Shown: piece after piece, positions 1 to 64,000 of the stretch
How the letters are laid out: each line of letters begins with the position of its first letter
Position numbering within the stretch: position 1 is the first letter of the stretch
From: Haloferax marinum
GTDB taxonomy: Archaea > Halobacteriota > Halobacteria > Halobacteriales > Haloferacaceae
NCBI RefSeq assembly: GCF_009674625.1
Contig: NZ_WKJQ01000001.1
Location: 124,001 to 188,000, forward strand
DNA: 64,000 nucleotides
Reading direction: 5' to 3'
The notes under the pieces: generated by a model
Databases searched by the model: none
Told to the model about the DNA's origin: nothing
The model's input: only the letters and a program-made list of their open reading frames with translations
Made by a program: the position numbers and the translations under genes

Positions 1-82
1 CGAAGCAGTGGTCAGATTAGCCTCACTCGGCCTCGTGTTGGTCGGCAGTGTTGGCGTGATTGCCGACGTAGTCAGGCAGTAA
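1..82 (+). CDS. C-terminal tail of a membrane protein (cut by window start)
   Basis: Reading from base 2, an open frame of 26 codons runs to TAA at 80-82. The visible residues form one hydrophobic helix (LASLGLVLVGSVGVIADVV) and a short polar end (RQ), so this is the last transmembrane segment of a protein whose remainder lies left of the window. It is convergent with the small gene at 139-306. The family cannot be named from 26 residues. Confidence is moderate because only the tail is seen. Confidence 0.45.
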   Translation, partial: EAVVRLASLGLVLVGSVGVIADVVRQ

Positions 83-138
83 CTCTGTCCCACGCTTCGC
101 TGGCTACTCGTCTCACCCCGAGACTCGTGAGCCACGTC

Positions 139-306
139 TCACCCTTGTCCGTCCAGCAGTCGCCCGACCCACAACCCGAGTGCCACCGCTCCGACCAGAA
201 CCGGAATCGAGTAGACGGGACCTGATGGGACGACGAGAAACGACAACTCGGCGACGACGATGGCGACGAGGAGGCCAACGATTCGCGCACGGGTGATGGT
301 ACTCAC
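139..306 (-). CDS. 55-residue two-helix membrane protein
   Basis: A GTG start at 304-306 and a TGA at 139-141 give 55 residues beginning MSTITRARIV. Two hydrophobic segments are visible: about residues 9-26 (IVGLLVAIVVAELSFLVV) and 31-48 (VYSIPVLVGAVALGLWVG). A short positively charged start (TRAR) favours the N terminus staying inside. The third codon positions are GC rich, as expected for a coding frame here. No function can be assigned; small double-helix membrane proteins are common in haloarchaea. Confidence 0.6.
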   Translation of the reverse strand: MSTITRARIVGLLVAIVVAELSFLVVPSGPVYSIPVLVGAVALGLWVGRLLDGQG

Positions 307-467
307 ACGACGCTGTGGACGCGTTCGCTCACGAAATCTCTGTGTATTGGCCCGAGAGTCGGGTCACTCCCCACCGGTTTCATACGCCATCGACACTCGG
401 TAGCCACTCGTTACTCGGCGCGTGATAGTCACTCGTTACTCAGCCGTGTCTCTCGCGTCTACTGGCG

Positions 468-474
468 AAAAAAA
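468..474 (-). terminator. T-tract terminator after the fasciclin gene
   Basis: Seven A residues on the + strand read as TTTTTTT on the minus strand, 28-34 bases past the stop of the gene at 502-1023. Oligo-T tracts are the usual archaeal termination signal. This placement is inferred, and no hairpin is needed. Confidence 0.5.
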
Positions 475-501
475 TCGAATATTGTGGAGGAACAGTCGTG
501 G

Positions 502-1023
502 CTAGGGCAGCAACACGCCGTCGAGGACGTGAATCACGCCGTTCGACGCCATGATGTCGGTGCCGATGATGCCCGCCTGTCCGTCGTTCAGTTCGGCCCC
601 GTCGACATCGATTTTCGCACCGTTTAGCGTGGGCAGTTTCGACACCGGTAGGACGGACTGGGCCTTGCGCCGGCCGGGGACGACGTGGTAGAGGAGAATC
701 TCGGCCAGCGACGCACCGACTGCCGCTTCGAAGTCGATGTCACCGACGTTGTCCGGGGTCACACCCAGTGCGGCGAATGCCTCGTCTGTCGGTGCGAAGA
801 CGGTCAGCTGGCGGTTTCCGCTGAGCGCGTCGACGAGTCCGGCCTCGACGACTGCGGCTACCAGCGTGTTGAACTCGTCTGGGTTCGACCCAATCGCGAT
901 GTCGACGATAGTGGTTCCATCACGTGGTGGTGCGGCACTTGCGATACCTGCGCCACCTGCGAGCAACAGTCCTGCGCCACCAATCGTCTTCAGTGCTTGC
1001 CGCCGGTCTGGGTTAAACGTCAT
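502..1023 (-). CDS. Secreted fasciclin (FAS1) domain protein
   Basis: This 173-residue protein opens with a Tat-type signal: twin arginines in DRRQALK followed by a Gly/Ala-rich hydrophobic stretch ending near ASAA at about residue 32. The rest is one FAS1 domain. The H1-like motif TVFAPTDEAFAAL lies at about residues 75-87, the LLYHVVPG motif about 110-118, and the closing NGVIHVLDGVLLP motif occupies the last residues. FAS1 domains mediate cell-surface or matrix adhesion, so an extracytoplasmic adhesion role is likely. It is a single gene with its own AT-rich promoter region (1030-1080) and an oligo-T terminator. It is not obviously linked to the iron block next to it. Confidence 0.9.
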   Translation of the reverse strand: MTFNPDRRQALKTIGGAGLLLAGGAGIASAAPPRDGTTIVDIAIGSNPDEFNTLVAAVVEAGLVDALSGNRQLTVFAPTDEAFAALGVTPDNVGDIDFEAAVGASLAEILLYHVVPGRRKAQSVLPVSKLPTLNGAKIDVDGAELNDGQAGIIGTDIMASNGVIHVLDGVLLP

Positions 1024-1171
1024 GTTCGAACAGTTAGATGTCGCTTTTGGAATTAAGTTATGTACCTTACTAGTTAGTAGATGGTGAGAAATCGGGGTTT
1101 AACGGTATCCTGAAGCGGATATTCAGTTTTTCAGTACTGTTTCGAACCGCTCCTCTGTTCGGGATATCCGT

Positions 1172-3484
1172 TCAGTTCGCCGCTGTGACGTTCGTCTTCA
1201 CTTCCATCGCGTTCGTCTCTACTCCCGTGGCGTTCGTCTCCACTTTCACTCCCGGCAGATACGCCCCATCGGGACCGACCCACTCGCCTTCGGTTCCGCA
1301 GTCGGTCGTCAGTCGGCAGACACGCGTCTCGGGTGGCCAGATGACGCGAACCTCGTCACCAGTTCGCTCGACAGAGACGGTCTGCCGGTACGTCACGGTC
1401 TCACCGAAGTCGCCAACGTAAGTGACGAGGAGGTCGACCTCGCTCGCACCAGGTGGAATCGACAGGCGCTCTGGCCCGGCGGCCAGTGGATAGTTCGTCA
1501 CGGACACACCGCCCGACGAAATCGACCAGTCGACCGTCAGGCCGTCGCCAATCGGCACGTCGTACCGAGCGTATCCGGACTCGGTTTCGAGTCGGACGGA
1601 CACCGTGTTACTCCCGGCCGGCCGGCCGAGTGTCGTCGTCGCGTCGACTCGGTCACCCGAGAGCACGTCCAACCGTGTCAGTTCCGAGTCGACCGGTTCC
1701 ACCGCGCCGGACCACGAACCTCTGTAGGTGAACCGATACGGTGTCCGGTTCGTCGCGTCGAGGACGGTGAAATCCTGTTCGGCGCCGTCGTCGATGGCGT
1801 AGACGACCGGTCCGTCGAATCCGGGGTCGTTGCGGAGGGTCTGGAACGGATGTGCAGACCAGTCGCCGTAGGGGTCGGGGTGGAACACGAGCGCCTTCGA
1901 CGTATTGTCTTTCCCACCCGGAATCGACACGGTGAGCGGCGGGTCTTCGAACCCGGTTTCGACGAGTGGTTCGTACGTCGCCGCCAGATTGTCGGTCCGA
2001 AGGCGGTTTTCGTCGTAGGGAGTGGCGGCGGCGTCGAGGGTGACTCCACCGGCGACGAGCGCAGAGACGAGCACGACCGAGAAGACGACACCACGGGCCT
2101 CGGAGGCAGGGAAGCGGCGGTGGGCGAGTCGCCGTAACAGGCGAGTGAACCCGACGATACCGGCCGCCCCGAAGGCGACGAGTGGAACGAGTGCGTCGAA
2201 GTGGTAGAACGGCCCGAGGAGGTCGATGAGGCCGTTTCGGAGGCCGTTGTGCGTCCCCCAGAAGTAGGCGTTGCCGGCGAATACGGAGACGAAGATACCG
2301 ACGAGGATGGTCGCCAGCGCGTCGTCGGAGAGTTCGGCGAACTCCCGGTCGCGTCCGCCGAGGCCGTGATGTCGCCGTCTATCGGTGCCTCTGAGACTTC
2401 GACCAGTCTGGAAGCGCCACCACCGCTGGGCCGTGAGTCCGAGGCCGACAGCGGCGGCCACGGTTCCGACCCACCCCATCGGTCCCCAGCGAGTCAAGAG
2501 TAACTCGAGTGCGACGAGCGTCGTCTCCAGACCTATCGCGGGCGTGAAGACGATGTCGTAGCCGAGTATCGCTCGGCGGCCGAATCCGATGCCGTCTCGC
2601 GGGGCGAAGGCGATGTACGGGAACGTGAGCAGGTCGCCGGTGACGACGGCGTTGTACGCGAGGGTCAGGCCGACGAAGGCGAGTCCGGGGAGTGCGATTG
2701 CGACGTACCGGCGGAAGACGGCCCAACCCGTCCCGGCCCGCCACGCACTGGTGAGCGCCCACAGCGAGTGGGCGATGAACGGAAGCGCGAACAACACGGC
2801 CGTGTAGGGCCGGGCGAAGAACGCGATACCGACGAGCGTGCCCGCGACGACGGCGTATCCCGACGAATCACGGCGTGCTGCACGGACGTAACAGACGGCG
2901 AACGCGAGGTTGAGCATCGTCGCGGGAGCGTACGCGAGAAAGGTCGCAGACGTGAGGAGGAACAGGGGTGAGACGCCGAGCAACCCCGCCGCAATCGCGC
3001 CGGTCTGGCGGTCGAAGACGTCTGCGGTGAGTGTGTAGACGAGGCCTGCGTTCGCGGCGGCGACGGCGCCCAAGACGAGATTCGGGAGGCCCACGGCGAG
3101 TCCAAGGGCGAACAGTGCGGGGACGACGGGGGAGTACTTCGAGTACATCTGGACGCCGCCCGGAGCGCTCGCCGTCTCTTCGACGACGAAGAACCACGGC
3201 CTGACCGCCTCTGCGAGCGCGCCGGGGTAGAGGAACAGTTTCCCTTCCAGAAGCATCGCGGCCTGTGTGAGATAGACGCCTTCGTCGTCGTTGACGGAGT
3301 GGTACGGAAAGAGGTCGACCGCGAACCACGTCACCACGAGTCCGACGAGCAGTGAGACGGCGAGTGCGACCGCTCGTCGGCGGTTTCGCTGGCGGTCGAA
3401 GTCGAGTGAATCCAGTAGGTCGAAACTACCGGAGAAGTCGAAATCGAGGTCGATGTCGGAGAGTCGCGGCCCGCGTCGCCCCAT
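1172..3484 (-). CDS. GT-C fold membrane glycosyltransferase (PMT/ArnT-like, GT39-type)
   Basis: The 770-residue protein has a short acidic cytoplasmic start, a first transmembrane helix at about 38-58, and then the motif NDDEGVYLTQA at about 65-75. Acidic residues after the first helix are the catalytic signature of GT-C enzymes that use polyprenyl-phosphate sugars. About ten further helices run to roughly residue 480, followed by a predicted extracellular beta-rich domain of about 280 residues. The start lies 2 bp after the stop of the iron ABC ATPase gene, so it is probably the last gene of that operon. The extreme C terminus is repetitive (ETNAT, ETNAM, KTNVT), with sequon-like NAT/NVT sites encoded by a 21-bp DNA repeat. 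Substrate unknown; protein or lipid glycosylation is inferred from the family. Confidence 0.8.
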   Translation of the reverse strand: MGRRGPRLSDIDLDFDFSGSFDLLDSLDFDRQRNRRRAVALAVSLLVGLVVTWFAVDLFPYHSVNDDEGVYLTQAAMLLEGKLFLYPGALAEAVRPWFFVVEETASAPGGVQMYSKYSPVVPALFALGLAVGLPNLVLGAVAAANAGLVYTLTADVFDRQTGAIAAGLLGVSPLFLLTSATFLAYAPATMLNLAFAVCYVRAARRDSSGYAVVAGTLVGIAFFARPYTAVLFALPFIAHSLWALTSAWRAGTGWAVFRRYVAIALPGLAFVGLTLAYNAVVTGDLLTFPYIAFAPRDGIGFGRRAILGYDIVFTPAIGLETTLVALELLLTRWGPMGWVGTVAAAVGLGLTAQRWWRFQTGRSLRGTDRRRHHGLGGRDREFAELSDDALATILVGIFVSVFAGNAYFWGTHNGLRNGLIDLLGPFYHFDALVPLVAFGAAGIVGFTRLLRRLAHRRFPASEARGVVFSVVLVSALVAGGVTLDAAATPYDENRLRTDNLAATYEPLVETGFEDPPLTVSIPGGKDNTSKALVFHPDPYGDWSAHPFQTLRNDPGFDGPVVYAIDDGAEQDFTVLDATNRTPYRFTYRGSWSGAVEPVDSELTRLDVLSGDRVDATTTLGRPAGSNTVSVRLETESGYARYDVPIGDGLTVDWSISSGGVSVTNYPLAAGPERLSIPPGASEVDLLVTYVGDFGETVTYRQTVSVERTGDEVRVIWPPETRVCRLTTDCGTEGEWVGPDGAYLPGVKVETNATGVETNAMEVKTNVTAAN
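1183..1250. repeat. 21-bp tandem repeat encoding the C-terminal tail
   Basis: Three degenerate copies built on GTTCGTCTYCAC at about 21-bp spacing encode the last residues of the glycosyltransferase (ETNAT/ETNAM/KTNVT). They sit directly against the stop codon. They resemble the stop-anchored non-coding repeats found after several other genes in this window, except that here the copies remain in frame. Confidence 0.6.
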
Positions 3485-3486
3485 CC

Positions 3487-4638
3487 TCAGTCTGAGTAGA
3501 GGCCAGTCTCGGGGCGCTGTTCACGGGGGAACCACGCGAGTTCGTGGCCGGCGTCGAGCGTCACTTCGACGCGGCCGTCGGTCGGGACCGTCTCGTCGTG
3601 GTTGTGCATACACAGCAGGTTGTCCCCGCCGTCCAGTTCGACTTCGTAGAGAATCGTCGGGCCGAGATACCGCTTGCCGACGACTTCGCCGTGGCCCGGA
3701 CCGTCGCAGGCGTGGGCAGAGACGTCGTCGGGGCGGACGAGGATGTCGATGTCCGTCTCGTCGTACTCGGGGGCGAGTCCGTGCAACTGGTCGCGTTCGA
3801 CCGACCCGAGTTCCGTCTCGATGCGGTCGCCCGAGATGCGACCGGGGAGGAAGCCTGCGTAGCCGAGGAACCCAGCGACGAACCGCGATTCGGGGTGCTG
3901 GAAGACCTGTTCGGGTTCGCCGATCTGTTCGAGGTCGCCGTCGTTCATCACGGCGACGCGGTCGGAGATGGACATGGCTTCTTCTTGGTCGTGGGTGACC
4001 GAGATAGCCGTCACACCCGCCTCCTTGAGGATGCGGCGAACTTCCTCGCGCATCTTGACGCGAAGGTCGACGTCGAGGTTCGAGAAGGGTTCGTCGAGGA
4101 GCAGAATCGACGGTTCGGGCGCGAGCGAACGGGCGAGGGCGACCCGCTGTTGCTGGCCTCCGGAGAGTTCGTCCGGGTAACTCGCACCTTGTGTTTCGAG
4201 GCCGACGAGGTCCAGCAGTTCTCGGACACGAGCGTCGCGTTCGGCGTCGTCTAACTCCTTCAGTCCGAAGGCGATGTTCTCTGCGGCAGTGAGGTGCGGG
4301 AACAGTGCGAACTCCTGGAAGACGACGCCCACGCCACGCTCCTCGGGCGCGACGAACGCCTCACTGCTCGAGACGACGCTTCCGTTCAGTCGAACCTCGC
4401 CGCCGTCCGGATGGTCGAGACCGGCGATGAGGCGGAGTGTCGTGGTCTTGCCACACCCAGACGGCCCGAGGAGGGTGAGAATCTCCCCGTCTTCGACGCT
4501 AATCGACAGGTCGTCGATGACCGTCTCTGCGCCGTAGGCTTTGGAGACGCCGTCGAGTTCGAGGACAGAGTCGGTCTCTGCGTTCGTGGGTTGGTTTTCT
4601 GGCGAGCGTTCGGCGGTTGAAAGTGTACTATTTGACAT
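3487..4638 (-). CDS. Iron(III)-type ABC transporter ATP-binding protein
   Basis: The 383-residue ATPase has a Walker A GPSGCGKTTT at about residues 58-67, the Q-loop in VVFQEFALFPHL, the ABC signature LSGGQQQRVALARSLA at about 157-172, Walker B SILLLDEPFSNLD, and the H-loop His in VTHDQEEAM. A C-terminal TOBE-like domain (about 260-370) is typical of the FbpC/PotA/MalK class. It overlaps the permease gene by 11 bp (4628-4638), which implies translational coupling. It powers uptake by the permease at 4628-6223. Iron specificity is inferred from the binding protein and the operator, not from the ATPase itself. Confidence 0.9.
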   Translation of the reverse strand: MSNSTLSTAERSPENQPTNAETDSVLELDGVSKAYGAETVIDDLSISVEDGEILTLLGPSGCGKTTTLRLIAGLDHPDGGEVRLNGSVVSSSEAFVAPEERGVGVVFQEFALFPHLTAAENIAFGLKELDDAERDARVRELLDLVGLETQGASYPDELSGGQQQRVALARSLAPEPSILLLDEPFSNLDVDLRVKMREEVRRILKEAGVTAISVTHDQEEAMSISDRVAVMNDGDLEQIGEPEQVFQHPESRFVAGFLGYAGFLPGRISGDRIETELGSVERDQLHGLAPEYDETDIDILVRPDDVSAHACDGPGHGEVVGKRYLGPTILYEVELDGGDNLLCMHNHDETVPTDGRVEVTLDAGHELAWFPREQRPETGLYSD

Positions 4639-6223
4639 CGTATCCCTCTTGCGTGATGATGACGAGCATCGAGAGCCCCGAGACGAACAACAGGATGAGT
4701 GCGGGCACTGCGGCCTGCCCGAAGTATCCTGCCGCGTACGCGGTCCAGATGTGCGTCACGAGTGTTTTGAACCCGGCAGGACGCAGCAGAAGCGTCGCCG
4801 GCAGTTCCTTCATCGTGGTCAGGAAGACGAGCGCCGCGCCGCCGAAGAGGCCGGGCGCGACGAGGGGGAGCGTCACGTGCCGGAACGCCCCCGATGGCGT
4901 CTCTCCGAGCGTTCGTGCCGCTTCCGGAAGCGCCGGGTCGACGCGCAAGAACGACGCGCGGAGCGACCCGACTGCCTGTGGGAGGAACCTGATAACGTAG
5001 GCGAAGACGAGGAGATAGAGCGTCTGGTAGATGGGCGTCGCGTACGAACTGCCGAAGAAGACGAGCGCGAGGCCGAGGACGACACCCGGAACCGCATACC
5101 CGACGTACGTCGCCCGCTCGAACACCGAACTCATCCGCGACGGGTGGCGTGCGGCGAGGTAGGCGACGGGGAGTCCGGCGACGGTCGCCGCGCCGGCGGT
5201 CGCCGCCGCGACGAGGACGGAGTTGAACGCGTACTCGGGTTGGAACGCGAGTGATTGGCTCGTCTCGGCGACGCCCTGTGCGAACCACGTGAGCAGGATA
5301 CCCAGCGGGACGACTAGTGCGACGGCGGCGACGAGGGCCGCGAACCCAATCGCGGGGTACTTCCAGCGACCCAGTTCCATCACGTTCCCCGACCGGCCAC
5401 CGGTGGTGGTGCGTTCTTCACCCCGAATCTGCGATTCGAGTGTGAGGATGAGGAGCGTCACGGCGACGAGTTGAAGCGAGAGGAGCGTCGCGGTGTCCCG
5501 GCCGAACGACCCGAACTCCACGTAGATGACGCGAGTGAACGCGTCGAACTTCATGATGGCGGGCGTCCCGAAGTCAGAGAGCGCGTAGAGCGCGGCGAGC
5601 AGTCCGCCCGCGGCGACTGCTGGCCGAATCTGGGGGATGGTCACCCGCTTGAACGCCTCCCAGCGGGTGTGGTTCAGTGTCCGCGCGGCGTCGATGAGCG
5701 TGGTATCCATCGACTTCAGCGCGGCACGGGTGGTGATGAACACGTACGGGTACGTGTAGAGCGTCAACACCAAAACGGCTCCGGGAAGCCCGTATATTTC
5801 CGGAAGCGACTCGACACCGAAGGGTGCGAGGAGGCGCTGAAAGACGCCGCGTGGCCCGAACGCCGAGACGAACGCGAACGCGCCGATGTAACTTGGGATG
5901 ACGAGTGGCAGGGCGATGACGATGGTCCAAAAGCGTTTGAACGGGAGGTCGGTTCGGACCGTGATGTACGCCAGCGGAACGCCGAGGGCGATACACGCGG
6001 TGGTCACGAGGACGACGAGGACCGTACTGTTCAGGAGTACTTCGACCGTCGTCGGCCGAGTGACGAGTTCGAGTGCTTCGACGAATCCGACGTCGAGGGC
6101 AGTCTTGACGAGCCACAGAAGCGGGATAACGACGGCAGCGGCGACAGCGGCGCTCGCAACGGTCAAGCCGAGCGGTTGCTGCTCTTCGCCATCGCCGGTC
6201 TTCGTCTGCTGTTCTGTGGCCAT
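4628..6223 (-). CDS. Iron(III)-type ABC transporter permease (FbpB-like, duplicated)
   Basis: This 531-residue integral membrane protein contains two tandem binding-protein-dependent transport domains, as in FbpB/SfuB. The first EAA-loop-like stretch is DAARTLNHTRWEAFKRV (about residue 180), and the second is EAARTLGETPSGAFRHV (about 435). Each half has about six hydrophobic helices. It lies 12 bp after the binding-protein gene and overlaps the ATPase gene, so the three genes form an operon. The duplicated architecture is characteristic of iron(III), and also thiamine, importers. The iron assignment follows from the operon context. Confidence 0.9.
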   Translation of the reverse strand: MATEQQTKTGDGEEQQPLGLTVASAAVAAAVVIPLLWLVKTALDVGFVEALELVTRPTTVEVLLNSTVLVVLVTTACIALGVPLAYITVRTDLPFKRFWTIVIALPLVIPSYIGAFAFVSAFGPRGVFQRLLAPFGVESLPEIYGLPGAVLVLTLYTYPYVFITTRAALKSMDTTLIDAARTLNHTRWEAFKRVTIPQIRPAVAAGGLLAALYALSDFGTPAIMKFDAFTRVIYVEFGSFGRDTATLLSLQLVAVTLLILTLESQIRGEERTTTGGRSGNVMELGRWKYPAIGFAALVAAVALVVPLGILLTWFAQGVAETSQSLAFQPEYAFNSVLVAAATAGAATVAGLPVAYLAARHPSRMSSVFERATYVGYAVPGVVLGLALVFFGSSYATPIYQTLYLLVFAYVIRFLPQAVGSLRASFLRVDPALPEAARTLGETPSGAFRHVTLPLVAPGLFGGAALVFLTTMKELPATLLLRPAGFKTLVTHIWTAYAAGYFGQAAVPALILLFVSGLSMLVIITQEGYDVK

Positions 6224-6235
6224 CAGTGATTCACC

Positions 6236-7399
6236 CTAAAGCACGCCCACCTCACGCAAGAGTCGCACGGTTCCCTCCAGGTCGGATAGCTGGGTCAAGT
6301 CCAGCCCTTCTGGGGGGTTGAGCTCGTCGATGCTGGGGAGTTCGCCGATTGGGTCGACTCCCGAGACGAGCGGATACTCGAACGTCGTCCGCGCGAAGTA
6401 GTCCTGTGCTTCCGCAGAGAGCAGGTGGCGGACGAAGTTCGCTCCGAGGTCCGCGTCGTCTGCGGTGTCGAGGACGAGTGCGCCGGCGACGTTGAAGATA
6501 GAGCCAGCGTCGCCCGAGGTGAAGGCGGTTCCGAGGGGGGCGTCGGTGCGGCCCGCGAGGATGCGCTGGATGTAGTAGTGGTTCGCGAAGCCAGCACCGA
6601 CTTCACCGTCTGCGACGGCCTGTGAGACGAGGAACTCGTCGTTGTACTCGGTGACGCCGAGGTCTTGCATGCCTTGGAGCCACTCTTTCGTGGCGTCGTC
6701 GCCTTCGAGGACGCGCATCGCGGTGATGAACGCTTGGAACGACGAGTACGTCGGTGCCCAGCCGATGTTGTCACGGAACGCTTCCGTCTCGGGGAAGGCC
6801 ATGATGTCGTCTGGGATGTCGGAATCCGCGAACTGGTCGGTGTTGAACGGGACGGTCCGAGCACGGCCAGAGGTCCCGGTCCACTGTCCATCGGGGTCGT
6901 GGAACTCGTCGCGGACGAGGTCGAGGACGTCGGTGGGGAGGTCCTGTGTCCGGCCTTCGTCTTTCAGTGCGCCGAGAGACCCCGCGTTGACGGAGAAAAA
7001 CACGTCTGCGGGGCTGTTTTCGCCTTCGGTCAGAATCTGATTGACGAGTTCGGTCGCCGAGTTGTACCGCGGTCGGACGGTGAAGTCGTCGTAGTACTCT
7101 TCGAAGAACGTGATGAGTTCTCCGACGAGCGCTTCGCCGCGCCCGGAGTAGAGTGTGAGCTCACCCGAGAGGTCCGGCATCTCCGAAATCGAGACGCCGC
7201 CGGTTATGTCGCGGTCGCCGAACGGTGACCGCCCAGAACCAATCTGACTGACCGATTCGTCACCAGTAGAATCCGTCTCTGTCTCGTCTTCTCCGCCGAG
7301 TCCGGTACAGCCGGCGAGCGACCCGAGACCGACTGCCGCCGCCGCCGCGATGAACCGGCGACGACCGTGGCCGCGAGGCTCCCGGTCGTAGTCTTCCAT
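6236..7399 (-). CDS. Iron(III)-type ABC transporter substrate-binding lipoprotein
   Basis: The 387-residue protein starts with RRRFIAAAAAVGLGSLAGC, a Tat signal with a lipobox Cys near residue 31, so it is anchored on the outer face of the membrane. After an acidic linker comes a periplasmic-binding fold of the FbpA/FutA family: ELTLYSGRGEALV near residue 80, and later ADVFFSVNAGSLGAL and GAGFANHYYIQR. It is the first gene of the three-gene importer. The promoter shows a TATA-like element at 7426-7433 and a perfect 8-N4-8 palindrome between it and the start codon, consistent with repression by a DtxR/SirR-type metal regulator. The substrate is inferred to be ferric iron. Confidence 0.88.
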   Translation of the reverse strand: MEDYDREPRGHGRRRFIAAAAAVGLGSLAGCTGLGGEDETETDSTGDESVSQIGSGRSPFGDRDITGGVSISEMPDLSGELTLYSGRGEALVGELITFFEEYYDDFTVRPRYNSATELVNQILTEGENSPADVFFSVNAGSLGALKDEGRTQDLPTDVLDLVRDEFHDPDGQWTGTSGRARTVPFNTDQFADSDIPDDIMAFPETEAFRDNIGWAPTYSSFQAFITAMRVLEGDDATKEWLQGMQDLGVTEYNDEFLVSQAVADGEVGAGFANHYYIQRILAGRTDAPLGTAFTSGDAGSIFNVAGALVLDTADDADLGANFVRHLLSAEAQDYFARTTFEYPLVSGVDPIGELPSIDELNPPEGLDLTQLSDLEGTVRLLREVGVL

Positions 7400-7404
7400 A
7401 CATA

Positions 7405-7424
7405 GATTTAGGCTGCCCTAAATC
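7405..7424. promoter_or_regulatory. DtxR-like palindromic operator of the iron ABC operon
   Basis: GATTTAGG-CTGC-CCTAAATC is a perfect 8-bp inverted repeat with a 4-bp centre. The half-site TTAGG...CCTAA matches the well-known DtxR/IdeR-family consensus core. It lies 6-25 bp upstream of the ATG at 7399 and just downstream of the TATA-like element at 7426-7433, so a bound repressor would cover the expected transcription start. Confidence 0.75.
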
Positions 7425-7425
7425 A

Positions 7426-7433
7426 TTTATATC
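7426..7433 (-). promoter_or_regulatory. TATA box of the iron ABC operon
   Basis: On the minus strand the sequence reads GATATAAA, centred about 30 bp upstream of the ATG at 7399. This spacing predicts a leaderless or nearly leaderless transcript, with the palindromic operator between the box and the start. Confidence 0.6.
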
Positions 7434-7477
7434 TACCGGTTGGTTCCGAATCCCGAGAATGGAGTGTCCAGAGCGCC

Positions 7478-8635
7478 TCAGTCGTCAGCAGGAACCGCGG
7501 CACGTGGTGCAGTCAGTTGGTCTAAGCACTCTAGCCACGCTTGCATGTGCTCCCCGACGTAGTTGAAGAAGTCGCCGTTTCGGTAGTCAGACCAGTCGCC
7601 GTCGGCGAGTGCGTCCGCCATCGCTTCGAACACGCCTGCGTAGGTGTCTGCGTCGCCACCGACCTCGTCGACGATTTCCCAGAGGTGTTCGTTGAGTTCG
7701 AGGCCCGGAACCTCGTTGTTCAGGTCGTCGAAGGTCGGCCGTGCGGCCTTGTTGTGTTCGCAGAGTGGGTAGCCAGTCAGGATGTCTTTGCCGAGTACGT
7801 CGGCGGCGCGTTTGAGGAAGACACCCGACCAGATGTCGTCGAATCGACCGACTTCCCACTCGTTGTCGTCCATCGGTAACTGGTAGAACGCCGGGATGAC
7901 TTCGCGTTTGAACGCGAGGTTCATCGAACAGACGGTGAGATACTGTCCCGGTTCGGCGACGAAATCACCGTCGAAGTCGTCGAAGTCGGTTCGCGTCTGT
8001 GCTTGGCCTTCGAGGTCACCGTCCATCAGGATACGGACGGCGTCGAGGTCGGGGACGTTCGTCCACAGTCCCTGTGAGGCGACCACGTCGCGGAGGTCTC
8101 GGATGTCGGTTTCGACCGTCTCGTCCATCGCCGAGTAGGGGTAGCCACGGGGGTAGAGTCCGTGTTCGTCGACGTTCTGGTAGAGGACGTTGACCCACTG
8201 CTCGTCGCTCGACACCGACTCGACTTCGTCCTCGCGGTGGAGATTCTCCACGTGTCGGCCGAAGAAGTCCCACTCGTCGTGTGGGAGCGTATCGTCGTCG
8301 ATGAAGACGCCGTAGTCGTACTCGGGGTGGGCCCACATGTAGAGCAGGCCGAAACTCGTCTGGGCGTGGCTCGCCGCCGGAACGAGATGCGAGAACTCTT
8401 CGATTTCGTTTTCAGCGTACCACTCGTCGCGTGCCGACTCGTCGAAGACAGCGCCAGCGACGCCTTCGTCGTCGAGCATGGCTTCCATCCCCTCGGTGTC
8501 GCAGAAGTCCTCCGTCACGAGGAGGACGAACAGACGGTCGAGGTCGAACCCGTGTTCGCGGGCGTTGTGGAAGTACGAACGCATACACTCGTACTCACGG
8601 ATGGTCGGTACGACGACACAGATGTCCGGTTCCAT
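7478..8635 (-). CDS. Reversibly-glycosylated-polypeptide (GT75/UAM-like) family glycosyltransferase
   Basis: This 385-residue soluble protein opens with CVVVPTIREYECM, and carries FIDDDTLPHDEW at about 111-122. That is the DXD-type nucleotide-sugar site of the RGP family (plant UDP-arabinopyranose mutase / alpha-1,4-glucan-protein synthase annotations). Further aromatic- and acid-rich segments (PRGYPYSAMDE, GRFDDIWSGVFLKRAADVLG) fit the same family. There are no membrane segments. The gene lies 78 bp upstream of the iron importer on the same strand but has its own promoter, with a second 8-N4-8 palindrome, so it is probably part of the iron regulon. Whether it self-glycosylates, interconverts UDP-sugars or transfers a sugar cannot be told from sequence. 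Confidence 0.8.
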   Translation of the reverse strand: MEPDICVVVPTIREYECMRSYFHNAREHGFDLDRLFVLLVTEDFCDTEGMEAMLDDEGVAGAVFDESARDEWYAENEIEEFSHLVPAASHAQTSFGLLYMWAHPEYDYGVFIDDDTLPHDEWDFFGRHVENLHREDEVESVSSDEQWVNVLYQNVDEHGLYPRGYPYSAMDETVETDIRDLRDVVASQGLWTNVPDLDAVRILMDGDLEGQAQTRTDFDDFDGDFVAEPGQYLTVCSMNLAFKREVIPAFYQLPMDDNEWEVGRFDDIWSGVFLKRAADVLGKDILTGYPLCEHNKAARPTFDDLNNEVPGLELNEHLWEIVDEVGGDADTYAGVFEAMADALADGDWSDYRNGDFFNYVGEHMQAWLECLDQLTAPRAAVPADD

Positions 8636-8646
8636 CGCCTGTATGA

Positions 8647-8666
8647 TTTTAGGCGGGCCAAAAATA
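8647..8666. promoter_or_regulatory. Second iron-type operator, upstream of the RGP-family gene
   Basis: ATTTTAGG-CGGG-CCAAAAAT is an 8-N4-8 inverted repeat with one mismatch between arms. Its architecture is the same as the operator at 7405-7424. It overlaps the TATA-like AT-rich stretch (8661-8670) and ends 12 bp before the ATG at 8635. Shared design and placement suggest one metal-dependent repressor controls both genes. Confidence 0.6.
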
Positions 8667-8794
8667 TCTATTGGTCCGCGACGAGACGGTTCAGACGACC
8701 GATAGCTTGTCGAAAACCGCCGTGCGACGCCGTTTCACACACGACAGTTTGTGTCTCACGCACGCATATCCCTTCAGACAGCTATCACGTTCTC

Positions 8795-9850
8795 ATGAAC
8801 CGGCGAAACTTCCTCCAGTGCGCCGCACTCGCCGGCGTCGGGTCGGTCGCAGGGTGTACGTCGCAGCTTTCTCAGACCGTTCTCACACCGGTCGTCGACT
8901 CGGACGACTTCGAGACACACCTCCACTTCGGCCCGCAAGCCGACCGTGTTGCCACCGCGACGTTCCGAACCCACGGGGGCGTCGCCACCGGGCAGACACC
9001 GCTCCGGTTCACGCTGTCGCACCGCGACGGGACACGAGTGGAATCGATGTCTGTCTCTGCCACCGCTCTCTCAGACGACTCCGAGCACCCGACACCCGTC
9101 GCACTCGGCCTCGAAGGCGACGTTTTCGGTTCGACGACGACGTTCTCCCGGATGGCCGACGGCACGCCTATCGTCGAGTTCTCCGACCTCGGTGATGGCG
9201 GCCGTGACAACGTCCATCTCGACCTCTGGTTCAGCCCCGACGACACGCCCCCGACGGAGTGTGCCGTCAGCGTCGTCGCCGATGTCCACGAGACTGGCTC
9301 GTTTGGGAGCACCTACAACTGTCACGGGGGACGGTGTTGTCGCTTCGAGGTCTGTAATCTGCCGTCAGAGAGTTGGTCTGGTCTCGCCGCGCAGTTTTTC
9401 TTCGTCGAGTGCCGACGGACTGACATGGACGTAGACGCCGTCCTCATCTACGACGGTGAGTGCCCATACTGCTCTCTCGCTGCGACTGCGCTGAAACAAC
9501 TCGACGACGTGGAGGCCATCTCCTGGTACGACGACGCCGCACAGGCGTTCTTAGCCGCCCAGTTCGAAGACGTCCCCTTCGCGATGGTTCTCGCAGACCG
9601 GCGCGAAAACCGCGTGTACGCCGGCCGAGCAGCAGCGAAGGAACTGTCCACGAGGGCAGGCATGCCAACTCTCGTCGGCAGTCTCGTCCGCGACAACTAC
9701 GAGACGATCGCCCGCGTCGTCGGCGTCGCGAGTCGACGAGGGAGGGACCCGGACGACGTACACAGTCGGTATCCGATGCACCCCGACGCCCTCGACGTCT
9801 TCGACGAACTCGCACGACACGCCGAACCGCGGCCCGCCGCACTTTCGTAG
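8795..9850 (+). CDS. Tat lipoprotein in continuous frame with a DCC thiol-oxidoreductase domain
   Basis: The ATG at 8795 starts NRRNFLQCAALAGVGSVAGC, a Tat signal with lipobox. A beta-rich domain of about 185 residues follows and ends in a Cys-rich segment (NCHGGRCCRFEVCN). No stop codon separates this from MDVDAVLIYDGECPYC, the start of a DCC (DUF393) thioredoxin-fold domain at 9425. As written it is a 351-residue fusion that would export the redox domain. Two separate genes with a lost stop are at least as likely: the DCC part has a natural ATG, and a one-base change near 9395-9424 would restore a stop 1-4 bp before it. The lipoprotein half is of unknown function. Confidence 0.6.
   Translation: MNRRNFLQCAALAGVGSVAGCTSQLSQTVLTPVVDSDDFETHLHFGPQADRVATATFRTHGGVATGQTPLRFTLSHRDGTRVESMSVSATALSDDSEHPTPVALGLEGDVFGSTTTFSRMADGTPIVEFSDLGDGGRDNVHLDLWFSPDDTPPTECAVSVVADVHETGSFGSTYNCHGGRCCRFEVCNLPSESWSGLAAQFFFVECRRTDMDVDAVLIYDGECPYCSLAATALKQLDDVEAISWYDDAAQAFLAAQFEDVPFAMVLADRRENRVYAGRAAAKELSTRAGMPTLVGSLVRDNYETIARVVGVASRRGRDPDDVHSRYPMHPDALDVFDELARHAEPRPAALS
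9425..9850 (+). CDS. DCC (DUF393) family thiol-disulfide oxidoreductase
   Basis: If translated separately from the ATG at 9425, this is a 141-residue protein starting with YDGECPYCSLAA (Cys13 and Cys16), the CxxC-bearing first motif of the DCC family. The YDAAQAFL and PFAMVL segments fit a small thioredoxin-like fold. The usual DCC length is about 110-140 residues, so the region is complete by itself. Its substrate is unknown. See the overlapping entry from 8795 for the in-frame fusion. Confidence 0.7.
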   Translation: MDVDAVLIYDGECPYCSLAATALKQLDDVEAISWYDDAAQAFLAAQFEDVPFAMVLADRRENRVYAGRAAAKELSTRAGMPTLVGSLVRDNYETIARVVGVASRRGRDPDDVHSRYPMHPDALDVFDELARHAEPRPAALS

Positions 9851-9871
9851 GGCTCCCTCGAACAGACTCCT

Positions 9872-10348
9872 GTGACCGTTTACTCGCTCGCACCTGGTGA
9901 CCTCGGCACTGACGACGACCCGGTCGAACTGGACACACGTTCGCCCCGAGGGACGTACGCGCTCGTCTTTCGCGTCCCCGAAACGACCATCGAAGTCGGT
10001 GCGCTCGGCGAGTGCGAACTCGACGCCGGCGGATACGTCTACGTGGGGAGTGCGTTCGGACCAGGTGGACTCCGACGAGTGCTCAGACATCGCCGCGTCG
10101 CTTCTGGGGACCACGACGCCCGGCACTGGCACGTCGATTATCTCGGCGGGCATACCGACGTCGAACTCGCTCGCGTCGTCTGTGCCACCGACCACGACGT
10201 GGAGTGCTCCGTCGCGTCTGCGCTCGATGCGGCCGCTCTCTCTGGATTTGGGTCGTCAGACTGCGACTGCGAAGCACATCTCGCTCGGTTCGACGACGTC
10301 GAGACAGCGGCGTCGCTCGTCGAATCGGTGTTTCGTCGGAAAATTTGA
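9872..10348 (+). CDS. DUF123 / GIY-YIG-like (Uri-type) nuclease domain protein
   Basis: A GTG start at 9872, 21 bp after the DCC stop, gives 158 residues. The core motifs RGTYALVFRV (about residue 29), GGYVYVGSAFGPGGLRRVLRHR (about 52-73) and HWHVDYL (about 84) are those of the DUF123 family, a GIY-YIG-like fold annotated as Uri-superfamily endonuclease, often fused to endonuclease III. A C-terminal pair of Cys (SDCDCEAHL) completes the family pattern. A nucleic-acid cleavage or repair role is inferred from the fold only. The stop codon overlaps the first of two strong hairpins. Confidence 0.85.
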   Translation: MTVYSLAPGDLGTDDDPVELDTRSPRGTYALVFRVPETTIEVGALGECELDAGGYVYVGSAFGPGGLRRVLRHRRVASGDHDARHWHVDYLGGHTDVELARVVCATDHDVECSVASALDAAALSGFGSSDCDCEAHLARFDDVETAASLVESVFRRKI

Positions 10349-10371
10349 AAGGGGAAGTCCAGTCCCCTTTC
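10347..10371 (+). terminator. Hairpin at the end of the DUF123 gene
   Basis: GAAAGGGGA, a 7-nt loop and TCCCCTTTC form a perfect 9-bp stem that starts inside the stop codon. The position suggests transcription termination or 3'-end protection. There is no long T tract. Confidence 0.5.
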
Positions 10372-10374
10372 GAC

Positions 10375-10406
10375 TGCCCAAACCGGACCGGGCACCCCGG
10401 TTTGGC
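10375..10406 (+). terminator. Second hairpin after the DUF123 gene
   Basis: GCCCAAACCGG pairs with CCGGTTTGGC across a 10- to 11-nt loop, with one bulged C. It lies 3 bp after the first hairpin. Together they form a double stem-loop 3' region of the transcript. Confidence 0.45.
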
Positions 10407-10554
10407 AGTGTAGCCGGTTGTCAGAGGCACCCCGGCGTGATACTATACACGACGAAGTGACTTTACCTCATCTCTCGACTAATCTCTTCACGAGTTGAAC
10501 ACTAGTATATAAATGTTTTTATCACTTATACACAGACTGCCGATTCTGAACCAA

Positions 10555-10562
10555 TTTAAATA
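10555..10562 (+). promoter_or_regulatory. TATA box of the HTH regulator gene
   Basis: TTTAAATA in an AT-rich upstream region (10500-10562). The spacing to the ATG at 10586 fits archaeal TATA-to-start distance and decides the start codon used above. Confidence 0.55.
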
Positions 10563-10585
10563 CCTCGACGTTCATGGATGTTGAC

Positions 10586-11425
10586 ATGGTTGCGCCCGAC
10601 CACAGTGACGTGTTCGACGTACTCAGGTCGAGGGCAGAGATACTCGTTGCGCTCTCTGGGGAGGGCAAATCACCGGCCGACCTATCGGCCGACCTGTCGG
10701 TATCCCGGTCGACAATCGACCGTGGTCTTCACGAACTCGAACGTGCCGAGTTCGTCGAGGTCGCAGATAGCGTCGCAACGTTGACGCTGTCCGGTCGGTT
10801 GGCGCTGGAGACGTACACGACTCTCGTCGAAGAGTTAGACGAAATCGGGTCGGTCGCTGGTGCACTCGAGTCGTTGCCATCAGAGATAGCGGTCGACCCA
10901 GTGATGGTCAGGGGCGGCAGTGCCGTCGTCGCTGCGTCCCCTGACGACGAGCGACCACTCGACCAACTGCGCTCGTTTATCGAGGGTGCGACGTCGATTC
11001 GCGGGTGTGTCCGAGAGTCCGCAGAAGCACAGGTCGAGTTGTACTACCAGCGTGTCGTCGAAGACGACGTTTCCGTCTCTCTCGTCGCAACAGCGGACGT
11101 CGTCGGACGACTCATCGGCACGCGTCGTCCACAACTCGCCGAACTCCTGGGGACCGACTCGTTCACGCTACGAACGACCGATACGCTTCCGTACTCGCTT
11201 TTCGTCTTCGAACTTCCCCGGCGGTCTGTCGCGGTCCTCGCACTCTACGACGCGGGCCGTCTCGCCGGTGTCGTTTCCAGCGACTCGCCCGACGCGGTGG
11301 CGTGGGCACACGACCAACTCGACCGCTGGTGGAACGAGTCGGACTCCCTCCCACTCTCGACCGACGCCGAAACCGACACCGACACCGCGGCCGAAACCGA
11401 CGCTGACGCCGCCGCCGACGAGTAA
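10586..11425 (+). CDS. HTH transcriptional regulator with FilR1-type C-terminal domain
   Basis: The 279-residue protein has an N-terminal winged HTH (about residues 5-65: DLSVSRSTIDRGLHELE). A middle/C-terminal domain (about 95-250) is of the kind found in archaeal FilR1-like regulators, with LPYSLFVFEL near the end. The tail is a low-complexity Asp/Thr/Ala run. I chose the ATG at 10586 rather than the in-frame ATG at 10574, because the TTTAAATA box at 10555-10562 is about 27 bp upstream of it, the normal spacing for a leaderless transcript. No target can be inferred; the neighbours do not form an operon with it. Confidence 0.82.
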   Translation: MVAPDHSDVFDVLRSRAEILVALSGEGKSPADLSADLSVSRSTIDRGLHELERAEFVEVADSVATLTLSGRLALETYTTLVEELDEIGSVAGALESLPSEIAVDPVMVRGGSAVVAASPDDERPLDQLRSFIEGATSIRGCVRESAEAQVELYYQRVVEDDVSVSLVATADVVGRLIGTRRPQLAELLGTDSFTLRTTDTLPYSLFVFELPRRSVAVLALYDAGRLAGVVSSDSPDAVAWAHDQLDRWWNESDSLPLSTDAETDTDTAAETDADAAADE

Positions 11426-11509
11426 CTCTCACCGTCCACTCTTGCTTCGTCGTCCAGCGGTTACGGGCCGACCCCAACGACTTACGAGGGTCGGGTCGAA
11501 GTGGTGGCA

Positions 11510-12661
11510 ATGACCGCGACGTTTCCCCCGATTCCCTATCTGGAGTGGATTCGCAGGCGTGTCGACGAAGCGACGTACGACCTCGCAACGAGCGACCTCA
11601 GAGTGACGTCCGACGACGGCGGTGTCGTTCCGACCGTCCTCGAAGGCCTTCCTGACCCCGAAGACGAGACCGAGACGCTCGAACAGCAACTCGCGATTCG
11701 GTACGACGTCCCCGAGTCGAGGGTCCTCGTCACGGCCGGCGCGTCGAGCGCGAACTACCTCGCGGCCTGTGCGTTACTGGACCGTGCTGCCCACGACCTC
11801 GAGGAGGCCGAAGACGACCAGGCTGACGACGAACAGCGCACGAACAGACCGCAAGTGCTCGTCGAGAAACCGGGGTACGAACCGCTCAGTGCCGTTCCTG
11901 AGGCGCTGGGTGCTCGCGTCGACCGATACGTTCGGCCGCCGGAGTACGACTACGACATCGAACCACGGCGAATCCCTGCCGCAGCGTCGGAGTCGTTCGC
12001 CTACGCTATCGTCACGAACCGACACAACCCATCTGGCCGCCTCGCCTCCCGTGTCGAACTCGCGGAGATGGCACGTGTCGCGGCCGATTCCGGCGGCCAC
12101 CTCCTCGTCGACGAGGTGTACGCCCCGTACGTGGCGCCGGCGCAGGATGGGCCGTTCGGCGGTGTCTCCGCTGCGGGTCTCCCGAACGTCGTCACTACCG
12201 GGTCGCTCACGAAGTTCCACGGCCTCGGAGGGCTCCGAATCGGGTGGATGATTGCCGGGCCCGAACTCGTCGAGCGGGCCCGGTCGGTGTCGATGTACAA
12301 CCCATCTGTTGCCGACCCGAGTCGGAAACTCGCACGCCGCGCGCTCCACAACGGCGAGAAGATAGCGACCGCGGCCCGCGACCAACTCTCGAAGAACCAC
12401 GACCGGTTGGCGTCGTTCGTCGCAGACCGACCGACGCTCTCCGGCCGAATCCACTCCGGCGGGACGTTCGCGTTCCTCTCACACGACGAACTCGACGGCG
12501 ACGAAGTCGTCGACGCAGCGTGGGAGGCAGGTGTCCTCGTCGTTCCTGGTCGGTTCTTCGACGACCCCGAGTCGTTCAGAATCGCACTCGGCGGCACTCC
12601 CGACGAGATGGACGCCGCACTGGACGCGTTCGGAAACGTGCTGGACGACTTGGTGAACTGA
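11510..12661 (+). CDS. PLP-dependent class I/II aminotransferase
   Basis: The 383-residue protein (ATG at 11510; an ATG 9 bp earlier is possible) has the fold-type I layout. It has VLVTAGASSANYLA near residue 75, VTNRHNPSG (substrate/PLP-binding Asn) near 168, LLVDEVYAPYV (Asp pairing with the pyridine N) near 200, and GSLTKFHGLGGLRIGW, whose Lys is the Schiff-base residue, near 230. These match aspartate/histidinol-phosphate type aminotransferases, but substrate specificity is not decidable from sequence. An acidic insertion (EEAEDDQADDEQ) near residue 105 is a haloarchaeal adaptation. It stands alone between two unrelated genes. Confidence 0.85.
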   Translation: MTATFPPIPYLEWIRRRVDEATYDLATSDLRVTSDDGGVVPTVLEGLPDPEDETETLEQQLAIRYDVPESRVLVTAGASSANYLAACALLDRAAHDLEEAEDDQADDEQRTNRPQVLVEKPGYEPLSAVPEALGARVDRYVRPPEYDYDIEPRRIPAAASESFAYAIVTNRHNPSGRLASRVELAEMARVAADSGGHLLVDEVYAPYVAPAQDGPFGGVSAAGLPNVVTTGSLTKFHGLGGLRIGWMIAGPELVERARSVSMYNPSVADPSRKLARRALHNGEKIATAARDQLSKNHDRLASFVADRPTLSGRIHSGGTFAFLSHDELDGDEVVDAAWEAGVLVVPGRFFDDPESFRIALGGTPDEMDAALDAFGNVLDDLVN

Positions 12662-12800
12662 ACCGCTCTGACCGAGTTCGTGACACGAACGCTTCGGTTC
12701 CACGACAGTCACGAATATTGTAAGACGGAGGGAAGAGGTCTCAGGAGACGAGAATCTACGTGCGTTGCTATGTGGATACAACCCATCGATACACGGTGCG

Positions 12801-13514
12801 ATGAGTGACGTATCAGTCTCTACAGCGGAACGACAAATCGACGAATCGGTCCCCGAAATATCTCGGAGACAGACCGGCAGACGCCGTGCTCGACGACTCC
12901 TCGCTGCTGTCTTCGCCGTGGTCACCTACTGGACGGTCATCCGGCCCCGAATGCTGAACTGGGGGGCGACGCCTACAGAAGTCAGGCGACCGATGGCCGG
13001 CGACGCCTTGCTTCCAGAACCCGACGGTGAATCGACGATGGTCATCAGCATCGACGCCCCACCGGAGGACATCTGGCCGTGGCTTCGACAACTCGGTCAA
13101 GGCCGTGGGGGATTCTACAGTTACGAGTGGGCAGAGAACCTCGTTGGTCTCGACATCCACAACGCCGACGAAATCATCGACGAGTATCAGGACATCTCCA
13201 TCGGTGACACGGTTCGACTCGGCCCCGACAATCACCTCGAAGTCGCGGCAATCAGCGCCGAGCGCGCACTCGTGCTCAAAACCCCCAACCAACCGCCGTG
13301 GTGGGTCTGGTCGTTCGTCCTCGACCCGGTCTCCGAGACGGAAACTCGACTCGTCGTTCGCTCGCGGATTCGGTTACCCGACAACCCGGTTGCACGGGTC
13401 GCGAGTCAGCTAGTACTCGACCCGGTGTCGTTCGTGATGACACGCGGAATGCTCCGCGGCATCAAGGAGCGAGTGGAATCCGCTGGCCGTGAAAAGGAAC
13501 TTCTCGACGTGTAG
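12801..13514 (+). CDS. SRPBCC-family membrane-associated protein
   Basis: The ATG at 12801 gives 237 residues. A basic segment (RRQTGRRRARR) precedes one hydrophobic helix at about 38-52, then a START/SRPBCC-like domain begins with MVISIDAPPEDIWPWLRQLGQGRGGFYSYEW (about 75-105). The typical hydrophobic-cavity pattern continues through RLVVRSRIRLP near residue 195. Similar proteins in bacteria and archaea are uncharacterised. A lipid- or small-hydrophobe-binding role is inferred from the fold. The longer in-frame start at 12765 was not chosen because MSDVSVSTAE looks like a native haloarchaeal N terminus. Confidence 0.75.
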   Translation: MSDVSVSTAERQIDESVPEISRRQTGRRRARRLLAAVFAVVTYWTVIRPRMLNWGATPTEVRRPMAGDALLPEPDGESTMVISIDAPPEDIWPWLRQLGQGRGGFYSYEWAENLVGLDIHNADEIIDEYQDISIGDTVRLGPDNHLEVAAISAERALVLKTPNQPPWWVWSFVLDPVSETETRLVVRSRIRLPDNPVARVASQLVLDPVSFVMTRGMLRGIKERVESAGREKELLDV

Positions 13515-13675
13515 CAGCTCTCGAAACCTATTTTTCTGTAGTGGTGCGTGTCGTGAGCGAGTCGGCTCTGTCGGTCGGAGTGCACGTTCTCGTGCGGCAC
13601 TGGACGCGTTCGGCACCGTACTGGACAGTCTCTAACGACGGGACGACGCACAAAAATCGAGACGAGTATCGAGGG

Positions 13676-14044
13676 TTAATTTTCGGCGTTTGGGTGGCAG
13701 TTCTCGCCACTGTTACGGGGTGCTTTCAGGTTCCCCTCGTCGATTTCGTTGTGAATCGAGTTGGCGTGGTCGGGGTGGAAGCTCTTTTCTCTAACCGGGT
13801 CTCGGAGGTTCGGGTTGTGGTCGAACGCGGTCTGTGATGCAGGACTGTCCGCGTCTGGACGGTATGGGTAGTGCGGTGAGGCGTACTCGTCTTCGCCGTT
13901 CCCCTGCCCTGGAATCTTACACGCTGGATTGTGCGCCGCTGCCGGGCCGACGAAGAGGACCATCGAACCGACGACCATCAACGCGACGAAGATGGCGATG
14001 CGTCGACGTGACCCAAGTCGAATAACTGTTGACAACACTGACAT
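13676..14044 (-). CDS. Secreted small protein, Asn/His/Pro-rich, unknown function
   Basis: From the ATG at 14044, 122 residues start MSVLSTVIRLGSRRRIAIFV. A signal peptide with a hydrophobic core at about 16-36 probably ends near VGPAAAHNP. The mature part is polar and rich in His, Pro and Asn, with two Cys (ACKIPGQGNG and ENCHPNAEN) that could form a disulphide. No known domain is recognised. An upstream in-frame ATG at 14104 would add 20 residues. It lies downstream of, and convergent with, the SRPBCC gene. Confidence 0.55.
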   Translation of the reverse strand: MSVLSTVIRLGSRRRIAIFVALMVVGSMVLFVGPAAAHNPACKIPGQGNGEDEYASPHYPYRPDADSPASQTAFDHNPNLRDPVREKSFHPDHANSIHNEIDEGNLKAPRNSGENCHPNAEN

Positions 14045-14284
14045 TACGGAATACACGACGACGGCGACCCGCTTTGTAACGAACGAGTTATTCAGCAAAA
14101 ACATCCTATTATTCCGATACGTCTCGGGGATTCCGGTGGAAATCCGGGTTAATAATCACACGTTGAAGACTGTCCAGTCCTCACGTTTGTCGTAATTTTC
14201 TGAAGAAAAAACGGGGGCGCCGTCAGATGACCGAACGGTGATAGCTTCGAGTACCGAACGGGACCTCCGTTCGAGAGGAGGTGG

Positions 14285-14338
14285 TTATGGATGGCCGCCC
14301 ACGTGTGGATGACCGCCCACGTGTGGATGGCCGCCTAC
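14285..14338. repeat. 3 x 18-bp tandem repeat on the stop codon of the dehydrogenase gene
   Basis: Units 14285-14302, 14303-14320 and 14321-14338 share GGATGRCCGCCYAC. The last unit contains the TAG stop (14335-14337) of the gene at 14335-17412. On that gene's strand the repeat begins at its stop and extends downstream. Confidence 0.8.
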
Positions 14339-17300
14339 GCTTCGAGAGCGCGGGCGAGCATCTCGACCGGATGCGGCGGTTCTTCGTCGACACCCATGTC
14401 TTCGAGTTGGGACCGGCACGACGCACCCGGTGCGACGACGACGTCGCCCGGACTCTCTGCGACCTGGTCCGAGAGGATGTCGCCAATCGCCATCGACATG
14501 GAGTAGTGTTCTTCTTCGTAGCCGAACGACCCGGACATCCCACAACACGTCGAGTCCAGTGGGTCGACGTCGTAACCCGCACGGCGGAGGACGCCCACCG
14601 CGTGGTGGTCTTTCTTCGTGGACTTCTGGTGACAGTGGCCGTGGTACGTCAGGTAGTCGTTCTGCGGGAGGAACGAGAGAGACTCGTCCAGTCGGAACGT
14701 GTCGAAGAACTCCATGATGCCGTAGGAGTTGGCGGCGACTGCCTCGACGTCGTCGCCGGAGAGCAAGTCGAGGTAGTCCGACTGGAACATCACGGCGTCA
14801 GAGGGTTCACAGAGGACGACGTCCCACCCGTCTTCGACGAACGGGGCGAGGACGTCGACGTTCTGCCGTGCGTCGTCACGTGCCTTGTCGAGGAAGCCCT
14901 TCGAGTGCGGCGGTCGGCCGGACCCGGCGACACCGTCGGGGACGCGGACGTGGACGTTCGCCGCTTCGAGCGCCTCGACGGCGGCTTTCCCGACTTCGGG
15001 GTGGTTGTAGTTCGTGTAGGTGTCTGGGAACAACAGCACTTTGCGTTCGGCTTGTTGCTCTGCGACCTGTGTCGCACCGCGCGACTCGAACCAGTCGACG
15101 AAACTCGTCGAGTGGAACTTCGGCAGCGAGCGCTCCTTGGCGATGCCGATGGTCTTTTCCATCACCGTTCGCGCACCGGGAATCTTCGTCGCGGTGTTCG
15201 CCAGCGGTGCGAACGTCGACCCGAGTGCGGACAGCGAGTCGATGTTGGCGAAAATCTTGTCGCGGAGACTCGACCCGTTGCGCTGGTGGTACTCGTGGAC
15301 CACCTCGGCTTTCATCTTCGCCATGTCGACGCCGCTCGGGCAGTCTTTCGAACAGCCCTTACACCCGACACAAAGGTCCAGCACCTCGTGCGCGAACTCG
15401 TCGGTGAACATCTCGTCTTCGGGAAGGCCACCGCTCATCGCCTGACGGAGCATGTTGGCACGACCACGCGTCGCCTGAATCTCTTCTTCGGCGGCACGGA
15501 AGGTCGGACACATGACGCCGCCGACGGTGGATTGCTGGCCTCGACAGCCAGCACAGCCGTGGCAGAGTTCGACCATGCCTTCGAAGCCGTTGTCGTTGTC
15601 CCAGTTGAGTGTGGGGTCGAATCCGGCGTCGAGGTCGTAGTCGGGCGAGAACCGGAGGTTCTCGGTCATATCGTAGTCGCCACAGATGTTCCCCGGATTG
15701 AGTATCCAGTTGGGGTCGAACGCCGTCTTCAGGTCGCGGAAGACGTTCCAAAGGTGGTCACCGTACAGTTTGCGATTCCACTGCGTTCGGGCGCGCCCGT
15801 CGCCGTGTTCGCCGGAGACCGACCCACCGTACTTCACGACGAGGTCGGTCACTTCGTCGGCGATGGCTTCGAAGGTCTCGACGCCTTCGACTGTCTTCGT
15901 GTTGATGAGCGGGCGGATGTGGAGCACGCCTGGGCCCGCGTGGGCGTAGTAGGACGCGAAGGTGTCGTGGTCGTCGAGGATGTCCTGGAAGTCAGAGACG
16001 TACGCCGGAAGGTTCTCCGCCGGGATGGCGGTGTCTTCGATGTACGCGATGTGCTTCTCGTCGGTCGTCCGCGAGAGCAGAATCGGGAGTCCCGACTTGC
16101 GCATCTTCCAGAACTTCGCGCGGGTGTCTGCGTCGTGAGCCTCCATGAAGTCGGTCGCGACGTAGTCGTTTGCCGTCACTGAGTCGGCCCCGCCGTCCGG
16201 TTCGAACTCGGTTTCGGTGGTGTCGGGAAGTCGGTCTGCGACGAGATTCGCTACCTTTTGTTTTCCTTCCTCGTCGGAGTCTGCGTAGAACTCGACGAGG
16301 AGTGTCGAGTCCGTTCCCTCGGGGAGCATCCCGACGACGTCTGTGAACTCGGCCGTGTCGCGGGCGAGGTCCAAGAGCACGTCGTCCATGACCTCGACGG
16401 CCGCGGGTTCGTGTTCGAGGATGGGCGCAACGTCGCGCATTGCGTCGATGACGTCGTCGTAGGTGAGCAACGCGACAGATTTGGTCTCCGGAATCGTCTC
16501 GAGTGAGATGGTCGCCTCCGTGGCGATGGCGAGCGTTCCCTCGCTCCCTGCGATGAGGCGGGCGAGATTGACGCGCCCTGCTTCCCACTCGTCGTCGATG
16601 CCGGTGTCGTCGGGCGTCCGTCGCTCGCCGCGCATCTCGTCGACGAGCATGTCGAGGTTGTATCCCGAGACGTTGCGTTTGAGGTCCGGATATCGCTCCG
16701 AAATCTCGTCTGCCTCGTCGTCGAGAACCGAGACGACCTGCGCGTAGATTTGGGCTTCGAGCGACCCGTCTGGGTCGGCCGCCTCGCGGAGTTCGTCGAC
16801 GCTCATCTCACCGAACGTCGTCACCGTCCCGTCTGCGAGGACGACTTCGAGTTCTTCGATGTAGTAGTCAGTCTTCCCGTACTTCAGGGAGTGCGCACCG
16901 GTCGAGTTGTTCCCGATAGCACCACCGAGCGCGGAGCGGTCACCCCACGCCGGGTCGGGGGCGAACTTCAGGCCGTGGGGAGCCAACTCCTCGTTCAGTT
17001 CACCGAGTCGAACCCCGACTTCTGCACTCGCCGTCCGCGCGTCGGGGTCGATGTCGGAGACACCGCCCATGTGACGGACGAAGTCGAGAACGACCGCCTC
17101 GTTGACCGTCTGTCCGGCGAGACTCGTTCCGCCGCCGCGCGGGAGAACGGGTATCTCTCGTTCCGCGCAGTACTCCATCACCGCCGCCACGTCTGCCGTC
17201 GACTTCGGCATGACGACGCCGATGGGCATCTTCTCGTACGCCGAAGCGTCTGTGGCGTACAGCGTTCTCGAATAGGTGTCGAATCGCACGTCGCCCTCGA

Positions 17301-17412
17301 CGATGGATTCGAGGTCTTCGACCATCCCCGGCCGTTCTACCTCGTCGTTGACGTAGTCGTAGTTGCCCTCGAGCGAGGGGTCTGCGGCCGCTTCGTGCGT
17401 GTTGGATGCCAT
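14335..17412 (-). CDS. FAD/Fe-S D-2-hydroxyacid dehydrogenase (D-lactate type, GlcD-GlpC fusion)
   Basis: This 1025-residue fusion has an N-terminal FAD-binding-4 domain with VLPRGGGTSLAGQTV near residue 93 and GGAIGNNSTGAHSLKYG near 162. A FAD-oxidase C domain follows to about 560. Two Cys clusters come next (CHGCAGC, then CVGCKGCSKDCP near 690), and finally a CCG heterodisulphide-reductase-like domain (HGHCHQK, TCCGMSGSFGY). The layout is that of E. coli YdiJ and of archaeal FAD/Fe-S lactate dehydrogenases that pass electrons to the quinone pool. It follows the lactate permease on the same strand, which favours D-lactate as substrate; D-2-hydroxyglutarate is the alternative. A hairpin separates the two genes. 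Confidence 0.9.
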   Translation of the reverse strand: MASNTHEAAADPSLEGNYDYVNDEVERPGMVEDLESIVEGDVRFDTYSRTLYATDASAYEKMPIGVVMPKSTADVAAVMEYCAEREIPVLPRGGGTSLAGQTVNEAVVLDFVRHMGGVSDIDPDARTASAEVGVRLGELNEELAPHGLKFAPDPAWGDRSALGGAIGNNSTGAHSLKYGKTDYYIEELEVVLADGTVTTFGEMSVDELREAADPDGSLEAQIYAQVVSVLDDEADEISERYPDLKRNVSGYNLDMLVDEMRGERRTPDDTGIDDEWEAGRVNLARLIAGSEGTLAIATEATISLETIPETKSVALLTYDDVIDAMRDVAPILEHEPAAVEVMDDVLLDLARDTAEFTDVVGMLPEGTDSTLLVEFYADSDEEGKQKVANLVADRLPDTTETEFEPDGGADSVTANDYVATDFMEAHDADTRAKFWKMRKSGLPILLSRTTDEKHIAYIEDTAIPAENLPAYVSDFQDILDDHDTFASYYAHAGPGVLHIRPLINTKTVEGVETFEAIADEVTDLVVKYGGSVSGEHGDGRARTQWNRKLYGDHLWNVFRDLKTAFDPNWILNPGNICGDYDMTENLRFSPDYDLDAGFDPTLNWDNDNGFEGMVELCHGCAGCRGQQSTVGGVMCPTFRAAEEEIQATRGRANMLRQAMSGGLPEDEMFTDEFAHEVLDLCVGCKGCSKDCPSGVDMAKMKAEVVHEYHQRNGSSLRDKIFANIDSLSALGSTFAPLANTATKIPGARTVMEKTIGIAKERSLPKFHSTSFVDWFESRGATQVAEQQAERKVLLFPDTYTNYNHPEVGKAAVEALEAANVHVRVPDGVAGSGRPPHSKGFLDKARDDARQNVDVLAPFVEDGWDVVLCEPSDAVMFQSDYLDLLSGDDVEAVAANSYGIMEFFDTFRLDESLSFLPQNDYLTYHGHCHQKSTKKDHHAVGVLRRAGYDVDPLDSTCCGMSGSFGYEEEHYSMSMAIGDILSDQVAESPGDVVVAPGASCRSQLEDMGVDEEPPHPVEMLARALEA

Positions 17413-17450
17413 TGATTAGCTCTCTAGTAAGTCGATGTGTCTGAAACAAT

Positions 17451-17478
17451 AAAGACACCCTCGGATGGGTGTGTCTTT
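17451..17478 (-). terminator. Hairpin between lactate permease and dehydrogenase genes
   Basis: On the minus strand AAAGACAC pairs with GTGTCTTT around a 12-nt loop, followed by TTTATTG. It lies 37-64 bp after the permease stop and before the dehydrogenase start, so it may end or attenuate the permease transcript. Confidence 0.5.
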
Positions 17479-17488
17479 GGTTTGCGAA

Positions 17489-17503
17489 CGGTGCATCGTG
17501 GAA
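17489..17503. repeat. 15-bp direct repeat flanking lctP, downstream copy
   Basis: CGGTGCATCGTGGAA, identical to 19317-19331. This copy lies 12 bp past the permease stop and 77-91 bp before the dehydrogenase ATG. Its partner lies 57 bp upstream of the permease ATG. It is a candidate shared regulatory or RNA element. Confidence 0.6.
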
Positions 17504-17514
17504 ACGTCCACCGG

Positions 17515-19260
17515 TTAGAACACGCCGGGGAACAGCACGTAGCTGAACAGCAGCGTGAGGATGCCAGTGAACGTTCCGTAGTAGACCAGCGGGATGAGTT
17601 CGAGACGGATGACTCGACCCTCCTCGCCGACGAGGCCGACGACTGCGAGCGCAGCGACGACGTTGTGGACGGCGATGAGGTTCCCGATAGCGCCACCGAC
17701 TGCCTGTGCGCCGAGCATGACCGTCTTGGGCGTGCCAATCTGGTCAGCGACACCGTACTGGAAGGTGCCGAAGAGGATGTCGGAGACGGTGTTCGACCCT
17801 GCGAGGAACGCGCCGAACGCGCCCACGTACGCGGCGAAGAACGGGTACGCACTACCAGCGATGCCTGCCATGCCCTCCGAGAGGACGATGAGCATACTGT
17901 CGTCGCCCGTCGCCGCGCCGGACTGGAGCATAATCTGGACCGTCGCGACGGCGAACAGCAGTGCGACGACTGCAGGTCCGACCTTCTCTATGGTCTCGCT
18001 CCACGACGCTTTGATATCCTTGCTGTCCATTCCGTGGACCGGAATCGTCACCAGGTGGACGGCGATGAACACCGCACCGGGCAGGTAGAGGAACGCGAAG
18101 TCGTTTCCGAGTCCCGTCCCGAGGATGTTGCTCCATCCGACGGTGAACAGGTCCATGGTGATGAAGGCCTTGACGGGGTCGACGACGCGCGTGACGACGA
18201 GCAGGAGCGCGACGAGCGCGTACGGCGTCCACGCTTTCAGCAGCGACATCTGCCCGGCAGATGCGGGCATGCTGGACTGCACCGACCCACCGTCGGCGGC
18301 GACGGTGGCGTTGCCGCTCGTCGACTCGCCGGGTTCGATGTCACCGACCCAGTGGTCGGGCCATGCGGATTCGGGACCGAAGTCCCACTCTTCGTCCGGG
18401 TGGAAGAAGCCAGCCTTGAGCGCGCTGACCGTCACGGCGAGGCCGACCATCGACCCGAGCAGCCCTGGGAACTCTGGTCCGAGGAAGTACGCCGTGAGGA
18501 AGTACGGAACCGAGAACGACGCCCACGCGAACAGCGTGAGGGGAAGTACTTCGAGCGCCGGCTTGATCGAGCGCTCCTCACCGAAGAAGCGCGTCATCAT
18601 GGCGACGCCGATGAACGGGAGGATGATGCCGACGATGACGTGGCTCATCGCCGCGAAGACGGCGATTTGGCTGACCCACGCCGCGATAGACTCGTAGCCT
18701 CCGGCACCGAGTACTGTGGTGCTAATCGATTCGACACCCTCGAAGATGTCGATCATCCCGATGATGAGTGGCGTCCCGACTGCACCGAACGTAATCGCCA
18801 TGAGGTTCCCCGTGAGGGCGACCACGACGGCGGCAAGCGGCGGGAAGCCGAGTCCGACGAGAAGCGGACCGACGATAGCTGCGGGCGTCCCGAAGCCGGC
18901 AGCGGCCTCGATGAACGAGCCCATGAGGAAGACGAGCAGGACGACCTGCACGCGGCGGTCCTCACTGATGGACGCGAACCCGTTGTTGATCGAGTCGAAC
19001 GCGCCCGTCTGCTTGAGCGTGTACAGAAGCAGGATTGCACCGAAGACGATGTACAGGATGTTCGCTGCCGTGATGAACCCGTTAATCGTCGCGGCCGCAA
19101 TCCACGTCGGCGTCATGCCCCAGCCGACGATACCAGCGCCAATCGCGACGATCCACGCAACCGGCATCGCCCGTGTCGCGGGCCAATACCGACCGACCAT
19201 GAGATACGCGATTGTCAGCAGTGGCAACAGCGCGATGAGTGCGTCGGTCGCACTAACCAT
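17515..19260 (-). CDS. lctP: L-lactate permease (LctP/LldP family)
   Basis: From the ATG at 19260 the protein is 581 residues with about 13-14 hydrophobic helices. Family features include the N-terminal [18 protein letters not shown] helix, [22 protein letters not shown] near residue 130, GTPLIIGM and [19 protein letters not shown] near the C terminus. These are the conserved segments of the LctP family of lactate/glycolate:proton symporters. The longer in-frame start at 19341 would add a non-hydrophobic leader and was rejected. Divergent from an HTH regulator and followed by the 2-hydroxyacid dehydrogenase, it is the uptake step of the lactate locus. Confidence 0.92.
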
Positions 19261-19316
19261 GCTGTTCACCCCCGCAGTTCGTTCCAGCCATTTCCGTTCC
19301 AGATTCGTGCCTGATG

Positions 19317-19331
19317 CGGTGCATCGTGGAA
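19317..19331. repeat. 15-bp direct repeat flanking lctP, upstream copy
   Basis: CGGTGCATCGTGGAA, identical to 17489-17503. It falls about where the lctP transcript should begin, given the TATA-like element at 19351-19360, so it could act as operator or 5' RNA element. Confidence 0.6.
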
Positions 19332-19537
19332 CGACCATCACATCTTTTGTGATAAATATCTATCGTTGGTTTCTATTCGTGACAGTTTCGTTGCCTCGTC
19401 GAACTTGCCTTCGACGAGCCAGTGCACACGACTGCAATCCTGTATATTGAGGGCTGAAACGAGAATTTAGCCCCTTCAGTCGCTCTCGCTGACGTTTTCG
19501 AATTCGATAGTATTTCGTGAATCAGTCGGCTGAGCAC

Positions 19538-19581
19538 CCAGTATATTCGTGTGAATTGGCCAGTGTACTCCTGTGAACTGG
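19538..19581. repeat. Two adjacent 22-bp operator-like repeats
   Basis: Units 19538-19559 and 19560-19581 are in exact 22-bp register and share CCAGT..A.TC.TGTGAA.TGG. The second is itself a partial palindrome (CCAGT...ACTGG). Two turns of helix between copies is a typical arrangement for cooperative binding of a dimeric regulator, probably the adjacent HTH protein. Confidence 0.6.
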
Positions 19582-19583
19582 AG

Positions 19584-19599
19584 TTGCACATGTGTGCAA
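19584..19599. promoter_or_regulatory. 16-bp palindrome before the regulator TATA element
   Basis: TTGCACA-TG-TGTGCAA is a perfect 7-N2-7 inverted repeat directly upstream of the TATA-like element (19601-19609) of the HTH gene. It is positioned as a BRE-proximal operator. Confidence 0.55.
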
Positions 19600-19631
19600 A
19601 GGCTTTTACCCTCGTGTGCAGAGGTCGAACC

Positions 19632-20273
19632 ATGGAGGAGGAGTCTCGCGCGCGTTCCCGAAACGAACACGGACAGTACGTGGGACGCATCGAGTTGGAC
19701 GACGTTCTGGCGGTGTTCCGCGCCCGCGAAGACGCCGCTCGTCCACTCACTGCGACCGACGTGATGGAGGCTCTCGACTGTTCCCGCCGGACTGCACACA
19801 ACAAACTGAACGAACTCGAAGAAGGCGGTGAGCTCGCGACCAGAAAAGTCGGCGCTCGTAGTCGTGTCTGGTGGGTTCCGCTGACCGGCGACGCGCACGC
19901 GGCGACTGCTTCTTCGAGCGCCGTCGGCGACAGTTCGACAGCCGAGACGACGGGTGACGCCGGGACTGCCACCGAAGAGGCAGGTTCGGACCACCCACCT
20001 GCAATCTCGGCCGCCATCGAACAGGCAGACCTGCCGGGAAGCGGCCCGATGCTGGACGCGCGACGCGAAGCACTCTCTGCCGCGTACGAATATCTGACCG
20101 ACCACCCAGAGGCGAAGAAGGCGAACTTCCTCCGCGACGTCTACTACGACTATCCCGCTGGGTTCGAATCGCCAGAGGGGTGGTGGAACGCGATTCAACC
20201 GGCACTGAAACAACTTCCAGGGGTCGACCCGCCAGAAGAACGTGGACACATCTGGCACTTCCTCGGTGGGTGA
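19632..20273 (+). CDS. HTH transcriptional regulator of the lactate locus (inferred)
   Basis: The ATG at 19632 gives 213 residues. The N-terminal 20-75 is a winged HTH: LTATDVMEALDCSRRTAHNKLNELEEGGELATRKVG. A Thr/Ala/Ser-rich linker follows (about 85-120), then a C-terminal region (ALSAAYEYLTDHPEAKKANF, WHFLGG) of unknown fold resembling other haloarchaeal HTH proteins. It is divergent from lctP and upstream of the Nramp-like and lut genes, so local control of lactate uptake and oxidation is a reasonable inference. Earlier in-frame ATGs at 19551 and 19590 lie within or beside the operator-like repeats and were not used. Confidence 0.8.
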   Translation: MEEESRARSRNEHGQYVGRIELDDVLAVFRAREDAARPLTATDVMEALDCSRRTAHNKLNELEEGGELATRKVGARSRVWWVPLTGDAHAATASSSAVGDSSTAETTGDAGTATEEAGSDHPPAISAAIEQADLPGSGPMLDARREALSAAYEYLTDHPEAKKANFLRDVYYDYPAGFESPEGWWNAIQPALKQLPGVDPPEERGHIWHFLGG

Positions 20274-20396
20274 GCGCCAGTCGAAGGGAGCGTCGGCACC
20301 CTACGAATTTATGGCGCGTCAGTCCAGATTCTCGGCCAACGGTCTGATGTCAACCGATTCCCCGGATGACGGACTCATTTCGGAGTGTGGCTCCCA

Positions 20397-22214
20397 ATGA
20401 GCGATAGCCGAGTCGACGCGGACATCTCCGACTCCTCACCGGGCGAATCGACTGCCCCCCCAGACGACAGACACGACGACGACCAATCACCGGGATTCTC
20501 CGGTGGTGACGACGTCTACGCCTCGGAAGTCGAAGGGAAGCAGTATCGCGGCACGTGGTATCTCCCGCTTCGATACGACGACTTGACCGAGTCTCCCGAG
20601 ACGGAGGAGTATCCAGAACAGGGAACTGGCGGGTCGTTCCGCCTCACCGACCTCCCGCGTGTCCCTCGCGTCGGGCACGTCGTGGGTCCATCTGCGATTA
20701 TGCTCGGTGCCTCTCTCGGCAGTGGTGAGACGCTCTTTTGGCCCGTCTTGACCGCGCAGTTCGGGTGGATGGTCTTCTGGGCGTTCATCATCGGCGTCTT
20801 CACGCAGTTCGTCATCAACACGGAACTGCAGCGCTGGACGCTCGCGACGGGTGAGAGCATCTTCCGCGCCTTCGCGCGCGTGGGAACATATTGGCCGTGG
20901 GCGTTCCTCGTCGGCGGCCTGGTCAGTCTCGGATGGCCTGGGTGGGCCGCCGGTGCCGCACAGGTGGGCACGACGGCCCTCGGGTTGAGCGGGTCGGTTG
21001 GCGTCTTCGGTTTCTCTATCGCGACGTGGAAACTCATCGCCGTCGGCTTGATGGCCGCCATCTGGCTCTCGTATCAGACGTCGTCGGTCATGTACAACGC
21101 CGTCGAAGTGTTCCAAATCGGCCTCTTGTTCGTCGCCATCGGGGCGACACTGATGCTCGTCGCCGTCACCGGGTCGTGGGTCGAGTTCGCCAACGTCCCC
21201 GACGCTGCACAGGCAGTGGGTGAACTCCCGGAGGGAATCGATATCGCCGTCTTCCTCGGTGGGCTCGCCTTCGCCGGTGCGGGTGGCTACCTCAACCTCT
21301 CACAGAGTCTGTGGATGCGAGAGAAAGGCTACGGGATGGGCAACTACCAGGGCCGGGTGAAGAACCCGCTTCGCGGTGACGACCCCGAACCGATCGAGCG
21401 CGACGGGTTCACGTTCCGTCCGACGGTGACGAACCTCCGCCGGTGGCGCGGGTGGTGGCGGGTCGTCCAACTCGAACACTTCCTGACGTTCGTCGTCGGA
21501 CTACTCGTCGTCGCCCCCGCGCTGATGAGCGTCGCCATCCGGTACGCACCGGGGACGACGACAGACGCGATTCAGATGTGGCTTGGAAACGTCGTCCCGG
21601 TTCTCGGCCCCGTTGGGTCGTTCCTCGTCTTCGCTATCCTCTTCGTCGCACTGTTCACCACCGAGTACGCCATCGTCGAATCGTTCGTCCGCAACAGCGC
21701 GGACGCACTCTACGAAGCCTACGGCCGCGAGGCTGGATGGGACCTCCCGAAGCTTTTCTGGCGACTGCTCACCGCGTTTTGCCTCTGGGGCGTCGTCATC
21801 ATCCTGGTCTTCACCTCGCCGTTCGAGGGGCGCGAACCGTTCTTCTTCCTCGTCGTGGGTGCGGCGATGTCGGGCGTCATGATGTGGCCTTACACCGCGC
21901 TCGTCCTCGTGATGAACACGACGCGACTCCCCGAACACATCCAACCCGGTTGGGGGCGTGTCGTTGCGATGTGGTGGGCGACGGGGTTCTACGGCTACTT
22001 CAGTGTCCTTCTCATCGGCACGACGCTGTCGAGACTCGGACTGAGCGCCTTCGAGACAGCACCGTCCATCCTCGGAAGCGGCGTCGGCGGGTACGCACTC
22101 TGGGCGGCGTACCTGCTCGTCCAGGGGTACACCGTCGGGAAATCCGCGGCCGGCAAGCGCGACGCCGCAGGCACCGTCGCCGACGCCGACGAAGCGACCG
22201 GATGGTTCTCGTAA
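20397..22214 (+). CDS. Nramp-superfamily-like transporter without the DPGN motif
   Basis: The 605-residue membrane protein has a long acidic cytoplasmic N terminus (about 95 residues), then about 11-12 helices. The first helix region reads VGPSAIMLGASLGSGETLFWP, aligning in position with the Nramp TM1 unwound motif. It has GASLGSGE where metal-transporting Nramps have DPGN. A second marker, GAGGYLNLSQSLWMREKGYGMG (about 300-320), replaces the usual MPHN region. Such proteins are annotated as Nramp-family but lack the metal-ligating residues. It lies between the lactate regulator and lutC, so a role in organic-acid transport is possible but unproven. A 4 x 26-bp repeat follows the stop. Confidence 0.75.
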   Translation: MSDSRVDADISDSSPGESTAPPDDRHDDDQSPGFSGGDDVYASEVEGKQYRGTWYLPLRYDDLTESPETEEYPEQGTGGSFRLTDLPRVPRVGHVVGPSAIMLGASLGSGETLFWPVLTAQFGWMVFWAFIIGVFTQFVINTELQRWTLATGESIFRAFARVGTYWPWAFLVGGLVSLGWPGWAAGAAQVGTTALGLSGSVGVFGFSIATWKLIAVGLMAAIWLSYQTSSVMYNAVEVFQIGLLFVAIGATLMLVAVTGSWVEFANVPDAAQAVGELPEGIDIAVFLGGLAFAGAGGYLNLSQSLWMREKGYGMGNYQGRVKNPLRGDDPEPIERDGFTFRPTVTNLRRWRGWWRVVQLEHFLTFVVGLLVVAPALMSVAIRYAPGTTTDAIQMWLGNVVPVLGPVGSFLVFAILFVALFTTEYAIVESFVRNSADALYEAYGREAGWDLPKLFWRLLTAFCLWGVVIILVFTSPFEGREPFFFLVVGAAMSGVMMWPYTALVLVMNTTRLPEHIQPGWGRVVAMWWATGFYGYFSVLLIGTTLSRLGLSAFETAPSILGSGVGGYALWAAYLLVQGYTVGKSAAGKRDAAGTVADADEATGWFS

Positions 22215-22215
22215 G

Positions 22216-22319
22216 CCCTCGACCTCGATACCGGTAGTCTGCCTTCGACCTCGCCATCAGTACGCTACCCTCCACCTCGCCACCAGTACGCTACCCTCGA
22301 CCTCGCCACCGGCACGCTG
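22216..22319. repeat. 4 x 26-bp tandem repeat after the Nramp-like gene
   Basis: Units at 22216-22241, 22242-22267, 22268-22293 and 22294-22319 share CYYCSACCTCG.YA.C.G and end in a TACGCTA-like stretch. The array begins one base after the TAA stop (22212-22214) and fills most of the gap to lutC. Confidence 0.8.
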
Positions 22320-22373
22320 TGTTTTGATGTTTGAACCCGAAGAACGATTAGCTGTAACGAGAAATTTCGTGTT

Positions 22374-22877
22374 ATGTCAACCGGCACGGTTGCAACGTTC
22401 GAGGACTCTCTCGAACGACTCGAAGTGGGCTGGACACACACGTCGCCGTCGGAACTTTCTGCCGTCCTCCGTGAGGTCTGTGCAGACCCGACCGTCGGCG
22501 TCGAACTGCCCTACGACGGCGTCGAACTGCCGTCGTGGGTAAACACCGACCCGACTCCTGCAGACCTTCGCGCGGCGAAAGCGGGTGTCACGGGCGTCGG
22601 CATCGCGATTGCAGACTATGGGAGCGTCGTCGTGCAGGGCACACCCGACGGCACGGAGCCTGTGAGTCTGTTCGGTGATTTGCACGTCGCGGTCCTCCGC
22701 GAATCCGACATCGTCTCGGATATGGCCGACGCGTTCGAGTGGGTGGGCGAGGAGTTCCGGAGTGGGCACGACTCCGCAATCATCGCCACCGGCCCGAGCG
22801 CCACCGCAGACATGGGTGCACTGGTGAAGGGTGCACACGGTCCCAAAGACGTTCACGTGGTGATTCTCGATGAGTAA
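22374..22877 (+). CDS. lutC: LutC-like LUD-domain lactate utilisation protein
   Basis: The 167-residue protein is a stand-alone LUD domain. It has GVTGVGIAIADYGSVVV near residue 70, GDLHVAVLRESDIV near 102, and ATGPSATADMGALVKGAHGPKDVHVVILDE at the end. This matches LutC/YkgG proteins, which work with LutA and LutB to oxidise L-lactate to pyruvate. The stop overlaps the next gene by 8 bp, and the downstream partner is a LutB-LutA fusion, so the set is complete and translationally coupled. Confidence 0.9.
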   Translation: MSTGTVATFEDSLERLEVGWTHTSPSELSAVLREVCADPTVGVELPYDGVELPSWVNTDPTPADLRAAKAGVTGVGIAIADYGSVVVQGTPDGTEPVSLFGDLHVAVLRESDIVSDMADAFEWVGEEFRSGHDSAIIATGPSATADMGALVKGAHGPKDVHVVILDE

Positions 22878-25071
22878 GTCACGAGAAGCGAAAGCCGCGA
22901 AGATTCGGCAGTTGATAGAGACGGAAGGCGACGCCGTCAACACGAGTACCCGCGGATTCAACGAGGGGCGGTACGAGGCGGTCCAGTCGCTCGACGACTA
23001 CGAGGGACTGAAGGCCGACGCACGGGCCATCAAAGAAGACGCCATCGAGCGCCTGCCAGACCTCCTCGACCAACTCCGAGAGACCATCGAGGCGAACGGC
23101 GGGACGATGTACATCGCCGAGGACGCGGCGGACGCCAATCGCTACGTCCGCGAGGTGTGCGAAGACAACGACGCCGAGCGCGTCGTGAAGTCGAAGTCGA
23201 TGACCTCCGAAGAAATCGAGGTCAACGACGAACTCCAGTCGGCAGACATCGACGTCGTAGAGACGGACCTCGGTGAGTGGGTGTTGCAGGTCGCCGACGA
23301 AGCGCCCTCGCACATCGTCGCCCCCGCCATCCACAAGTCGCGTGAGGCCATCGCCGACCTGTTCAACGAGACGTTCGAACCGGAGGAACCGCTGGAGACG
23401 GCAGAAGAACTCACCATGTTCGCGCGCGAGCACCTCGGCGAACTCATCGAAGGCGCGGACGTGGGCATGACCGGCGCGAACTTCATCACCGCCGACACCG
23501 GGACGATGGCGCTCGTCACGTCCGAAGGGAACGCCCGGAAGACGGCCGTCGTTCCGGACACGCACGTCGCCGTCGCCGGTGTCGAGAAGGTCATCCCGTC
23601 TGTCGAAGACCTCCAACCCTTCATCGAACTCATCGGAAAGTCGGGCACGGGGCAGAACATCACCTCGTACATCTCGCTTCTGACGCCGCCGGTGGAGTCG
23701 CCAACGGTCGACTTCTCCGACCCGGACACGCCGATTACCGAAGGCGAGACCGACCGTGAGTTCCACCTCGTCCTCATCGACAACGGTCGGTTGGCCATGC
23801 GCGACGACGACCAGTTGCGCGAGACGCTCTACTGCATCCGGTGTTCGGCGTGTTCGAACGTCTGCGCCAACTTCCAGCACGTCGGCGGCCACGCCTTCGG
23901 TGGAGAAACCTACTCAGGCGGCATCGGCACCGGGTGGGAAGCGGGCGTCGAAGGCCTCGACTCGGCCGCCGAGTTCAACGACCTCTGTACCGGCTGCAGT
24001 CGGTGTACCACCGCCTGTCCGGTGAACATCGACATCCCGTGGATAAACACCGTCGTCCGCGACAGAGTCAACCACGGCGAGGTATCCGAAGTCGATTGGC
24101 TCGTCGAGGGCCTCACTCCCGACGAAGAACCCGGTGGTGTCAGTCTCCAAAAGCGCTTCTTCGGCAACTTCGAGACGGCCGCCAAGGTCGGAAGCGCCTT
24201 CGCACCCGTCTCTAACTGGGTTGCCCAGTCGTCCGTCTCGCGGAACCTCATGGAGCGAACGCTCGGTATCGACGCCCGACGTGAACTCCCCGCGTTCCAG
24301 CGCGAGACGCTGAAAGATTGGTTCGACGCGCGCGACTCCCGCGTCCAGAACCCGACGCGAACCGCCGTCCTCTATCCCGACGTGTACACGAATCACGTGC
24401 AGGTCGAACGCGGCAAGGCCGCCGTCCGAGCACTCGAAGCACTCGGCGTCGACGTCGTCGTTCCCGACGTTCGCTCGTCTGGTCGCGCACCGCTGTCGCA
24501 GGGCATGATTGCCACCGCCGAAGACCACGCCCACGACGTGTACGCCGGGCTTGCGGAGTACATCGACGAGGGTCGAGACATCGTCGTCATCGAACCGTCT
24601 GACCTCGCGATGTTCGACTCCGAGTACGAGAAGTTCCTCTCGGAGAAGTCGTTCGAGCGACTCTCGGAGCAGAGTTTCGAGGTGATGGAGTACGTCTACG
24701 GCCTCCTCGAAAACGGGGCCGACGCGGACGCGCTCGCACAGACACAAAGCGAGAAGGTCGCCTACCACAGTCACTGCCAACAGCGAACCCTCGGCCTCGA
24801 AGGCCACACCGAGGCCGTCCTCGCCGAACTCGGATACGACGTCGCGACCTCTGACGTCGAGTGTTGCGGGATGGCGGGGTCGTTCGGCTACAAGTCGGAG
24901 TATTACGAACTGAGCATGGACGTGGGGTCGGACCTCAAACGCCAGTTCCAGACCGACGAAACGCACGACAGAACCGTCGTCGCGAGCGGCACGTCGTGTC
25001 TCGAACAGCTCGATTCGCTCCTCCGGCGGCCGACGCAGCATCCGGTCGAACTCATCGCGCCGGGTCGGTAG
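22870..25071 (+). CDS. LutB-LutA fusion: LUD / 4Fe-4S / CCG-domain lactate dehydrogenase subunit
   Basis: The 733-residue protein starts with a LUD domain of LutB type (about 60-310, with GMTGANFITADTGTMALVTSEGN near 200). Two ferredoxin-like Cys clusters follow: CIRCSACSNVCANF near 320 and CTGCSRCTTACPVNID near 377. The C-terminal third is a CCG domain (SHCQQRTLGLEGHTEAVL near 640; ECCGMAGSFGY near 660), normally a separate LutA protein. In bacteria LutA, LutB and LutC are three genes; here A and B are fused. It is the probable L-lactate oxidising complex, complementing the D-type dehydrogenase encoded across the regulator. Confidence 0.9.
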   Translation: MSKSREAKAAKIRQLIETEGDAVNTSTRGFNEGRYEAVQSLDDYEGLKADARAIKEDAIERLPDLLDQLRETIEANGGTMYIAEDAADANRYVREVCEDNDAERVVKSKSMTSEEIEVNDELQSADIDVVETDLGEWVLQVADEAPSHIVAPAIHKSREAIADLFNETFEPEEPLETAEELTMFAREHLGELIEGADVGMTGANFITADTGTMALVTSEGNARKTAVVPDTHVAVAGVEKVIPSVEDLQPFIELIGKSGTGQNITSYISLLTPPVESPTVDFSDPDTPITEGETDREFHLVLIDNGRLAMRDDDQLRETLYCIRCSACSNVCANFQHVGGHAFGGETYSGGIGTGWEAGVEGLDSAAEFNDLCTGCSRCTTACPVNIDIPWINTVVRDRVNHGEVSEVDWLVEGLTPDEEPGGVSLQKRFFGNFETAAKVGSAFAPVSNWVAQSSVSRNLMERTLGIDARRELPAFQRETLKDWFDARDSRVQNPTRTAVLYPDVYTNHVQVERGKAAVRALEALGVDVVVPDVRSSGRAPLSQGMIATAEDHAHDVYAGLAEYIDEGRDIVVIEPSDLAMFDSEYEKFLSEKSFERLSEQSFEVMEYVYGLLENGADADALAQTQSEKVAYHSHCQQRTLGLEGHTEAVLAELGYDVATSDVECCGMAGSFGYKSEYYELSMDVGSDLKRQFQTDETHDRTVVASGTSCLEQLDSLLRRPTQHPVELIAPGR

Positions 25072-25197
25072 TCCACCACCAGGTCGGAGCGATTTCGTCG
25101 ATTTTTACAGTCGGTGTCCGACGTCTGTCTGCCGCGTGTCTGCGGTCGGTGCCGAACGCTACGAACTATTAAGACCCGGCATCCCAATTTGGCGGAT

Positions 25198-25491
25198 ATG
25201 GACGGGACGCCCGAAGAGATAACGACGCTCGTAGGCCGTGAGGTCTACTCGAACAACGGTGTGTTCGTCGGTGAGGTCGAAGACGTCCGCCTCGACTTAG
25301 ACCACGAGACGGTGACTGGCCTCGCACTGACGGCGCTGAACAACGAACTGTTCCGAAACCAAATCGAACCTGGAAAGGGCGTGCTCATCCCGTATCGATG
25401 GGTCCGCGCGGTCGGTGACGTCATCCTCATCAACGACGTCATCGAGCGACTGAAGAATCCAGAAGAAGACGAAGAGTCACTCCTCGCCTGA
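25198..25491 (+). CDS. PRC-barrel domain protein
   Basis: This 97-residue protein has TTLVGREVYSNNGVFVGEVEDVRLDLD at residues 9-35, then VTGLALTALNN and GVLIPYRWVRAVGDVILIND. It is a single PRC-barrel like those archaeal homologues implicated in cell division (CdpB-type) or RNA metabolism. The acidic tail NPEEDEESLLA is short. The ATG at 25198 follows a TATA-like ACTATTAAG at about 25166-25174 with normal spacing. It is convergent with the DHH-TrkA gene. No further function is assigned. Confidence 0.85.
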   Translation: MDGTPEEITTLVGREVYSNNGVFVGEVEDVRLDLDHETVTGLALTALNNELFRNQIEPGKGVLIPYRWVRAVGDVILINDVIERLKNPEEDEESLLA

Positions 25492-25524
25492 GGTTCGTCG
25501 GCCGTTTCGTACAGAGACGGTCGA

Positions 25525-26982
25525 TTAACTCCCGTTTCCGCTCTCGCTGCCCTCCACACCCATCGCACGGAAGAGCTTGCGCTTTACTGCTTCTTCGGTC
25601 AGTTGTAAGAGCGTGTCACGGTTGTCGTCGTTCGACTCGATACCCGTGAAGATACCGAGCGGAATCTCGACAGAGCCCTGTGTAGAGTGGCCGCCTGCCT
25701 CGCCGATTCCGGTGAAGGCGTCACTCAGAATCTTCCCGATGTTCATGCGGATGTCCTTCGACCGCGCGGCGAGGTAGATGGTGTCGTCCGCGATACCGAA
25801 GACGGCCGTCGTGGTGATGCCTTCGAGGTTCAGCAGGTGTTGGGCCGCCTGCGTGAGCGCGTCGCGGTCACGGATGAATCCGGCGTTCGAGACGAGGTGC
25901 GAGCCCTGTACCTCCCGGTTCTGGATTGCTTCGGCCAGCACGTCGAGCGTCTCGGGCGACATCGACGGCGACTCGACTTTCTCCAGTGTGTCGTGGTCGG
26001 CAAACGGATAGAGATACGCGGCGGCGGTCAGGTCCGCAGGGGTCGTATCGCGCTTGAAGTCGAGCGTCTCGGCGCGGATGCCGTACAGGAGCGCCGTCGC
26101 GACGGCCTTCGAGGGGCTGAGGTCGAACTCCTGGATGTACTTCGTGAGGATGGTCGACGTAGAGGAGACGTTCGGTCGTACGTCGGTGAATCGGGCGTCG
26201 ATTCCTTCGTCGGGTTCGAAGTGGTCGATGAAGACCGTGATTTCGGCCGCGCCGAGGTCGGGCATCCCGGACTTCATGTGGTCGACGAGCGCCACCGCCC
26301 CGTACTCTTCGAGCGGTTTCGCGTCCGACCGCGGGGTGAGTTCGATGCCGAGGATGTTGACGAACGCGCGGTTCTCCTGGTGGCCCATGTCGCCCGAGTA
26401 GAGGATGTCGGCCTCGATGTCGTACTCTCGGGCGATTGCCTGCAGTGCGATCGCCGACGCGAGCGAGTCCGGGTCGGGGTTGTCGTGCGTCAGGATGGCC
26501 ATCCCGTGGTCGGTCTCACGGAGAATGTCGGCCAGTTGCCGGGCTTTGTACTCCAGTTCGCCCGACTCGACGCTCCGGAGTGCGGAGTCCGCGATGACCT
26601 CCGAGGGGTTGATGACCACGTCTGCGCCGAGCGTCGTCAGTTCGTCTTCGGAGACGGGGTCCGACGCGCGGACGACGATGAACTGGTCGTCACCTCGGTC
26701 ACGGATGGTCGAGACTGCCGCTTTGTTCGCTTCCACGTCAGACGAGAGGATGAGGATGACGTCCCGGTCTGCGACGACGTCCGCGAGTTCTGGTTCGGCG
26801 ATGTTGGTCGCCTGCGCGTTCAAATCCTGGTCGCGCAGGGCTTCGACGCGGCTTTCGTCCTTGTCGAGGATGAGGACATCTTTTCCTTCATCCGTCAGTT
26901 CTTCGGCCACAGCGTGCCCGACGCTCCCGCAGCCGAGAATCGCATACGTGGACATCGAAGAGACACTGACCCCTGCACTCAT
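25525..26982 (-). CDS. TrkA-N / DHH-DHHA1 phosphoesterase fusion
   Basis: The 485-residue protein begins with a Rossmann TrkA-N domain (TYAILGCGSVGHAVAEEL, residues 11-28). The DHH phosphoesterase domain follows from about 150: THDNPDPDSLASA (metal site), ALVDHMKSG, and FIDHFEPDEG in place of the classical DHH motif. A DHHA1 domain with GEAGGHSTQGSVEIPLG closes the fold near residue 440. Proteins of this layout are common in archaea and uncharacterised. The domain family includes c-di-AMP and nanoRNA phosphodiesterases. The start at 26982 fits a TTAA-type box about 30 bp upstream; MSTYAILG (26955) is the alternative. Confidence 0.85.
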   Translation of the reverse strand: MSAGVSVSSMSTYAILGCGSVGHAVAEELTDEGKDVLILDKDESRVEALRDQDLNAQATNIAEPELADVVADRDVILILSSDVEANKAAVSTIRDRGDDQFIVVRASDPVSEDELTTLGADVVINPSEVIADSALRSVESGELEYKARQLADILRETDHGMAILTHDNPDPDSLASAIALQAIAREYDIEADILYSGDMGHQENRAFVNILGIELTPRSDAKPLEEYGAVALVDHMKSGMPDLGAAEITVFIDHFEPDEGIDARFTDVRPNVSSTSTILTKYIQEFDLSPSKAVATALLYGIRAETLDFKRDTTPADLTAAAYLYPFADHDTLEKVESPSMSPETLDVLAEAIQNREVQGSHLVSNAGFIRDRDALTQAAQHLLNLEGITTTAVFGIADDTIYLAARSKDIRMNIGKILSDAFTGIGEAGGHSTQGSVEIPLGIFTGIESNDDNRDTLLQLTEEAVKRKLFRAMGVEGSESGNGS

Positions 26983-27115
26983 TGTTGCCCGCTACTCAGC
27001 CCGGACGACACTTAACACCACCCGTTTGTTACCTCTCAGTGGGTGTGTGCGTCCCTGCCGTCGTCGTACAGAAAGGAAAGTCATTTTACCTACCACGGGT
27101 TACGGGAGATTGCAA

Positions 27116-27189
27116 GGGCCGGTAGCTCAGTTAGGCAGAGCGTCTGACTCTTAATCAGACGGTCGCGTGTTCAAATCGCGTCCGGCCCA
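27116..27189 (+). tRNA. tRNA-Lys (CTT anticodon)
   Basis: The 74-nt cloverleaf has acceptor GGGCCGG/CCGGCCC, a D-arm GCTC...GAGC, anticodon stem TCTGA/TCAGA with loop CTCTTAA (anticodon CTT), and T-loop TTCAAAT. The discriminator is A, and no CCA is encoded. No intron is seen. A second copy of the T-arm-to-acceptor end lies 134 bp downstream. Confidence 0.95.
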
Positions 27190-27203
27190 CTACCTTCCTT
27201 CCC
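27169..27203. repeat. 35-bp direct repeat, copy 1 (3' end of tRNA-Lys)
   Basis: This covers the T-loop, the T-stem 3' side, the acceptor 3' strand and 14 bp of downstream flank. It matches 27303-27337 at 34 of 35 positions (mismatch A27192 versus T27326). Because the match continues beyond the tRNA, it is a true duplication and not shared tRNA consensus. Confidence 0.9.
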
Positions 27204-27252
27204 AAGATTACTCGGTCAGTGACGAGTGCTCCACTCGTTTGTGCTACGACTG

Positions 27253-27337
27253 CGCGATTTGAACTAGGGAGCGGAGCGAACGTCGTGAGCGGAGAGAGTG
27301 GAGTTCAAATCGCGTCCGGCCCACTTCCTTCCTTCCC
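27253..27337. repeat. tRNA-Lys 3'-end duplicate within an inverted-repeat hairpin
   Basis: CGCGATTTGAACT (27253-27265) is the exact reverse complement of AGTTCAAATCGCG (27302-27314), giving a 13-bp stem around a 36-nt loop. The 3' arm is the start of the duplicated tRNA end (27303-27337). The loop contains GCGAACGTCGTGAGCG (27276-27291), which recurs with one change near the tRNA-Leu duplicate. Confidence 0.85.
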
Positions 27338-27441
27338 GAACCTACTCGACGACCCGTGGGTCTCTTCGTCTCAGGTACGTGGTGAGCGAGTAGCCCCGCA
27401 TCGCCGGACGACTTATCCCCACTCACAGAGAGCGATACACC

Positions 27442-27672
27442 ATGAACCAGAGCGACCGAACCGAACTCGTCCTCGTCGGTATCACGCTCCTCGTGGCGAT
27501 GGTCGCTGGACTCGCCATGGGCGTCGGCGACCACTTCAAACTGGACCGGTTCGTCGCGTCGATAACCCCCGATTTTGGTGTCCTCTTCGGCGCCGACGTC
27601 GTCGGAGGCGCAGTGCTCGTCGTCCTCTTTTTGTTCGTCGCCACGGGTGCAAAAATGCTGCTCGGCCCCTGA
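27442..27672 (+). CDS. 76-residue two-helix membrane protein
   Basis: A polar start (MNQSDRTE) precedes helix 1 (about 8-26, LVLVGITLLVAMVAGLAMG). A short loop (DHFKLDRFVASITPDFG) follows, then helix 2 (about 50-70, ADVVGGAVLVVLFLFVATG) and a short tail. Composition and codon use are normal. The stop is immediately followed by the stop of the convergent gene at 27673. No family is recognised. Confidence 0.65.
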   Translation: MNQSDRTELVLVGITLLVAMVAGLAMGVGDHFKLDRFVASITPDFGVLFGADVVGGAVLVVLFLFVATGAKMLLGP

Positions 27673-27921
27673 TTACTCGAAGGCGACCCACGAGTTTCCG
27701 CGTCCCGGTGAGTGTGCCATCTGCAGGGGCATCTCCATCCCCGCGCGTGCCTGTTCGAGTCGCGCCCGGAGTTGTGGCGAAGCGTACTCCACCACCGTTC
27801 TGAGTTCACCACTCCCGACGACGCGTACCATCATCGCGCCGTGGTCGTTCATTGCTCGCTCGATTCTGACCAACCGTGTTTCGGCACCCTCAACCAGCGG
27901 GTTGCTGCCGTACTGTTCCAT
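27673..27921 (-). CDS. 82-residue soluble protein of unknown function
   Basis: The start MEQYGSNPLVEGAETRLVRIERAMNDHGAMMVRVVG is followed by a possible beta-alpha unit (ELRTVVEYASPQLRARLEQARAGMEMPLQMA) and an aromatic end (NSWVAFE). There are no signal, membrane segments or Cys clusters. It is convergent with the membrane-protein gene, the two stops being back to back (27670-27675). It may be a haloarchaeal conserved hypothetical; I do not recognise the family. Confidence 0.6.
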   Translation of the reverse strand: MEQYGSNPLVEGAETRLVRIERAMNDHGAMMVRVVGSGELRTVVEYASPQLRARLEQARAGMEMPLQMAHSPGRGNSWVAFE

Positions 27922-28125
27922 GTTAACGCATCGTTCGAATAGACCAAAAATCGAATCCCTACTATCAATGGGTACTCACATGATTCGAGAAGTTCAGCGG
28001 TCGCTCACAGACACCACCGGTGTCGACGTCGCTTCTCGACGTCGCTTCTGACAGCCAGTTCGCCGAGTGACACACTCGGACAGGCGTTTCGGAACTTCTT
28101 TTCGGCGGTTACCCGGATTCCACCC

Positions 28126-29433
28126 ATGGACCGCACCCGCCTCAGGTTTTGGGCCCTCTATCTCACCCGATTCGCCGGTGGATTTGGATTCATCACCCTC
28201 GTGACCCTCCTCCCGAAGTACATCAACGACCTGAATCCGACGGCAGTGGTGTTGCCAGAACTCGCCATCGGTGGGCTCGTACTCGGCGGCCTCACGCTCT
28301 CGAAGGGGTTCGTCATCGGGATGTACACGACCGGATTCACGCTCGCACAGACCGTCGCCGTCGTTCCGCTGGCGTGGGCCGGTGACAGATACGACAAACG
28401 CCTCGTTCTCGCGGGGACCGTCGGTCTCGGTGCGGTCGTCTACGCGCTGTTCCCGCTCGTCGATTCGAGCCTCTCGTTCGTCGTCGCCCGTGCAGCACAG
28501 GGCATCGCGGTGACCGGTGCGGGCCTGATGTCACTCGCACTCGTCGGCGAACTCGCCCGCGATGGCACGCGTGCAAATCACATCGGGAAGGCGAACGCGG
28601 CCCGATTCGCGGCGTCTATCCTGGGGAGTCTCAGTGCCGGATTCCTCTACGACGCGTTCGGGTTCACACCGGTTTTCGTCGTCATCACGGTTCTGTTGAC
28701 CATCGCCGTCGCCGCCATCTGGGTGTTCCTCCCGCCGGACGAGACGACCGTCCACGGTTTTCCCTTCACGAACCTCGCGCTCAACGAACGCATCCTGACG
28801 ATGGCGACGTTCCGCGTGCAGTACGCCGTCGCCGTCACGCTCGTTCGGACGTGGGTTCCGATTTACGCCGGTGTCTCTGCGGCGTCGGGTGGCCTCGCCT
28901 ACGGCGTCACCGCCGTCGCTGCCACCGTCGTCGCGGAGAAGTTCACCAATATGCTCTGTCAACCGTACACCGGCCGTATCTCTGACCGGTACGGACGCGC
29001 ACGATTCGTCTTCGTCGGCGGCGGTCTCTACGGTCTCGTCGCTCTCGCTGTTCCCTTCTCGCCGGCGATTGGTGGGGCACTCGCTCTCCCGGCCGCCTTC
29101 CCGATTCTCGGCCCGCTTTCGCCGGCATTCCTCCCACTCGTCGGCCTCGCAGCACTGCTCGGTGTCGCCGACAGTCTCCGCGAACCCGCGAGTATGGCAC
29201 TCTTCGCAGACGAAGGAACCGGCGGCGAAGGCGTCGCCAGCAGCTTCGGCATTCGCGAACTTCTCTGGCGACCGGGTAGCGTCGTCGCCCCACTTCTGGG
29301 CGGGTTCCTCATGGTCGAATTCGGTATGGAGTGGGTGTTCTACGTCGGCGGCGCGTCTGCTCTCACTGGTGTTTTCGCGTTCCTCGGCGTCCTCGTGTGG
29401 TCCCACGGAACTGGCGCGCTAACACAGTGGTGA
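28126..29433 (+). CDS. MFS-family transporter
   Basis: The 435-residue protein has about 12 hydrophobic helices and MFS signatures. GDRYDKRLVLAGT between helices 2 and 3 corresponds to the family motif A, and its repeat in the second half is GRISDRYGRARFVFVGGG near residue 285. The loop PPDETTVHGFPFTNLALNER between halves is the central cytoplasmic segment. The substrate cannot be inferred; the neighbours are unrelated. Confidence 0.88.
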   Translation: MDRTRLRFWALYLTRFAGGFGFITLVTLLPKYINDLNPTAVVLPELAIGGLVLGGLTLSKGFVIGMYTTGFTLAQTVAVVPLAWAGDRYDKRLVLAGTVGLGAVVYALFPLVDSSLSFVVARAAQGIAVTGAGLMSLALVGELARDGTRANHIGKANAARFAASILGSLSAGFLYDAFGFTPVFVVITVLLTIAVAAIWVFLPPDETTVHGFPFTNLALNERILTMATFRVQYAVAVTLVRTWVPIYAGVSAASGGLAYGVTAVAATVVAEKFTNMLCQPYTGRISDRYGRARFVFVGGGLYGLVALAVPFSPAIGGALALPAAFPILGPLSPAFLPLVGLAALLGVADSLREPASMALFADEGTGGEGVASSFGIRELLWRPGSVVAPLLGGFLMVEFGMEWVFYVGGASALTGVFAFLGVLVWSHGTGALTQW

Positions 29434-29552
29434 GCAGGGGAACCTCGTTCGCGTGTCGGCTCTGGCCTCGTCTTCGTATATAACCGTTCACCTCTGCGTG
29501 CGCCAACCTGTTCGATTTACGTTCGTGGCAACCGTACAACATTTGAAGGACG

Positions 29553-29978
29553 ATGGATTTCGACGAGTTCACCGGAGAGATACAACACAGACTCGAACTC
29601 CCCGGAACGGGGGAGACCGTCCGTGCGATTCGCGCGACACTGATGACGCTCGGCGAGCGCATCCCGGAGGGGTCGGCCGAAGACCTCGCTGCGTCGCTCC
29701 CGATAGAGATCAAGTGGTACCTGACCGGTGCCGTCCACGAACACGGTCAGCGCTTCGATTGGTCGGAGTTCGTCTCGCGAGTCAGCGATATCGAGGGTGA
29801 AGACCCACCGAAAGCAGCGTACCACGCCCAGGTCATCGTGGACCTCGTAGGGACCCTCGTCCCACCCTCGGACCTGCAGCAACTGCGTGACCAACTGCCC
29901 GAGAGTGAAGCCGACGAAAACTGGCGCAAACTCTTCGCGGTCGTCGACAGCGGTGGGTGGAGCGAGCACGAAACGTAG
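29553..29978 (+). CDS. DUF2267 domain protein
   Basis: The 141-residue soluble protein begins MDFDEFTGEIQHRLEL. It contains two copies of the DUF2267 helical unit: TVRAIRATLMTLGERIPEGSAEDLAASLP, about 23-51, and AYHAQVIVDLVGTLVPPSDLQQLRDQLP, about 88-115. The Trp/Phe-rich middle is WYLTGAVHEHGQRFDWSEFVSRV. The family is widespread and uncharacterised. It stands alone with an AT-rich promoter (29520-29550) that includes ACATTTG. Confidence 0.85.
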   Translation: MDFDEFTGEIQHRLELPGTGETVRAIRATLMTLGERIPEGSAEDLAASLPIEIKWYLTGAVHEHGQRFDWSEFVSRVSDIEGEDPPKAAYHAQVIVDLVGTLVPPSDLQQLRDQLPESEADENWRKLFAVVDSGGWSEHET

Positions 29979-30053
29979 GGACCCCACCGAGAGACGACTC
30001 TCGACGGCCACCAGAGAAAGGTCAAAAACCCCACGGTGTGAGGGGGAGACCAC

Positions 30054-30944
30054 ATGTCTGAACCCACGTTTAGTGGCGTACTCTGTCCACTCGTCACACC
30101 GTTCGAAGACGGAACCGTCGACGAAACCAGTCTCACAGCCCTCGTCCACTGGCTCGTCGACCGCGACATCGACGGTGTCGTCCCCTGCGGCACGACGGGC
30201 GAGTTCGCGAGTCTTTCACGGGCGGAGTTCCGAACGGTCGTCGAGACGACCGTCGATGCTGCCGATGGCCGTGTCCCCGTCGTCGCCGGTGTCGCAGGAA
30301 CGGACAGCTCCACCGTGACCGACCGAATCGAGTTCGCCGCCTCCGTCGGCGCTGACGCGGTGCTCCTCACGCAACCGTACTTCCACACCGCTCCCACACC
30401 GGCGGGCGACCTACGATTTTTCGAGATGATAGCCGAATCGAGTCCACTTCCGCTCGTCTTGTACAACATCCCCGCCTGCACCGGCCAACCAATCGCACCG
30501 GAGACGGTCGCCGAACTCTCTGAGAACGACGCCGTCGTCGGTCTCAAGGACTCTAGCGGCGACTTCGACTACTTCCTCGAACTCCTCCGAGTGACCGACG
30601 ACCAGTTTACGCTCCTCGAAGGCTACGACCAGCACTATGTCTCGGGTGTCCACGCCGGCAGCGACGGCGGTATCAACGCGCTCTCGAACGTCGTTCCCGA
30701 GGTGTTCGCCGAGATTCGTGACGAGGCGTTCGCAGGCGAGACCGAATCCGCCCTCGAACTCGAACAAGACGCGTTCCCCGGCCTGTTCGGCTACTGTATG
30801 GAGTACGGATTCGCGACAGTTGCGAAAGTCGGTCTCGAACACCGCGGCGTCATCGAGTCGGCCGAGGTTCGACCGCCACTCACGCCGGTTCCAGACGACG
30901 TTGCCGAGGAGATATCGACGCTCGTCGCTGGTCTGGCTGACTAA
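30054..30944 (+). CDS. DapA-family aldolase/lyase (DHDPS or KDG aldolase)
   Basis: This 296-residue TIM-barrel protein has GVVPCGTTGEFASLSRAEF at about 42-60 (GTTGE motif), LYNIPACTGQPIAPETV near 140 and VGLKDSSGD near 165, whose Lys is the Schiff-base residue. Its length and motifs fit the dihydrodipicolinate synthase / N-acetylneuraminate lyase family. In haloarchaea some members are 2-keto-3-deoxygluconate aldolases of the semi-phosphorylative pathway, so the substrate is open. No lysine-biosynthesis genes are adjacent, which weakens a DapA assignment. Confidence 0.85.
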   Translation: MSEPTFSGVLCPLVTPFEDGTVDETSLTALVHWLVDRDIDGVVPCGTTGEFASLSRAEFRTVVETTVDAADGRVPVVAGVAGTDSSTVTDRIEFAASVGADAVLLTQPYFHTAPTPAGDLRFFEMIAESSPLPLVLYNIPACTGQPIAPETVAELSENDAVVGLKDSSGDFDYFLELLRVTDDQFTLLEGYDQHYVSGVHAGSDGGINALSNVVPEVFAEIRDEAFAGETESALELEQDAFPGLFGYCMEYGFATVAKVGLEHRGVIESAEVRPPLTPVPDDVAEEISTLVAGLAD

Positions 30945-31145
30945 GCGGCCATTACAGGTGTCGGTTACTCTCCTCTGGGGGTTCCCGATGCAGACGTGGA
31001 GGCACGCGAGATGGACTGCGAGAAACCCGAAACCCAGACACCCTATTTTGTATAGCAGTACGTGATTTATTAGTCCCATCTCGCCCATTTCGCATCCACT
31101 GACGCTCGGGCTAAGGTCAATATGGTGTCAACCGTATCACAAACT

Positions 31146-32582
31146 ATGGACCACCTCGAGACTCCGTCCCTCCATCGACTACTGACGTCCCCCGTCGGCC
31201 GACTCCTCAGTTCTCGGCCGGTCGAGGTACTCAAGACCCGGTCGCTTCCCCGCGAGTTCGCCGTCGTCCGCGCCCGTGCTGCTGCCGACGTCGCACTCGG
31301 TGAAGGCCCCGAAGCGTTCCTCCGAGAAGTCGACGCACCGCCCGCCCCGCACCTCCACGACAGAATCGAACGCGCCCTCGCCCAGTACGCGACCGTCCGC
31401 GAAGAGTACGACGAGACGATGGAACGGTGGAACAGCGTCTTCTGGGGTGGATACGAGTCGCTCCCGGACGAACGCGTCGAGATAGAACGCGACCGACGAG
31501 AAATCGCACAGCGTCGCGCGAAACCAACCGACATCTTCGGCTTTCTGGCGAAAGAACATTTCGTGCCATCGGTGAAATTCGAGACGCCCGACCCCGACGA
31601 TGCACGCTCGCGCTGGCACCACGAACTCGCCGAACCCGAGCGCCTCTACGGCTTTACCGAGTCGAAGGCCAGCGAGGAGTTCCCCCGTATCGAACGCTCT
31701 GCGACCGTTCGCGGACCGGGAACCGTCGAGTTCTTGCTCCGTTTCACGTCGCCATCGCCGCACATCAGCGACGACGCCACCGCCCGAGTGTACGAACCGG
31801 CCGACGTGGACGGCGACCTGCCGACTATCATCTTCCACTCCGGGTGGGGGATGTTCGACGACCAACTCGTCTACTGGCCCGAAGAAGAGTACCTCGCGCG
31901 GACGCTCGCACCCGAGGGCTACCGGGTCATCCTCCCCGACGCACCGTGGCACGGACGGCGCGAACCCCTCGGTCACTACAGCGGCGAACCCTACATCGCA
32001 CGCGCGCCAGTCGGATTGTTCACCCTGTACTCCGCCGCGGCGCTCGAAACGGGCGTCCTCGTCGACTGGGCCAGAACCGAAGGTGCACCCGTCGTCGGCG
32101 TCGGTGGTGTCAGCCTCGGCGGCACGATTGCGCTCCACGTCGGAGGCCGGTGTGGTGACTGGCCAGAATCGATGCGTCCGGACCTCTTGTTCCCCGTTGG
32201 GGCACCCGGTGCAATCGACCAGACGCTCCTTTCGGGGTCGCTCACCCCACTCCTCGGTATCGACAAGGCTCTCGACGCCGCTGGCTGGACTGGAAAACTC
32301 CTCCACGAGTTCGCACCGCTGTTGAACCCGCCGAAGACGCCGTGTCTCGACCCTGCACGGGTGTTCACGTTCATCGGTTCACACGACGATTTGGCACCGT
32401 CGCAGACGGCACGCGCACTCTTCGAAGAGTGGGAGATTCCCCGACCCAACCGTACCGAGTGGGAGTGTGGGCACTTCGGTGTGATGGCGAATCTAATCCG
32501 CCGCGACGAGTTCCAACAGACGGTCGCACGAGAACTCGACAGGGCGGCACGAGACGAACGAGCGAGGACAGTCTCGGTCTGA
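31146..32582 (+). CDS. Alpha/beta hydrolase
   Basis: From the ATG at 31146 the protein is 478 residues (an in-frame ATG at 31122 adds eight). The N-terminal about 200 residues are helical and specific to this group. The hydrolase core follows with TIIFHSGWGMFDDQL, VILPDAPWHGRR, the nucleophile elbow GVGGVSLGGTIALH (Ser near residue 325), the acid in FIGSHDDLAP and the His in WECGHFGVM. The triad is complete, so it is probably active as an esterase or peptidase. The substrate is unknown and no signal peptide is present. Confidence 0.8.
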   Translation: MDHLETPSLHRLLTSPVGRLLSSRPVEVLKTRSLPREFAVVRARAAADVALGEGPEAFLREVDAPPAPHLHDRIERALAQYATVREEYDETMERWNSVFWGGYESLPDERVEIERDRREIAQRRAKPTDIFGFLAKEHFVPSVKFETPDPDDARSRWHHELAEPERLYGFTESKASEEFPRIERSATVRGPGTVEFLLRFTSPSPHISDDATARVYEPADVDGDLPTIIFHSGWGMFDDQLVYWPEEEYLARTLAPEGYRVILPDAPWHGRREPLGHYSGEPYIARAPVGLFTLYSAAALETGVLVDWARTEGAPVVGVGGVSLGGTIALHVGGRCGDWPESMRPDLLFPVGAPGAIDQTLLSGSLTPLLGIDKALDAAGWTGKLLHEFAPLLNPPKTPCLDPARVFTFIGSHDDLAPSQTARALFEEWEIPRPNRTEWECGHFGVMANLIRRDEFQQTVARELDRAARDERARTVSV

Positions 32583-32627
32583 GAAACAGTCGAAAACGAG
32601 TGACGAGACCCCTTCGCGGATGGGTCG

Positions 32628-34553
32628 TTACTCGTCGAGGAAGTCGGGTTCCGGACGCTTTTCGGCGTATTCGCTCTCGAGGTGGTCGCGGAACTCCTCG
32701 ACGCTCACGTCTTTGGCTTCGCGCTCTTTGCGGTCACGCACCGAGATGGTGCCTGCTTCTTCTTCGTCGCCGCCGACGATGACCATGTAGGGGACGCGGT
32801 CGGTCTGTGCCTCGCGAATCTTCCGACCGAGCGTCCACGAGCGGTCTTCGATTTCGACACGGAAGTCGCCGAGTTCGTACTGCAACTTCTTCGCGTAGCC
32901 AATCTGGTCGTCCGAGATAGGCAGGATACGGACCTGCTCGGGGGCGAGCCAGAACGGGAACTTGCCGTTGAAGTGCTCGATGAGGACCATGAAGAAGCGC
33001 TCGTAACTGCCGTAGAGCGCGCGGTGAATCATCACCGGTTGGTGGTCCTCGTTGTCTTCGCCCGTGTAGGTCAGGTCGAAGCGGTCGGGCATGTTGAAGT
33101 CGAGTTGGACCGTCGGGCCGTCCCACTTGCGGCCGAGCGCGTCCTTGAACGCGAAGTCGATTTTCGGCCCGTAGAACGCACCGTCACCCGCTTCGATGCC
33201 GTAGTCGATGCCGCTGTCGTCGAGGACGGCACGGAGTTGCGTCTCGGCCTGCTCCCAGATTTCGTCGCTGCCGACGGATTTCTCGGGACGCGTCGCGAGC
33301 GCGACTTCTGCGTCCAGCCCGAACGTCTCGAAGACGGTCAGGATGTTCTCGATGATGAGGTTGATCTCGTCTTCTATCTGGTCGGGGCGGACGAACAGGT
33401 GGCCGTCGTCGATGGTGAACGACCAGACACGCGAGAGACCCGAGAGTTCGCCGCGCTGTTCTTTCCGATACACCTTGCCGTCTTCGAAGTAGCGAACCGG
33501 CAGGTCACGGTACGACCAGGACTTCTGGTCGAAGATGGTCGCGTGACCGGGGCAGTTCATCGGCTTCAGACCGTACTCCTCGTCGTTGACGTCGAGGAGG
33601 AACATGTCGTCGACGTAGTTCTCGTAGTGGCCCGACTTCTTCCACAGTTCCGTCCGGAAGAGGTGCGGCGTCTCGACGGGGTCGTATCCGGCGTCGAGGT
33701 TGAGTTGGCGCGCGTAGTCCGCGAGTTCGTCGAGGATGCGCTTGCCGTTCGGCATGTAGAGCGGCAGGCCCGGCCCCGTCGTCTCGTCGATAGCGAAGAG
33801 GTCCAGTTCCTGGCCGAGTTTGCGGTGGTCGCGCTCTTTGGCCTCTTCGCGCATGTCGAGGTAGTCTTCGAGGTCGGATTCGGACTCGAAGGCCGTCCCG
33901 TAGACGCGCGTCAGCGTGTCGTTCTCCTCGTCACCGCGCCAGTAGGCAGCCGAGATGTTCAGCAGTTTGACCGCGCCGATGTCGCCCGTCGACTCGACGT
34001 GCGGACCCTTACAGAGGTCCTCGAACTCGCCTTGCTGGTAGAAGGAAAGTTCGTCGTCGTCGGCCGCCTCGGTCTCGAGGATGTCGCGCTTGTAGGGGTT
34101 GTCGGCGTACTTTTCGAGTGCCTCCTCACGGTCGACGAGGACGCGTTCGATGTCGAGGTCCTCCTCGATGATGTCGCGCATCTCGTCTTCGATGGCGTCG
34201 AGTTCCTCCTGTTCGAGTTCGACGTTCGTCACGTCGTAGTAGAATCCGTCGTCCGTCCACGGGCCGATGGTGAGTTTGGCTTCGGGGTGGAGACGTTGGA
34301 GTGCCTGTGCGAAGACGTGGGCCGCCGAGTGGCGGAGTACGTCGAGATATTCGTCGGACTGGTCGGTGACGATGACGAGTTCCGCGCCGTCTTCGAGCGG
34401 CGTCTCTTTGTCTACGAGTTCGCCATCGACGACGCCGGCAACGGTGTCCTTTCCGAGACCGGGGCCGATTGCGAACGCGGCGTCTCGCACCGTCGCACCC
34501 TCCTCGACGGAGAGTTCGGACCCGTCTGGGAGGGTAACAGCGATATCACTCAT
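32628..34553 (-). CDS. thrS: Threonyl-tRNA synthetase, bacterial-type domain layout
   Basis: The 641-residue enzyme starts [11 protein letters not shown] with an N-terminal TGS domain (1-62). An editing domain of bacterial type comes next, with [11 protein letters not shown] near residue 73 and [11 protein letters not shown] near 180. The class II catalytic core contains motif 1 (about 270), motif 2 [25 protein letters not shown] and a motif-3-type end [15 protein letters not shown] near 510. An anticodon-binding domain ends the protein. Most archaea use a different N-terminal editing domain, so this layout marks the known bacterial-type ThrS of haloarchaea. The upstream in-frame ATG at 34634 was rejected. 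Confidence 0.95.
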
Positions 34554-34678
34554 ACGCGCACGAAATCGACGGGGGGGAATAAGTGTTGTTGAGACAGGCA
34601 CGAAAGACGCCTCGAGGAGGCCGAAATCGTGCAAATTGCTAACATTCGAAACGCACGAATTGGCGGCAATCGACGCGA

Positions 34679-36220
34679 TTAGTTGCGCGCTTCGGGTGTC
34701 GATTCACCGATGCGCCGGCCCGACGCCGTTTCGCGTTGGATAGCTGCGGTCTCGGTGGTCTCCAGTTCGTCGACGAGTGTCTCCAACTCCATCGCTTCGT
34801 CCACGAGCGAATTCGCTTCTGCCGTCACGGTAGTTGCGAGTTCTGTCTGCTCGTCGGCCATGGCTGACGCTTCGACGGCGTGCGTCCGCGTCTCGTCCGC
34901 GATGCGGCGAATCTTCTCTGTCCGCTCGTCCACGTCGGTGACTGCGGCGGCTTGACCGTCAGCGGCGTCGCGAATCGCCCGCACCTCGTCGTCCATCGTC
35001 TCGGCGTGGGCCGCGATGTCGTCGAGCGTTCCGAGGGCCGCTTCGACCGTCTCGCCGCCCGCAGCGACGAGGTGGTCGAGTTCTTCTATCGCTTCGACGG
35101 ACTGCATCGTCTGGGCTCCGACGGTGCCGACGAGTTCGTGTATCTCTTCGGCGCTCTCGTGCGCTTCGTCGGCCAGCGATTTGACCTCCTCTGCGACGAC
35201 GGCGAACCCTGCGGCCTCGCCGCTGTTGGCGTGCGCCGCTTCGATGTTTGCGTTGAGTGCGAGGAGTCGTGTCTGGGTCGCGACCGCTCCGATCGTCGTC
35301 GCGACTTCGTCCATCTCTTCGACGTGCGCTTGTAACTGCGAGACTGCACGGAGCGCGCGTTCGGTCTGGTCGCGGATGTCGTCGAACGTGTCGAGTCCGT
35401 CTGTCGCGGCCTCGCGCCCGTGTTCGCTCCGACTGGCGACTTCGGCGGACGTCTCCGTGGCGACGGCGGTGGCTTCTCTCACCTGCTCGATGGCCGTCGA
35501 CAGTTCTGTGACTGCATCGGCGATGTCGTCGAGGTGTTCGGTCTGTCTGACGGCGTCCGAGGCCATGGTCGTCACCTCTTCGTTGACCGTTCGACTTCGG
35601 CGCTCGACAGTCTCGGAACGCCCGGCGACGGCGTCACTCTCGTCGGAGACCGTCGCGGCAAACCCTTTCACGCTCGCTATCGTCGGTTCGAGCGAATCGA
35701 GCATCTCGTTGAGCGACTCACCGACGCGTCGCATGGCGTCGCTTTCGACGTCGGTATCGACGCGCCGGGTCAGGTCGCCTGCGGCACACGCCTGCATCGT
35801 CTCGCCGTACGACGACGCGACGCGTTCGAGGCGGTCGTTCGAGTTCTCGGCCTGCTTTCGGTGACGGTCTCCCTCGTCGAGTGAGCGCCGAAGGGAGTCT
35901 CGCATCCGTGCGAACGACTCGTACAACGCCCCGATTTCGTCGTTTCGCTCCGTCGTGAGGTCGACGTCGAGGTTGCCACGCTCGATAGCGACCATCTTCT
36001 GTGATAACTCGTCGACCTCGCGAAACACCGTCAGCGCCGCCGCACCGATGACTGTCATCGTCACGATGGTGGCGACGAGCGTCACTCCCAACAGGAGCGT
36101 ACTCCCCGTCTGGACGTACGAGAAGACGGCGACAGACCCGCCGGCGACGCCAATAGCACCGACTCCAGCCCCGATTTTGAGTTTGAGGCCACCGAGCGAA
36201 CTGCCCAACGAACGAGACAT
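34679..36220 (-). CDS. Methyl-accepting chemotaxis transducer (Htr type)
   Basis: The 513-residue protein has two N-terminal helices (about 15-35 and 40-63) with almost no extracellular loop. A HAMP domain ([23 protein letters not shown]), a second HAMP-like segment and a long coiled-coil signalling domain follow. The hairpin tip [43 protein letters not shown] at about 312-354 is the CheA/CheW contact region. Glu/Gln pairs suitable for methylation flank it. The absence of a large sensor domain suggests it senses membrane state or works with a partner. It is divergent from malQ. Confidence 0.92.
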
Positions 36221-36329
36221 ATGCCTCGATTAGTCAATTCGATTGAAATATCTACGTGTAATAGTATCAACGCTGATAATCACTGCTCAGACCCAAAGTA
36301 CCAATTGGGTTGCATGCAGATGCAGGGGT

Positions 36330-37820
36330 ATGCGACTTTCTCGACAGAGTGGCGTCTTCATGCATATCACGTCGCTCCCTGGCTCTCACGGCATCGGTGA
36401 CCTCGGTGATGGTGCTCGCGAATTCGTCGACTTCCTCGCCGACGCCGACCAGTCGATGTGGCAGTTCTGTCCGCTCGGACCGACCTCGCCCGTGATGGCT
36501 AACTCTCCGTACCAGTCGTCGTCGTCGTTCGCCGGCAACCCGCTGTTCGTCGACCTCACGGACCTCGTCGAACGCGGATGGCTGACCGAAGACGACCTCG
36601 AACCTGTGCCGGAGTTCGACGACCACACCGTCGAATACGAACGCGTCGGCAACTACAAGCGCTCGCGTCTTCGGACCGCGTTCGACCGGTTCGAGGCCGA
36701 CGCGACCGACGAGGACCGCGCCGCGTTCGACGCCTTCTGCGAGCGCGAAGCGGGATGGCTGGAAGATTACGCCCTCTTCGCGTCGTTGAAAGACGAGTTC
36801 GAAGGCGCGTGGATAGACTGGCCCGAGGAGCTGAAGACGCGCGACGAAGATGCGCTCGCCCGCGCCCGCGAAGAACACGCGGATGAGATTCGCTACCGCG
36901 AGTTCGTCCAGTTCTGTTTCGACCAACAGTGGCACGAACTCGCCGACTACGCCGACGAGAAAGGCATCACTCTCGTCGGTGACCTCCCGATTTACGTCGC
37001 TCTCGACAGCGCCGACGTGTGGGCCGCCCCCGAGGCGTTCGACCTCACGGAGTCACACGAACCGGCCGTCGTCGCCGGCGTCCCGCCGAACCCGAACGAC
37101 TCCGGGCAGCGCTGGGGCAACCCGCTGTACGACTGGGAGACACTCCAGCAAAACGGCTATGGCTGGTGGTTAGACCGTCTTCGTCGCCTGTTCGACCTCG
37201 TGGACGTCACTCGCATCGACCACTTCAAAGGTTTCGACGAGTACTGGGCCATCGACGCCACCTCAGACGACCCTGCCGACGGTGAGTGGCGAGACGCACC
37301 GGGTCACGACTTCTTCGAGACGGTCGAACGCGAACTGGGCGACCTGCCCTTCATCGTCGAAGACCTCGGCTTCCTCGACCCCTCGCTCGTGGACCTCCGC
37401 GACCGATTCGCCTTCCCCGGCATGCGCGTCCCGCAGTACGCCGACTGGTGCCGAGAAGGCGACATGTACCAACCGATGCACTACCCCGAGAACTCGGTCG
37501 CCTACACCTCGACCCACGACACCGACACGTTCGTCGGCTACTACCGGTCGCTGGACGACCACACGCGCGACTGCCTCCACTACAACATCGGTGCTGACGG
37601 GTCGGAGATTCACTGGTCTATCATCGACGCCGTCTGGAACTCGCCGGCCGTCCTCGCGTTCAGCACGATGCAGGACATCCTCGGCCTCGACTCCCACGCC
37701 CGATTCAACACGCCCGGAACACAGACCGGAAACTGGGAGTGGCGCATCACGACCGACGGACTCGACTCTGACGTCGCCGGTCGACTCGCAGAACTGACGG
37801 ACCTCCACATCAGAAACTGA
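36330..37820 (+). CDS. malQ: 4-alpha-glucanotransferase (GH77)
   Basis: From the ATG at 36330 (MRLSRQSGVFMHITSLPG) the protein is 496 residues, the normal MalQ length. GH77 motifs are visible: LPGSHGIGDLG at 14-24, SPYQSSSSFAGNPLFVDL near 60, GDLPIYVALDSADVWA near 215, TRIDHFKGFDEYW near 295 (catalytic Asp), IVEDLGFLDPSL near 340 (catalytic Glu) and YTSTHDTDTFVGYY near 390 (Asp). It transfers glucan segments in maltodextrin or glycogen metabolism. A longer in-frame ATG at 36243 has no family match. The stop is followed by a threefold stop-anchored repeat. Confidence 0.94.
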   Translation: MRLSRQSGVFMHITSLPGSHGIGDLGDGAREFVDFLADADQSMWQFCPLGPTSPVMANSPYQSSSSFAGNPLFVDLTDLVERGWLTEDDLEPVPEFDDHTVEYERVGNYKRSRLRTAFDRFEADATDEDRAAFDAFCEREAGWLEDYALFASLKDEFEGAWIDWPEELKTRDEDALARAREEHADEIRYREFVQFCFDQQWHELADYADEKGITLVGDLPIYVALDSADVWAAPEAFDLTESHEPAVVAGVPPNPNDSGQRWGNPLYDWETLQQNGYGWWLDRLRRLFDLVDVTRIDHFKGFDEYWAIDATSDDPADGEWRDAPGHDFFETVERELGDLPFIVEDLGFLDPSLVDLRDRFAFPGMRVPQYADWCREGDMYQPMHYPENSVAYTSTHDTDTFVGYYRSLDDHTRDCLHYNIGADGSEIHWSIIDAVWNSPAVLAFSTMQDILGLDSHARFNTPGTQTGNWEWRITTDGLDSDVAGRLAELTDLHIRN

Positions 37821-37879
37821 GTTCTGTCCGCGAGGCTGAGACGTTCTGCCCTCGACGCTGGGACGTTCTGTCCGCGCCC
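37817..37879. repeat. Stop-anchored tandem repeat after malQ (3 copies, 19-22 bp)
   Basis: Units at about 37817-37835, 37836-37857 and 37858-37879 share CTGRG..GTTCTGYCC followed by a CG-rich stretch. The first unit contains the TGA stop of malQ (37818-37820). The copies are degenerate. Confidence 0.65.
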
Positions 37880-37950
37880 CCGAAAATACAGTTCTCGACG
37901 CTCGACGCGGCACATCTGAGGTTATCTCGTTTGGAAGCGTACGTTCTCAC

Positions 37951-38349
37951 ATGGACATAGACGAGAACGCGACACACGGCGGTGCGCACGAAATCGACGT
38001 CGAAGTGACCGGGCGACGACTGCTCTCACCACTCGAATCGATACTCGGGACCGACACGAAGACGGTCTACGGCGACCCCGTCACCGTGGGTGAGAAGACG
38101 GTCATTCCGGCCGCGAGCATCACGTACGGCATGGGGATGGGTGGCGGGACGGGAACCGACGAGACTGGCGAGGAGGGCGGCGAAGGATTCGGTGGTGGTG
38201 GCGGCGTGAGAGCGACACCGATTGGCGTCGTCGAAGTGACCGCCGACGAGACGAGATTCGTCAAGTTCGGGACCGAACGCCGACTCGCGGGCATCTTCGC
38301 ACTCGGAGTCGCTCTCGGACTGGTACTGGGTCGCTTGCGCCGGCGCTGA
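37951..38349 (+). CDS. YtfJ/GerW-family protein
   Basis: The 132-residue protein shows the YtfJ signature: VYGDPVTVGEKTVIPAASITYGMGMGGG at about 39-66. A Gly/Glu-rich loop (GEEGGEGFGGGGG) follows, then ATPIGVVEVTADETRFVKF. The C terminus carries one hydrophobic helix (LAGIFALGVALGLVLGRL) and a basic end. In Bacillus the family is tied to sporulation; archaea do not sporulate, so the role here is unknown, though the conserved core implies a shared biochemical function. The stop lies at the start of a 20-bp tandem repeat. Confidence 0.85.
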   Translation: MDIDENATHGGAHEIDVEVTGRRLLSPLESILGTDTKTVYGDPVTVGEKTVIPAASITYGMGMGGGTGTDETGEEGGEGFGGGGGVRATPIGVVEVTADETRFVKFGTERRLAGIFALGVALGLVLGRLRRR

Positions 38350-38412
38350 GCCGTCTTCCCGTCGTTGAGCTGCCGCCCCCGTCGTTGAGCAGTCGCTCCC
38401 GTCGTTGAGCAG
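38347..38412. repeat. Stop-anchored tandem repeat after the YtfJ-like gene (20-bp period)
   Basis: CCCGTCGTTGAGC recurs at 38358-38370, 38378-38390 and 38398-38410, an exact 20-bp period. A degenerate first copy includes the TGA stop (38347-38349). Confidence 0.75.
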
Positions 38413-38480
38413 ACCACGCCCCATTTGGGAATCCGTCACTCGACTACACCTTTTTGCGTCGTCCACTCCACGGAATCGGT

Positions 38481-39425
38481 ATGTCTCGACGTCTCGGCCT
38501 CGGTTCCTTCGTCGCCGGACTACTCGCCGCGGTTCTCGCCGGCCTGATTCGAACGACGACGCCACTGTCAAACATCGCGGTTCCCGACGCCGACGTGCTT
38601 CTGGCGAAAGGGTTGTCGGCACTCGCCGTCGTGTTGGTCACGTACGGATTCTACCGCCTCCTGATGTCCGTCTTCGTCGCTCGAATCTCCGATAGACGCC
38701 GAGCGCACGATCTCCGAAACGTCCTCAGACTCACTATCGGCATCGTCGCCCTCGTCGGCGTCCTCGGCGCGTTCACCGACCAATGGCTCGGTGTGCTCGT
38801 CTCCTTCGGTGTCATCGGCTTCGCCATCACCTTCGCCCTGCAACAACCGATTCTCTCGCTCATCGGTTGGGTCTACGTCGTCATCAAGCGGCCCTACGCC
38901 GTCGGCGACCGCGTCACCATCGCCAACGTCTCCGGCGACGTCGCCGAAGTGGACTTCCTCGTCACGACGCTCTGGGAGACGGGTGGCCAACTCACGTCGA
39001 ACCAGCCGACTGGGCGAACGGTCACCGTCCCGAACTCGCTCGTCCTCTCGTCGGAAGTCGTCAACCACGGCGCGTTGTTCGACCGTATCTGGACCGAGGT
39101 CCCCGTCCAGGTCTCCTACGAGACGGATATCCCGTTCGTCCGTGACATCATGCTCGACGTGGCCGAAGAAGCGTTTGGCAACGAGACGCGTGCAGCGATA
39201 CAACGATACAGGCACCGACTCGACGAGTCACCGCTGGATTTGGACGTCCCGAAGAGCCCTACGGTCAACATCTCGCAATCTGAGTCGTGGGTCGTCCTCA
39301 CGCTTCGCGTCCTCGTCCCGCCGAGAGGGGCACAGAACGCTCGGAATCACCTGTACGAGGGTATCTTGGCACGCCTCGACGAGCACCCTGACCGCGTCGG
39401 TTTCCCGGTCGGGCGCAATCGCTAA
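38481..39425 (+). CDS. MscS-family mechanosensitive channel
   Basis: From the ATG at 38481 the protein is 314 residues. Four hydrophobic helices fill the first about 140 residues, including the pore-lining helix (VLVSFGVIGFAITFALQQPILSLIGWVYVVIKRPYAVGDRV), where small Gly/Ala residues line the pore. The beta domain (VTIANVSGDVAEVDFLVTTLW; GRTVTVPNSLVLSSEVVN) and a C-terminal alpha/beta part follow, as in MscS. It releases osmolytes under hypo-osmotic shock. A second, different MscS-like gene lies next to dacZ at 52312. Confidence 0.88.
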   Translation: MSRRLGLGSFVAGLLAAVLAGLIRTTTPLSNIAVPDADVLLAKGLSALAVVLVTYGFYRLLMSVFVARISDRRRAHDLRNVLRLTIGIVALVGVLGAFTDQWLGVLVSFGVIGFAITFALQQPILSLIGWVYVVIKRPYAVGDRVTIANVSGDVAEVDFLVTTLWETGGQLTSNQPTGRTVTVPNSLVLSSEVVNHGALFDRIWTEVPVQVSYETDIPFVRDIMLDVAEEAFGNETRAAIQRYRHRLDESPLDLDVPKSPTVNISQSESWVVLTLRVLVPPRGAQNARNHLYEGILARLDEHPDRVGFPVGRNR

Positions 39426-39506
39426 CTCTCGGTCGAGTCGGCTGTTGCCGACGACTGCCCCGTCGGCATCGAAACCCGCAAATCCCCCTGGGCCAACGTG
39501 GAACCG

Positions 39507-40421
39507 ATGGAGACGGGTGTCATCGACCTCGCGGACATAGACGGCGCGTTCGACCTCCAGTCCACCTTAGAGAGCGGTCAGTCGTATCTGTGGGACCGGC
39601 CGGATGGTCGAATGTACGAACGCGACGCGGCCTACGGTGGTGACGCGTGGTATCAGACGGTCGTTCCTCCGCTCGACGGAGTCTCAGACGAGACGGCCGT
39701 CGTCCGAGCGCGCCAGACTGATGGAACCCTCCAGTGGGAGTCGAACGTCGACGCCGTCCCGATTCTGACGCACCTCTTGCGCCTCGACGACGACCTGGAC
39801 GAAATCGTCGATGCGATGCCTGACGAACCACTCGTCCGCCGGGCCTACGAGGCCTATCCAGGGATGCGAATCGTCCGCGACCCACCGTTTGGCTGTCTCG
39901 TCTCGTTCATCTGCTCGGCGCAGATGCGCGTCTCTCGAATCTTCGGTATGCAAGCACGCCTCCGCGAGACGTACGGCGAGGCAGTCGAGTTCGACGGCGA
40001 CACCGTCTACGCGTATCCGACGGCCGAGCGTCTCGCGGCGACCACCGAGGCCGAACTCCGTGACCTCAGTTTGGGCTACCGTGCGCCCTACGTCCAGCGG
40101 ACTGCCGAGATGGTCGCGACGGGCGAGGCGACGCCCTCGGAAGCACTCGGGCGCGACTACGAGGACGCACGCGACTACATGACGACGTTCGTCGGCGTCG
40201 GCGACAAAGTCGCTGACTGCGTGCTGTTGTTCTCGCTCGGCTACCTCGAAGCCGTGCCGCTCGATACGTGGATTCGGAGCGCGATCGAGGACCACTACCC
40301 CGACTGTGACCGCGGAAACTACACGGAGACGTCGCGGGCGATTCGCGACAGACTCGGCGGCGGATACGCGGGGTACACACAGACGTACGTCTTCCACTAC
40401 CTCCGGTCTGGCGGCGAGTGA
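39507..40421 (+). CDS. OGG1-like HhH-GPD DNA glycosylase
   Basis: The 304-residue protein (an ATG at 39498 is also possible) has an N-terminal OGG-like beta domain (FDLQSTLESGQSYLWDR). The HhH-GPD fold follows: FICSAQMRVSRIF near 135, GVGDKVADCVLLFSLGYLEAVPLDTWIR near 228-255. The Lys in GVGDKVADC is the Schiff-base residue of the bifunctional family, and the Asp in PLDTW is catalytic. These motifs fit 8-oxoguanine glycosylase/lyase of the OGG1 type. The stop is the first base block of a fourfold 22-bp repeat. Confidence 0.88.
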   Translation: METGVIDLADIDGAFDLQSTLESGQSYLWDRPDGRMYERDAAYGGDAWYQTVVPPLDGVSDETAVVRARQTDGTLQWESNVDAVPILTHLLRLDDDLDEIVDAMPDEPLVRRAYEAYPGMRIVRDPPFGCLVSFICSAQMRVSRIFGMQARLRETYGEAVEFDGDTVYAYPTAERLAATTEAELRDLSLGYRAPYVQRTAEMVATGEATPSEALGRDYEDARDYMTTFVGVGDKVADCVLLFSLGYLEAVPLDTWIRSAIEDHYPDCDRGNYTETSRAIRDRLGGGYAGYTQTYVFHYLRSGGE

Positions 40422-40502
40422 GTGCTTCCCGGAAGGGTAGTGAGTGCTTCCCGGAAGGGTAGTGAGTGCTTCCCGGAAGGGTAGTGAGTGCTTCCCGGAA
40501 GG
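40418..40502. repeat. 4 x 22-bp near-perfect tandem repeat starting at a stop codon
   Basis: Units 40418-40439, 40440-40461, 40462-40483 and a shortened 40484-40502 repeat GTGAGTGCTTCCCGGAAGGG. Each holds the palindrome CTTCCCGGAAG. The first unit contains the TGA of the glycosylase gene. There are no unique spacers between the units, so it is not a CRISPR array. Confidence 0.9.
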
Positions 40503-40586
40503 TCACCCCCGTGTAAGGTCGTAGAGTCGATGTGTGTAAGAGAGTGGCAAGAAGGTTGATACCTCTCGCGACACAAGTTTAGGGGT

Positions 40587-41015
40587 ATGATGGACTGCAG
40601 AGTCGTCGTCGAGGCCGCGGTCCCAGTGTACGACGTGGAGACCGAAGACGAGGCGATTCGTATCGCCATCTCCAAGACGGGTGAGATGCTCAACCCGGAC
40701 CTCAAATACGTCGAAATCAACATGGGTTCCCGTACCACTCCGAGCGGTGAGTCACTCCCTCCAGCGTTCATCGCCGCAGACGAAGCACTCGTCGCGCTCG
40801 AACTGGAGATGACCGTGTTCAACGTCGAACAAGAAGAACACGCGTCACGAATCGCACGGAAAGAGATTGGACAACGCCTCGAAAATATCCCGCTGAAGGT
40901 GCTCTCTGTCGAGGTACTCGAAGACGACTCGGCGAACGCAGACGGCGAGGGTGACGAAGCGGCCGACGACGAGGAACTCATCCCAGAGTTCGACGACCTG
41001 GTCGAAGACCGCTAA
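40587..41015 (+). CDS. DUF555 / UPF0212-family protein
   Basis: The 142-residue protein begins MMDCRVVVEAAVPVYDVETEDEAIRIAISK (the start may be either of two adjacent ATGs). It continues LKYVEINMGSRTTPSGE and AFIAADEALVALELEMTVFNVEQEEHASRIARKEIGQRL, the conserved core of the archaeal DUF555 family. An acidic tail (DGEGDEAADDEE) is a haloarchaeal extension. The function is unknown; the family is nearly restricted to archaea. A twofold 20-bp repeat follows the stop. Confidence 0.88.
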   Translation: MMDCRVVVEAAVPVYDVETEDEAIRIAISKTGEMLNPDLKYVEINMGSRTTPSGESLPPAFIAADEALVALELEMTVFNVEQEEHASRIARKEIGQRLENIPLKVLSVEVLEDDSANADGEGDEAADDEELIPEFDDLVEDR

Positions 41016-41021
41016 CCGACC

Positions 41022-41061
41022 GAGAGTTTTCGCTCCGCGCAGAGAGTTTTCGTTCCGTGCA
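41022..41061. repeat. 2 x 20-bp tandem repeat after the DUF555 gene
   Basis: GAGAGTTTTCGCTCCGCGCA (41022-41041) and its copy with two changes (41042-41061) begin 7 bp after the stop. The TTTT runs make it a possible terminator. Confidence 0.7.
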
Positions 41062-41195
41062 GTGTGACCGTTCGTTCTGCCTGCTGGCGAGCGGTGACGC
41101 TCGCGGTTGGTGTGTGGTGGTGTAGTTGTGAGACGACGCTGTCGCTCGTGTCTCGTTGCTTCGTGGAGGAGAACGCGTTTCTCTTGTTCGTCGGT

Positions 41196-41432
41196 TCAGT
41201 CGGCTTGCGCGGCCACCGGTTCCGGTTCGGCGTCGCGCATAGCTCCTGTGATTCCTTTCGCCAGTTTAAACACGGCTGCTTTGTGGTCCGTCTTAGATTT
41301 GTGGATTGACGTCGGTCGAACGCCGAGAGTATTGTACTCGGTGAGCTCGATTTCGTCGTCTTCCCACGCTTCAATCTGTGTGTGTACCTCTGCGAGCAGG
41401 CCGTGCAGGTGGATGAGTTCCTGCTTCTTCAT
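41196..41432 (-). CDS. UPF0058-family protein
   Basis: From the ATG at 41432 the protein has 78 residues and starts MKKQELIHLHGLLAEVHTQIEAW, the hallmark of the small archaeal UPF0058 family. It continues YNTLGVRPTSIHKSKTDHKAAVFKLAKGI. It is short, helical, soluble and of unknown function. Its AT-rich promoter shares the 251-bp intergenic region with the divergent IF-2 beta gene. Confidence 0.88.
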   Translation of the reverse strand: MKKQELIHLHGLLAEVHTQIEAWEDDEIELTEYNTLGVRPTSIHKSKTDHKAAVFKLAKGITGAMRDAEPEPVAAQAD

Positions 41433-41683
41433 GAGCAAACCACGCTTGATACCGGAGGGATATAGTATTATCTTGAGTCACGTTAGCATCCGACTCTCTT
41501 AAACGGCCGATTATCGGTGTCTCGGGCGGGATTTGTGTTTGTGCGTTTTCAATTCGTTTGGTGTTTTGGGGGTTCATATCTCGATATGGGGCGAAAAATA
41601 CAGAGTGCTTTATACCAATATGTACCGCGCGCAGTTCCCAGGGGTCGTGAGTATTTTACCCGGTGCCACTGGTAGGGTGGTGT

Positions 41684-42091
41684 ATGGACTACGACGAACA
41701 ACTGGACCGTGCGCTCTCGGAGGCTCCCGACGTGAACGAGGGTAGCGACCGATTCAGCGTTCCCGACCCGGTCGTTCGCCAAGAGGGTAACGCGACGGTC
41801 TACGAGAACTTCGCCGAGACGTACGACCGACTCGCGTGCGACGCCGACCACCTCCAGAAGTTCCTCCAGTCGGAGTTGGGGACGAGTGCCCAAATCGACG
41901 ACAAGGGTCGTATCCGGTTCACTGGCGAGTTCAAACAGCGGCGAGTCGCCGAGGCGCTCGACGAGTACGTCGACGAGTTCGTCCGCTGTAGTGAGTGTGA
42001 GTCGCCGGACACGAAGTTCGTCACCGAACAGGGTGCGACGGTGATGAAGTGTGAGGCGTGCGGTGCGCTCTCGGCGATTCCTGACCTCTGA
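41684..42091 (+). CDS. Translation initiation factor aIF-2 subunit beta
   Basis: From the ATG at 41684 (MDYDEQLDRAL) the protein is 135 residues. It has the central domain NATVYENFAETYDRLACDADHLQKFLQSELGTSAQIDDKGRIRFTGEF. The C-terminal zinc ribbon is CSECESPDTKFVTEQGATVMKCEACGA, with two CxxC pairs. This is the archaeal homologue of eIF2 beta, part of the ternary initiator-tRNA complex. A TATA-like GCTTTATACC lies at 41610-41619. The in-frame ATG at 41663 is less conserved in its downstream residues. Confidence 0.92.
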   Translation: MDYDEQLDRALSEAPDVNEGSDRFSVPDPVVRQEGNATVYENFAETYDRLACDADHLQKFLQSELGTSAQIDDKGRIRFTGEFKQRRVAEALDEYVDEFVRCSECESPDTKFVTEQGATVMKCEACGALSAIPDL

Positions 42092-42118
42092 CGACGACCC
42101 CCGATTTTCGCAGTTCTG

Positions 42119-42298
42119 TTAATCGAACTGCTTGAGCGTCTGGAGGTCGCGCTCTGTCCGCATAAACTCGGCAGTACGCCGTGTCGCCCCACAGGACTGA
42201 CACGAGAAATTGTCTCTGTGAGCCGGGAGTGACGTCGGATTTGTCTCCCAGTCTTTTCCACATTCGGGGCATAAGAGCCGGACGAACGCTTCGACCAT
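42119..42298 (-). CDS. 59-residue zinc-ribbon microprotein
   Basis: From the ATG at 42298 the protein reads MVEAFVRLLCPECGKDWE and later FSCQSCGATRRTAEF. Two CxxC pairs (CPEC and CQSC) 20 residues apart form a classical zinc ribbon, and a charged helix (MRTERDLQTLKQFD) closes it. Upstream in-frame ATGs (to 42379) lack this composition. It sits between aIF-2 beta (convergent) and the TFB gene (same strand, upstream), so a nucleic-acid-related role is plausible but not shown. Confidence 0.7.
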   Translation of the reverse strand: MVEAFVRLLCPECGKDWETNPTSLPAHRDNFSCQSCGATRRTAEFMRTERDLQTLKQFD

Positions 42299-42388
42299 AC
42301 CAAGATATGCTCCGGGAAGCCGGATAAATCTTGTTACGAGCTGGCACATTTCAGAAAAAGTATGGGCCACCAAGCCCACCGAGAACGA

Positions 42389-43387
42389 TTAGGCGAACAG
42401 GTTTCCGTCCTGTACTTCCAGGAGCTCTTTGTACCGGTTGCGGATGGTGACTTCAGAGATGTCTGCGACCGCCGACACCTCGCTTTGGGTCACCTTCTCG
42501 TTGGTGAGGAGCGCGGCGGCGTAGACGGCGGCGGCGGCGAGGCCGACCGGCGACTTACCGGAGTGGACACCCGTCTCTTTCGCCCCGCGGAGGAGGTGTC
42601 GCGCCTGCCGCTCTGCTTCGTCCGAGAGTCCAAGTTCGCTGGCGAACCGTGGGACGTACTGCTCGGGGTCTGCAGGCTTGATTTCGAGTTTCAACTCGCG
42701 GACGATGTAGCGGTACGTCCGAGTCAGTTCCATCTTGTCGACGCGGGAAACCTTCTCCAGTTCGTCGAGCGAGCGTGGCGTTCCGGCCATGCGCGCGGCG
42801 GCGTAGAGGGACGCGGTCGCGACGCCCTCGATGGAGCGGCCGGGGAGCAGGTCGTCGTTGAGTGCGCGGCGGTAGATGACCGACGCCGTCTCACGGACGT
42901 TCTCCGGGAGGCCGAGAGCCGAAGCCATGCGGTCGATTTCGCCGAGTGCCTGCTTGAGGTTGCGCTCTTTGGAGTCACGGGTGCGGAAGCGCTCGTTCCA
43001 CGTGCGGAGGCGTTGCATCTGCTCACGCTGTCGCGGCGACAGGGACTTGCCGTAGGCGTCTTTGTTCTGCCAACCGATGTTGGTCGACAGCCCCTTGTCG
43101 TGCATCATCTTGGTCGTCGGTGCGCCGACACGAGACTTGCTGTCTCGCTCGGCGGCGTCGAACGCGCGCCACTCGGGGCCACGGTCGACGACGGTGTCTT
43201 CGACCACGAGACCACACTCACCGCAGACGGTCTCGCCGTGGTCGTCGTCGTGGATGAGTTGGCCGCTACATTCGGGACAGACCTGGTCTTCGTCTCGCTG
43301 TCGCTCTTTGTGCTCGGTCTCTCGTGACTTGAGGTCTCGGGCCTTCGCGTCGGTTTCGTACGTTCGGGTGGTGGTGGTGTCGCTCAT
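42389..43387 (-). CDS. tfb: Transcription initiation factor TFB
   Basis: The 332-residue protein has an N-terminal zinc ribbon (CPECSGQLIHDDDHGETVCGECG, residues 37-59), the B-reader/linker region (DRGPEWRAFDAAERD) and two cyclin repeats. The recognition-type helix motifs are GVATASLYAAARMAGTPRSLDEL and GLAAAAVYAAALLTNEKVTQSEVSAVADISEVTIRNRYKELL. It recruits RNA polymerase to TATA/BRE promoters. The gene has a long leader of about 75 bp and a 7-N5-7 palindrome at its predicted transcription start, suggesting autogenous or RNA-level control. Confidence 0.95.
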   Translation of the reverse strand: MSDTTTTRTYETDAKARDLKSRETEHKERQRDEDQVCPECSGQLIHDDDHGETVCGECGLVVEDTVVDRGPEWRAFDAAERDSKSRVGAPTTKMMHDKGLSTNIGWQNKDAYGKSLSPRQREQMQRLRTWNERFRTRDSKERNLKQALGEIDRMASALGLPENVRETASVIYRRALNDDLLPGRSIEGVATASLYAAARMAGTPRSLDELEKVSRVDKMELTRTYRYIVRELKLEIKPADPEQYVPRFASELGLSDEAERQARHLLRGAKETGVHSGKSPVGLAAAAVYAAALLTNEKVTQSEVSAVADISEVTIRNRYKELLEVQDGNLFA

Positions 43388-43459
43388 TATGGGAAGGGCT
43401 CGACCCCATGTCGGCCGGTAGTGAGTAAAGAAGACGAAAGAATAATCCGGCAGGGACGT

Positions 43460-43478
43460 GCCTTACCCGTAGTAAGGC
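43460..43478. promoter_or_regulatory. Palindrome at the predicted tfb transcription start
   Basis: GCCTTAC-CCGTA-GTAAGGC is a perfect 7-bp inverted repeat. The TATA-like GATTTAAGTAG (minus strand, 43485-43495) is centred about 21 bp before its middle, so the palindrome spans the expected start site. Confidence 0.6.
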
Positions 43479-43529
43479 CGAAAACTACTTAAATCTTTTG
43501 TCGATGGTATGTCCCCTAATCGCATGATA

Positions 43530-43558
43530 GTGGCCTTTTGTCCCGCGCGACAGGCCAC
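43530..43558 (-). terminator. GC-rich hairpin downstream of corA
   Basis: GTGGCC...TTTGTC and GACAGGCCAC form a long stem with one asymmetric bulge and a CCGCGC loop, 50-78 bp past the corA stop. It could end the corA transcript or insulate the tfb promoter. No T tract is present. Confidence 0.4.
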
Positions 43559-43607
43559 ATATCGAACTCGGTCGTGATTAATCAGGTAGTATATCTCTTT
43601 CGTCCAG

Positions 43608-44591
43608 TTACAACCAGTTCTCTCGCCGAAAGTAAACGAGTAAGATTCCCGAGACGAGAGCCATCCCCAGCATCGTCGCCACGTATCCGTACTCCCAACC
43701 CAGTTCGGGCATGTTGAACGCTGAGGCGGCGGGGTCGAAGTTCATGCCGTAGACACCGACGACGAGTGTCAACGGCAGGATGATGGTTGCGACGACGGTG
43801 AGTGTCTTCATCACCTCGTTGGTGGATTGTGAGAGTGTGTTCAGGTAGATGTCGCGGGCACCGCGCGCGAGGTCTCGGTACGTCTCGGTGAGGTCGACGA
43901 GTTCGACGAGTTGGTCGTAGACGTTCCGGTAGTACTTCTCTGTCGTCTCGCGGACGTGGTCTGGGTCGCCACGAGAGAGGACTCCTGCGGCCTCACGAGT
44001 CGGCCACACCGTCTTCCGGAACGAGAGCAGGTCGCGCCTGACAGCGTTCAACCCTTCGAGGACGGCCGGGTCCGGTCCCTCGAAGATGATGTCTTCGATG
44101 GTCTCTATCTCCTCGCCAATCTCGTCTAACAACTGGAAGTAGTCGTCGACGATGCGGTCGATGACGCGGTAAGCGACGAAGTCTGGGCCGAACCGGAGGA
44201 GTCGCGCCTCTTCGGACTCGACGGCGTCCCACACGCGATTTACAGACAATAGGTCGCGGCGCGTCAGCGTGACGAGCCAATCGTCACCGAAGCAGAGGCC
44301 GACCGGCCTCGTCTGAACCTCCTCTTCGAACACCTGTTCGCCCACTCTGAGCGTCGCTACGCGGACGATGACGAACGTGTAATCGTCGTACATCTCGGTT
44401 TTGGGGCGAGCGTCGGTTCGCACGTCTTCGACCGTGAGCGGGTGGATGCCGAACGCGTCGGCGACCCGGTCGAACTCCGACTCGTCGGTCGCGCGGACCC
44501 ACGTCGTTCCGGCGGCGTCTCGTGCGTCCGACAGGTGGGCGTCGTCGTAGTTTGTCACTCCGCCGTCGTCGTAGACGAGCGCCGAAATCAT
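43608..44591 (-). CDS. corA: CorA-type magnesium/cobalt transporter
   Basis: This 327-residue protein has a large cytoplasmic domain (1-about 260, including HPLTVEDVRTDARPKTEMYDDYTFVIV). Two C-terminal helices follow with the signature YGMNF between them (LPLTLVVGVYGMNFDPAASAFN). The length and YGMN motif are diagnostic of CorA pentameric divalent-cation channels. The start overlaps the stop of the small gene at 44588-44740 in an ATGA, so the pair is translationally coupled. Confidence 0.93.
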   Translation of the reverse strand: MISALVYDDGGVTNYDDAHLSDARDAAGTTWVRATDESEFDRVADAFGIHPLTVEDVRTDARPKTEMYDDYTFVIVRVATLRVGEQVFEEEVQTRPVGLCFGDDWLVTLTRRDLLSVNRVWDAVESEEARLLRFGPDFVAYRVIDRIVDDYFQLLDEIGEEIETIEDIIFEGPDPAVLEGLNAVRRDLLSFRKTVWPTREAAGVLSRGDPDHVRETTEKYYRNVYDQLVELVDLTETYRDLARGARDIYLNTLSQSTNEVMKTLTVVATIILPLTLVVGVYGMNFDPAASAFNMPELGWEYGYVATMLGMALVSGILLVYFRRENWL

Positions 44592-44740
44592 GTGACGCCT
44601 CCGACCGCCCAGAGCGTAATGCCGACCATGAGGGCCGTCAGGGAGAACGCACGGCCGGGATACGCGATGAGCGTCCCCACGCCGTAGGCGACGACGGCGA
44701 CTCCCGTCGTGGCGATTCCAGCAGTTCGCACGCGATTCAT
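44588..44740 (-). CDS. 50-residue two-helix membrane protein coupled to corA
   Basis: From the ATG at 44740: MNRVRTAGIATTGVAVVAYGVGTLIAYPGRAFSL, then a second helix TALMVGITLWAVGGV. It has two hydrophobic stretches of about 17-20 residues with a short PGR loop. The TGA overlaps the corA ATG by 3 bp (ATGA). The coupling suggests co-expression with the magnesium channel, perhaps as an accessory. A longer in-frame start (44836) would add non-hydrophobic sequence and was rejected. Confidence 0.6.
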   Translation of the reverse strand: MNRVRTAGIATTGVAVVAYGVGTLIAYPGRAFSLTALMVGITLWAVGGVT

Positions 44741-44812
44741 AGCATGACGGACCCGTGCTGGCGAGAAAAAGTCTCGCCCAGTGACACGCTGACTCGCAGA
44801 AATGAGTGCGGA

Positions 44813-44857
44813 AGAGGGGCGCGTGTGATTACGCAACAGAGGGGCGTGTGATTACGC
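44813..44857. repeat. Duplicated stop-codon segment of the lipoprotein gene
   Basis: AGAGGGGCGCGTGTGATTACGC (44813-44834, given here in one 22-bp unit) recurs as a 20-bp copy at 44838-44857 lacking one CG. The second unit contains the TAA stop (TTA at 44852-44854) of the minus-strand gene. Confidence 0.75.
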
Positions 44858-45502
44858 TTCGGACGGGTGCTCGATAGACCGCATCATCTCGAGGACGTTG
44901 TCTTCTTCCCCACCGAGTTGCTGTGGGTAGACGCCGATGGCGACGATGAAGTCCTCGTCGTGACGGACTTTGGTCACGTGGACGTACACGTCGACCTGTC
45001 TATCGTTGGCGAACGTCGCTTTGGCGCTATACTTCGTCACGTTGGCTGGCTCTCCGAGAACCTGGACGTTCCGTGAACTCACTCGTTCCACGTCGGTGAG
45101 CCCGCGGTACTGACTCTCGACGAGTCCAACCAACTGGTCGTTGGAGTAGTCGCCGATAGGGTTCAGCGTCTCGCCAGCGACGTCCACCGCGGGCGTCGAG
45201 ATGACGCTGAACACGCCCAGTTTTGCCTCGAAGAAGCCGAGGTCAATCTTCTTTTCGTAGGTCGTGATGTGGTTGCTGGCGACGACCCGCGGTTCCTGAC
45301 CCGCGACGTTGAACGTCCGGTTTACTTCGAACGTCTGTGTTCCGTTCGTCTCGTACCCTGCGTTCGACGCGACGGTCGCGTCGGTCGTGGCGGGTTCAGA
45401 TTCGAACCTGAGCGACTCTTCGCCGGTGAGCACGCCGAGACACCCACTCGTGAGAACGAGTGCGGTGAGCGCGAGTGCGGCGAACACACGTTTGGAGACC
45501 AT
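44852..45502 (-). CDS. Lipoprotein of the haloarchaeal DUF6517 type (tentative)
   Basis: From the ATG at 45502 the protein is 216 residues. VFAALALTALVLTSGC gives a Sec-type signal with the lipobox Cys near residue 20. The mature domain is beta-rich with VVASNHITTYEKKIDLGF and KATFANDRQVDVYVHVTKVRHDEDFIVAIGVYP. The fold resembles haloarchaeal lipoproteins named DUF6517, an assignment I make from memory only. The role is unknown. The longer in-frame start at 45913 is an antisense artefact of the neighbouring membrane gene. Confidence 0.7.
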   Translation of the reverse strand: MVSKRVFAALALTALVLTSGCLGVLTGEESLRFESEPATTDATVASNAGYETNGTQTFEVNRTFNVAGQEPRVVASNHITTYEKKIDLGFFEAKLGVFSVISTPAVDVAGETLNPIGDYSNDQLVGLVESQYRGLTDVERVSSRNVQVLGEPANVTKYSAKATFANDRQVDVYVHVTKVRHDEDFIVAIGVYPQQLGGEEDNVLEMMRSIEHPSEA

Positions 45503-45545
45503 AGTCTGGATTCCCGTTCTCCGGCTATAAGTTCGGCGGCCTGTG

Positions 45546-45917
45546 TCAGTCTGAAACTCCACGAGATTCGTTCTCGCGGCGGAGGACGCGCCCGCTGTAG
45601 AGGTAGTACGCCGGCGCGACGAAGGGGAGCGCGAACGCCGCGCCGAACCAGAGGTGGCGCGAGAACCCCCAGTCGATTCCCTGACTCTGCAGCGACTTGA
45701 TGTCCGCACGGATGAGGCCCGCGTAGAACAGATGTGTGACGAGGTAGACGGCGAACGCTGGTTCGGGGCCGATGAAGAGCGAGACGACGGTGAAGCTGAC
45801 GAACCCGATGGCGTAGATGGCGGGTAACACACCCCGGTACCGGCCGCGTGCCCGGCGGTCTTTCTGTTGCCGTTCGCGCTCGACCTTCCTCCCACGGCGG
45901 TACTCGTCGGCACTCAT
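45546..45917 (-). CDS. Membrane protein with three to four helices, unknown function
   Basis: From the ATG at 45917 the protein is 123 residues: a basic start (MSADEYRRGRKVERERQQKDRRARGRYRG), then helices at about 30-48 (VLPAIYAIGFVSFTVVSLF), 52-70 and 84-105 (LWFGAAFALPFVAPAYYLYSG). The C terminus is polar. The strongly basic N terminus should stay in the cytoplasm and could bind nucleic acid or lipid headgroups. No family is recognised. Confidence 0.65.
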   Translation of the reverse strand: MSADEYRRGRKVERERQQKDRRARGRYRGVLPAIYAIGFVSFTVVSLFIGPEPAFAVYLVTHLFYAGLIRADIKSLQSQGIDWGFSRHLWFGAAFALPFVAPAYYLYSGRVLRRENESRGVSD

Positions 45918-45973
45918 GTACGCACCGTGGCAGTGCCACCGAAAAAGTGGTTCGCTCTGCCGAACCCCGACTG

Positions 45974-46396
45974 TCAGCCGAGATATTTCACGTCGACGTC
46001 GTGAGCGACGTCGCTCGTCGGGAGTTCGATACGGTCTCGGAGGTGCGACCGGACCGAACGCCGCCACTCGGCTACGGCCGTCTTGTGTCGCTCGTGGTGG
46101 GCCTCCAGTTCGTAGGGGTCGGGGCGCGTCTCGTCGACTTCGGGATACGCCGGGGCCGTCGCTTCGAGGAACGCCTCGGGGTCGAAGTGAATCGGTGACG
46201 GGTCGGCGTAATCAGACGCCTCTCCGCCAGTGAGGTGAATCCGCGCGCGTTCTCGTGGGTAAAATGGGGGCGTCACGCGGATGACGACGTCTCTGTTTGC
46301 CCGACGGTTCGCCTCCAGTGCAGATACCAGGTCGTCGGTCGTGACTGCAATCGAACGGACGACAGTCGGGTCCGAGGACCCGTGTGTCTCGTTCAA
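45974..46396 (-). CDS. Conserved-looking soluble protein of unknown function (TTG start)
   Basis: A TTG start at 46394-46396 overlaps the TGA of the upstream zinc-ribbon microprotein (TTGA). The 140-residue protein contains VTTDDLVSALEANRRANRDVVIRVTPPFYPRERARIHL, then an Asp/Pro-rich middle (HFDPEAFLEATAPAYPEVDETRPDPYELEAHHERHKTAVAEWRRSV). It has no signal, helix or Cys cluster. The direct overlap with a zinc ribbon suggests a two-gene unit. No family can be named with confidence. Confidence 0.7.
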   Translation of the reverse strand: MNETHGSSDPTVVRSIAVTTDDLVSALEANRRANRDVVIRVTPPFYPRERARIHLTGGEASDYADPSPIHFDPEAFLEATAPAYPEVDETRPDPYELEAHHERHKTAVAEWRRSVRSHLRDRIELPTSDVAHDVDVKYLG

Positions 46397-46533
46397 CCGC
46401 CGGCGCGACGACGGCCACTCACCGACGCGGGCCGAAGCTCGCCGCTACACTCTGGACACGTCGCACGGTACGACGCTGCGCTCACAGTGGTCTCGCACTC
46501 ACGACAGACGTACGATGGCCTCTCCATCGCCAT
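46393..46533 (-). CDS. 46-residue rubredoxin/rubrerythrin-like zinc-ribbon microprotein
   Basis: From the ATG at 46533 the protein reads MAMERPSYVCRECETTVSAASYRATCPECSGELRP, with CREC and CPEC 12 residues apart. This is the compact zinc- or iron-binding beta ribbon found in many short haloarchaeal proteins. The TGA overlaps the next start by two bases. The gene is short, but the Cys spacing, the overlap and the codon composition make it convincing. A second ATG is at 46527. Confidence 0.75.
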   Translation of the reverse strand: MAMERPSYVCRECETTVSAASYRATCPECSGELRPASVSGRRRAGG

Positions 46534-46637
46534 GTGGTAGGACTGTGTGTGTGTTAAACTTTACCACGGCACTTGTACACGTTTCAGACGACTCCAGGTC
46601 CGTGCCCTTTTACCTGAATGCGGCGCAACCCGCCACC

Positions 46638-47477
46638 ATGACAGACGCATGGTTCGCCGGCGCGAACCCAGACGACCCTTCTTCCGGGGCCCACCGTATC
46701 CGCGAGGGCCGGGCGGACGCCCCTGCGGATTGGCCGACGACGGCCGTCGAAGACGGATTCGCCGCCGACGAGGACGACTACTACGAGAAACTCAGAGCGG
46801 CGACGCTCACCGCCGCCCGCGACGCAGTCTCCGAACGCGAACGCGCCGACGACAAGCAACTCGCCCACGCCGTCCGCGCGATGGACGACGCCGAACGAAC
46901 GGCGAACGAACTCGCCGAGCGCGTCGTCGAATGGGCTGGCACGCTCTACGAGGACGTTCCACGTGGCCTCGACGGCGTCCGAGACATCGCCGCTCGCGAC
47001 CCGACGACTGCGGCCGAAGAACGTGTCGTCTCGTACGCGACTCGCGCTGTCGACCTCCTCGACGAACGCGACGACCTGCAGACGTTCATCGAAGAACGCG
47101 CGCCCACTATCGCGCCCAACCTCTCTGAGATGGCCGGTCCCGTTCTCACTGCCCGCCTCATCTCGCTCGCTGGCGGCCTCGACAAACTTGCCAAGTCGCC
47201 GAGTGGGACTGTGCAAGTTCTCGGTGCCGAAGACGCGCTGTTCGCCCACTTGAAGGGCCGTGCACCCTCGCCGAAACACGGCGTCATCTTCACCCACGAG
47301 TACGTTCGCGGCACGCGTCGACAGGACCGCGGGTCGGCCGCTCGCGCGTTCGCTGGGAAGCTCTCTATCGCCGCCCGTATCGACTACTACTCGGGTGACT
47401 ACCGCCCCGAAATCCACACCGAACTCGCCGAGCGGATGGCGACGATTCGTGCCCGCGCCGAGGAGGGAGACGAATGA
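46638..47477 (+). CDS. Nop5 (Nop56/58) component of box C/D RNP
   Basis: From the ATG at 46638 the protein is 279 residues. It has the coiled-coil region (YEKLRAATLTAARDAVSERERADDKQLAHAVRAMDDAERTANELAERVVEWAG), then the NOSIC/Nop domain with ERAPTIAPNLSEMAGPVLTARLISLAGGLDKLAKSPSGTVQVLGAEDALFAHLKGRAPSPKHGVIF. That segment is the strongly conserved kink-turn RNP contact. The normal archaeal N-terminal domain is short. The stop overlaps the fibrillarin start by 4 bp. It scaffolds 2'-O-methylation guide RNPs with fibrillarin and L7Ae. Confidence 0.93.
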   Translation: MTDAWFAGANPDDPSSGAHRIREGRADAPADWPTTAVEDGFAADEDDYYEKLRAATLTAARDAVSERERADDKQLAHAVRAMDDAERTANELAERVVEWAGTLYEDVPRGLDGVRDIAARDPTTAAEERVVSYATRAVDLLDERDDLQTFIEERAPTIAPNLSEMAGPVLTARLISLAGGLDKLAKSPSGTVQVLGAEDALFAHLKGRAPSPKHGVIFTHEYVRGTRRQDRGSAARAFAGKLSIAARIDYYSGDYRPEIHTELAERMATIRARAEEGDE

Positions 47478-48112
47478 GCGACGACCTGCCCGCAGGCGTC
47501 GAACGTCGGAGCTTCGACGGCCGCGAGCGACTCTCGACGCAGGGGACGCCGGTCTACGGCGAACCCACAGACGCCGATGGGTGGCGCGCGTGGGACGCGA
47601 CCCGGTCGAAACTCGGTGGAATGCTCGAACTCGGGATGGACACCGGCCTCGTCGGCGGTGAGACGGTCCTCTATCTCGGTGCCGCCTCGGGAACGACCGT
47701 CTCTCACGTCGCCGATTTCGCTGGCCCAACCTACGCCGTCGAGTTCGCGCCGCGACCGGTTCGTGACCTCGTCGGCGTGGCGGAAGCCCGAGACAATCTC
47801 TTTCCGCTGCTGAAGGACGCGCGCGACCCTGAATCGTACGCGCACGTCGTCGAATCCGACGTCGATTGTCTCGTGATGGACGTCGCGACGCGCGGACAGG
47901 CGACCGTCGCCGTCCGAAACCGCCAGTTCTTGGCCGACGACGGCCGCCTCCTGATGGCCGTCAAGGCACGGAGCGAAGACGTGACTGCCGACCCCGACGA
48001 CGTGTTCGACGACGTTCTCGACGAACTCGAACCGGCGTACGAAATCCTCGAGACCGCCCGATTAGACCGATTCCACGCCGACCACCTCGGTATCGTCGCT
48101 CGTCCGAAGTGA
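47474..48112 (+). CDS. flpA: Fibrillarin-like rRNA/tRNA 2'-O-methyltransferase
   Basis: The 212-residue SAM-dependent methyltransferase contains WDATRSKLGGMLELGMD, then VLYLGAASGTTVSHVADF (SAM motif I), TYAVEFAPRPVRDLVGVAEARDNLFPLLKDARDP and VDCLVMDVATRGQATV. These match archaeal fibrillarin FlpA. The ATGA overlap with nop5 couples production of the two proteins, the standard archaeal arrangement. It methylates ribose 2'-OH guided by C/D sRNAs. Confidence 0.95.
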   Translation: MSDDLPAGVERRSFDGRERLSTQGTPVYGEPTDADGWRAWDATRSKLGGMLELGMDTGLVGGETVLYLGAASGTTVSHVADFAGPTYAVEFAPRPVRDLVGVAEARDNLFPLLKDARDPESYAHVVESDVDCLVMDVATRGQATVAVRNRQFLADDGRLLMAVKARSEDVTADPDDVFDDVLDELEPAYEILETARLDRFHADHLGIVARPK

Positions 48113-48212
48113 CGAATCGACCCACTTTCGTTGTGGTTTCTCGACAGGAGTTGTGCGACGCGTTCGCCGCCGTCCACGACGTTTTTAATTAGGGACCACC
48201 AACGCGGTTGCG

Positions 48213-49289
48213 ATGGAACTAGGGTCGGCGGACGCCTTCGATCGGATGGGTACACTCGGCATCGAAGAGGAATTCTATATCGTCGATGCCGATGGCCGCC
48301 CAACCTCGGGAATCGACGAATTGGTCTACGGACCGGAACCTCCGGAACCACTCTCTGGGCGACTCGACCACGAGTTGTTCAAGTTCACTATCGAGACACA
48401 GACGCCGCGTCTCGAAGCCCCCGCAGACGTGGCCGACGCGGTCACGTCGGTTCGCGAGACACTCGTCGAACACGCGTCGGACCACGGATATCGTATCGCC
48501 GCAGCAGGCCTCCACCCTGCGGCGAAGTGGCGTGAACTCGACCACGCGACGAAGCCTCGGTACCAGGCACAACTCGACCGGATTCAGTATCCTCAGCACC
48601 GGAACACCACTGCTGGCCTGCACATCCACGTAGGCATCGACGACCCGGACAAGGCTGTTTGGATAGCCAACCAACTTCGGTGGTACGTCGGACCGTTACT
48701 CGCGCTCTCGGCCAACTCGCCGTTCTGGAACGGGTTCGACACGGGACTTGCCTCGGCACGGGCCAAGATTTTCGAGAACCTCCCCAACACCGGGATGCCG
48801 ACCGCGTTCGACGATTTCGAGGACTTCCTCCAGTTCGAACACCGGATGGTCGAGTACGGGTCGATAGACGACCGAGGCGAACTCTGGTTCGACGTTCGCC
48901 CGCACACGGGCCACGGAACCGTCGAAATTCGAACGCCAGACGCCCAGACCGACCCAGACCGCGTCGTCGATTTCGTCGAGTACGTCCACGCGCTCGTCTT
49001 GGACCTCGCAGACCGCTACGAGTCGGGTGAATCCGGCCACGATATCCGCCGAGAGATACTCGACGAGAACAAGTGGCGGGCGACGCGCCACGGCCGAGAT
49101 GCGAGCTTTATCGTACCGGACGTCGACGGCGTGGTCGACCTCGAATCGTTCGTCGAAGCCGAGTCAGACCGCCTCGGCGTCGATGGCCTCCGGTCGCTGT
49201 TCGACGCCGAGTCCGGCACTGACATCCAACGCCGTATCCACGAGGAGTCGGGTCTCGACGAGTTGTGTGAGTACTTGACGCTCGAGTAG
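48213..49289 (+). CDS. gshA: Glutamate-cysteine ligase (GCS2 family)
   Basis: The 358-residue enzyme starts [30 protein letters not shown], whose GIEEEFY is the GCS2 metal/ATP motif. It continues [13 protein letters not shown] residues ([15 protein letters not shown]), [37 protein letters not shown] and [21 protein letters not shown]. Haloferax makes gamma-glutamylcysteine, not glutathione, as its low-molecular-weight thiol, and this is the enzyme known for that step. The stop lies in a tandem duplication. Confidence 0.93.
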
Positions 49290-49348
49290 TGTTCTTGACT
49301 CTCGAGTAGTGTGCTCCCTCGTTCGTCTGTGCGCCCTCGTTCGTCTCC
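49274..49348. repeat. Duplicated gshA stop segment plus a second 18-bp duplication
   Basis: CTTGACGCTCGAGTAGTGTT (49274-49293) contains the TAG stop of gshA and is repeated with two changes at 49294-49313. Immediately after, GCTCCCTCGTTCGTCTGT (49313-49330) and a close copy (49331-49348) form a second twofold tandem array. Confidence 0.8.
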
Positions 49349-49423
49349 GTGACGCAGACCCGCTCACAGATGTGACGAGAAACCTTTTTTAGCAACTGTG
49401 TTTTGACCTTTCCCGTAACACAG

Positions 49424-49888
49424 ATGTCTGCGAACGAGAGCACTGAGGGCCAAGTCGAATCGACGGACGAACACGAATCTCAGACCGCAGCAGACTGCGC
49501 CGTCTCGGAGTTCGACGACGGGTTGATAGACTTACTCGCGTGGGTTCTCGAGACCGAGACACGAGCGCGAATCTACGTCTTCCTTCGACAGAATCCGTAC
49601 TCGACGAGTGAGGAAGTCGCAAACGGGACGGGGCTGTATCCCAGCACAGTCCGAGAGGCGCTCGCAGAACTCGCCGACGACGAGACTGTCGACCGACGTA
49701 AGCGAAAGAGTTCGGGCGCGGGGAACAACCCCTACGAGTACGTCGCCATCGCACCGAGCGAACTCGTCAAGGGCGTCACGACCCAGGTGCAGTCGCAGTT
49801 GAATGCGGTGTTCAATCTGGACCGCCGACTCGGCACCGATGGCTCCGAGGAGACCGACCCCGTCACGATTACTGTTCGCGAAGAGTGA
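49424..49888 (+). CDS. HTH transcriptional regulator (small, ArsR-like)
   Basis: From the ATG at 49424 the protein is 154 residues. A polar acidic start (SANESTEGQVESTDEHE) leads to a winged HTH at about 40-100: DLLAWVLETETRARIYVFLRQNPYSTSEEVANGTGLYPSTVREALAELADDETVDRRKRK. A short C-terminal part follows (QVQSQLNAVFNLDRRL). No ligand-binding domain is visible. It lies between gshA and coaD without overlap, so the target is unknown. Redox/thiol control is one possibility, given gshA. Confidence 0.8.
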   Translation: MSANESTEGQVESTDEHESQTAADCAVSEFDDGLIDLLAWVLETETRARIYVFLRQNPYSTSEEVANGTGLYPSTVREALAELADDETVDRRKRKSSGAGNNPYEYVAIAPSELVKGVTTQVQSQLNAVFNLDRRLGTDGSEETDPVTITVREE

Positions 49889-49978
49889 CTGCTCGGCCGT
49901 CTCTCTGTTGCACGCGAGAGACGCTCGGCACTCGTGTAACCCGACCCGCTTAAGTCGCGGGGCAACTACGGCGAGAGT

Positions 49979-50482
49979 ATGCACGTCGCGTTGGGCGGGA
50001 CGTTCGACCCTGTCCACGATGGACATATCGCGCTGTTCGAGCGCGCCTTCGAATTGGGCGACGTCACGGTTGGACTCACGAGTGACGAACTCGCACCGAA
50101 AACGCGTCACGTCGACCGATACGTCCGTCCGTTCGAGCAACGAAAGGCCGACCTCGAAGCAGAGCTTCGGCCACTGGCGGAGGCGAACGGCCGCGAGTTC
50201 GAGATTCGCGTCCTCGAAGAACCGACCGGTATCGCGACCGAACCGGGATTCGACATCCTCATCGTCTCCCCCGAGACGAAAACTGGCGGCAACAAGGTCA
50301 ACCAGATTCGAGAAGAACGCGGGTTGAAACCCCTCGAAATCGAGGTCGTCGAACACGTCCCGGCAGAAGACGGCGACCGAATCTCTTCGACTCGAATCGT
50401 GAGTGGCGAAATCGACCGACACGGAAATCTCACCCCCGACCGTGAGGGCCGCGGCCGGACGCCACCTGACGCTAACGAATAA
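49979..50482 (+). CDS. coaD: Archaeal phosphopantetheine adenylyltransferase
   Basis: The 167-residue nucleotidyltransferase begins MHVALGGTFDPVHDGHIALFERAF, with the HxGH-type motif HDGH, and ends with RISSTRIVSGEIDRHG, the ISSTR-type closing motif. The middle segments (DVTVGLTSDELAPKT; GFDILIVSPETKTGGNKVNQIRE) match the archaeal/eukaryotic PPAT type that converts 4'-phosphopantetheine to dephospho-CoA. A TTAAG box at 49950 lies about 30 bp upstream, suggesting a leaderless mRNA. Confidence 0.9.
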   Translation: MHVALGGTFDPVHDGHIALFERAFELGDVTVGLTSDELAPKTRHVDRYVRPFEQRKADLEAELRPLAEANGREFEIRVLEEPTGIATEPGFDILIVSPETKTGGNKVNQIREERGLKPLEIEVVEHVPAEDGDRISSTRIVSGEIDRHGNLTPDREGRGRTPPDANE

Positions 50483-50512
50483 CTTTCTGACCCTCGGTGC
50501 GTAGCCTCTCGT

Positions 50513-50722
50513 ATGCGTCACCCGCTGTTCGCGAGCTTCGCAGTCGGACTCGCCGCCGCCCTCCTCGTCGGCATCGCCGTCACCGAACTGGCCGCGAGAT
50601 GGATTGCCTTCTCACTGTTCGTCGGCATCCCTACGGGGGTCCTCGCTGGCATCATCGTCATCGCCGTCACCTACGCACTGTTCACTCGTCGCGGCACCTC
50701 GACCGTCGAGACCACCGACTGA
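50513..50722 (+). CDS. 69-residue two-helix membrane protein
   Basis: MRHPLFASFAVGLAAALLVGIAVTELAARW gives helix 1 (about 5-28). FSLFVGIPTGVLAGIIVIAVTYALF gives helix 2 (about 33-57), and a short polar tail follows (TRRGTSTVETTD). It starts 30 bp after coaD on the same strand, so it may be co-transcribed. The family is unknown. Confidence 0.65.
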   Translation: MRHPLFASFAVGLAAALLVGIAVTELAARWIAFSLFVGIPTGVLAGIIVIAVTYALFTRRGTSTVETTD

Positions 50723-50753
50723 CGCGCAGTTCGACAGCACCAACGCTGACTGA

Positions 50754-51062
50754 CTACCAACTCGGTGGCCGAAAGCCGGCCTCGGTGAGCAGGTCCTTCC
50801 AGCGTTGTTGAATACTGAGTCGTGAGACGTCCATCGCGTCCGCGACGGCAGACTGAGAGCGTTCTTCACCCGCGATGAGCGCGCCGGCGTAGAGACTCGC
50901 CGCGGCCACCGCCTTCTTCGAGCGGTCTTCGTCGGGGAGTTGCGTGAGGAACATATCCGAGGCGTACGAGCGTGCCTCGCTACCGAGTTCGAGACTGTCG
51001 GCGGCGGCGTCGATGCGGGCCAACCACTTCTCGTTGTCTCGTTGGTCTCGGGCGCTGTACAT
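50754..51062 (-). CDS. Single-cyclin TFB-related protein without zinc ribbon
   Basis: From the ATG at 51062 the protein is 102 residues, about one TFB cyclin repeat: KWLARIDAAADSLELGSEARSYASDMFLTQLP, then KKAVAAASLYAGALIAGEERSQSAVADAMDVSRLSIQQRWKDLLTEAG. The second half matches the TFB C-terminal repeat, including its DNA-recognition helix (SRLSIQQRW). The zinc ribbon, reader and second repeat are missing. Such short proteins are common in haloarchaea and may compete with TFB at BRE sites; that role is inferred. Confidence 0.8.
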   Translation of the reverse strand: MYSARDQRDNEKWLARIDAAADSLELGSEARSYASDMFLTQLPDEDRSKKAVAAASLYAGALIAGEERSQSAVADAMDVSRLSIQQRWKDLLTEAGFRPPSW

Positions 51063-51142
51063 AGTCGGCGTTGTAGACGGGAGAACATAACCTCCGCGGC
51101 GAACGACAACTTGATAGGTGGTTTGTGGTAAGGTGGAAGTGC

Positions 51143-51225
51143 GCGCGGGTAGCCAAGTGGCCAAAGGCGCAGCGCTTAGGACGCTGTGGTGTAGACCTTC
51201 GCAGGTTCGAACCCTGTCCCGCGCA
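51143..51225 (+). tRNA. tRNA-Leu (TAG anticodon)
   Basis: The 83-nt class II tRNA has acceptor GCGCGGG/CCCGCGC with discriminator A. The anticodon stem is CAGCG(C)/CGCTG around CTTAGGA (anticodon TAG). A long variable arm (GGTGTAGACCTTC) and a T-arm with GGTTCGAACC complete it. No intron or encoded CCA is present. A copy of the T-arm-to-acceptor end lies 124 bp downstream. Confidence 0.95.
51204..51223. repeat. 20-bp direct repeat, copy 1 (3' end of tRNA-Leu)
   Basis: GGTTCGAACCCTGTCCCGCG, the T-loop to acceptor of the tRNA, recurs identically at 51328-51347. Confidence 0.9.
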
Positions 51226-51284
51226 TTTTCTGTCCGAACGGACGCGAACGTAGTGAGCGACAGTGAGGGCGAAAATCGCAACAA

Positions 51285-51347
51285 AGGGTTCCGAACCCTA
51301 CGAGACGAGCAACGCGAGTCTCGGTCCGGTTCGAACCCTGTCCCGCG
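51285..51347. repeat. tRNA-Leu 3'-end duplicate within an inverted-repeat hairpin
   Basis: AGGGTTCCGAACC (51285-51297) pairs with GGTTCGAACCCT (51328-51339) as a 12-bp stem with one bulged C. Inside it, CGAGAC (51301-51306) pairs with GTCTCG (51318-51323). The 3' arm is the start of the duplicated tRNA-Leu end. The core GCGAACGTAGTGAGCG lies upstream at 51244-51259. Confidence 0.85.
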
Positions 51348-51500
51348 TCACCCAAACACCCGTCTCTCCCCAATCGCTATTTTCACAACGAATAACCACC
51401 CGAATCTATCAGGGAATTCGCTCGACTCACAACCGAGAATCGCACGCCACACGTCAGACACGACACAACCCTTTTTCTCACCCGGTGTGTGTGTCCACCA

Positions 51501-52310
51501 ATGGCGGCGTTATCTGAGTTATTAGGCGACATCGTGATGGATGTCGATGGGCTGTTCCTCTTCACCCCGAGCCACTCGCACTACGAGCGGTTCGAAGAGG
51601 CCGAGGTCCCGACAGTCGTCATCGCTCCCGAGAACACGGTCGACGCGGAGACGTTCGTGGAACTCCCGCTGCAGTTCCAGAACGTCAAAGACCGGATTCG
51701 GTTCGGTGTCGAGGGTGCGATGGAACAGAGTATCGTCGAGGCAGGTGACACCATCGCCTGCAACGTGGGCATCTTCGGCGGCGATCCAGACACGGTCGTC
51801 AGGGTTCGTGTCGAAGAGAACATGCGGTCTGGCATCTACGACCTCTTCGCCAACTCGCGGGCGGACCCCGGTGTCATCCGTGACGTGTTCGAGGTCGCCA
51901 TCGAACTGGGCAAGAAGGGGCAGAAAGGCGAACCAGTCGGGGCGCTGTTCATCGTCGGCGACGCTGGCAAGGTGATGAACAAGTCCCGTCCGCTCTCGTA
52001 CAACCCGTTCGAGAAGTCGCACGTCTACGTCGGCGACCCCATCGTCAACGTGATGCTCAAGGAGTTCTCCCGACTCGACGGCGCGTTCGTCATCTCCGAC
52101 TCGGGGAAAATCGTCTCTGCGTACCGCTATCTCGAACCCTCCGCCGAGGGCGTCGACATCCCGAAGGGACTCGGCGCGCGGCACATGGCCGGCGGTGCTA
52201 TCACCCGCGACACCAACGCGACGGCCATCGTCCTCTCGGAGTCTGACGGTCTCGTCCGGGCGTTCAAGGGCGGGAAGATGATTCTCGAAATCGACCCGGA
52301 GGACTACTAA
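51501..52310 (+). CDS. dacZ: Diadenylate cyclase DacZ (c-di-AMP synthase)
   Basis: From the ATG at 51501 (MAALSELLGD) the protein is 269 residues. The N-terminal half (1-about 130) is a PK-like archaeal domain. The DisA_N catalytic domain follows from about 145, with GALFIVGD (147-154), DGAFVISDSGKIV starting at 193 (DGA motif), and GARHMAGGAITRDTNATAIVLSESDG with RHMA at 227-230. These are the active-site motifs of diadenylate cyclases. DacZ makes c-di-AMP, an essential second messenger in Haloferax. The stop is followed after 1 bp by the MscS-like gene, a coupling that points to osmotic control. Confidence 0.93.
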   Translation: MAALSELLGDIVMDVDGLFLFTPSHSHYERFEEAEVPTVVIAPENTVDAETFVELPLQFQNVKDRIRFGVEGAMEQSIVEAGDTIACNVGIFGGDPDTVVRVRVEENMRSGIYDLFANSRADPGVIRDVFEVAIELGKKGQKGEPVGALFIVGDAGKVMNKSRPLSYNPFEKSHVYVGDPIVNVMLKEFSRLDGAFVISDSGKIVSAYRYLEPSAEGVDIPKGLGARHMAGGAITRDTNATAIVLSESDGLVRAFKGGKMILEIDPEDY

Positions 52311-52311
52311 G

Positions 52312-53124
52312 ATGGTGGGGTCCGTCCAGCCCCTACCTCTCCAGTCAATCGGTAGCATCGTCGAACGAATCGTCCAGACTGCCGGAGTACGGTTTCTCGG
52401 TGTCCTCGCCATCCTCGCCCTCGGGTTGGTGCTCGCGTACGTCGCCGGGTCGCTCGTCCAGCGACTGCTCATCAGGGCTGGCGTCCCCGACGCGATCGAG
52501 GGGACGGCCTTCGAGCGCGCCGCACGCGACTTCGACACATCGACGATCGAGATTCTGTCGTGGTTGACGCGATACTTCGTCTTGGGAATCGCGCTCGTCG
52601 CCGCCCTCTCGTTCGTCGGCGTCAACTACGTCGACCAGTTCTGGGGCCTCGTCCTCGCCATCCTCCCACAACTGTTCATCGCCATCTTGGTTCTCATCGT
52701 GGGCATCGTCGTCGGTGACAAAATCGAACTCCTCGTCGCCGAGCGGTTCCGTGGCGTGAAACTCCCACAGGTGAACATCCTCCCGTCGCTGGCGAAGTAC
52801 ACCGTGTTCTTCCTCGCGTCACTCATCGCGCTCTCACAGGTTGGTGTCGCTATCGCGGCACTCATCGTCCTCCTCGGCGCGTACCTGTTCGGCCTCATCG
52901 TCCTCAGTGCCGTCGCATTTCACGACCTGCTCAAGTCCGGCGCTGCGGGGACGTACCTCCTGTTCATTCAACCGTATAGCATCGGCGACGAAATCGTCGT
53001 CGGTGAGATACACGGCGTAGTTCAGGAGTTCGACATGTTCGTCACCTACGTCGAGTCAGAAGACCGGGAGTATATCCTTCCGAACGCACGAGTCTTCGAC
53101 GAGGGCGTCGGACGAATTCGCTAA
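52312..53124 (+). CDS. MscS-like membrane protein paired with dacZ
   Basis: The 270-residue protein has about six hydrophobic segments. The last ones (FLASLIALSQVGVAIAALIVLLGAYLFGLIVLSAVAFHDLLKSG) precede a beta domain QPYSIGDEIVVGEIHGVVQEFDMFVTYVESEDREYILPNARVF. That segment matches the MscS beta-domain pattern (IGD, G.V..I, PN). It is a mechanosensitive-channel relative. The 1-bp spacing to dacZ implies co-expression, and c-di-AMP effects on channel activity or turgor are a reasonable hypothesis. Confidence 0.85.
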   Translation: MVGSVQPLPLQSIGSIVERIVQTAGVRFLGVLAILALGLVLAYVAGSLVQRLLIRAGVPDAIEGTAFERAARDFDTSTIEILSWLTRYFVLGIALVAALSFVGVNYVDQFWGLVLAILPQLFIAILVLIVGIVVGDKIELLVAERFRGVKLPQVNILPSLAKYTVFFLASLIALSQVGVAIAALIVLLGAYLFGLIVLSAVAFHDLLKSGAAGTYLLFIQPYSIGDEIVVGEIHGVVQEFDMFVTYVESEDREYILPNARVFDEGVGRIR

Positions 53125-53260
53125 CGATAGCGTCTATCTCTTTAAGACAGCGACTGCCGTCAGACGCACGCACGACGCCGTTGGGGCCTCTTATCAATAT
53201 GACGCCATAACAGTTTAGAAGAGGACCAGAGATTCTCTTATATCGGATTCACTGCATGCG

Positions 53261-53971
53261 ATGAAGAAAAACCTCCCACCACTCGATATTCCGGCACCCA
53301 CTCCACGGGCCAGTGAGGCCGCCGAGACGCTTCTTCGGGGGTTCCACTATCAGGATTTACGGGAGACGCATCTCATCGCGTGCGATTTCGATGCGGCACA
53401 GATTGCAGCCAGGCGCGCAACGGAGAAAATGTCAGAGTCGTTTCAAATCGACTTTCCAGACGTCCCCGCTGCCGACGCGAAACAAGCCGGAGAGCTGTTC
53501 ATGCGCGCACTGTTTCTCCAAGACGAAATAGAAAATCGCGCAGCGTTCTACGAGTGCCTCTCGGGACCAGTCCCGGAGGGTGTGTTCGTGGACGTTGCTG
53601 AGGCGGTACCTGGGATGTCGATCAACGACGACCCACGGTGGGAAGACGTCCGGATACTCCTCGAGCGCGTCTGTACCCAACTCGGTATCGACACTGAATA
53701 CGCGGTCCTCCACGCTCGGTTTTGGCGACTCCACGGACAACGCCGCGACGGCTGGCGGACCATCGCGCGCCGTGCCCATCGAATCAAACTCGCTCGTATG
53801 ATTCCAGCCGCGACTGCCACCGACATCGACGACCTCTCGGAGTACTTCCTCGCCGGTGTCGACGCCCACGACAACTGGTGCCGAAACGACCCAGAACGTG
53901 ACCTCTCGTTGACGACCGATATCGTCGGCCGCTACTACCAACGCATCTTCGAACTGCGGGACGACGGATAA
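53261..53971 (+). CDS. Hypothetical soluble protein, helical, unknown function
   Basis: The 236-residue protein begins MKKNLPPLDIPAPTPRASEAAETLLRGFHYQDLRETH and continues as an all-helical, Arg- and Glu-rich chain (IAARRATEKMSESFQI; EDVRILLERVCTQLGIDTEYAVLHARFWRLHGQRRDGWRTIARRAHRIKLARM). No signal, membrane helix or metal-binding motif is seen. The upstream region is AT-rich with a clear ACTGCATGCGATG start context. The start codon fits. No family is recognised. Confidence 0.7.
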   Translation: MKKNLPPLDIPAPTPRASEAAETLLRGFHYQDLRETHLIACDFDAAQIAARRATEKMSESFQIDFPDVPAADAKQAGELFMRALFLQDEIENRAAFYECLSGPVPEGVFVDVAEAVPGMSINDDPRWEDVRILLERVCTQLGIDTEYAVLHARFWRLHGQRRDGWRTIARRAHRIKLARMIPAATATDIDDLSEYFLAGVDAHDNWCRNDPERDLSLTTDIVGRYYQRIFELRDDG

Positions 53972-54033
53972 TCTGGCAGTCGAATGACCACGGATAATAA
54001 GTAGTGGTGGGGTAATTCTATCGCAAGAACAGC

Positions 54034-55053
54034 ATGGTAGATACTGGTGTGTATCGTGAAGCGTTTCGAAGCGCGGACATCCCCATGCTCATCGCGGACA
54101 CGAACTTCGCGTTCCGCGACATCAACGACGCCGGCCTCGACTTTCTGGGGTACGAGTACGACGAGATAATCGGAGAACCGGTGGGTCTCATCGCAGGCAA
54201 CGAAGAGTCGTACTACGAAATCATCGAACACATGCTCGACGAAGAGACGTGGTCGGGCGAGTTCATGGTGCGCCGAACAGACGACAGAGTCGTCTACGGA
54301 AACGGCTTTGCGACCCCGATCGTCATCGAGGGCGACGTACAGGGATTCCTCGCGTTCTTCCTCGACACCACGAAACAGCGTCAGTACGAGAACGTCTCGG
54401 AAGTGCTCAGCAGACTCCTTCGGCACGACCTTCGGAACGAACTCAACGTCGTCTACGGGTACACACAGCAGGTCGCGAGCAGAATCGACGACGAACGAGC
54501 ACTCGAAGAACTCCAACTGGTGCAGGACAAAGTACTCGATATCGTCCACAAGTCCGAACGAGCGCGTGACCTTCGTGACCTCCTCGAACGCTCTCACGAC
54601 CGGTCCAATCGCCCCGTTCGCCTCGACGTCATCTTGCAGAAGAAAATCGTCGATGCGACCATCGAGTTCCCGAGTGCGGAGTTCGAATTCGAGAGCTTCC
54701 CGAAGGTGGAAGTCATCGCAGACGACTTGCTCGGTGAGGCAATCGAGTGTCTCCTCGAAAACGCCGTCACACACAACGACAAGGAGACGCCACAGGTCGA
54801 AGTTTCCCTCGAACGAGCGGATGGCGACGTCTACATTCGCGTCGCTGACAACGGTCCTGGCGTCCCTGAAGAACAGCGAGACCTCATCTTCGGCCGCGAA
54901 GAGTACGACCAACTCCACCACGGAACGGGCATCAGTCTCTTCTTCGCGGACAACGTGATATCGTCGTACAACGGTGACCTCTGGGTCGAAGACGACGACG
55001 AAGGCGCAGTCTTCTGTATCTGTCTCGAAGAAGACAGGCCCGCACTCAACTGA
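54034..55053 (+). CDS. PAS-domain sensor histidine kinase
   Basis: The 339-residue soluble kinase has a PAS domain (about 10-120: IPMLIADTNFAFRDINDAGLDFLGYEYDEIIGEP), then the HisKA-like H-box LLRHDLRNELNVVYGY near residue 130. The HATPase follows, with the N box LLENAVTHNDKE near 246, G1 VADNGPGVPEE near 273 and G2 HGTGISLFFADNV near 300. No membrane helix is present, so it senses a cytoplasmic signal. No response regulator lies in the window; haloarchaeal orphan kinases are common. Confidence 0.9.
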   Translation: MVDTGVYREAFRSADIPMLIADTNFAFRDINDAGLDFLGYEYDEIIGEPVGLIAGNEESYYEIIEHMLDEETWSGEFMVRRTDDRVVYGNGFATPIVIEGDVQGFLAFFLDTTKQRQYENVSEVLSRLLRHDLRNELNVVYGYTQQVASRIDDERALEELQLVQDKVLDIVHKSERARDLRDLLERSHDRSNRPVRLDVILQKKIVDATIEFPSAEFEFESFPKVEVIADDLLGEAIECLLENAVTHNDKETPQVEVSLERADGDVYIRVADNGPGVPEEQRDLIFGREEYDQLHHGTGISLFFADNVISSYNGDLWVEDDDEGAVFCICLEEDRPALN

Positions 55054-55079
55054 CCGACGGTCACACCAGCGTTCGTCTT

Positions 55080-55595
55080 CTATTCGGACTCTGACTCCGA
55101 CATCGGCCGTGCCGGCACGCCTGCCACGGTCGTTCCTGGCGGGACGTCACGGGTGACGAGCGAGTTCGCTGCCACTTGTGCACCCTCACCGATTCGAACG
55201 CCGGGGAGGATGGTCGCCTTCGCCCCAATCATCGCTCGTTTTCCGACGACGACTTCGCCGGTTCGGTACTCGTCTTGGAGGAACTCGTGACAGAGGATGA
55301 CCGAGTCGTAGCCGATTATCGCGTGGTCTTCGACGGTGACGAGTTCGGGCCAGAACACGTCCGGTGTCGCCTCCAACCCCCACGAGACGCCGGTTCCGAC
55401 GGTCACACCGATACGCCTGAGTGCCCAGTTTCGAACGCGGAGCGACGGGGCGACGCGGGCGACGAGGACGAACAAGTAGTTGAGCATCACGCGCCAGACC
55501 GGTTTGGCGTCCGTCCAGTACTGTAGCGAGTTGAGGGGCCCCGGTGTCGGATGGTGTTCGATGCGCTCGTGTCGGCGGGTGGAGTCGTCGGTCAC
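55080..55595 (-). CDS. Left-handed beta-helix (hexapeptide) acyltransferase
   Basis: The 171-residue protein has an N-terminal hydrophobic segment (VMLNYLFVLVARVAP, about 36-50). Hexapeptide repeats follow from about 85: VTVEDHAIIGYDSVILCHEF, GEVVVGKRAMIGAKATILPGVRIGEGAQVAANSLVTRDVPPGTTVAGVPARPM. The end motif (AGVPAR) is typical of the CysE/LacA-type fold. The acceptor is unknown; the membrane segment suggests a membrane-associated substrate. It is convergent with the kinase gene. Confidence 0.85.
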   Translation of the reverse strand: MTDDSTRRHERIEHHPTPGPLNSLQYWTDAKPVWRVMLNYLFVLVARVAPSLRVRNWALRRIGVTVGTGVSWGLEATPDVFWPELVTVEDHAIIGYDSVILCHEFLQDEYRTGEVVVGKRAMIGAKATILPGVRIGEGAQVAANSLVTRDVPPGTTVAGVPARPMSESESE

Positions 55596-55671
55596 GGCAG
55601 TCGATTAGACGGGGAGGGTAAAAGCGCCCACGCCGTGGGGCAGGAAAAATCGAACGTCGATTCCGGCCGAA

Positions 55672-56958
55672 TTACTCGCCGCGAATCTCGTTCATGTGGT
55701 CGATACGACGCTGGACGAGCGCTTCGGTGCCGATGTCGTGACGGATGTGGAATCCATCACCGGCGTCGACGAGGGCGCTTTCGGCTATCTGTTCGGCCTG
55801 CGCGATGCTCTCGGCGTGGCCGACGACGGCGAACGACCGAGAGGTGGTCGTGTAGAGACCGTCTTCGCGGGCGTCGACGCTGGCGTAGAACAAGAGTGCG
55901 TCACTGCCTTCGTCCACGTCCACCGTGATTTTCGCGCCGGCTTTCGGGTCGGTTGGGTAGCCTTCCGGGACGGCGTACTTACAGACCGTCGCTTTCTCGG
56001 CGAACTCGAGTTCGGGGAGCGATTCGCCCTCGCGAGCGGCCACGAGAACGTCGATAAACGGTGTTTCGAGGACAGGTAGCGTGTTCATCGCCTCTGGGTC
56101 ACCGAACCGGGCGTTGAACTCGATGACTTTCGGCCCCTCGCTCGTGAGCATGAACTGGCCGTAGAGGATACCTTTGTAGTCGGGCATGGCGTCGACCACC
56201 GCATCGATGACTTCGACGGCCGCTTCGTAGTCGCCGTCGGTCATGAACGGGAGTGACTGCGTCACGTCGGTGTAACTGCCCATCCCGCCGGTGTTCGGTC
56301 CTTCGTCGCCTTCGTAGGCGCGCTTGTGGTCCTGGACGGCCGGACTGACGCGGAACTCGCTGTTGGCGACGAACGCCTGAATGGTGAACTCCTCGCCGAC
56401 GAGTCGTTCTTCGAGGACGACGCGCTCGTAGTCGGAGTCACGGAGGTACGCTTTGGCACCCTCCTTGTCGACCTGGTCGCCGATGACTTTCACGCCCTTG
56501 CCACCGGTCAGGCCGGCAGGCTTGACTGCGAGGTCACCGTCGTACTCGTCGATGTAGTCGCACGCCGCCTCCACGTCGTCGAACGTAGCGAAGTCCGGGT
56601 TGCCCGGAATCTCGTTCTCGCGCATGAACTGCCGCTGGAACGCCTTGTCCGTCTCGATGCGGGCCTCTGCCTCTTGCGGACCGAACGTGTAGATTCCCGC
56701 CGCGTCGAGTGCGTCTGAGACGCCCGCCGCCAACCCTGACTCGGGACCGACGATTGCGAGCGTCGCACCGACGGATTCAGCGTACGCGACGATGTCGTCT
56801 GCCGCCGTCTCCGAGATTGTCTCGAATCCCTCGGCCAGTTCGGCGATACCAGGGTTTCGGTTGCTTGCACAGGCGTACAGGTCGCAGTCGGGGGCCAGCG
56901 CACGGGCAATCGCGTGCTCGCGGCCGCCGCCACCGACGAGAAGGACGGTCTCGCTCAT
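55672..56958 (-). CDS. purD: Phosphoribosylamine-glycine ligase (GAR synthetase)
   Basis: The 428-residue enzyme has the N-terminal VLLVGGGGREHAIARAL (4-20) and the ATP-grasp region DGDLAVKPAGLTGGKGVKVIGD near residue 138. VLEERLVGEEFTIQAFV, YKGILYGQFMLTSEGPKVIEFNARFGDPEAMNTLP near 260 and VCKYAVPEGYP complete the family motifs. It catalyses the second step of de novo purine synthesis. No other pur genes are adjacent. Confidence 0.95.
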   Translation of the reverse strand: MSETVLLVGGGGREHAIARALAPDCDLYACASNRNPGIAELAEGFETISETAADDIVAYAESVGATLAIVGPESGLAAGVSDALDAAGIYTFGPQEAEARIETDKAFQRQFMRENEIPGNPDFATFDDVEAACDYIDEYDGDLAVKPAGLTGGKGVKVIGDQVDKEGAKAYLRDSDYERVVLEERLVGEEFTIQAFVANSEFRVSPAVQDHKRAYEGDEGPNTGGMGSYTDVTQSLPFMTDGDYEAAVEVIDAVVDAMPDYKGILYGQFMLTSEGPKVIEFNARFGDPEAMNTLPVLETPFIDVLVAAREGESLPELEFAEKATVCKYAVPEGYPTDPKAGAKITVDVDEGSDALLFYASVDAREDGLYTTTSRSFAVVGHAESIAQAEQIAESALVDAGDGFHIRHDIGTEALVQRRIDHMNEIRGE

Positions 56959-57129
56959 ACTCGCATACCCTGCACACGAGAGTGTAAAGATTGTCCTTCA
57001 ATCATGGGTAAATGAGCACGATTGTGCACAGAGTTTGGTGCGTCGTCCCGCCCCAGCGCCGACCCGCTGACGGTGGTCCAGTTAGCCGTCTCCACGCCGC
57101 TTTAGTTCTCGGAGTGCCGTACTCGAACT

Positions 57130-59241
57130 ATGACCGACCCGGTGGGACGCAACCGACTCGACGAGGAGCAAAGCCCGTACCTCCGCCAACACGCGGACAA
57201 CCCGGTCAACTGGCAACCGTGGGACGAGACGGCCCTCGAAGCGGCCCGCGAGGAAGACAAACCCATCTTTCTGTCCATCGGCTACTCGGCGTGTCACTGG
57301 TGTCACGTCATGGCCGACGAGAGCTTTTCGGACCCCGACATCGCGGCGGTCCTCAACGAACAGTTCGTCCCCGTGAAGGTCGACCGCGAAGAACGCCCCG
57401 ACCTCGACCGTATCTATCAGACTATCTGCCAACTCGTCACTGGTGGCGGTGGCTGGCCCCTCTCTGTTTGGCTCACCCCACAGGGCAAGCCGTTCTTCGT
57501 CGGCACGTACTTCCCACCGGAACCACGCCGTGGCGCGCCAGGGTTCCGAGACATCGTCGAGAGCTTTGCAGAGTCGTGGCAGACAGACCGCGACGAGATA
57601 GAAAACCGCGCCGACCAGTGGACTCGCGCAATCTCCGACCAGTTGGAGGAGACGCCTGACCAACCCGGTGAGACACCTGGGTCGGAGATTCTCGACACGA
57701 TGGTTCAGGCGGCCCTCCGCGCTGCCGACCGCGACCACGGCGGATTCGGCAGCGGTGGCCCGAAGTTCCCACAACCCGGCCGCGTCGACGCACTGCTCCG
57801 TGGGTACGCGCTCACCGGCCGTACCGAGGCGTTGAAAGTGGCACGAGAAGCACTCGACGCGATGGCGAACGGTGGGTTGCGAGACCACCTCGGCGGCGGT
57901 TTCCACCGCTACTGCGTCGACCGCGAGTGGACCGTCCCGCACTTCGAGAAGATGTTGTACGACCAGGCCGGACTCGCACCACGTCTCCTCGATGCCTACC
58001 GCCTGACCGGAACCGACGAGTACGCCACCGTCGCACGCGAGACGTTCGAGTTCGTCCGCCGCGAACTCACCGACGACGACGGCGGTTTTTACTCGACGCT
58101 CGACGCCCAGTCCGGCGGCGAAGAAGGGACGTTCTACGTTTGGACGCCAGAAGACGTGCGAAGTCTCGTTCCAGAACTCGAAGCAGACCTGTTCTGTGAC
58201 CGCTACGGCGTCACGCCCGGCGGCAACTTCGAACACAAGACGACCGTGCTGAACGTCTCTGCGACTATCGAGGAACTCGCAGACGAGTACGACCTCTCGG
58301 AGTCCGACGTCGAAGAACGTCTCGCGAAAGTCCGCAAGGCGCTCTTTGCGGCCCGTGAGGGGCGAGAGCGCCCCGCCCGCGACGAGAAGATTCTCGCCGG
58401 GTGGAACGGCCTGATGATTTCGGCGTTCGCACAGGGTGCTGTCGCACTCGACGACGACGCCCTCGCAGACGACGCTCGTCGCGCCCTCGACTTCGTGCGC
58501 GAGACTCTCTGGAACGAGGACTCTCAGACGCTCGCACGCCGCGTGATGAACGGCGAGGTGAAAGGCGACGGCTATCTCGAAGATTACGCCTTCCTCGCCC
58601 GCGGCGCGTTCGACCTCTATCAGGCGACCGGTGACCTCGACCCACTCGCGTTCGCGCTCGACCTCTCGCGGACGATGCTCCGCGAGTTCTACGACGACGA
58701 CGCCGGAACGCTCTACTTCACGCCAGAGAGTGGCGAAGCGCTCGTGACGCGCCCGCAAGAAGCGACAGACCAATCGACGCCGTCGAGTCTCGGCGTCGCC
58801 ACGTCGCTGTTCTTGGACCTCGAACACTTCGCTCCCGACGCCGGATTCGGGGAGGCGGCCGACGCCGTCCTCGAGAGTTACGCCAACCGCATCCGTGGCG
58901 GTCCCCTCGAACACATCTCACTCGCGCTCGCTGCCGAGAAAGCCGCCAGCGGCGTCCCCGAACTCACCATCGCGGCCGACGACGTCCCCGCCGAGTGGCG
59001 TGAGACGCTCTCGTCTCGGTACTTCCCAGGGCTCGTCGTCTCGCGTCGCCCCGGAACCGACGACGAACTCGACTCGTGGCTGGACGAACTCGGCCTCGAC
59101 GAAGCGCCGCCAATCTGGGCCGCCCGTGAGGCCACCGACGGTGAACCGACCGTCTACGCCTGTGAGAACTTCACCTGCTCCGCGCCGACCCACGAGTTAG
59201 ACGAGGCGCTGGCGTGGTTCACGGCGGGCGAAGACGCCTAA
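57130..59241 (+). CDS. YyaL-family protein: thioredoxin-like (DUF255) plus glycoside-hydrolase-like domain
   Basis: The 703-residue protein starts [24 protein letters not shown]. It has a thioredoxin-like DUF255 domain with [17 protein letters not shown] (CHWC motif, about residue 52) and [17 protein letters not shown] long alpha-toroid with [25 protein letters not shown] and [13 protein letters not shown] forms the rest. Human SPATA20 and bacterial YyaL have the same layout. No signal peptide is present, so it is cytoplasmic; its reaction is not established. A twofold stop-anchored repeat follows. Confidence 0.9.
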
Positions 59242-59282
59242 GCCGCCAGAACTGAAGGCTAAGCGCTCGCTCGAACTGAAGG
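59238..59282. repeat. Stop-anchored duplication after the YyaL-family gene
   Basis: CTAAGCCGCCAGAACTGAAGG (59238-59258; 21 bp in one unit) contains the TAA stop and recurs, with a short insertion, at 59259-59282 (CTAAGCGC...GAACTGAAGG). Confidence 0.7.
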
Positions 59283-59298
59283 CGCAGACTGCGCTCGT

Positions 59299-60549
59299 TC
59301 ACTCGCTTTCTTCAGTCGATTCGATACCCACGACGACGCCTTCTTCGTCGGTCTGATACGACGGGAGATACACCGTTCCGTCGCTAGCCGCGGCCGCATA
59401 GCCCATCTTCCCGGAGAGTTCGACAGACCACACTGGGTCACCGGTCGATGGGTCGAGCGCGTAGGCGACTGCTGGGTCGCCACTCTGTGGATTGCCCGTC
59501 GAGGCGACGACCGCGTTCGCCGTCGCTGTCGGGTGTGTCCGAAGGTAGCTATCGGCCTCGAAGCGCCAGCGTACGTCGCCGGTCTCACGGTCGAACGCGA
59601 CTGTTTGTCGGCCACCAGTGCCGAAGACGCGCTCGTCGTCGAGGGCGAGTCGCCTGACTCGGACTTCTCCGGTCGGTTGTCGCCAGCGGCGACTGCCGTC
59701 GGCTGCGTCGATGGCTTGGACGGTGTGCGACCCAGCGAGGTAGAGCGTCTCTCCGGCGGCACTGACGGTTCCGAAGTTCTCGCCTCGGGCGACTTCCCAC
59801 TCCACACCGCCGGTCTGCACGTCGAGGGCGACGACGAGTGACGATTCGTCGTCTGCCGATTCGTCGTCTCCCTCCGCGAAGAAGATAGAGCCGACGTAGA
59901 CTGTCCCATTCACGATAGTCGGGGTCGAGAGGAAGGAGTGGCCCTCCTTACTGTAGCGCCACAGTTCTTCACCTGCCGTGTCGAAGGCGACGACTTCCTC
60001 CTGCCGAGTGAGGCAGATGACGCCGTCTGTGGCGACCACGGGGCGGTTCACCGACCCGCGGAGGTCGGCGTGCCACCGGACCGTTCCACTCCGAGCATCG
60101 ACGGCGTAGAGGCTGTGTCGTCCTGCGTCGCCAACGTAGACCGACCCACGATAGACGACCGGTGGACAGCCTGCGTAGCCACCTCCGGGGCCATCGAAGA
60201 CGGTTCGCCAGCGCTCGTCGCCCGTCTCTCGGTCGAACGCGAGTAGTGCCCCGTCGTAGAATCGGTCGCCGTCAGCACTGACGCCGGCGGCGAGATAGAC
60301 GGTGTCACCGACGACCGCAGGTGTCGAAACTGGGCCGTCGTTTTCGATTCGCCACGTCTCGGTTGGGTCGGTCACCGAGACGGAGGGTACACGGCGCTGA
60401 TTCGCAGGTGTCGGGCCCTGTTGGGCCCACGCGCTGTCGTCGTCTTCGCCGGGGAGGGGGTCGGTCTCTCGTGGGCCGCCAAATGCGGGGGCAGTGCACC
60501 CAGCCAGTGCTGCAACACCGAGAGACGCGAGGACCTGTCTTCGTCGCAT
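59299..60549 (-). CDS. PQQ-like beta-propeller repeat lipoprotein
   Basis: The 416-residue protein starts MRRRQVLASLGVAALAGC, a Tat-type signal with lipobox Cys at residue 18. Seven or so PQQ-like blades follow, each with the pattern DRETGDERWR, DARSGTVRWHADL, DTAGEELWRYS, DVQTGGVEWEV, DAADGSRRWRQ, DRETGDVRWRFE, DPSTGDPVWSVEL. It is an extracytoplasmic propeller. It might act as scaffold or, less likely, bind PQQ; no dehydrogenase residues are visible. Confidence 0.88.
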   Translation of the reverse strand: MRRRQVLASLGVAALAGCTAPAFGGPRETDPLPGEDDDSAWAQQGPTPANQRRVPSVSVTDPTETWRIENDGPVSTPAVVGDTVYLAAGVSADGDRFYDGALLAFDRETGDERWRTVFDGPGGGYAGCPPVVYRGSVYVGDAGRHSLYAVDARSGTVRWHADLRGSVNRPVVATDGVICLTRQEEVVAFDTAGEELWRYSKEGHSFLSTPTIVNGTVYVGSIFFAEGDDESADDESSLVVALDVQTGGVEWEVARGENFGTVSAAGETLYLAGSHTVQAIDAADGSRRWRQPTGEVRVRRLALDDERVFGTGGRQTVAFDRETGDVRWRFEADSYLRTHPTATANAVVASTGNPQSGDPAVAYALDPSTGDPVWSVELSGKMGYAAAASDGTVYLPSYQTDEEGVVVGIESTEESE

Positions 60550-60617
60550 CGAGTCGGCGTACTCGGCCGTGTTCTATCAACACATCGACACTGTCGAGAA
60601 GAACTCGTCGGGGTCAG

Positions 60618-60992
60618 TTAGAGTTGGTCGGCGAGGAAGACGGCAATCGGTACTGCTTCTTCTTCGACGAACCTCGCCAGTTCTTCACCGTCTTTCTCGA
60701 CGACGACGGTCGGGATGAGTTCGACGTCGTACTCGTCGAAGAGGGGTCCAACCTTCGACCCGTCGTCGGCCTTCTCGACCGGGTAGTGTTCGATGTTCTC
60801 CGCAGAGACGCCGGCGGCGTCGAGGGCCGCGGCGAAGTCGGGGAGTTGGCTTCGGCAGTCGCCACACCAGTCGCCGCCCCAGACTTTGAACGTGTAGTCG
60901 TCCGCGCCGAGCGTCGCGACGGCGTCCTCGTAGGACGCGGCGTCCCACGCGGGGTTCGGTTGCATCGTTTCGAGCGTTCCAGCTTCGGCCAT
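60618..60992 (-). CDS. Thioredoxin-like protein with CGDC motif
   Basis: From the ATG at 60992 the protein is 124 residues. It has a thioredoxin fold with VWGGDWCGDCRSQLPDFAAALDAAG at about 37-61 (Cys43 and Cys46), ELIPTVVVEKDGEELARFVEE (cis-Pro in IPT) near 90. The WCGDC motif is a variant of WCGPC. It probably acts as a cytosolic thiol-disulphide reductase. A longer in-frame start (61100) adds an unlikely leader and was rejected. Confidence 0.85.
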   Translation of the reverse strand: MAEAGTLETMQPNPAWDAASYEDAVATLGADDYTFKVWGGDWCGDCRSQLPDFAAALDAAGVSAENIEHYPVEKADDGSKVGPLFDEYDVELIPTVVVEKDGEELARFVEEEAVPIAVFLADQL

Positions 60993-61164
60993 GCGACGCT
61001 GTACCGTCTGGACCGATTTAACCAGTGCGCTCCCGGCGGTGCTCGCCACCAGCCAACAGGCCACTGCCACCCGTGGACGAGGGTGGACGTGGCACCACAC
61101 GAAACAGTGGCCGATTCCACCGACTCCGCCAGTCGTTTACGCACGCACTGAGTACTCCGGGGCG

Positions 61165-62076
61165 ATGGACGACAGTATCCTCGATACTATCGGGTCGCCG
61201 CTGGTCCGTGTCGACTCCCCCGAGGGGTCGACGATTGCGGCGAAGATAGAGTCCAAGAACCCCGGTGGGTCGGCCAAAGACCGGCCGGCACTCGCCATGG
61301 TCGAGGCGGCAGAGGAGGCCGGCGACATCGAACCCGGTGACGCACTCGTCGAACCGACGTCTGGGAACACGGGAATCGGACTCTCCGTGGTTGCGGCGGC
61401 GAAAGGCTACGACCTGACTATCGTCATGTCGTCGTCGATGTCCCCGGAGCGTCGCCAGATAATGCGTGCCTACGGCGCGACTATCGAACTCGTCGACGGC
61501 GACATCTCCGACGCCAAAGACCGGGCCGACGAACTCGAAGAAGAAGGGATGTACCAACTCCGCCAGTTCGAGAACCCTGCGAACCCCAACGCACACTACC
61601 GGACGACTGCAGAGGAGATTCTCGACCAGATTGGCGACAGAGAAATCGACGCGTTCGTCGCTGGTATCGGCACTGGCGGCACTATCTCCGGAAACGGCCG
61701 CCGACTGAAAGAGGAGTTCCCGTCGATGGACGTCGTCGGCGTCGAACCTGCCGCCAGCGCCGTCCTCTCGGACGGAGAGATGGGCGACAACCAGTTCCAG
61801 GGTATGGGCCCTGGGTTCGTCAGTCCGAACCTCGACACCGACCTCCTCGACGACGTCGAAGTGGTCGAATTCGAGGATGCGACCGCCGAGTGTCGTCGCC
61901 TCGCCCGCGAGGAGGGTATCCTCGTCGGCCAGTCCTCTGGCGCGTCACTCCTCGCGGCGAAGCGCGTCGCCGAGCGTCTCGCAGACCCCGAAGCGAACGA
62001 GGATGAGAACCCACTCGTCGTCACTGTCTTCTGGGACTCTGGCGAGCGCTACATGTCGACCGGGATGTTCGACTAA
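61165..62076 (+). CDS. PLP-dependent cysteine synthase (O-acetylserine sulfhydrylase family)
   Basis: From the ATG at 61165 the protein is 303 residues: SILDTIGSPLVRVDSPEGSTIAAKIESKNPGGSAKDRPAL near 2-40, in which the Lys of SAKDR is the PLP Schiff-base residue. EPTSGNTGIGLSVVAAAKGY (PLP phosphate/substrate loop) lies near 62, GIGTGGTISGNGRRLKE near 175, and GQSSGASLLAA near 255. These are CysK/CysM fold-type II motifs. It makes cysteine from O-acetyl- or O-phosphoserine; the exact substrate is open. Cysteine supply fits the gshA pathway elsewhere in the window. Confidence 0.9.
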   Translation: MDDSILDTIGSPLVRVDSPEGSTIAAKIESKNPGGSAKDRPALAMVEAAEEAGDIEPGDALVEPTSGNTGIGLSVVAAAKGYDLTIVMSSSMSPERRQIMRAYGATIELVDGDISDAKDRADELEEEGMYQLRQFENPANPNAHYRTTAEEILDQIGDREIDAFVAGIGTGGTISGNGRRLKEEFPSMDVVGVEPAASAVLSDGEMGDNQFQGMGPGFVSPNLDTDLLDDVEVVEFEDATAECRRLAREEGILVGQSSGASLLAAKRVAERLADPEANEDENPLVVTVFWDSGERYMSTGMFD

Positions 62077-62103
62077 CCACCTCGGTGTTTCTTGCCCGGC
62101 GTG

Positions 62104-62556
62104 TTAGCCGCCGAATTCGTCTTCTGCCACTCGGACGACGACCGTCTCGTCGACGTCTCTGAGGTCGTACGAGGGGACCGCTCCATCGACCCGAGTGACG
62201 TACATCGGTTCGACGAGTCGCCCATCTTCGATGCCGTAGATTGCCAGGTTGTCACCCGTCTCTTCCGGCCGAACGTCACCGTCGCGCACCTGTCGAGCGA
62301 GCGCACGAGAGAGCCATTCGTCTTCGGAGATAGACGGTTCGAGGACGAGAGAGAACGCTGCGAAACGAACGAGATACCAGTTGAGGTCGTTCAGGAGCGA
62401 GACTGCCGCACCGATACTCACGGTATCGACGGCTAACGAGTTTTCGAACGGTTCCGTGATGTCGTACGTCGAAAGCGCCGCACGGGCGGTGTCTCTCGAC
62501 AACAACTCGTACTGGAGGTGGCTCCCTTCGGACCCGACGATACAGACCTGCGTCAC
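62104..62556 (-). CDS. Haloarchaeal conserved hypothetical (DUF5804-like, tentative)
   Basis: The 150-residue soluble protein starts MTQVCIVGSEGSHLQYELLSRDTARAALSTYDI. It continues with DTVSIGAAVSLLNDLNWYLVRFAAFSLVLEPSISEDEWLSRALARQVRDGDVRPEETGDNLAIYGI. It shows a mixed alpha/beta pattern with no signal or metal site. I associate it with the haloarchaeal family DUF5804 from memory only. The function is unknown. It is convergent with cysteine synthase. Confidence 0.7.
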   Translation of the reverse strand: MTQVCIVGSEGSHLQYELLSRDTARAALSTYDITEPFENSLAVDTVSIGAAVSLLNDLNWYLVRFAAFSLVLEPSISEDEWLSRALARQVRDGDVRPEETGDNLAIYGIEDGRLVEPMYVTRVDGAVPSYDLRDVDETVVVRVAEDEFGG

Positions 62557-62598
62557 GTCGAGATGGACGGGACGGGTTCGGTAAAGCGGTTCCGGTAC

Positions 62599-62853
62599 TT
62601 ACGCGTGGGCAGTCCACTCGTCGGCACAGGCTTCGTCACAGAAGACGAAGCGCTGGCGCTCGAAAGAGAGCTTTCCGGGAGTGTCGATTTCGCGGTCGAG
62701 AACCACCTGGTAGTGGTCATCCTGCATGTCGACGCGGCCGCGACACGCTGCACACCGCTCGACACTGTCGGCCCAGTTGCGCCGTGCTGCCCGGTGGACG
62801 ACGCTCCACTCGGGGTCGGGATAACTGCGACTGGGACGCGAGGTTCGCGACAT
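62599..62853 (-). CDS. 84-residue zinc-binding protein
   Basis: From the ATG at 62853: MSRTSRPSRSYPDPEWSVVHRAARRNW, then CAACRGRVDMQDDHYQVVL (CxxC) and FVFCDEACADEWTAHA (CxxxC), a treble-clef-like Cys4 arrangement for zinc. The basic N terminus suggests nucleic-acid contact. It lies just upstream of the DUF5804-like gene on the same strand, 42 bp apart. The function is unknown. Confidence 0.75.
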   Translation of the reverse strand: MSRTSRPSRSYPDPEWSVVHRAARRNWADSVERCAACRGRVDMQDDHYQVVLDREIDTPGKLSFERQRFVFCDEACADEWTAHA

Positions 62854-63027
62854 AGAAAATCTGTCGGGCTCGACGTAGATAAATCTAATTTTGTACAATT
62901 GTACATGCGGAATCAATTAGTATAGTCTCTAATCCACGACTGTGGTGGCCATTTGAACACTTCTCGTGCCACCAGTTCTCGAACGAGTCGGTAGCACACA
63001 GCAGTCGCGTCGCGGCGGGGTCCGCGT

Positions 63028-64000
63028 TCAGTCGTCTCGTACGGACACGAGTTGACGGTTCTGTGCCGCAGCGACCACGAGTTCGAACAAGTCGTCGGGT
63101 TCGGCCGCTTCGACGGCGGACAGCGAGGCGTTCGTCTCGGGGAACGAGGGGGCGACTCGTTCACACCCGACCGGGAGCGTCGAGTCGGTGTAGGTCCCGA
63201 GTTCTCGCGCCGCTGCGACGATATCTGTCTTGTCGCGGGTGAACAGTGGTCGATGGACGGGGTAGTCGACGGCGGCCTCTGTCACCGCGATGTTCTCGCC
63301 GGTCTGACTCGACTTCTGGCCCAGCGATTCGCCAGTCACGATGGAGTGGGCGTGTTCGTCGTTCGCGATTTCGGCCGCAATCGCGAGCATCACTCGTCGA
63401 AGCGAGAGCATCCGCGTATCTTCGACGGTGTCCATCAGTCGCTGGACCACGTCGTCGCCCGGAACGACGTGGACACGCATGTCGAAGTTCGGGGCTCTCC
63501 GGGCGATGGTTCGGACCGTCTCGAGTGCGCGGGCACGGTGGTCTGCACCACCAAACTCCCCCAAATCGACGTAGACGGGGACGATTTCACAGCCTCGGCG
63601 CAGCATCTCCCACGTCGCGACGGGCGAGTCGATACCACCCGAGACGAGCGACACTGCCTTCCCTTGGGTGCCCAGTGGCAGGCCTCCCGGTCCGTCGAAC
63701 CGTCGAACCGAGATGTACGCCGCCTCCTCACGACACTCGACTCGGTACGTCCGCTCTGGGTCGTCCAAATCGACGGGTGCGCCGGTGGCATCAACGACGG
63801 CAGTTCCTGCCTCGCGTGCGATATCTCGCCCCGAGAAGTCGTGGGCGTCTTTCGGCCCGACTCGGTCTTCGTCGATGGCGAAACTCGCACCATCGGGGTG
63901 GTCTGCCGCCAACTCTCGACAGACCGCGACGATGTCGTCGAGTTCCGGGTCGCAGACGACGCTCGGTCGGGCCCAGACGACACCGGGGACTTCGGCGCAC
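63028..64000 (-). CDS. thiI: tRNA 4-thiouridine synthetase ThiI (N terminus beyond window)
   Basis: The open frame continues past the right edge. The visible part includes the end of the THUMP domain (SVVCDPELDDIVAVCRELA, ASFAIDEDRVGPKDAHDFSG) and YRVECREEAAYISVRR. The PP-loop adenylation domain follows with AVSLVSGGIDSPVATWEMLRRG (SGGIDS) and TGESLGQKSSQTGENIAVTEAAVDYPVHRPLFTRDKTDI. It lacks the rhodanese extension of the longest bacterial forms. It thiolates U8 of tRNA, and in archaea it may act in thiazole formation. Confidence 0.92.
   Translation of the reverse strand, partial: CAEVPGVVWARPSVVCDPELDDIVAVCRELAADHPDGASFAIDEDRVGPKDAHDFSGRDIAREAGTAVVDATGAPVDLDDPERTYRVECREEAAYISVRRFDGPGGLPLGTQGKAVSLVSGGIDSPVATWEMLRRGCEIVPVYVDLGEFGGADHRARALETVRTIARRAPNFDMRVHVVPGDDVVQRLMDTVEDTRMLSLRRVMLAIAAEIANDEHAHSIVTGESLGQKSSQTGENIAVTEAAVDYPVHRPLFTRDKTDIVAAARELGTYTDSTLPVGCERVAPSFPETNASLSAVEAAEPDDLFELVVAAAQNRQLVSVRDD

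Follow-up and report, generated by a model that had tools for sequence, protein, structure and literature searches.

Hairpin units with local copies of tRNA 3' ends downstream of tRNA genes in Haloferax marinum and other Halobacteria

Two units in the window

The window, a stretch of 64,000 nucleotides of Haloferax marinum DNA, contains a tRNA-Lys and a tRNA-Leu gene, each of which is followed on the same strand by a small unit that ends in a second copy of the 3' end of that tRNA. Reading away from the tRNA, a unit comprises a trailer hairpin (H1), a short stretch, an inverted T-arm, a core hairpin and the direct copy, here termed S2; the corresponding part of the tRNA gene itself is termed S0. 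The features are as follows (window positions):

27116..27190, + strand: tRNA-Lys (anticodon CTT), the second anchor gene
27191..27252, + strand: H1 trailer hairpin region of the tRNA-Lys unit
27253..27265, + strand: inverted T-arm of tRNA-Lys, 13/13 complementary to the copy
27266..27301, + strand: core hairpin of the tRNA-Lys unit
27302..27348, + strand: S2 copy of the tRNA-Lys 3' end, with likeness extending into the trailer (46 nt, 89%)
51143..51225, + strand: tRNA-Leu (anticodon TAG), the anchor gene
51204..51225, + strand: S0 of tRNA-Leu (T-loop, 3' strand of the T-stem and 3' strand of the acceptor, about tRNA positions 52-73)
51226..51279, + strand: H1 trailer hairpin of the tRNA-Leu unit
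51280..51284, + strand: AACAA, probable unpaired centre of the inverted strand of the tRNA-Leu unit, judged from pairing
51285..51297, + strand: inverted T-arm AGGGTTCcGAACC of the tRNA-Leu unit
51298..51327, + strand: core hairpin of the tRNA-Leu unit, with a CGAGAC...GTCTCG stem
51328..51347, + strand: S2, direct copy of the tRNA-Leu 3' end, 20/20

An earlier note on this DNA had described 20 identical bp of the tRNA-Leu 3' end recurring at an offset of 124 bp, and this is exact: GGTTCGAACCCTGTCCCGCG, at 51204-51223, is found again at 51328-51347. The inverted complement and the inner 6-bp stem that it reported are likewise both present in the predicted fold, in which AGGGTTCcGAACC pairs with the copy over 12 bp with one bulged C and CGAGAC pairs with GTCTCG. 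Since the plan at tRNA-Lys matches that at tRNA-Leu, the layout indeed applies to both tRNA genes of the window (2/2). The fold energies are unremarkable (z = -1.26 for DNA, -2.18 and -1.33 for two RNA precursors), and the evidence for the units is therefore sequence identity and not fold stability. Because T-arm loops are nearly palindromic, the inverted arm of tRNA-Leu taken alone is ambiguous (GGTTCGAACC); it is unambiguous where the tRNA has a TTCAAAT loop, as for Lys. The far end of the tRNA-Leu H1, GCGAAAATCGC, is, apart from one bulge, the complement of GCGCATTTTC, which joins the tRNA terminus and the trailer (own score 18 versus a control mean of 12.9, rank 3 of 38); the tRNA-Lys H1 failed this trailer complementarity test, ranking at the bottom of its controls (39/39). 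Downstream of tRNA-Leu lies a gene whose protein is 94-99% identical over its full length in 11 Haloferax genomes.

Occurrence in the genome and the class

Searching with RF00005 gave 52 tRNA matches in the H. marinum genome. The last 22 bases of the tRNA were matched at 18/22 or better within 600 bp downstream for 23 of these 52 and upstream for 4, with tandem tRNA genes making up all 4 upstream cases and 4 of the 23 downstream ones. After removal of the four first members of tandem pairs, a near-exact repeat of the own 3' end follows within 600 bp at 19 of the remaining 48 tRNAs, compared to 0 of 240 dinucleotide-shuffled regions. More than half (29/48) lack a near-exact copy, so the units are not universal. 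In G007, a genome from another family of the same order, downstream copies are present at 21 of 42 tRNAs by a looser score and none upstream, with arrays of five copies in a row at tRNA 706002 and four at tRNA 313672. The longest array that we met (G007:C1:703900-706700) has at least five tail copies and alternating repeated middles.

As a signature of the units we used the pattern GATTYGAA-N16-46-TTCRAATC, i.e., inverted T-loop, spacer and T-loop. It occurs at 20 sites in the H. marinum genome, and the reversed pattern at 0. One site lies within a tRNA gene, 16 are at most 300 bp downstream of a listed tRNA, and the remaining 3 (546417, 977283 and 2302984) are, by reading, at other tRNA or attachment loci. 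The first of these follows an apparent intron-bearing tRNA, possibly tRNA-Trp, that ARAGORN did not call and that, by reading, occupies the region 546200-546650 together with the unit behind it. The signature is present in 188 of 194 Halobacteria genomes, at 0 to 24 sites per genome of the class. In a phylum-wide draw, 21 of 22 genomes of the class contained it versus 7 of 97 outside the class (one or two sites each), where the reversed-pattern control matched 1 of the 97.

In a set of 31 copies at 24 tRNAs, which leaves out tandem tRNA pairs, 21 have their first base at -21 to -23 and their last between -6 and +23, counted from the tRNA end. The other 10 are shorter, starting at -12 to -16, and consist of the acceptor part without the T-arm. 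Many units of this genome are decayed. At two tRNAs that have the same tail, 100788 and 1281151, a hairpin splits the downstream copies between the T-arm and the acceptor strand.

Local arms, shared middles and turnover

The claim of the earlier note that each unit carries the sequence of its own tRNA proved correct at unrelated loci of this genome, in a second genome and across species. The cross-species set for tRNA-Leu(UAG) consists of 31 of 80 loci, the other 49 having no tRNA-Leu(UAG) in the flank examined. A copy of at least 18/22 is present at 25 of the 31, and 22 of these copies are closest to their own tRNA, with 1 tie and 2 nearer to another type. For tRNA-Arg(UCG), among 30 loci of the family, a copy matching at 17/22 or better is present at 7, in most cases with the local letters, and absent at 23.

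For the inverted arm, Watson-Crick matches to the local copy at positions 62-65 were counted in 25 scored rows out of 38, which include two tRNAs (1362520 and 3034920) where two overlapping tail matches share one arm. The counts are 17, 14, 11 and 13 of 25, values that were reached by 14, 64, 36 and 50 of 2000 shuffles, respectively; the arm thus follows the local copy at 62-65, and does not do so at 66-69. Among 93 arms, positions 54-63 are solidly paired (69-89 of 93), 64 and 65 poorly so (34 and 39 of 93), with the caveat that these are the arms, out of 113 units, that match at 8/12 or better, a choice that favours pairing. The far end of H1, compared with the complement of its own tRNA terminus plus trailer, outscores about 95% of the swapped controls in 13 of 40 units and all of them in 7; the other 27 of the 40 stay below the 95% mark. 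Together, the arm and H1 matches suggest that the inverted strand covers the tail except for its middle, of which the direct copy is mostly kept.

The further claim that the two elements are not copies of one mobile sequence fared less well, as the middles of units (trailer hairpin and core) can be alike between different tRNAs and close relatives differ by the exact presence or absence of a unit, a behaviour to be expected of small elements. Among the matches listed, the best alignments of the DNA downstream of different tRNAs reach 88% over 119 bp, 83% over 114 bp, 95% over 42 bp and 88% over 56 bp, with tail likenesses of 18/22, 17/22, 16/22 and 12/22, respectively, and many further ones lie at 64-80%. 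An H1 of type A is found at 9 of the sampled loci, always behind a tail that ends as in tRNA-Leu(UAG); since it is confined to one kind of tail, unit lineages may be tRNA-specific. The core motif AGCGAACGNAGTGAGCGA, with one mismatch allowed, has 10 sites in the genome, 2 of them away from tRNAs: the site at 2140081 overlaps a coding frame at the end of the latter, and about 160 bp further on is that at 2139920. Given these two sites, the core motif is not exclusive to tRNAs. A genome-wide, REP-like repeat was considered and rejected.

At the tRNA-Lys locus, the unit is present in 4 of 15 genomes of the genus, and the other 11 show no second copy. In three genome pairs, the sequence that follows S2 in the filled allele can be aligned, from its first base on, to that directly behind the tRNA in the empty allele (G155/G040, 137/150 identical; G112/G189, 117/150; G294/G078, 124/152). 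The tRNA-Lys copy extends into the trailer in G294 as well as in the window. Well-supported branches of the locus tree force at least 3 changes. One of the 11 genomes without a second copy (G295) seems to retain a piece of the unit, from which it follows that some loss occurs; both gain and loss of units may take place. At tRNA-Leu, ten Haloferax genomes have subsets of units in, by reading, an apparently single order. Haloferax sulfurifontis has four copies, the last of them degraded (16/20). Haloferax elongans has unit A between tRNA-Leu and the type-B trailer hairpin, and H. larsenii has unit B alone, i.e., these two species differ by one unit that adjoins the tRNA.

Two other origins were discarded. 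One is a chimaeric tRNA, in which S0 would have been delivered by an element and S2 would be the original 3' end. Two or three tRNAs looked so, but the odd T-stem letters of Arg UCG and Leu CAA are also found in relatives without an intact copy. The other is tandem duplication as the main source of units: neighbouring units in an array often differ, by reading, in their middles. At tRNA 706002 of G007, two repeated middles alternate.

The H. marinum genome also contains a 34.8-kb integrated element (2267917-2302773), which extends from tRNA-Pro (CGG) to a second tail copy at 2302754 and has at its far end a 341-aa frame with both tyrosine-integrase domains (PF00589, E = 8.3e-9). The tail segment common to both of its ends is the same as that copied in units starting at -21 to -23. 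Two units lie beyond its far end, and signature site 2302984 is beyond the far attachment repeat; no inverted T-arm was seen, by reading, at the element ends. Behind tRNA-Gln, a stretch of about 2.1 kb between two near-identical units (977283-979519) holds an integrase gene fragment that encodes the N-terminal part and continues into the tail copy; signature site 977283 belongs to the second of these units. We rejected the idea that units are virus attachment sites: a 321-bp query of one unit had no match in 50,697 phage records, and in 14 plasmid records only its tRNA-gene part (about 1-81) was matched. A search with two core patterns gave one viral contig, where the unit is behind a tRNA-Glu gene.

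Possible origins and known systems

In the explanation that we prefer, with a probability of roughly 0.37, the units are gene-less mini-elements that recombine at tRNA 3' ends via a predicted fold-back site and a putative tyrosine recombinase. A free unit would consist of one tail copy, H1, the inverted arm and the core. When closed, its inverted strand would pair with T-arm positions 54-63 (arm 1) and with about 69-73 plus the trailer (arm 2), leaving about 64-68 poorly paired as a short centre between the arms, so that a single strand, by folding, would mimic the tRNA target as duplex DNA. A tyrosine-recombinase core site is likewise built of two arms that flank a short unpaired centre. The putative recombinase would insert or remove the unit at the tRNA 3' end; insertion would leave the tRNA whole, with the displaced 3' end becoming S2, and each later unit would come to lie directly beside the tRNA. 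For recombination in the centre, unit and target would have to be identical there, and this may be the reason that the copy retains its acceptor part, for which the unit offers no pairing partner.

Closed units were folded in silico as single-stranded DNA, using tail copies of at least 16/20 with 40-200 bp between them. In 45 of 113 units the own tail folds better than any of 12 swapped ones, where 8.7 units were expected (although the units are related and not independent), and in 68 it does not; in a smaller set it beats all 15 swaps in 30 of 65. Pairing is raised over swapped controls at 54-63 (0.82-0.95 versus 0.61-0.80) and at 69-73 (0.67-0.74 versus 0.56-0.62) and lowered at 66-68 (0.51-0.54 versus 0.58-0.60), with 64 also below the controls and 65 about equal. 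We favour fold-back recombination because it would explain the local arms, the kept acceptor copy, the stacking and the clean empty sites, and because the integrated 34.8-kb element of this genome, which has a tyrosine integrase, is bounded by the copied tail segment. Several points argue against it. The 10 of 31 short copies do not fit a two-arm site, the clean empty sites could also come from homologous deletion between the 20-bp repeats, middles common to different tRNAs are unexplained by tRNA-specific recombination alone, and there is little sign of units on mobile DNA. The ends of the 34.8-kb element, where by reading no inverted T-arm was seen, also speak against it, as do the 27 of 40 units in the H1 comparison and the 68 of 113 in the folding comparison that did not stand out from their controls.

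Template-driven copying or gene conversion, as suggested in the earlier note, is retained as a less likely alternative. The units might instead be products of replication snap-back, for which no dedicated enzyme is needed: the growing strand would fold at a stable mini-hairpin, copy the tail backwards, refold and copy forwards, and the same route would correct imperfect palindromes. The succession of S0 plus trailer, inverted trailer plus T-arm, and S2 is just such a forward-inverted-forward series, both copies would automatically be local, and the core tips read as very stable small hairpins, a class to which GNA-loop DNA hairpins belong. We nevertheless find this origin doubtful, as local errors are not expected to give alike middles at different tRNAs or an H1 type restricted to one kind of tail across genera, and in most units the complement of 64-68 is absent from the inverted copy. 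Selection on an RNA tail, with the pre-tRNA being read through the unit, hairpins acting in 3' processing, termination or quality control, and gene conversion keeping the copies identical, would account for the complementarity of the arms. It would fit the class-wide signature, the downstream position of the copies (upstream ones are tandem tRNAs only) and the core tips that, by reading and among the matches listed, stay self-complementary despite sequence change. A function of this kind is unlikely given that 29 of 48 tRNAs are without a near-exact copy, that 23 of 30 tRNA-Arg loci of the family have none at 17/22, that presence flips between close relatives and that many units are decayed. 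T-arm stem mismatches at 54-64 show no bias on the sense strand between G-T and A-C (30 versus 28); at position 65, G-T is in excess over A-C (28 versus 6).

Two further explanations invoke insertion by other means. In cut-and-fill insertion with a long target duplication, by a Cas1-type integrase as in casposase activity or CRISPR adaptation, the newest unit would be the one beside the tRNA. The duplicated tail of filled alleles, the automatically local copy and the consistent order of units from the tRNA (by reading) agree with this, but such insertion gives no local inverted arm and the copies reach variably into the trailer, making it decidedly unlikely. We consider it very improbable that the units are relics of integrated viruses or plasmids that lost their inside and left their attachment repeats. 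While the copy does equal the attachment segment of a real integrated element here, the units are small and their hairpin middles conserved, the one unit query has no match in phage records, and the ends of the 34.8-kb element lack, by reading, an inverted T-arm.

Taking fold-back recombination a step further, the units could be a class-wide archaeal counterpart of integron arrays, in which a folded strand mimics a tRNA tail and recombines with it, with tRNA-specific lineages at dozens of essential genes; this extension is tentative and doubtful. If it were true, a whole archaeal class would carry arrays of gene-less elements of ~100 bp that dock by imitating tRNA tails, and dozens of essential genes would be docking sites for some of the smallest mobile DNA known. 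Single-strand site-specific recombination would then extend beyond integrons and filamentous phages, and the units would clearly exemplify DNA whose sequence is bound to follow that of a host gene. If snap-back were responsible instead, tRNA tails would be a natural laboratory for templated mutation. In either case, prophage-finding programs that take repeats of tRNA tails for element boundaries could be misled by such copies. We found no description of tRNA-tail hairpin units in the open-access literature, judged by titles and abstract openings.

The units can be set beside several known systems. REP and BIME sequences are palindromic hairpin modules repeated in a genome, whereas the units are bound to tRNA tails (16 of 20 signature sites are within 300 bp downstream of a tRNA). 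CTXphi-type integration, like the proposed mechanism, folds one strand into an attachment site; its folded single-strand attP uses the host dif site, unlike the units, which would use tRNA genes and involve no phage. In integron arrays, attC sites recombine as folded single strands (PMC2727003, PMC6393395). Integron cassettes, like our units, stand serially behind a fixed site, and attC sites are variable hairpins with paired arms around an unpaired centre, a plan that the units are predicted to have when folded. The units differ from integron arrays in that their arms copy a tRNA gene, they measure about 50-200 bp and they occupy many loci. No gene was found inside the units read, where inserts of 40-200 bp were scored and gene-bearing ones would escape, and no integrase was noticed beside the units of the window among the ORFs listed around tRNA-Leu. 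The small mobile repeats (SMRs), MITEs and PATEs of Haloquadratum are likewise short, gene-less and haloarchaeal, and PATEs have palindromes; in the accessible part of PMC3119063, none of them is tied to tRNA genes and no target duplication is given for SMRs and PATEs. The inverted part of the units, in contrast to MITEs, matches the local tRNA.

Elements of archaea that integrate at tRNA genes by means of tyrosine recombinases are already known (PMC8371274). They share with the units the target and the duplicated 3' tail, as also seen for the 34.8-kb element. Of the traits that characterize tRNA-targeting elements, a distal direct repeat of the tRNA 3' end is found at the 19 of 48 tRNAs (21 of 42 in G007, looser score), and an exact empty site in relatives is seen at tRNA-Lys in three comparisons. 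What sets the units apart is that they are gene-less, hairpin-only and stacked, with an inverted copy of the T-arm. The units seem to work like tRNA-targeting and integron-like recombination.
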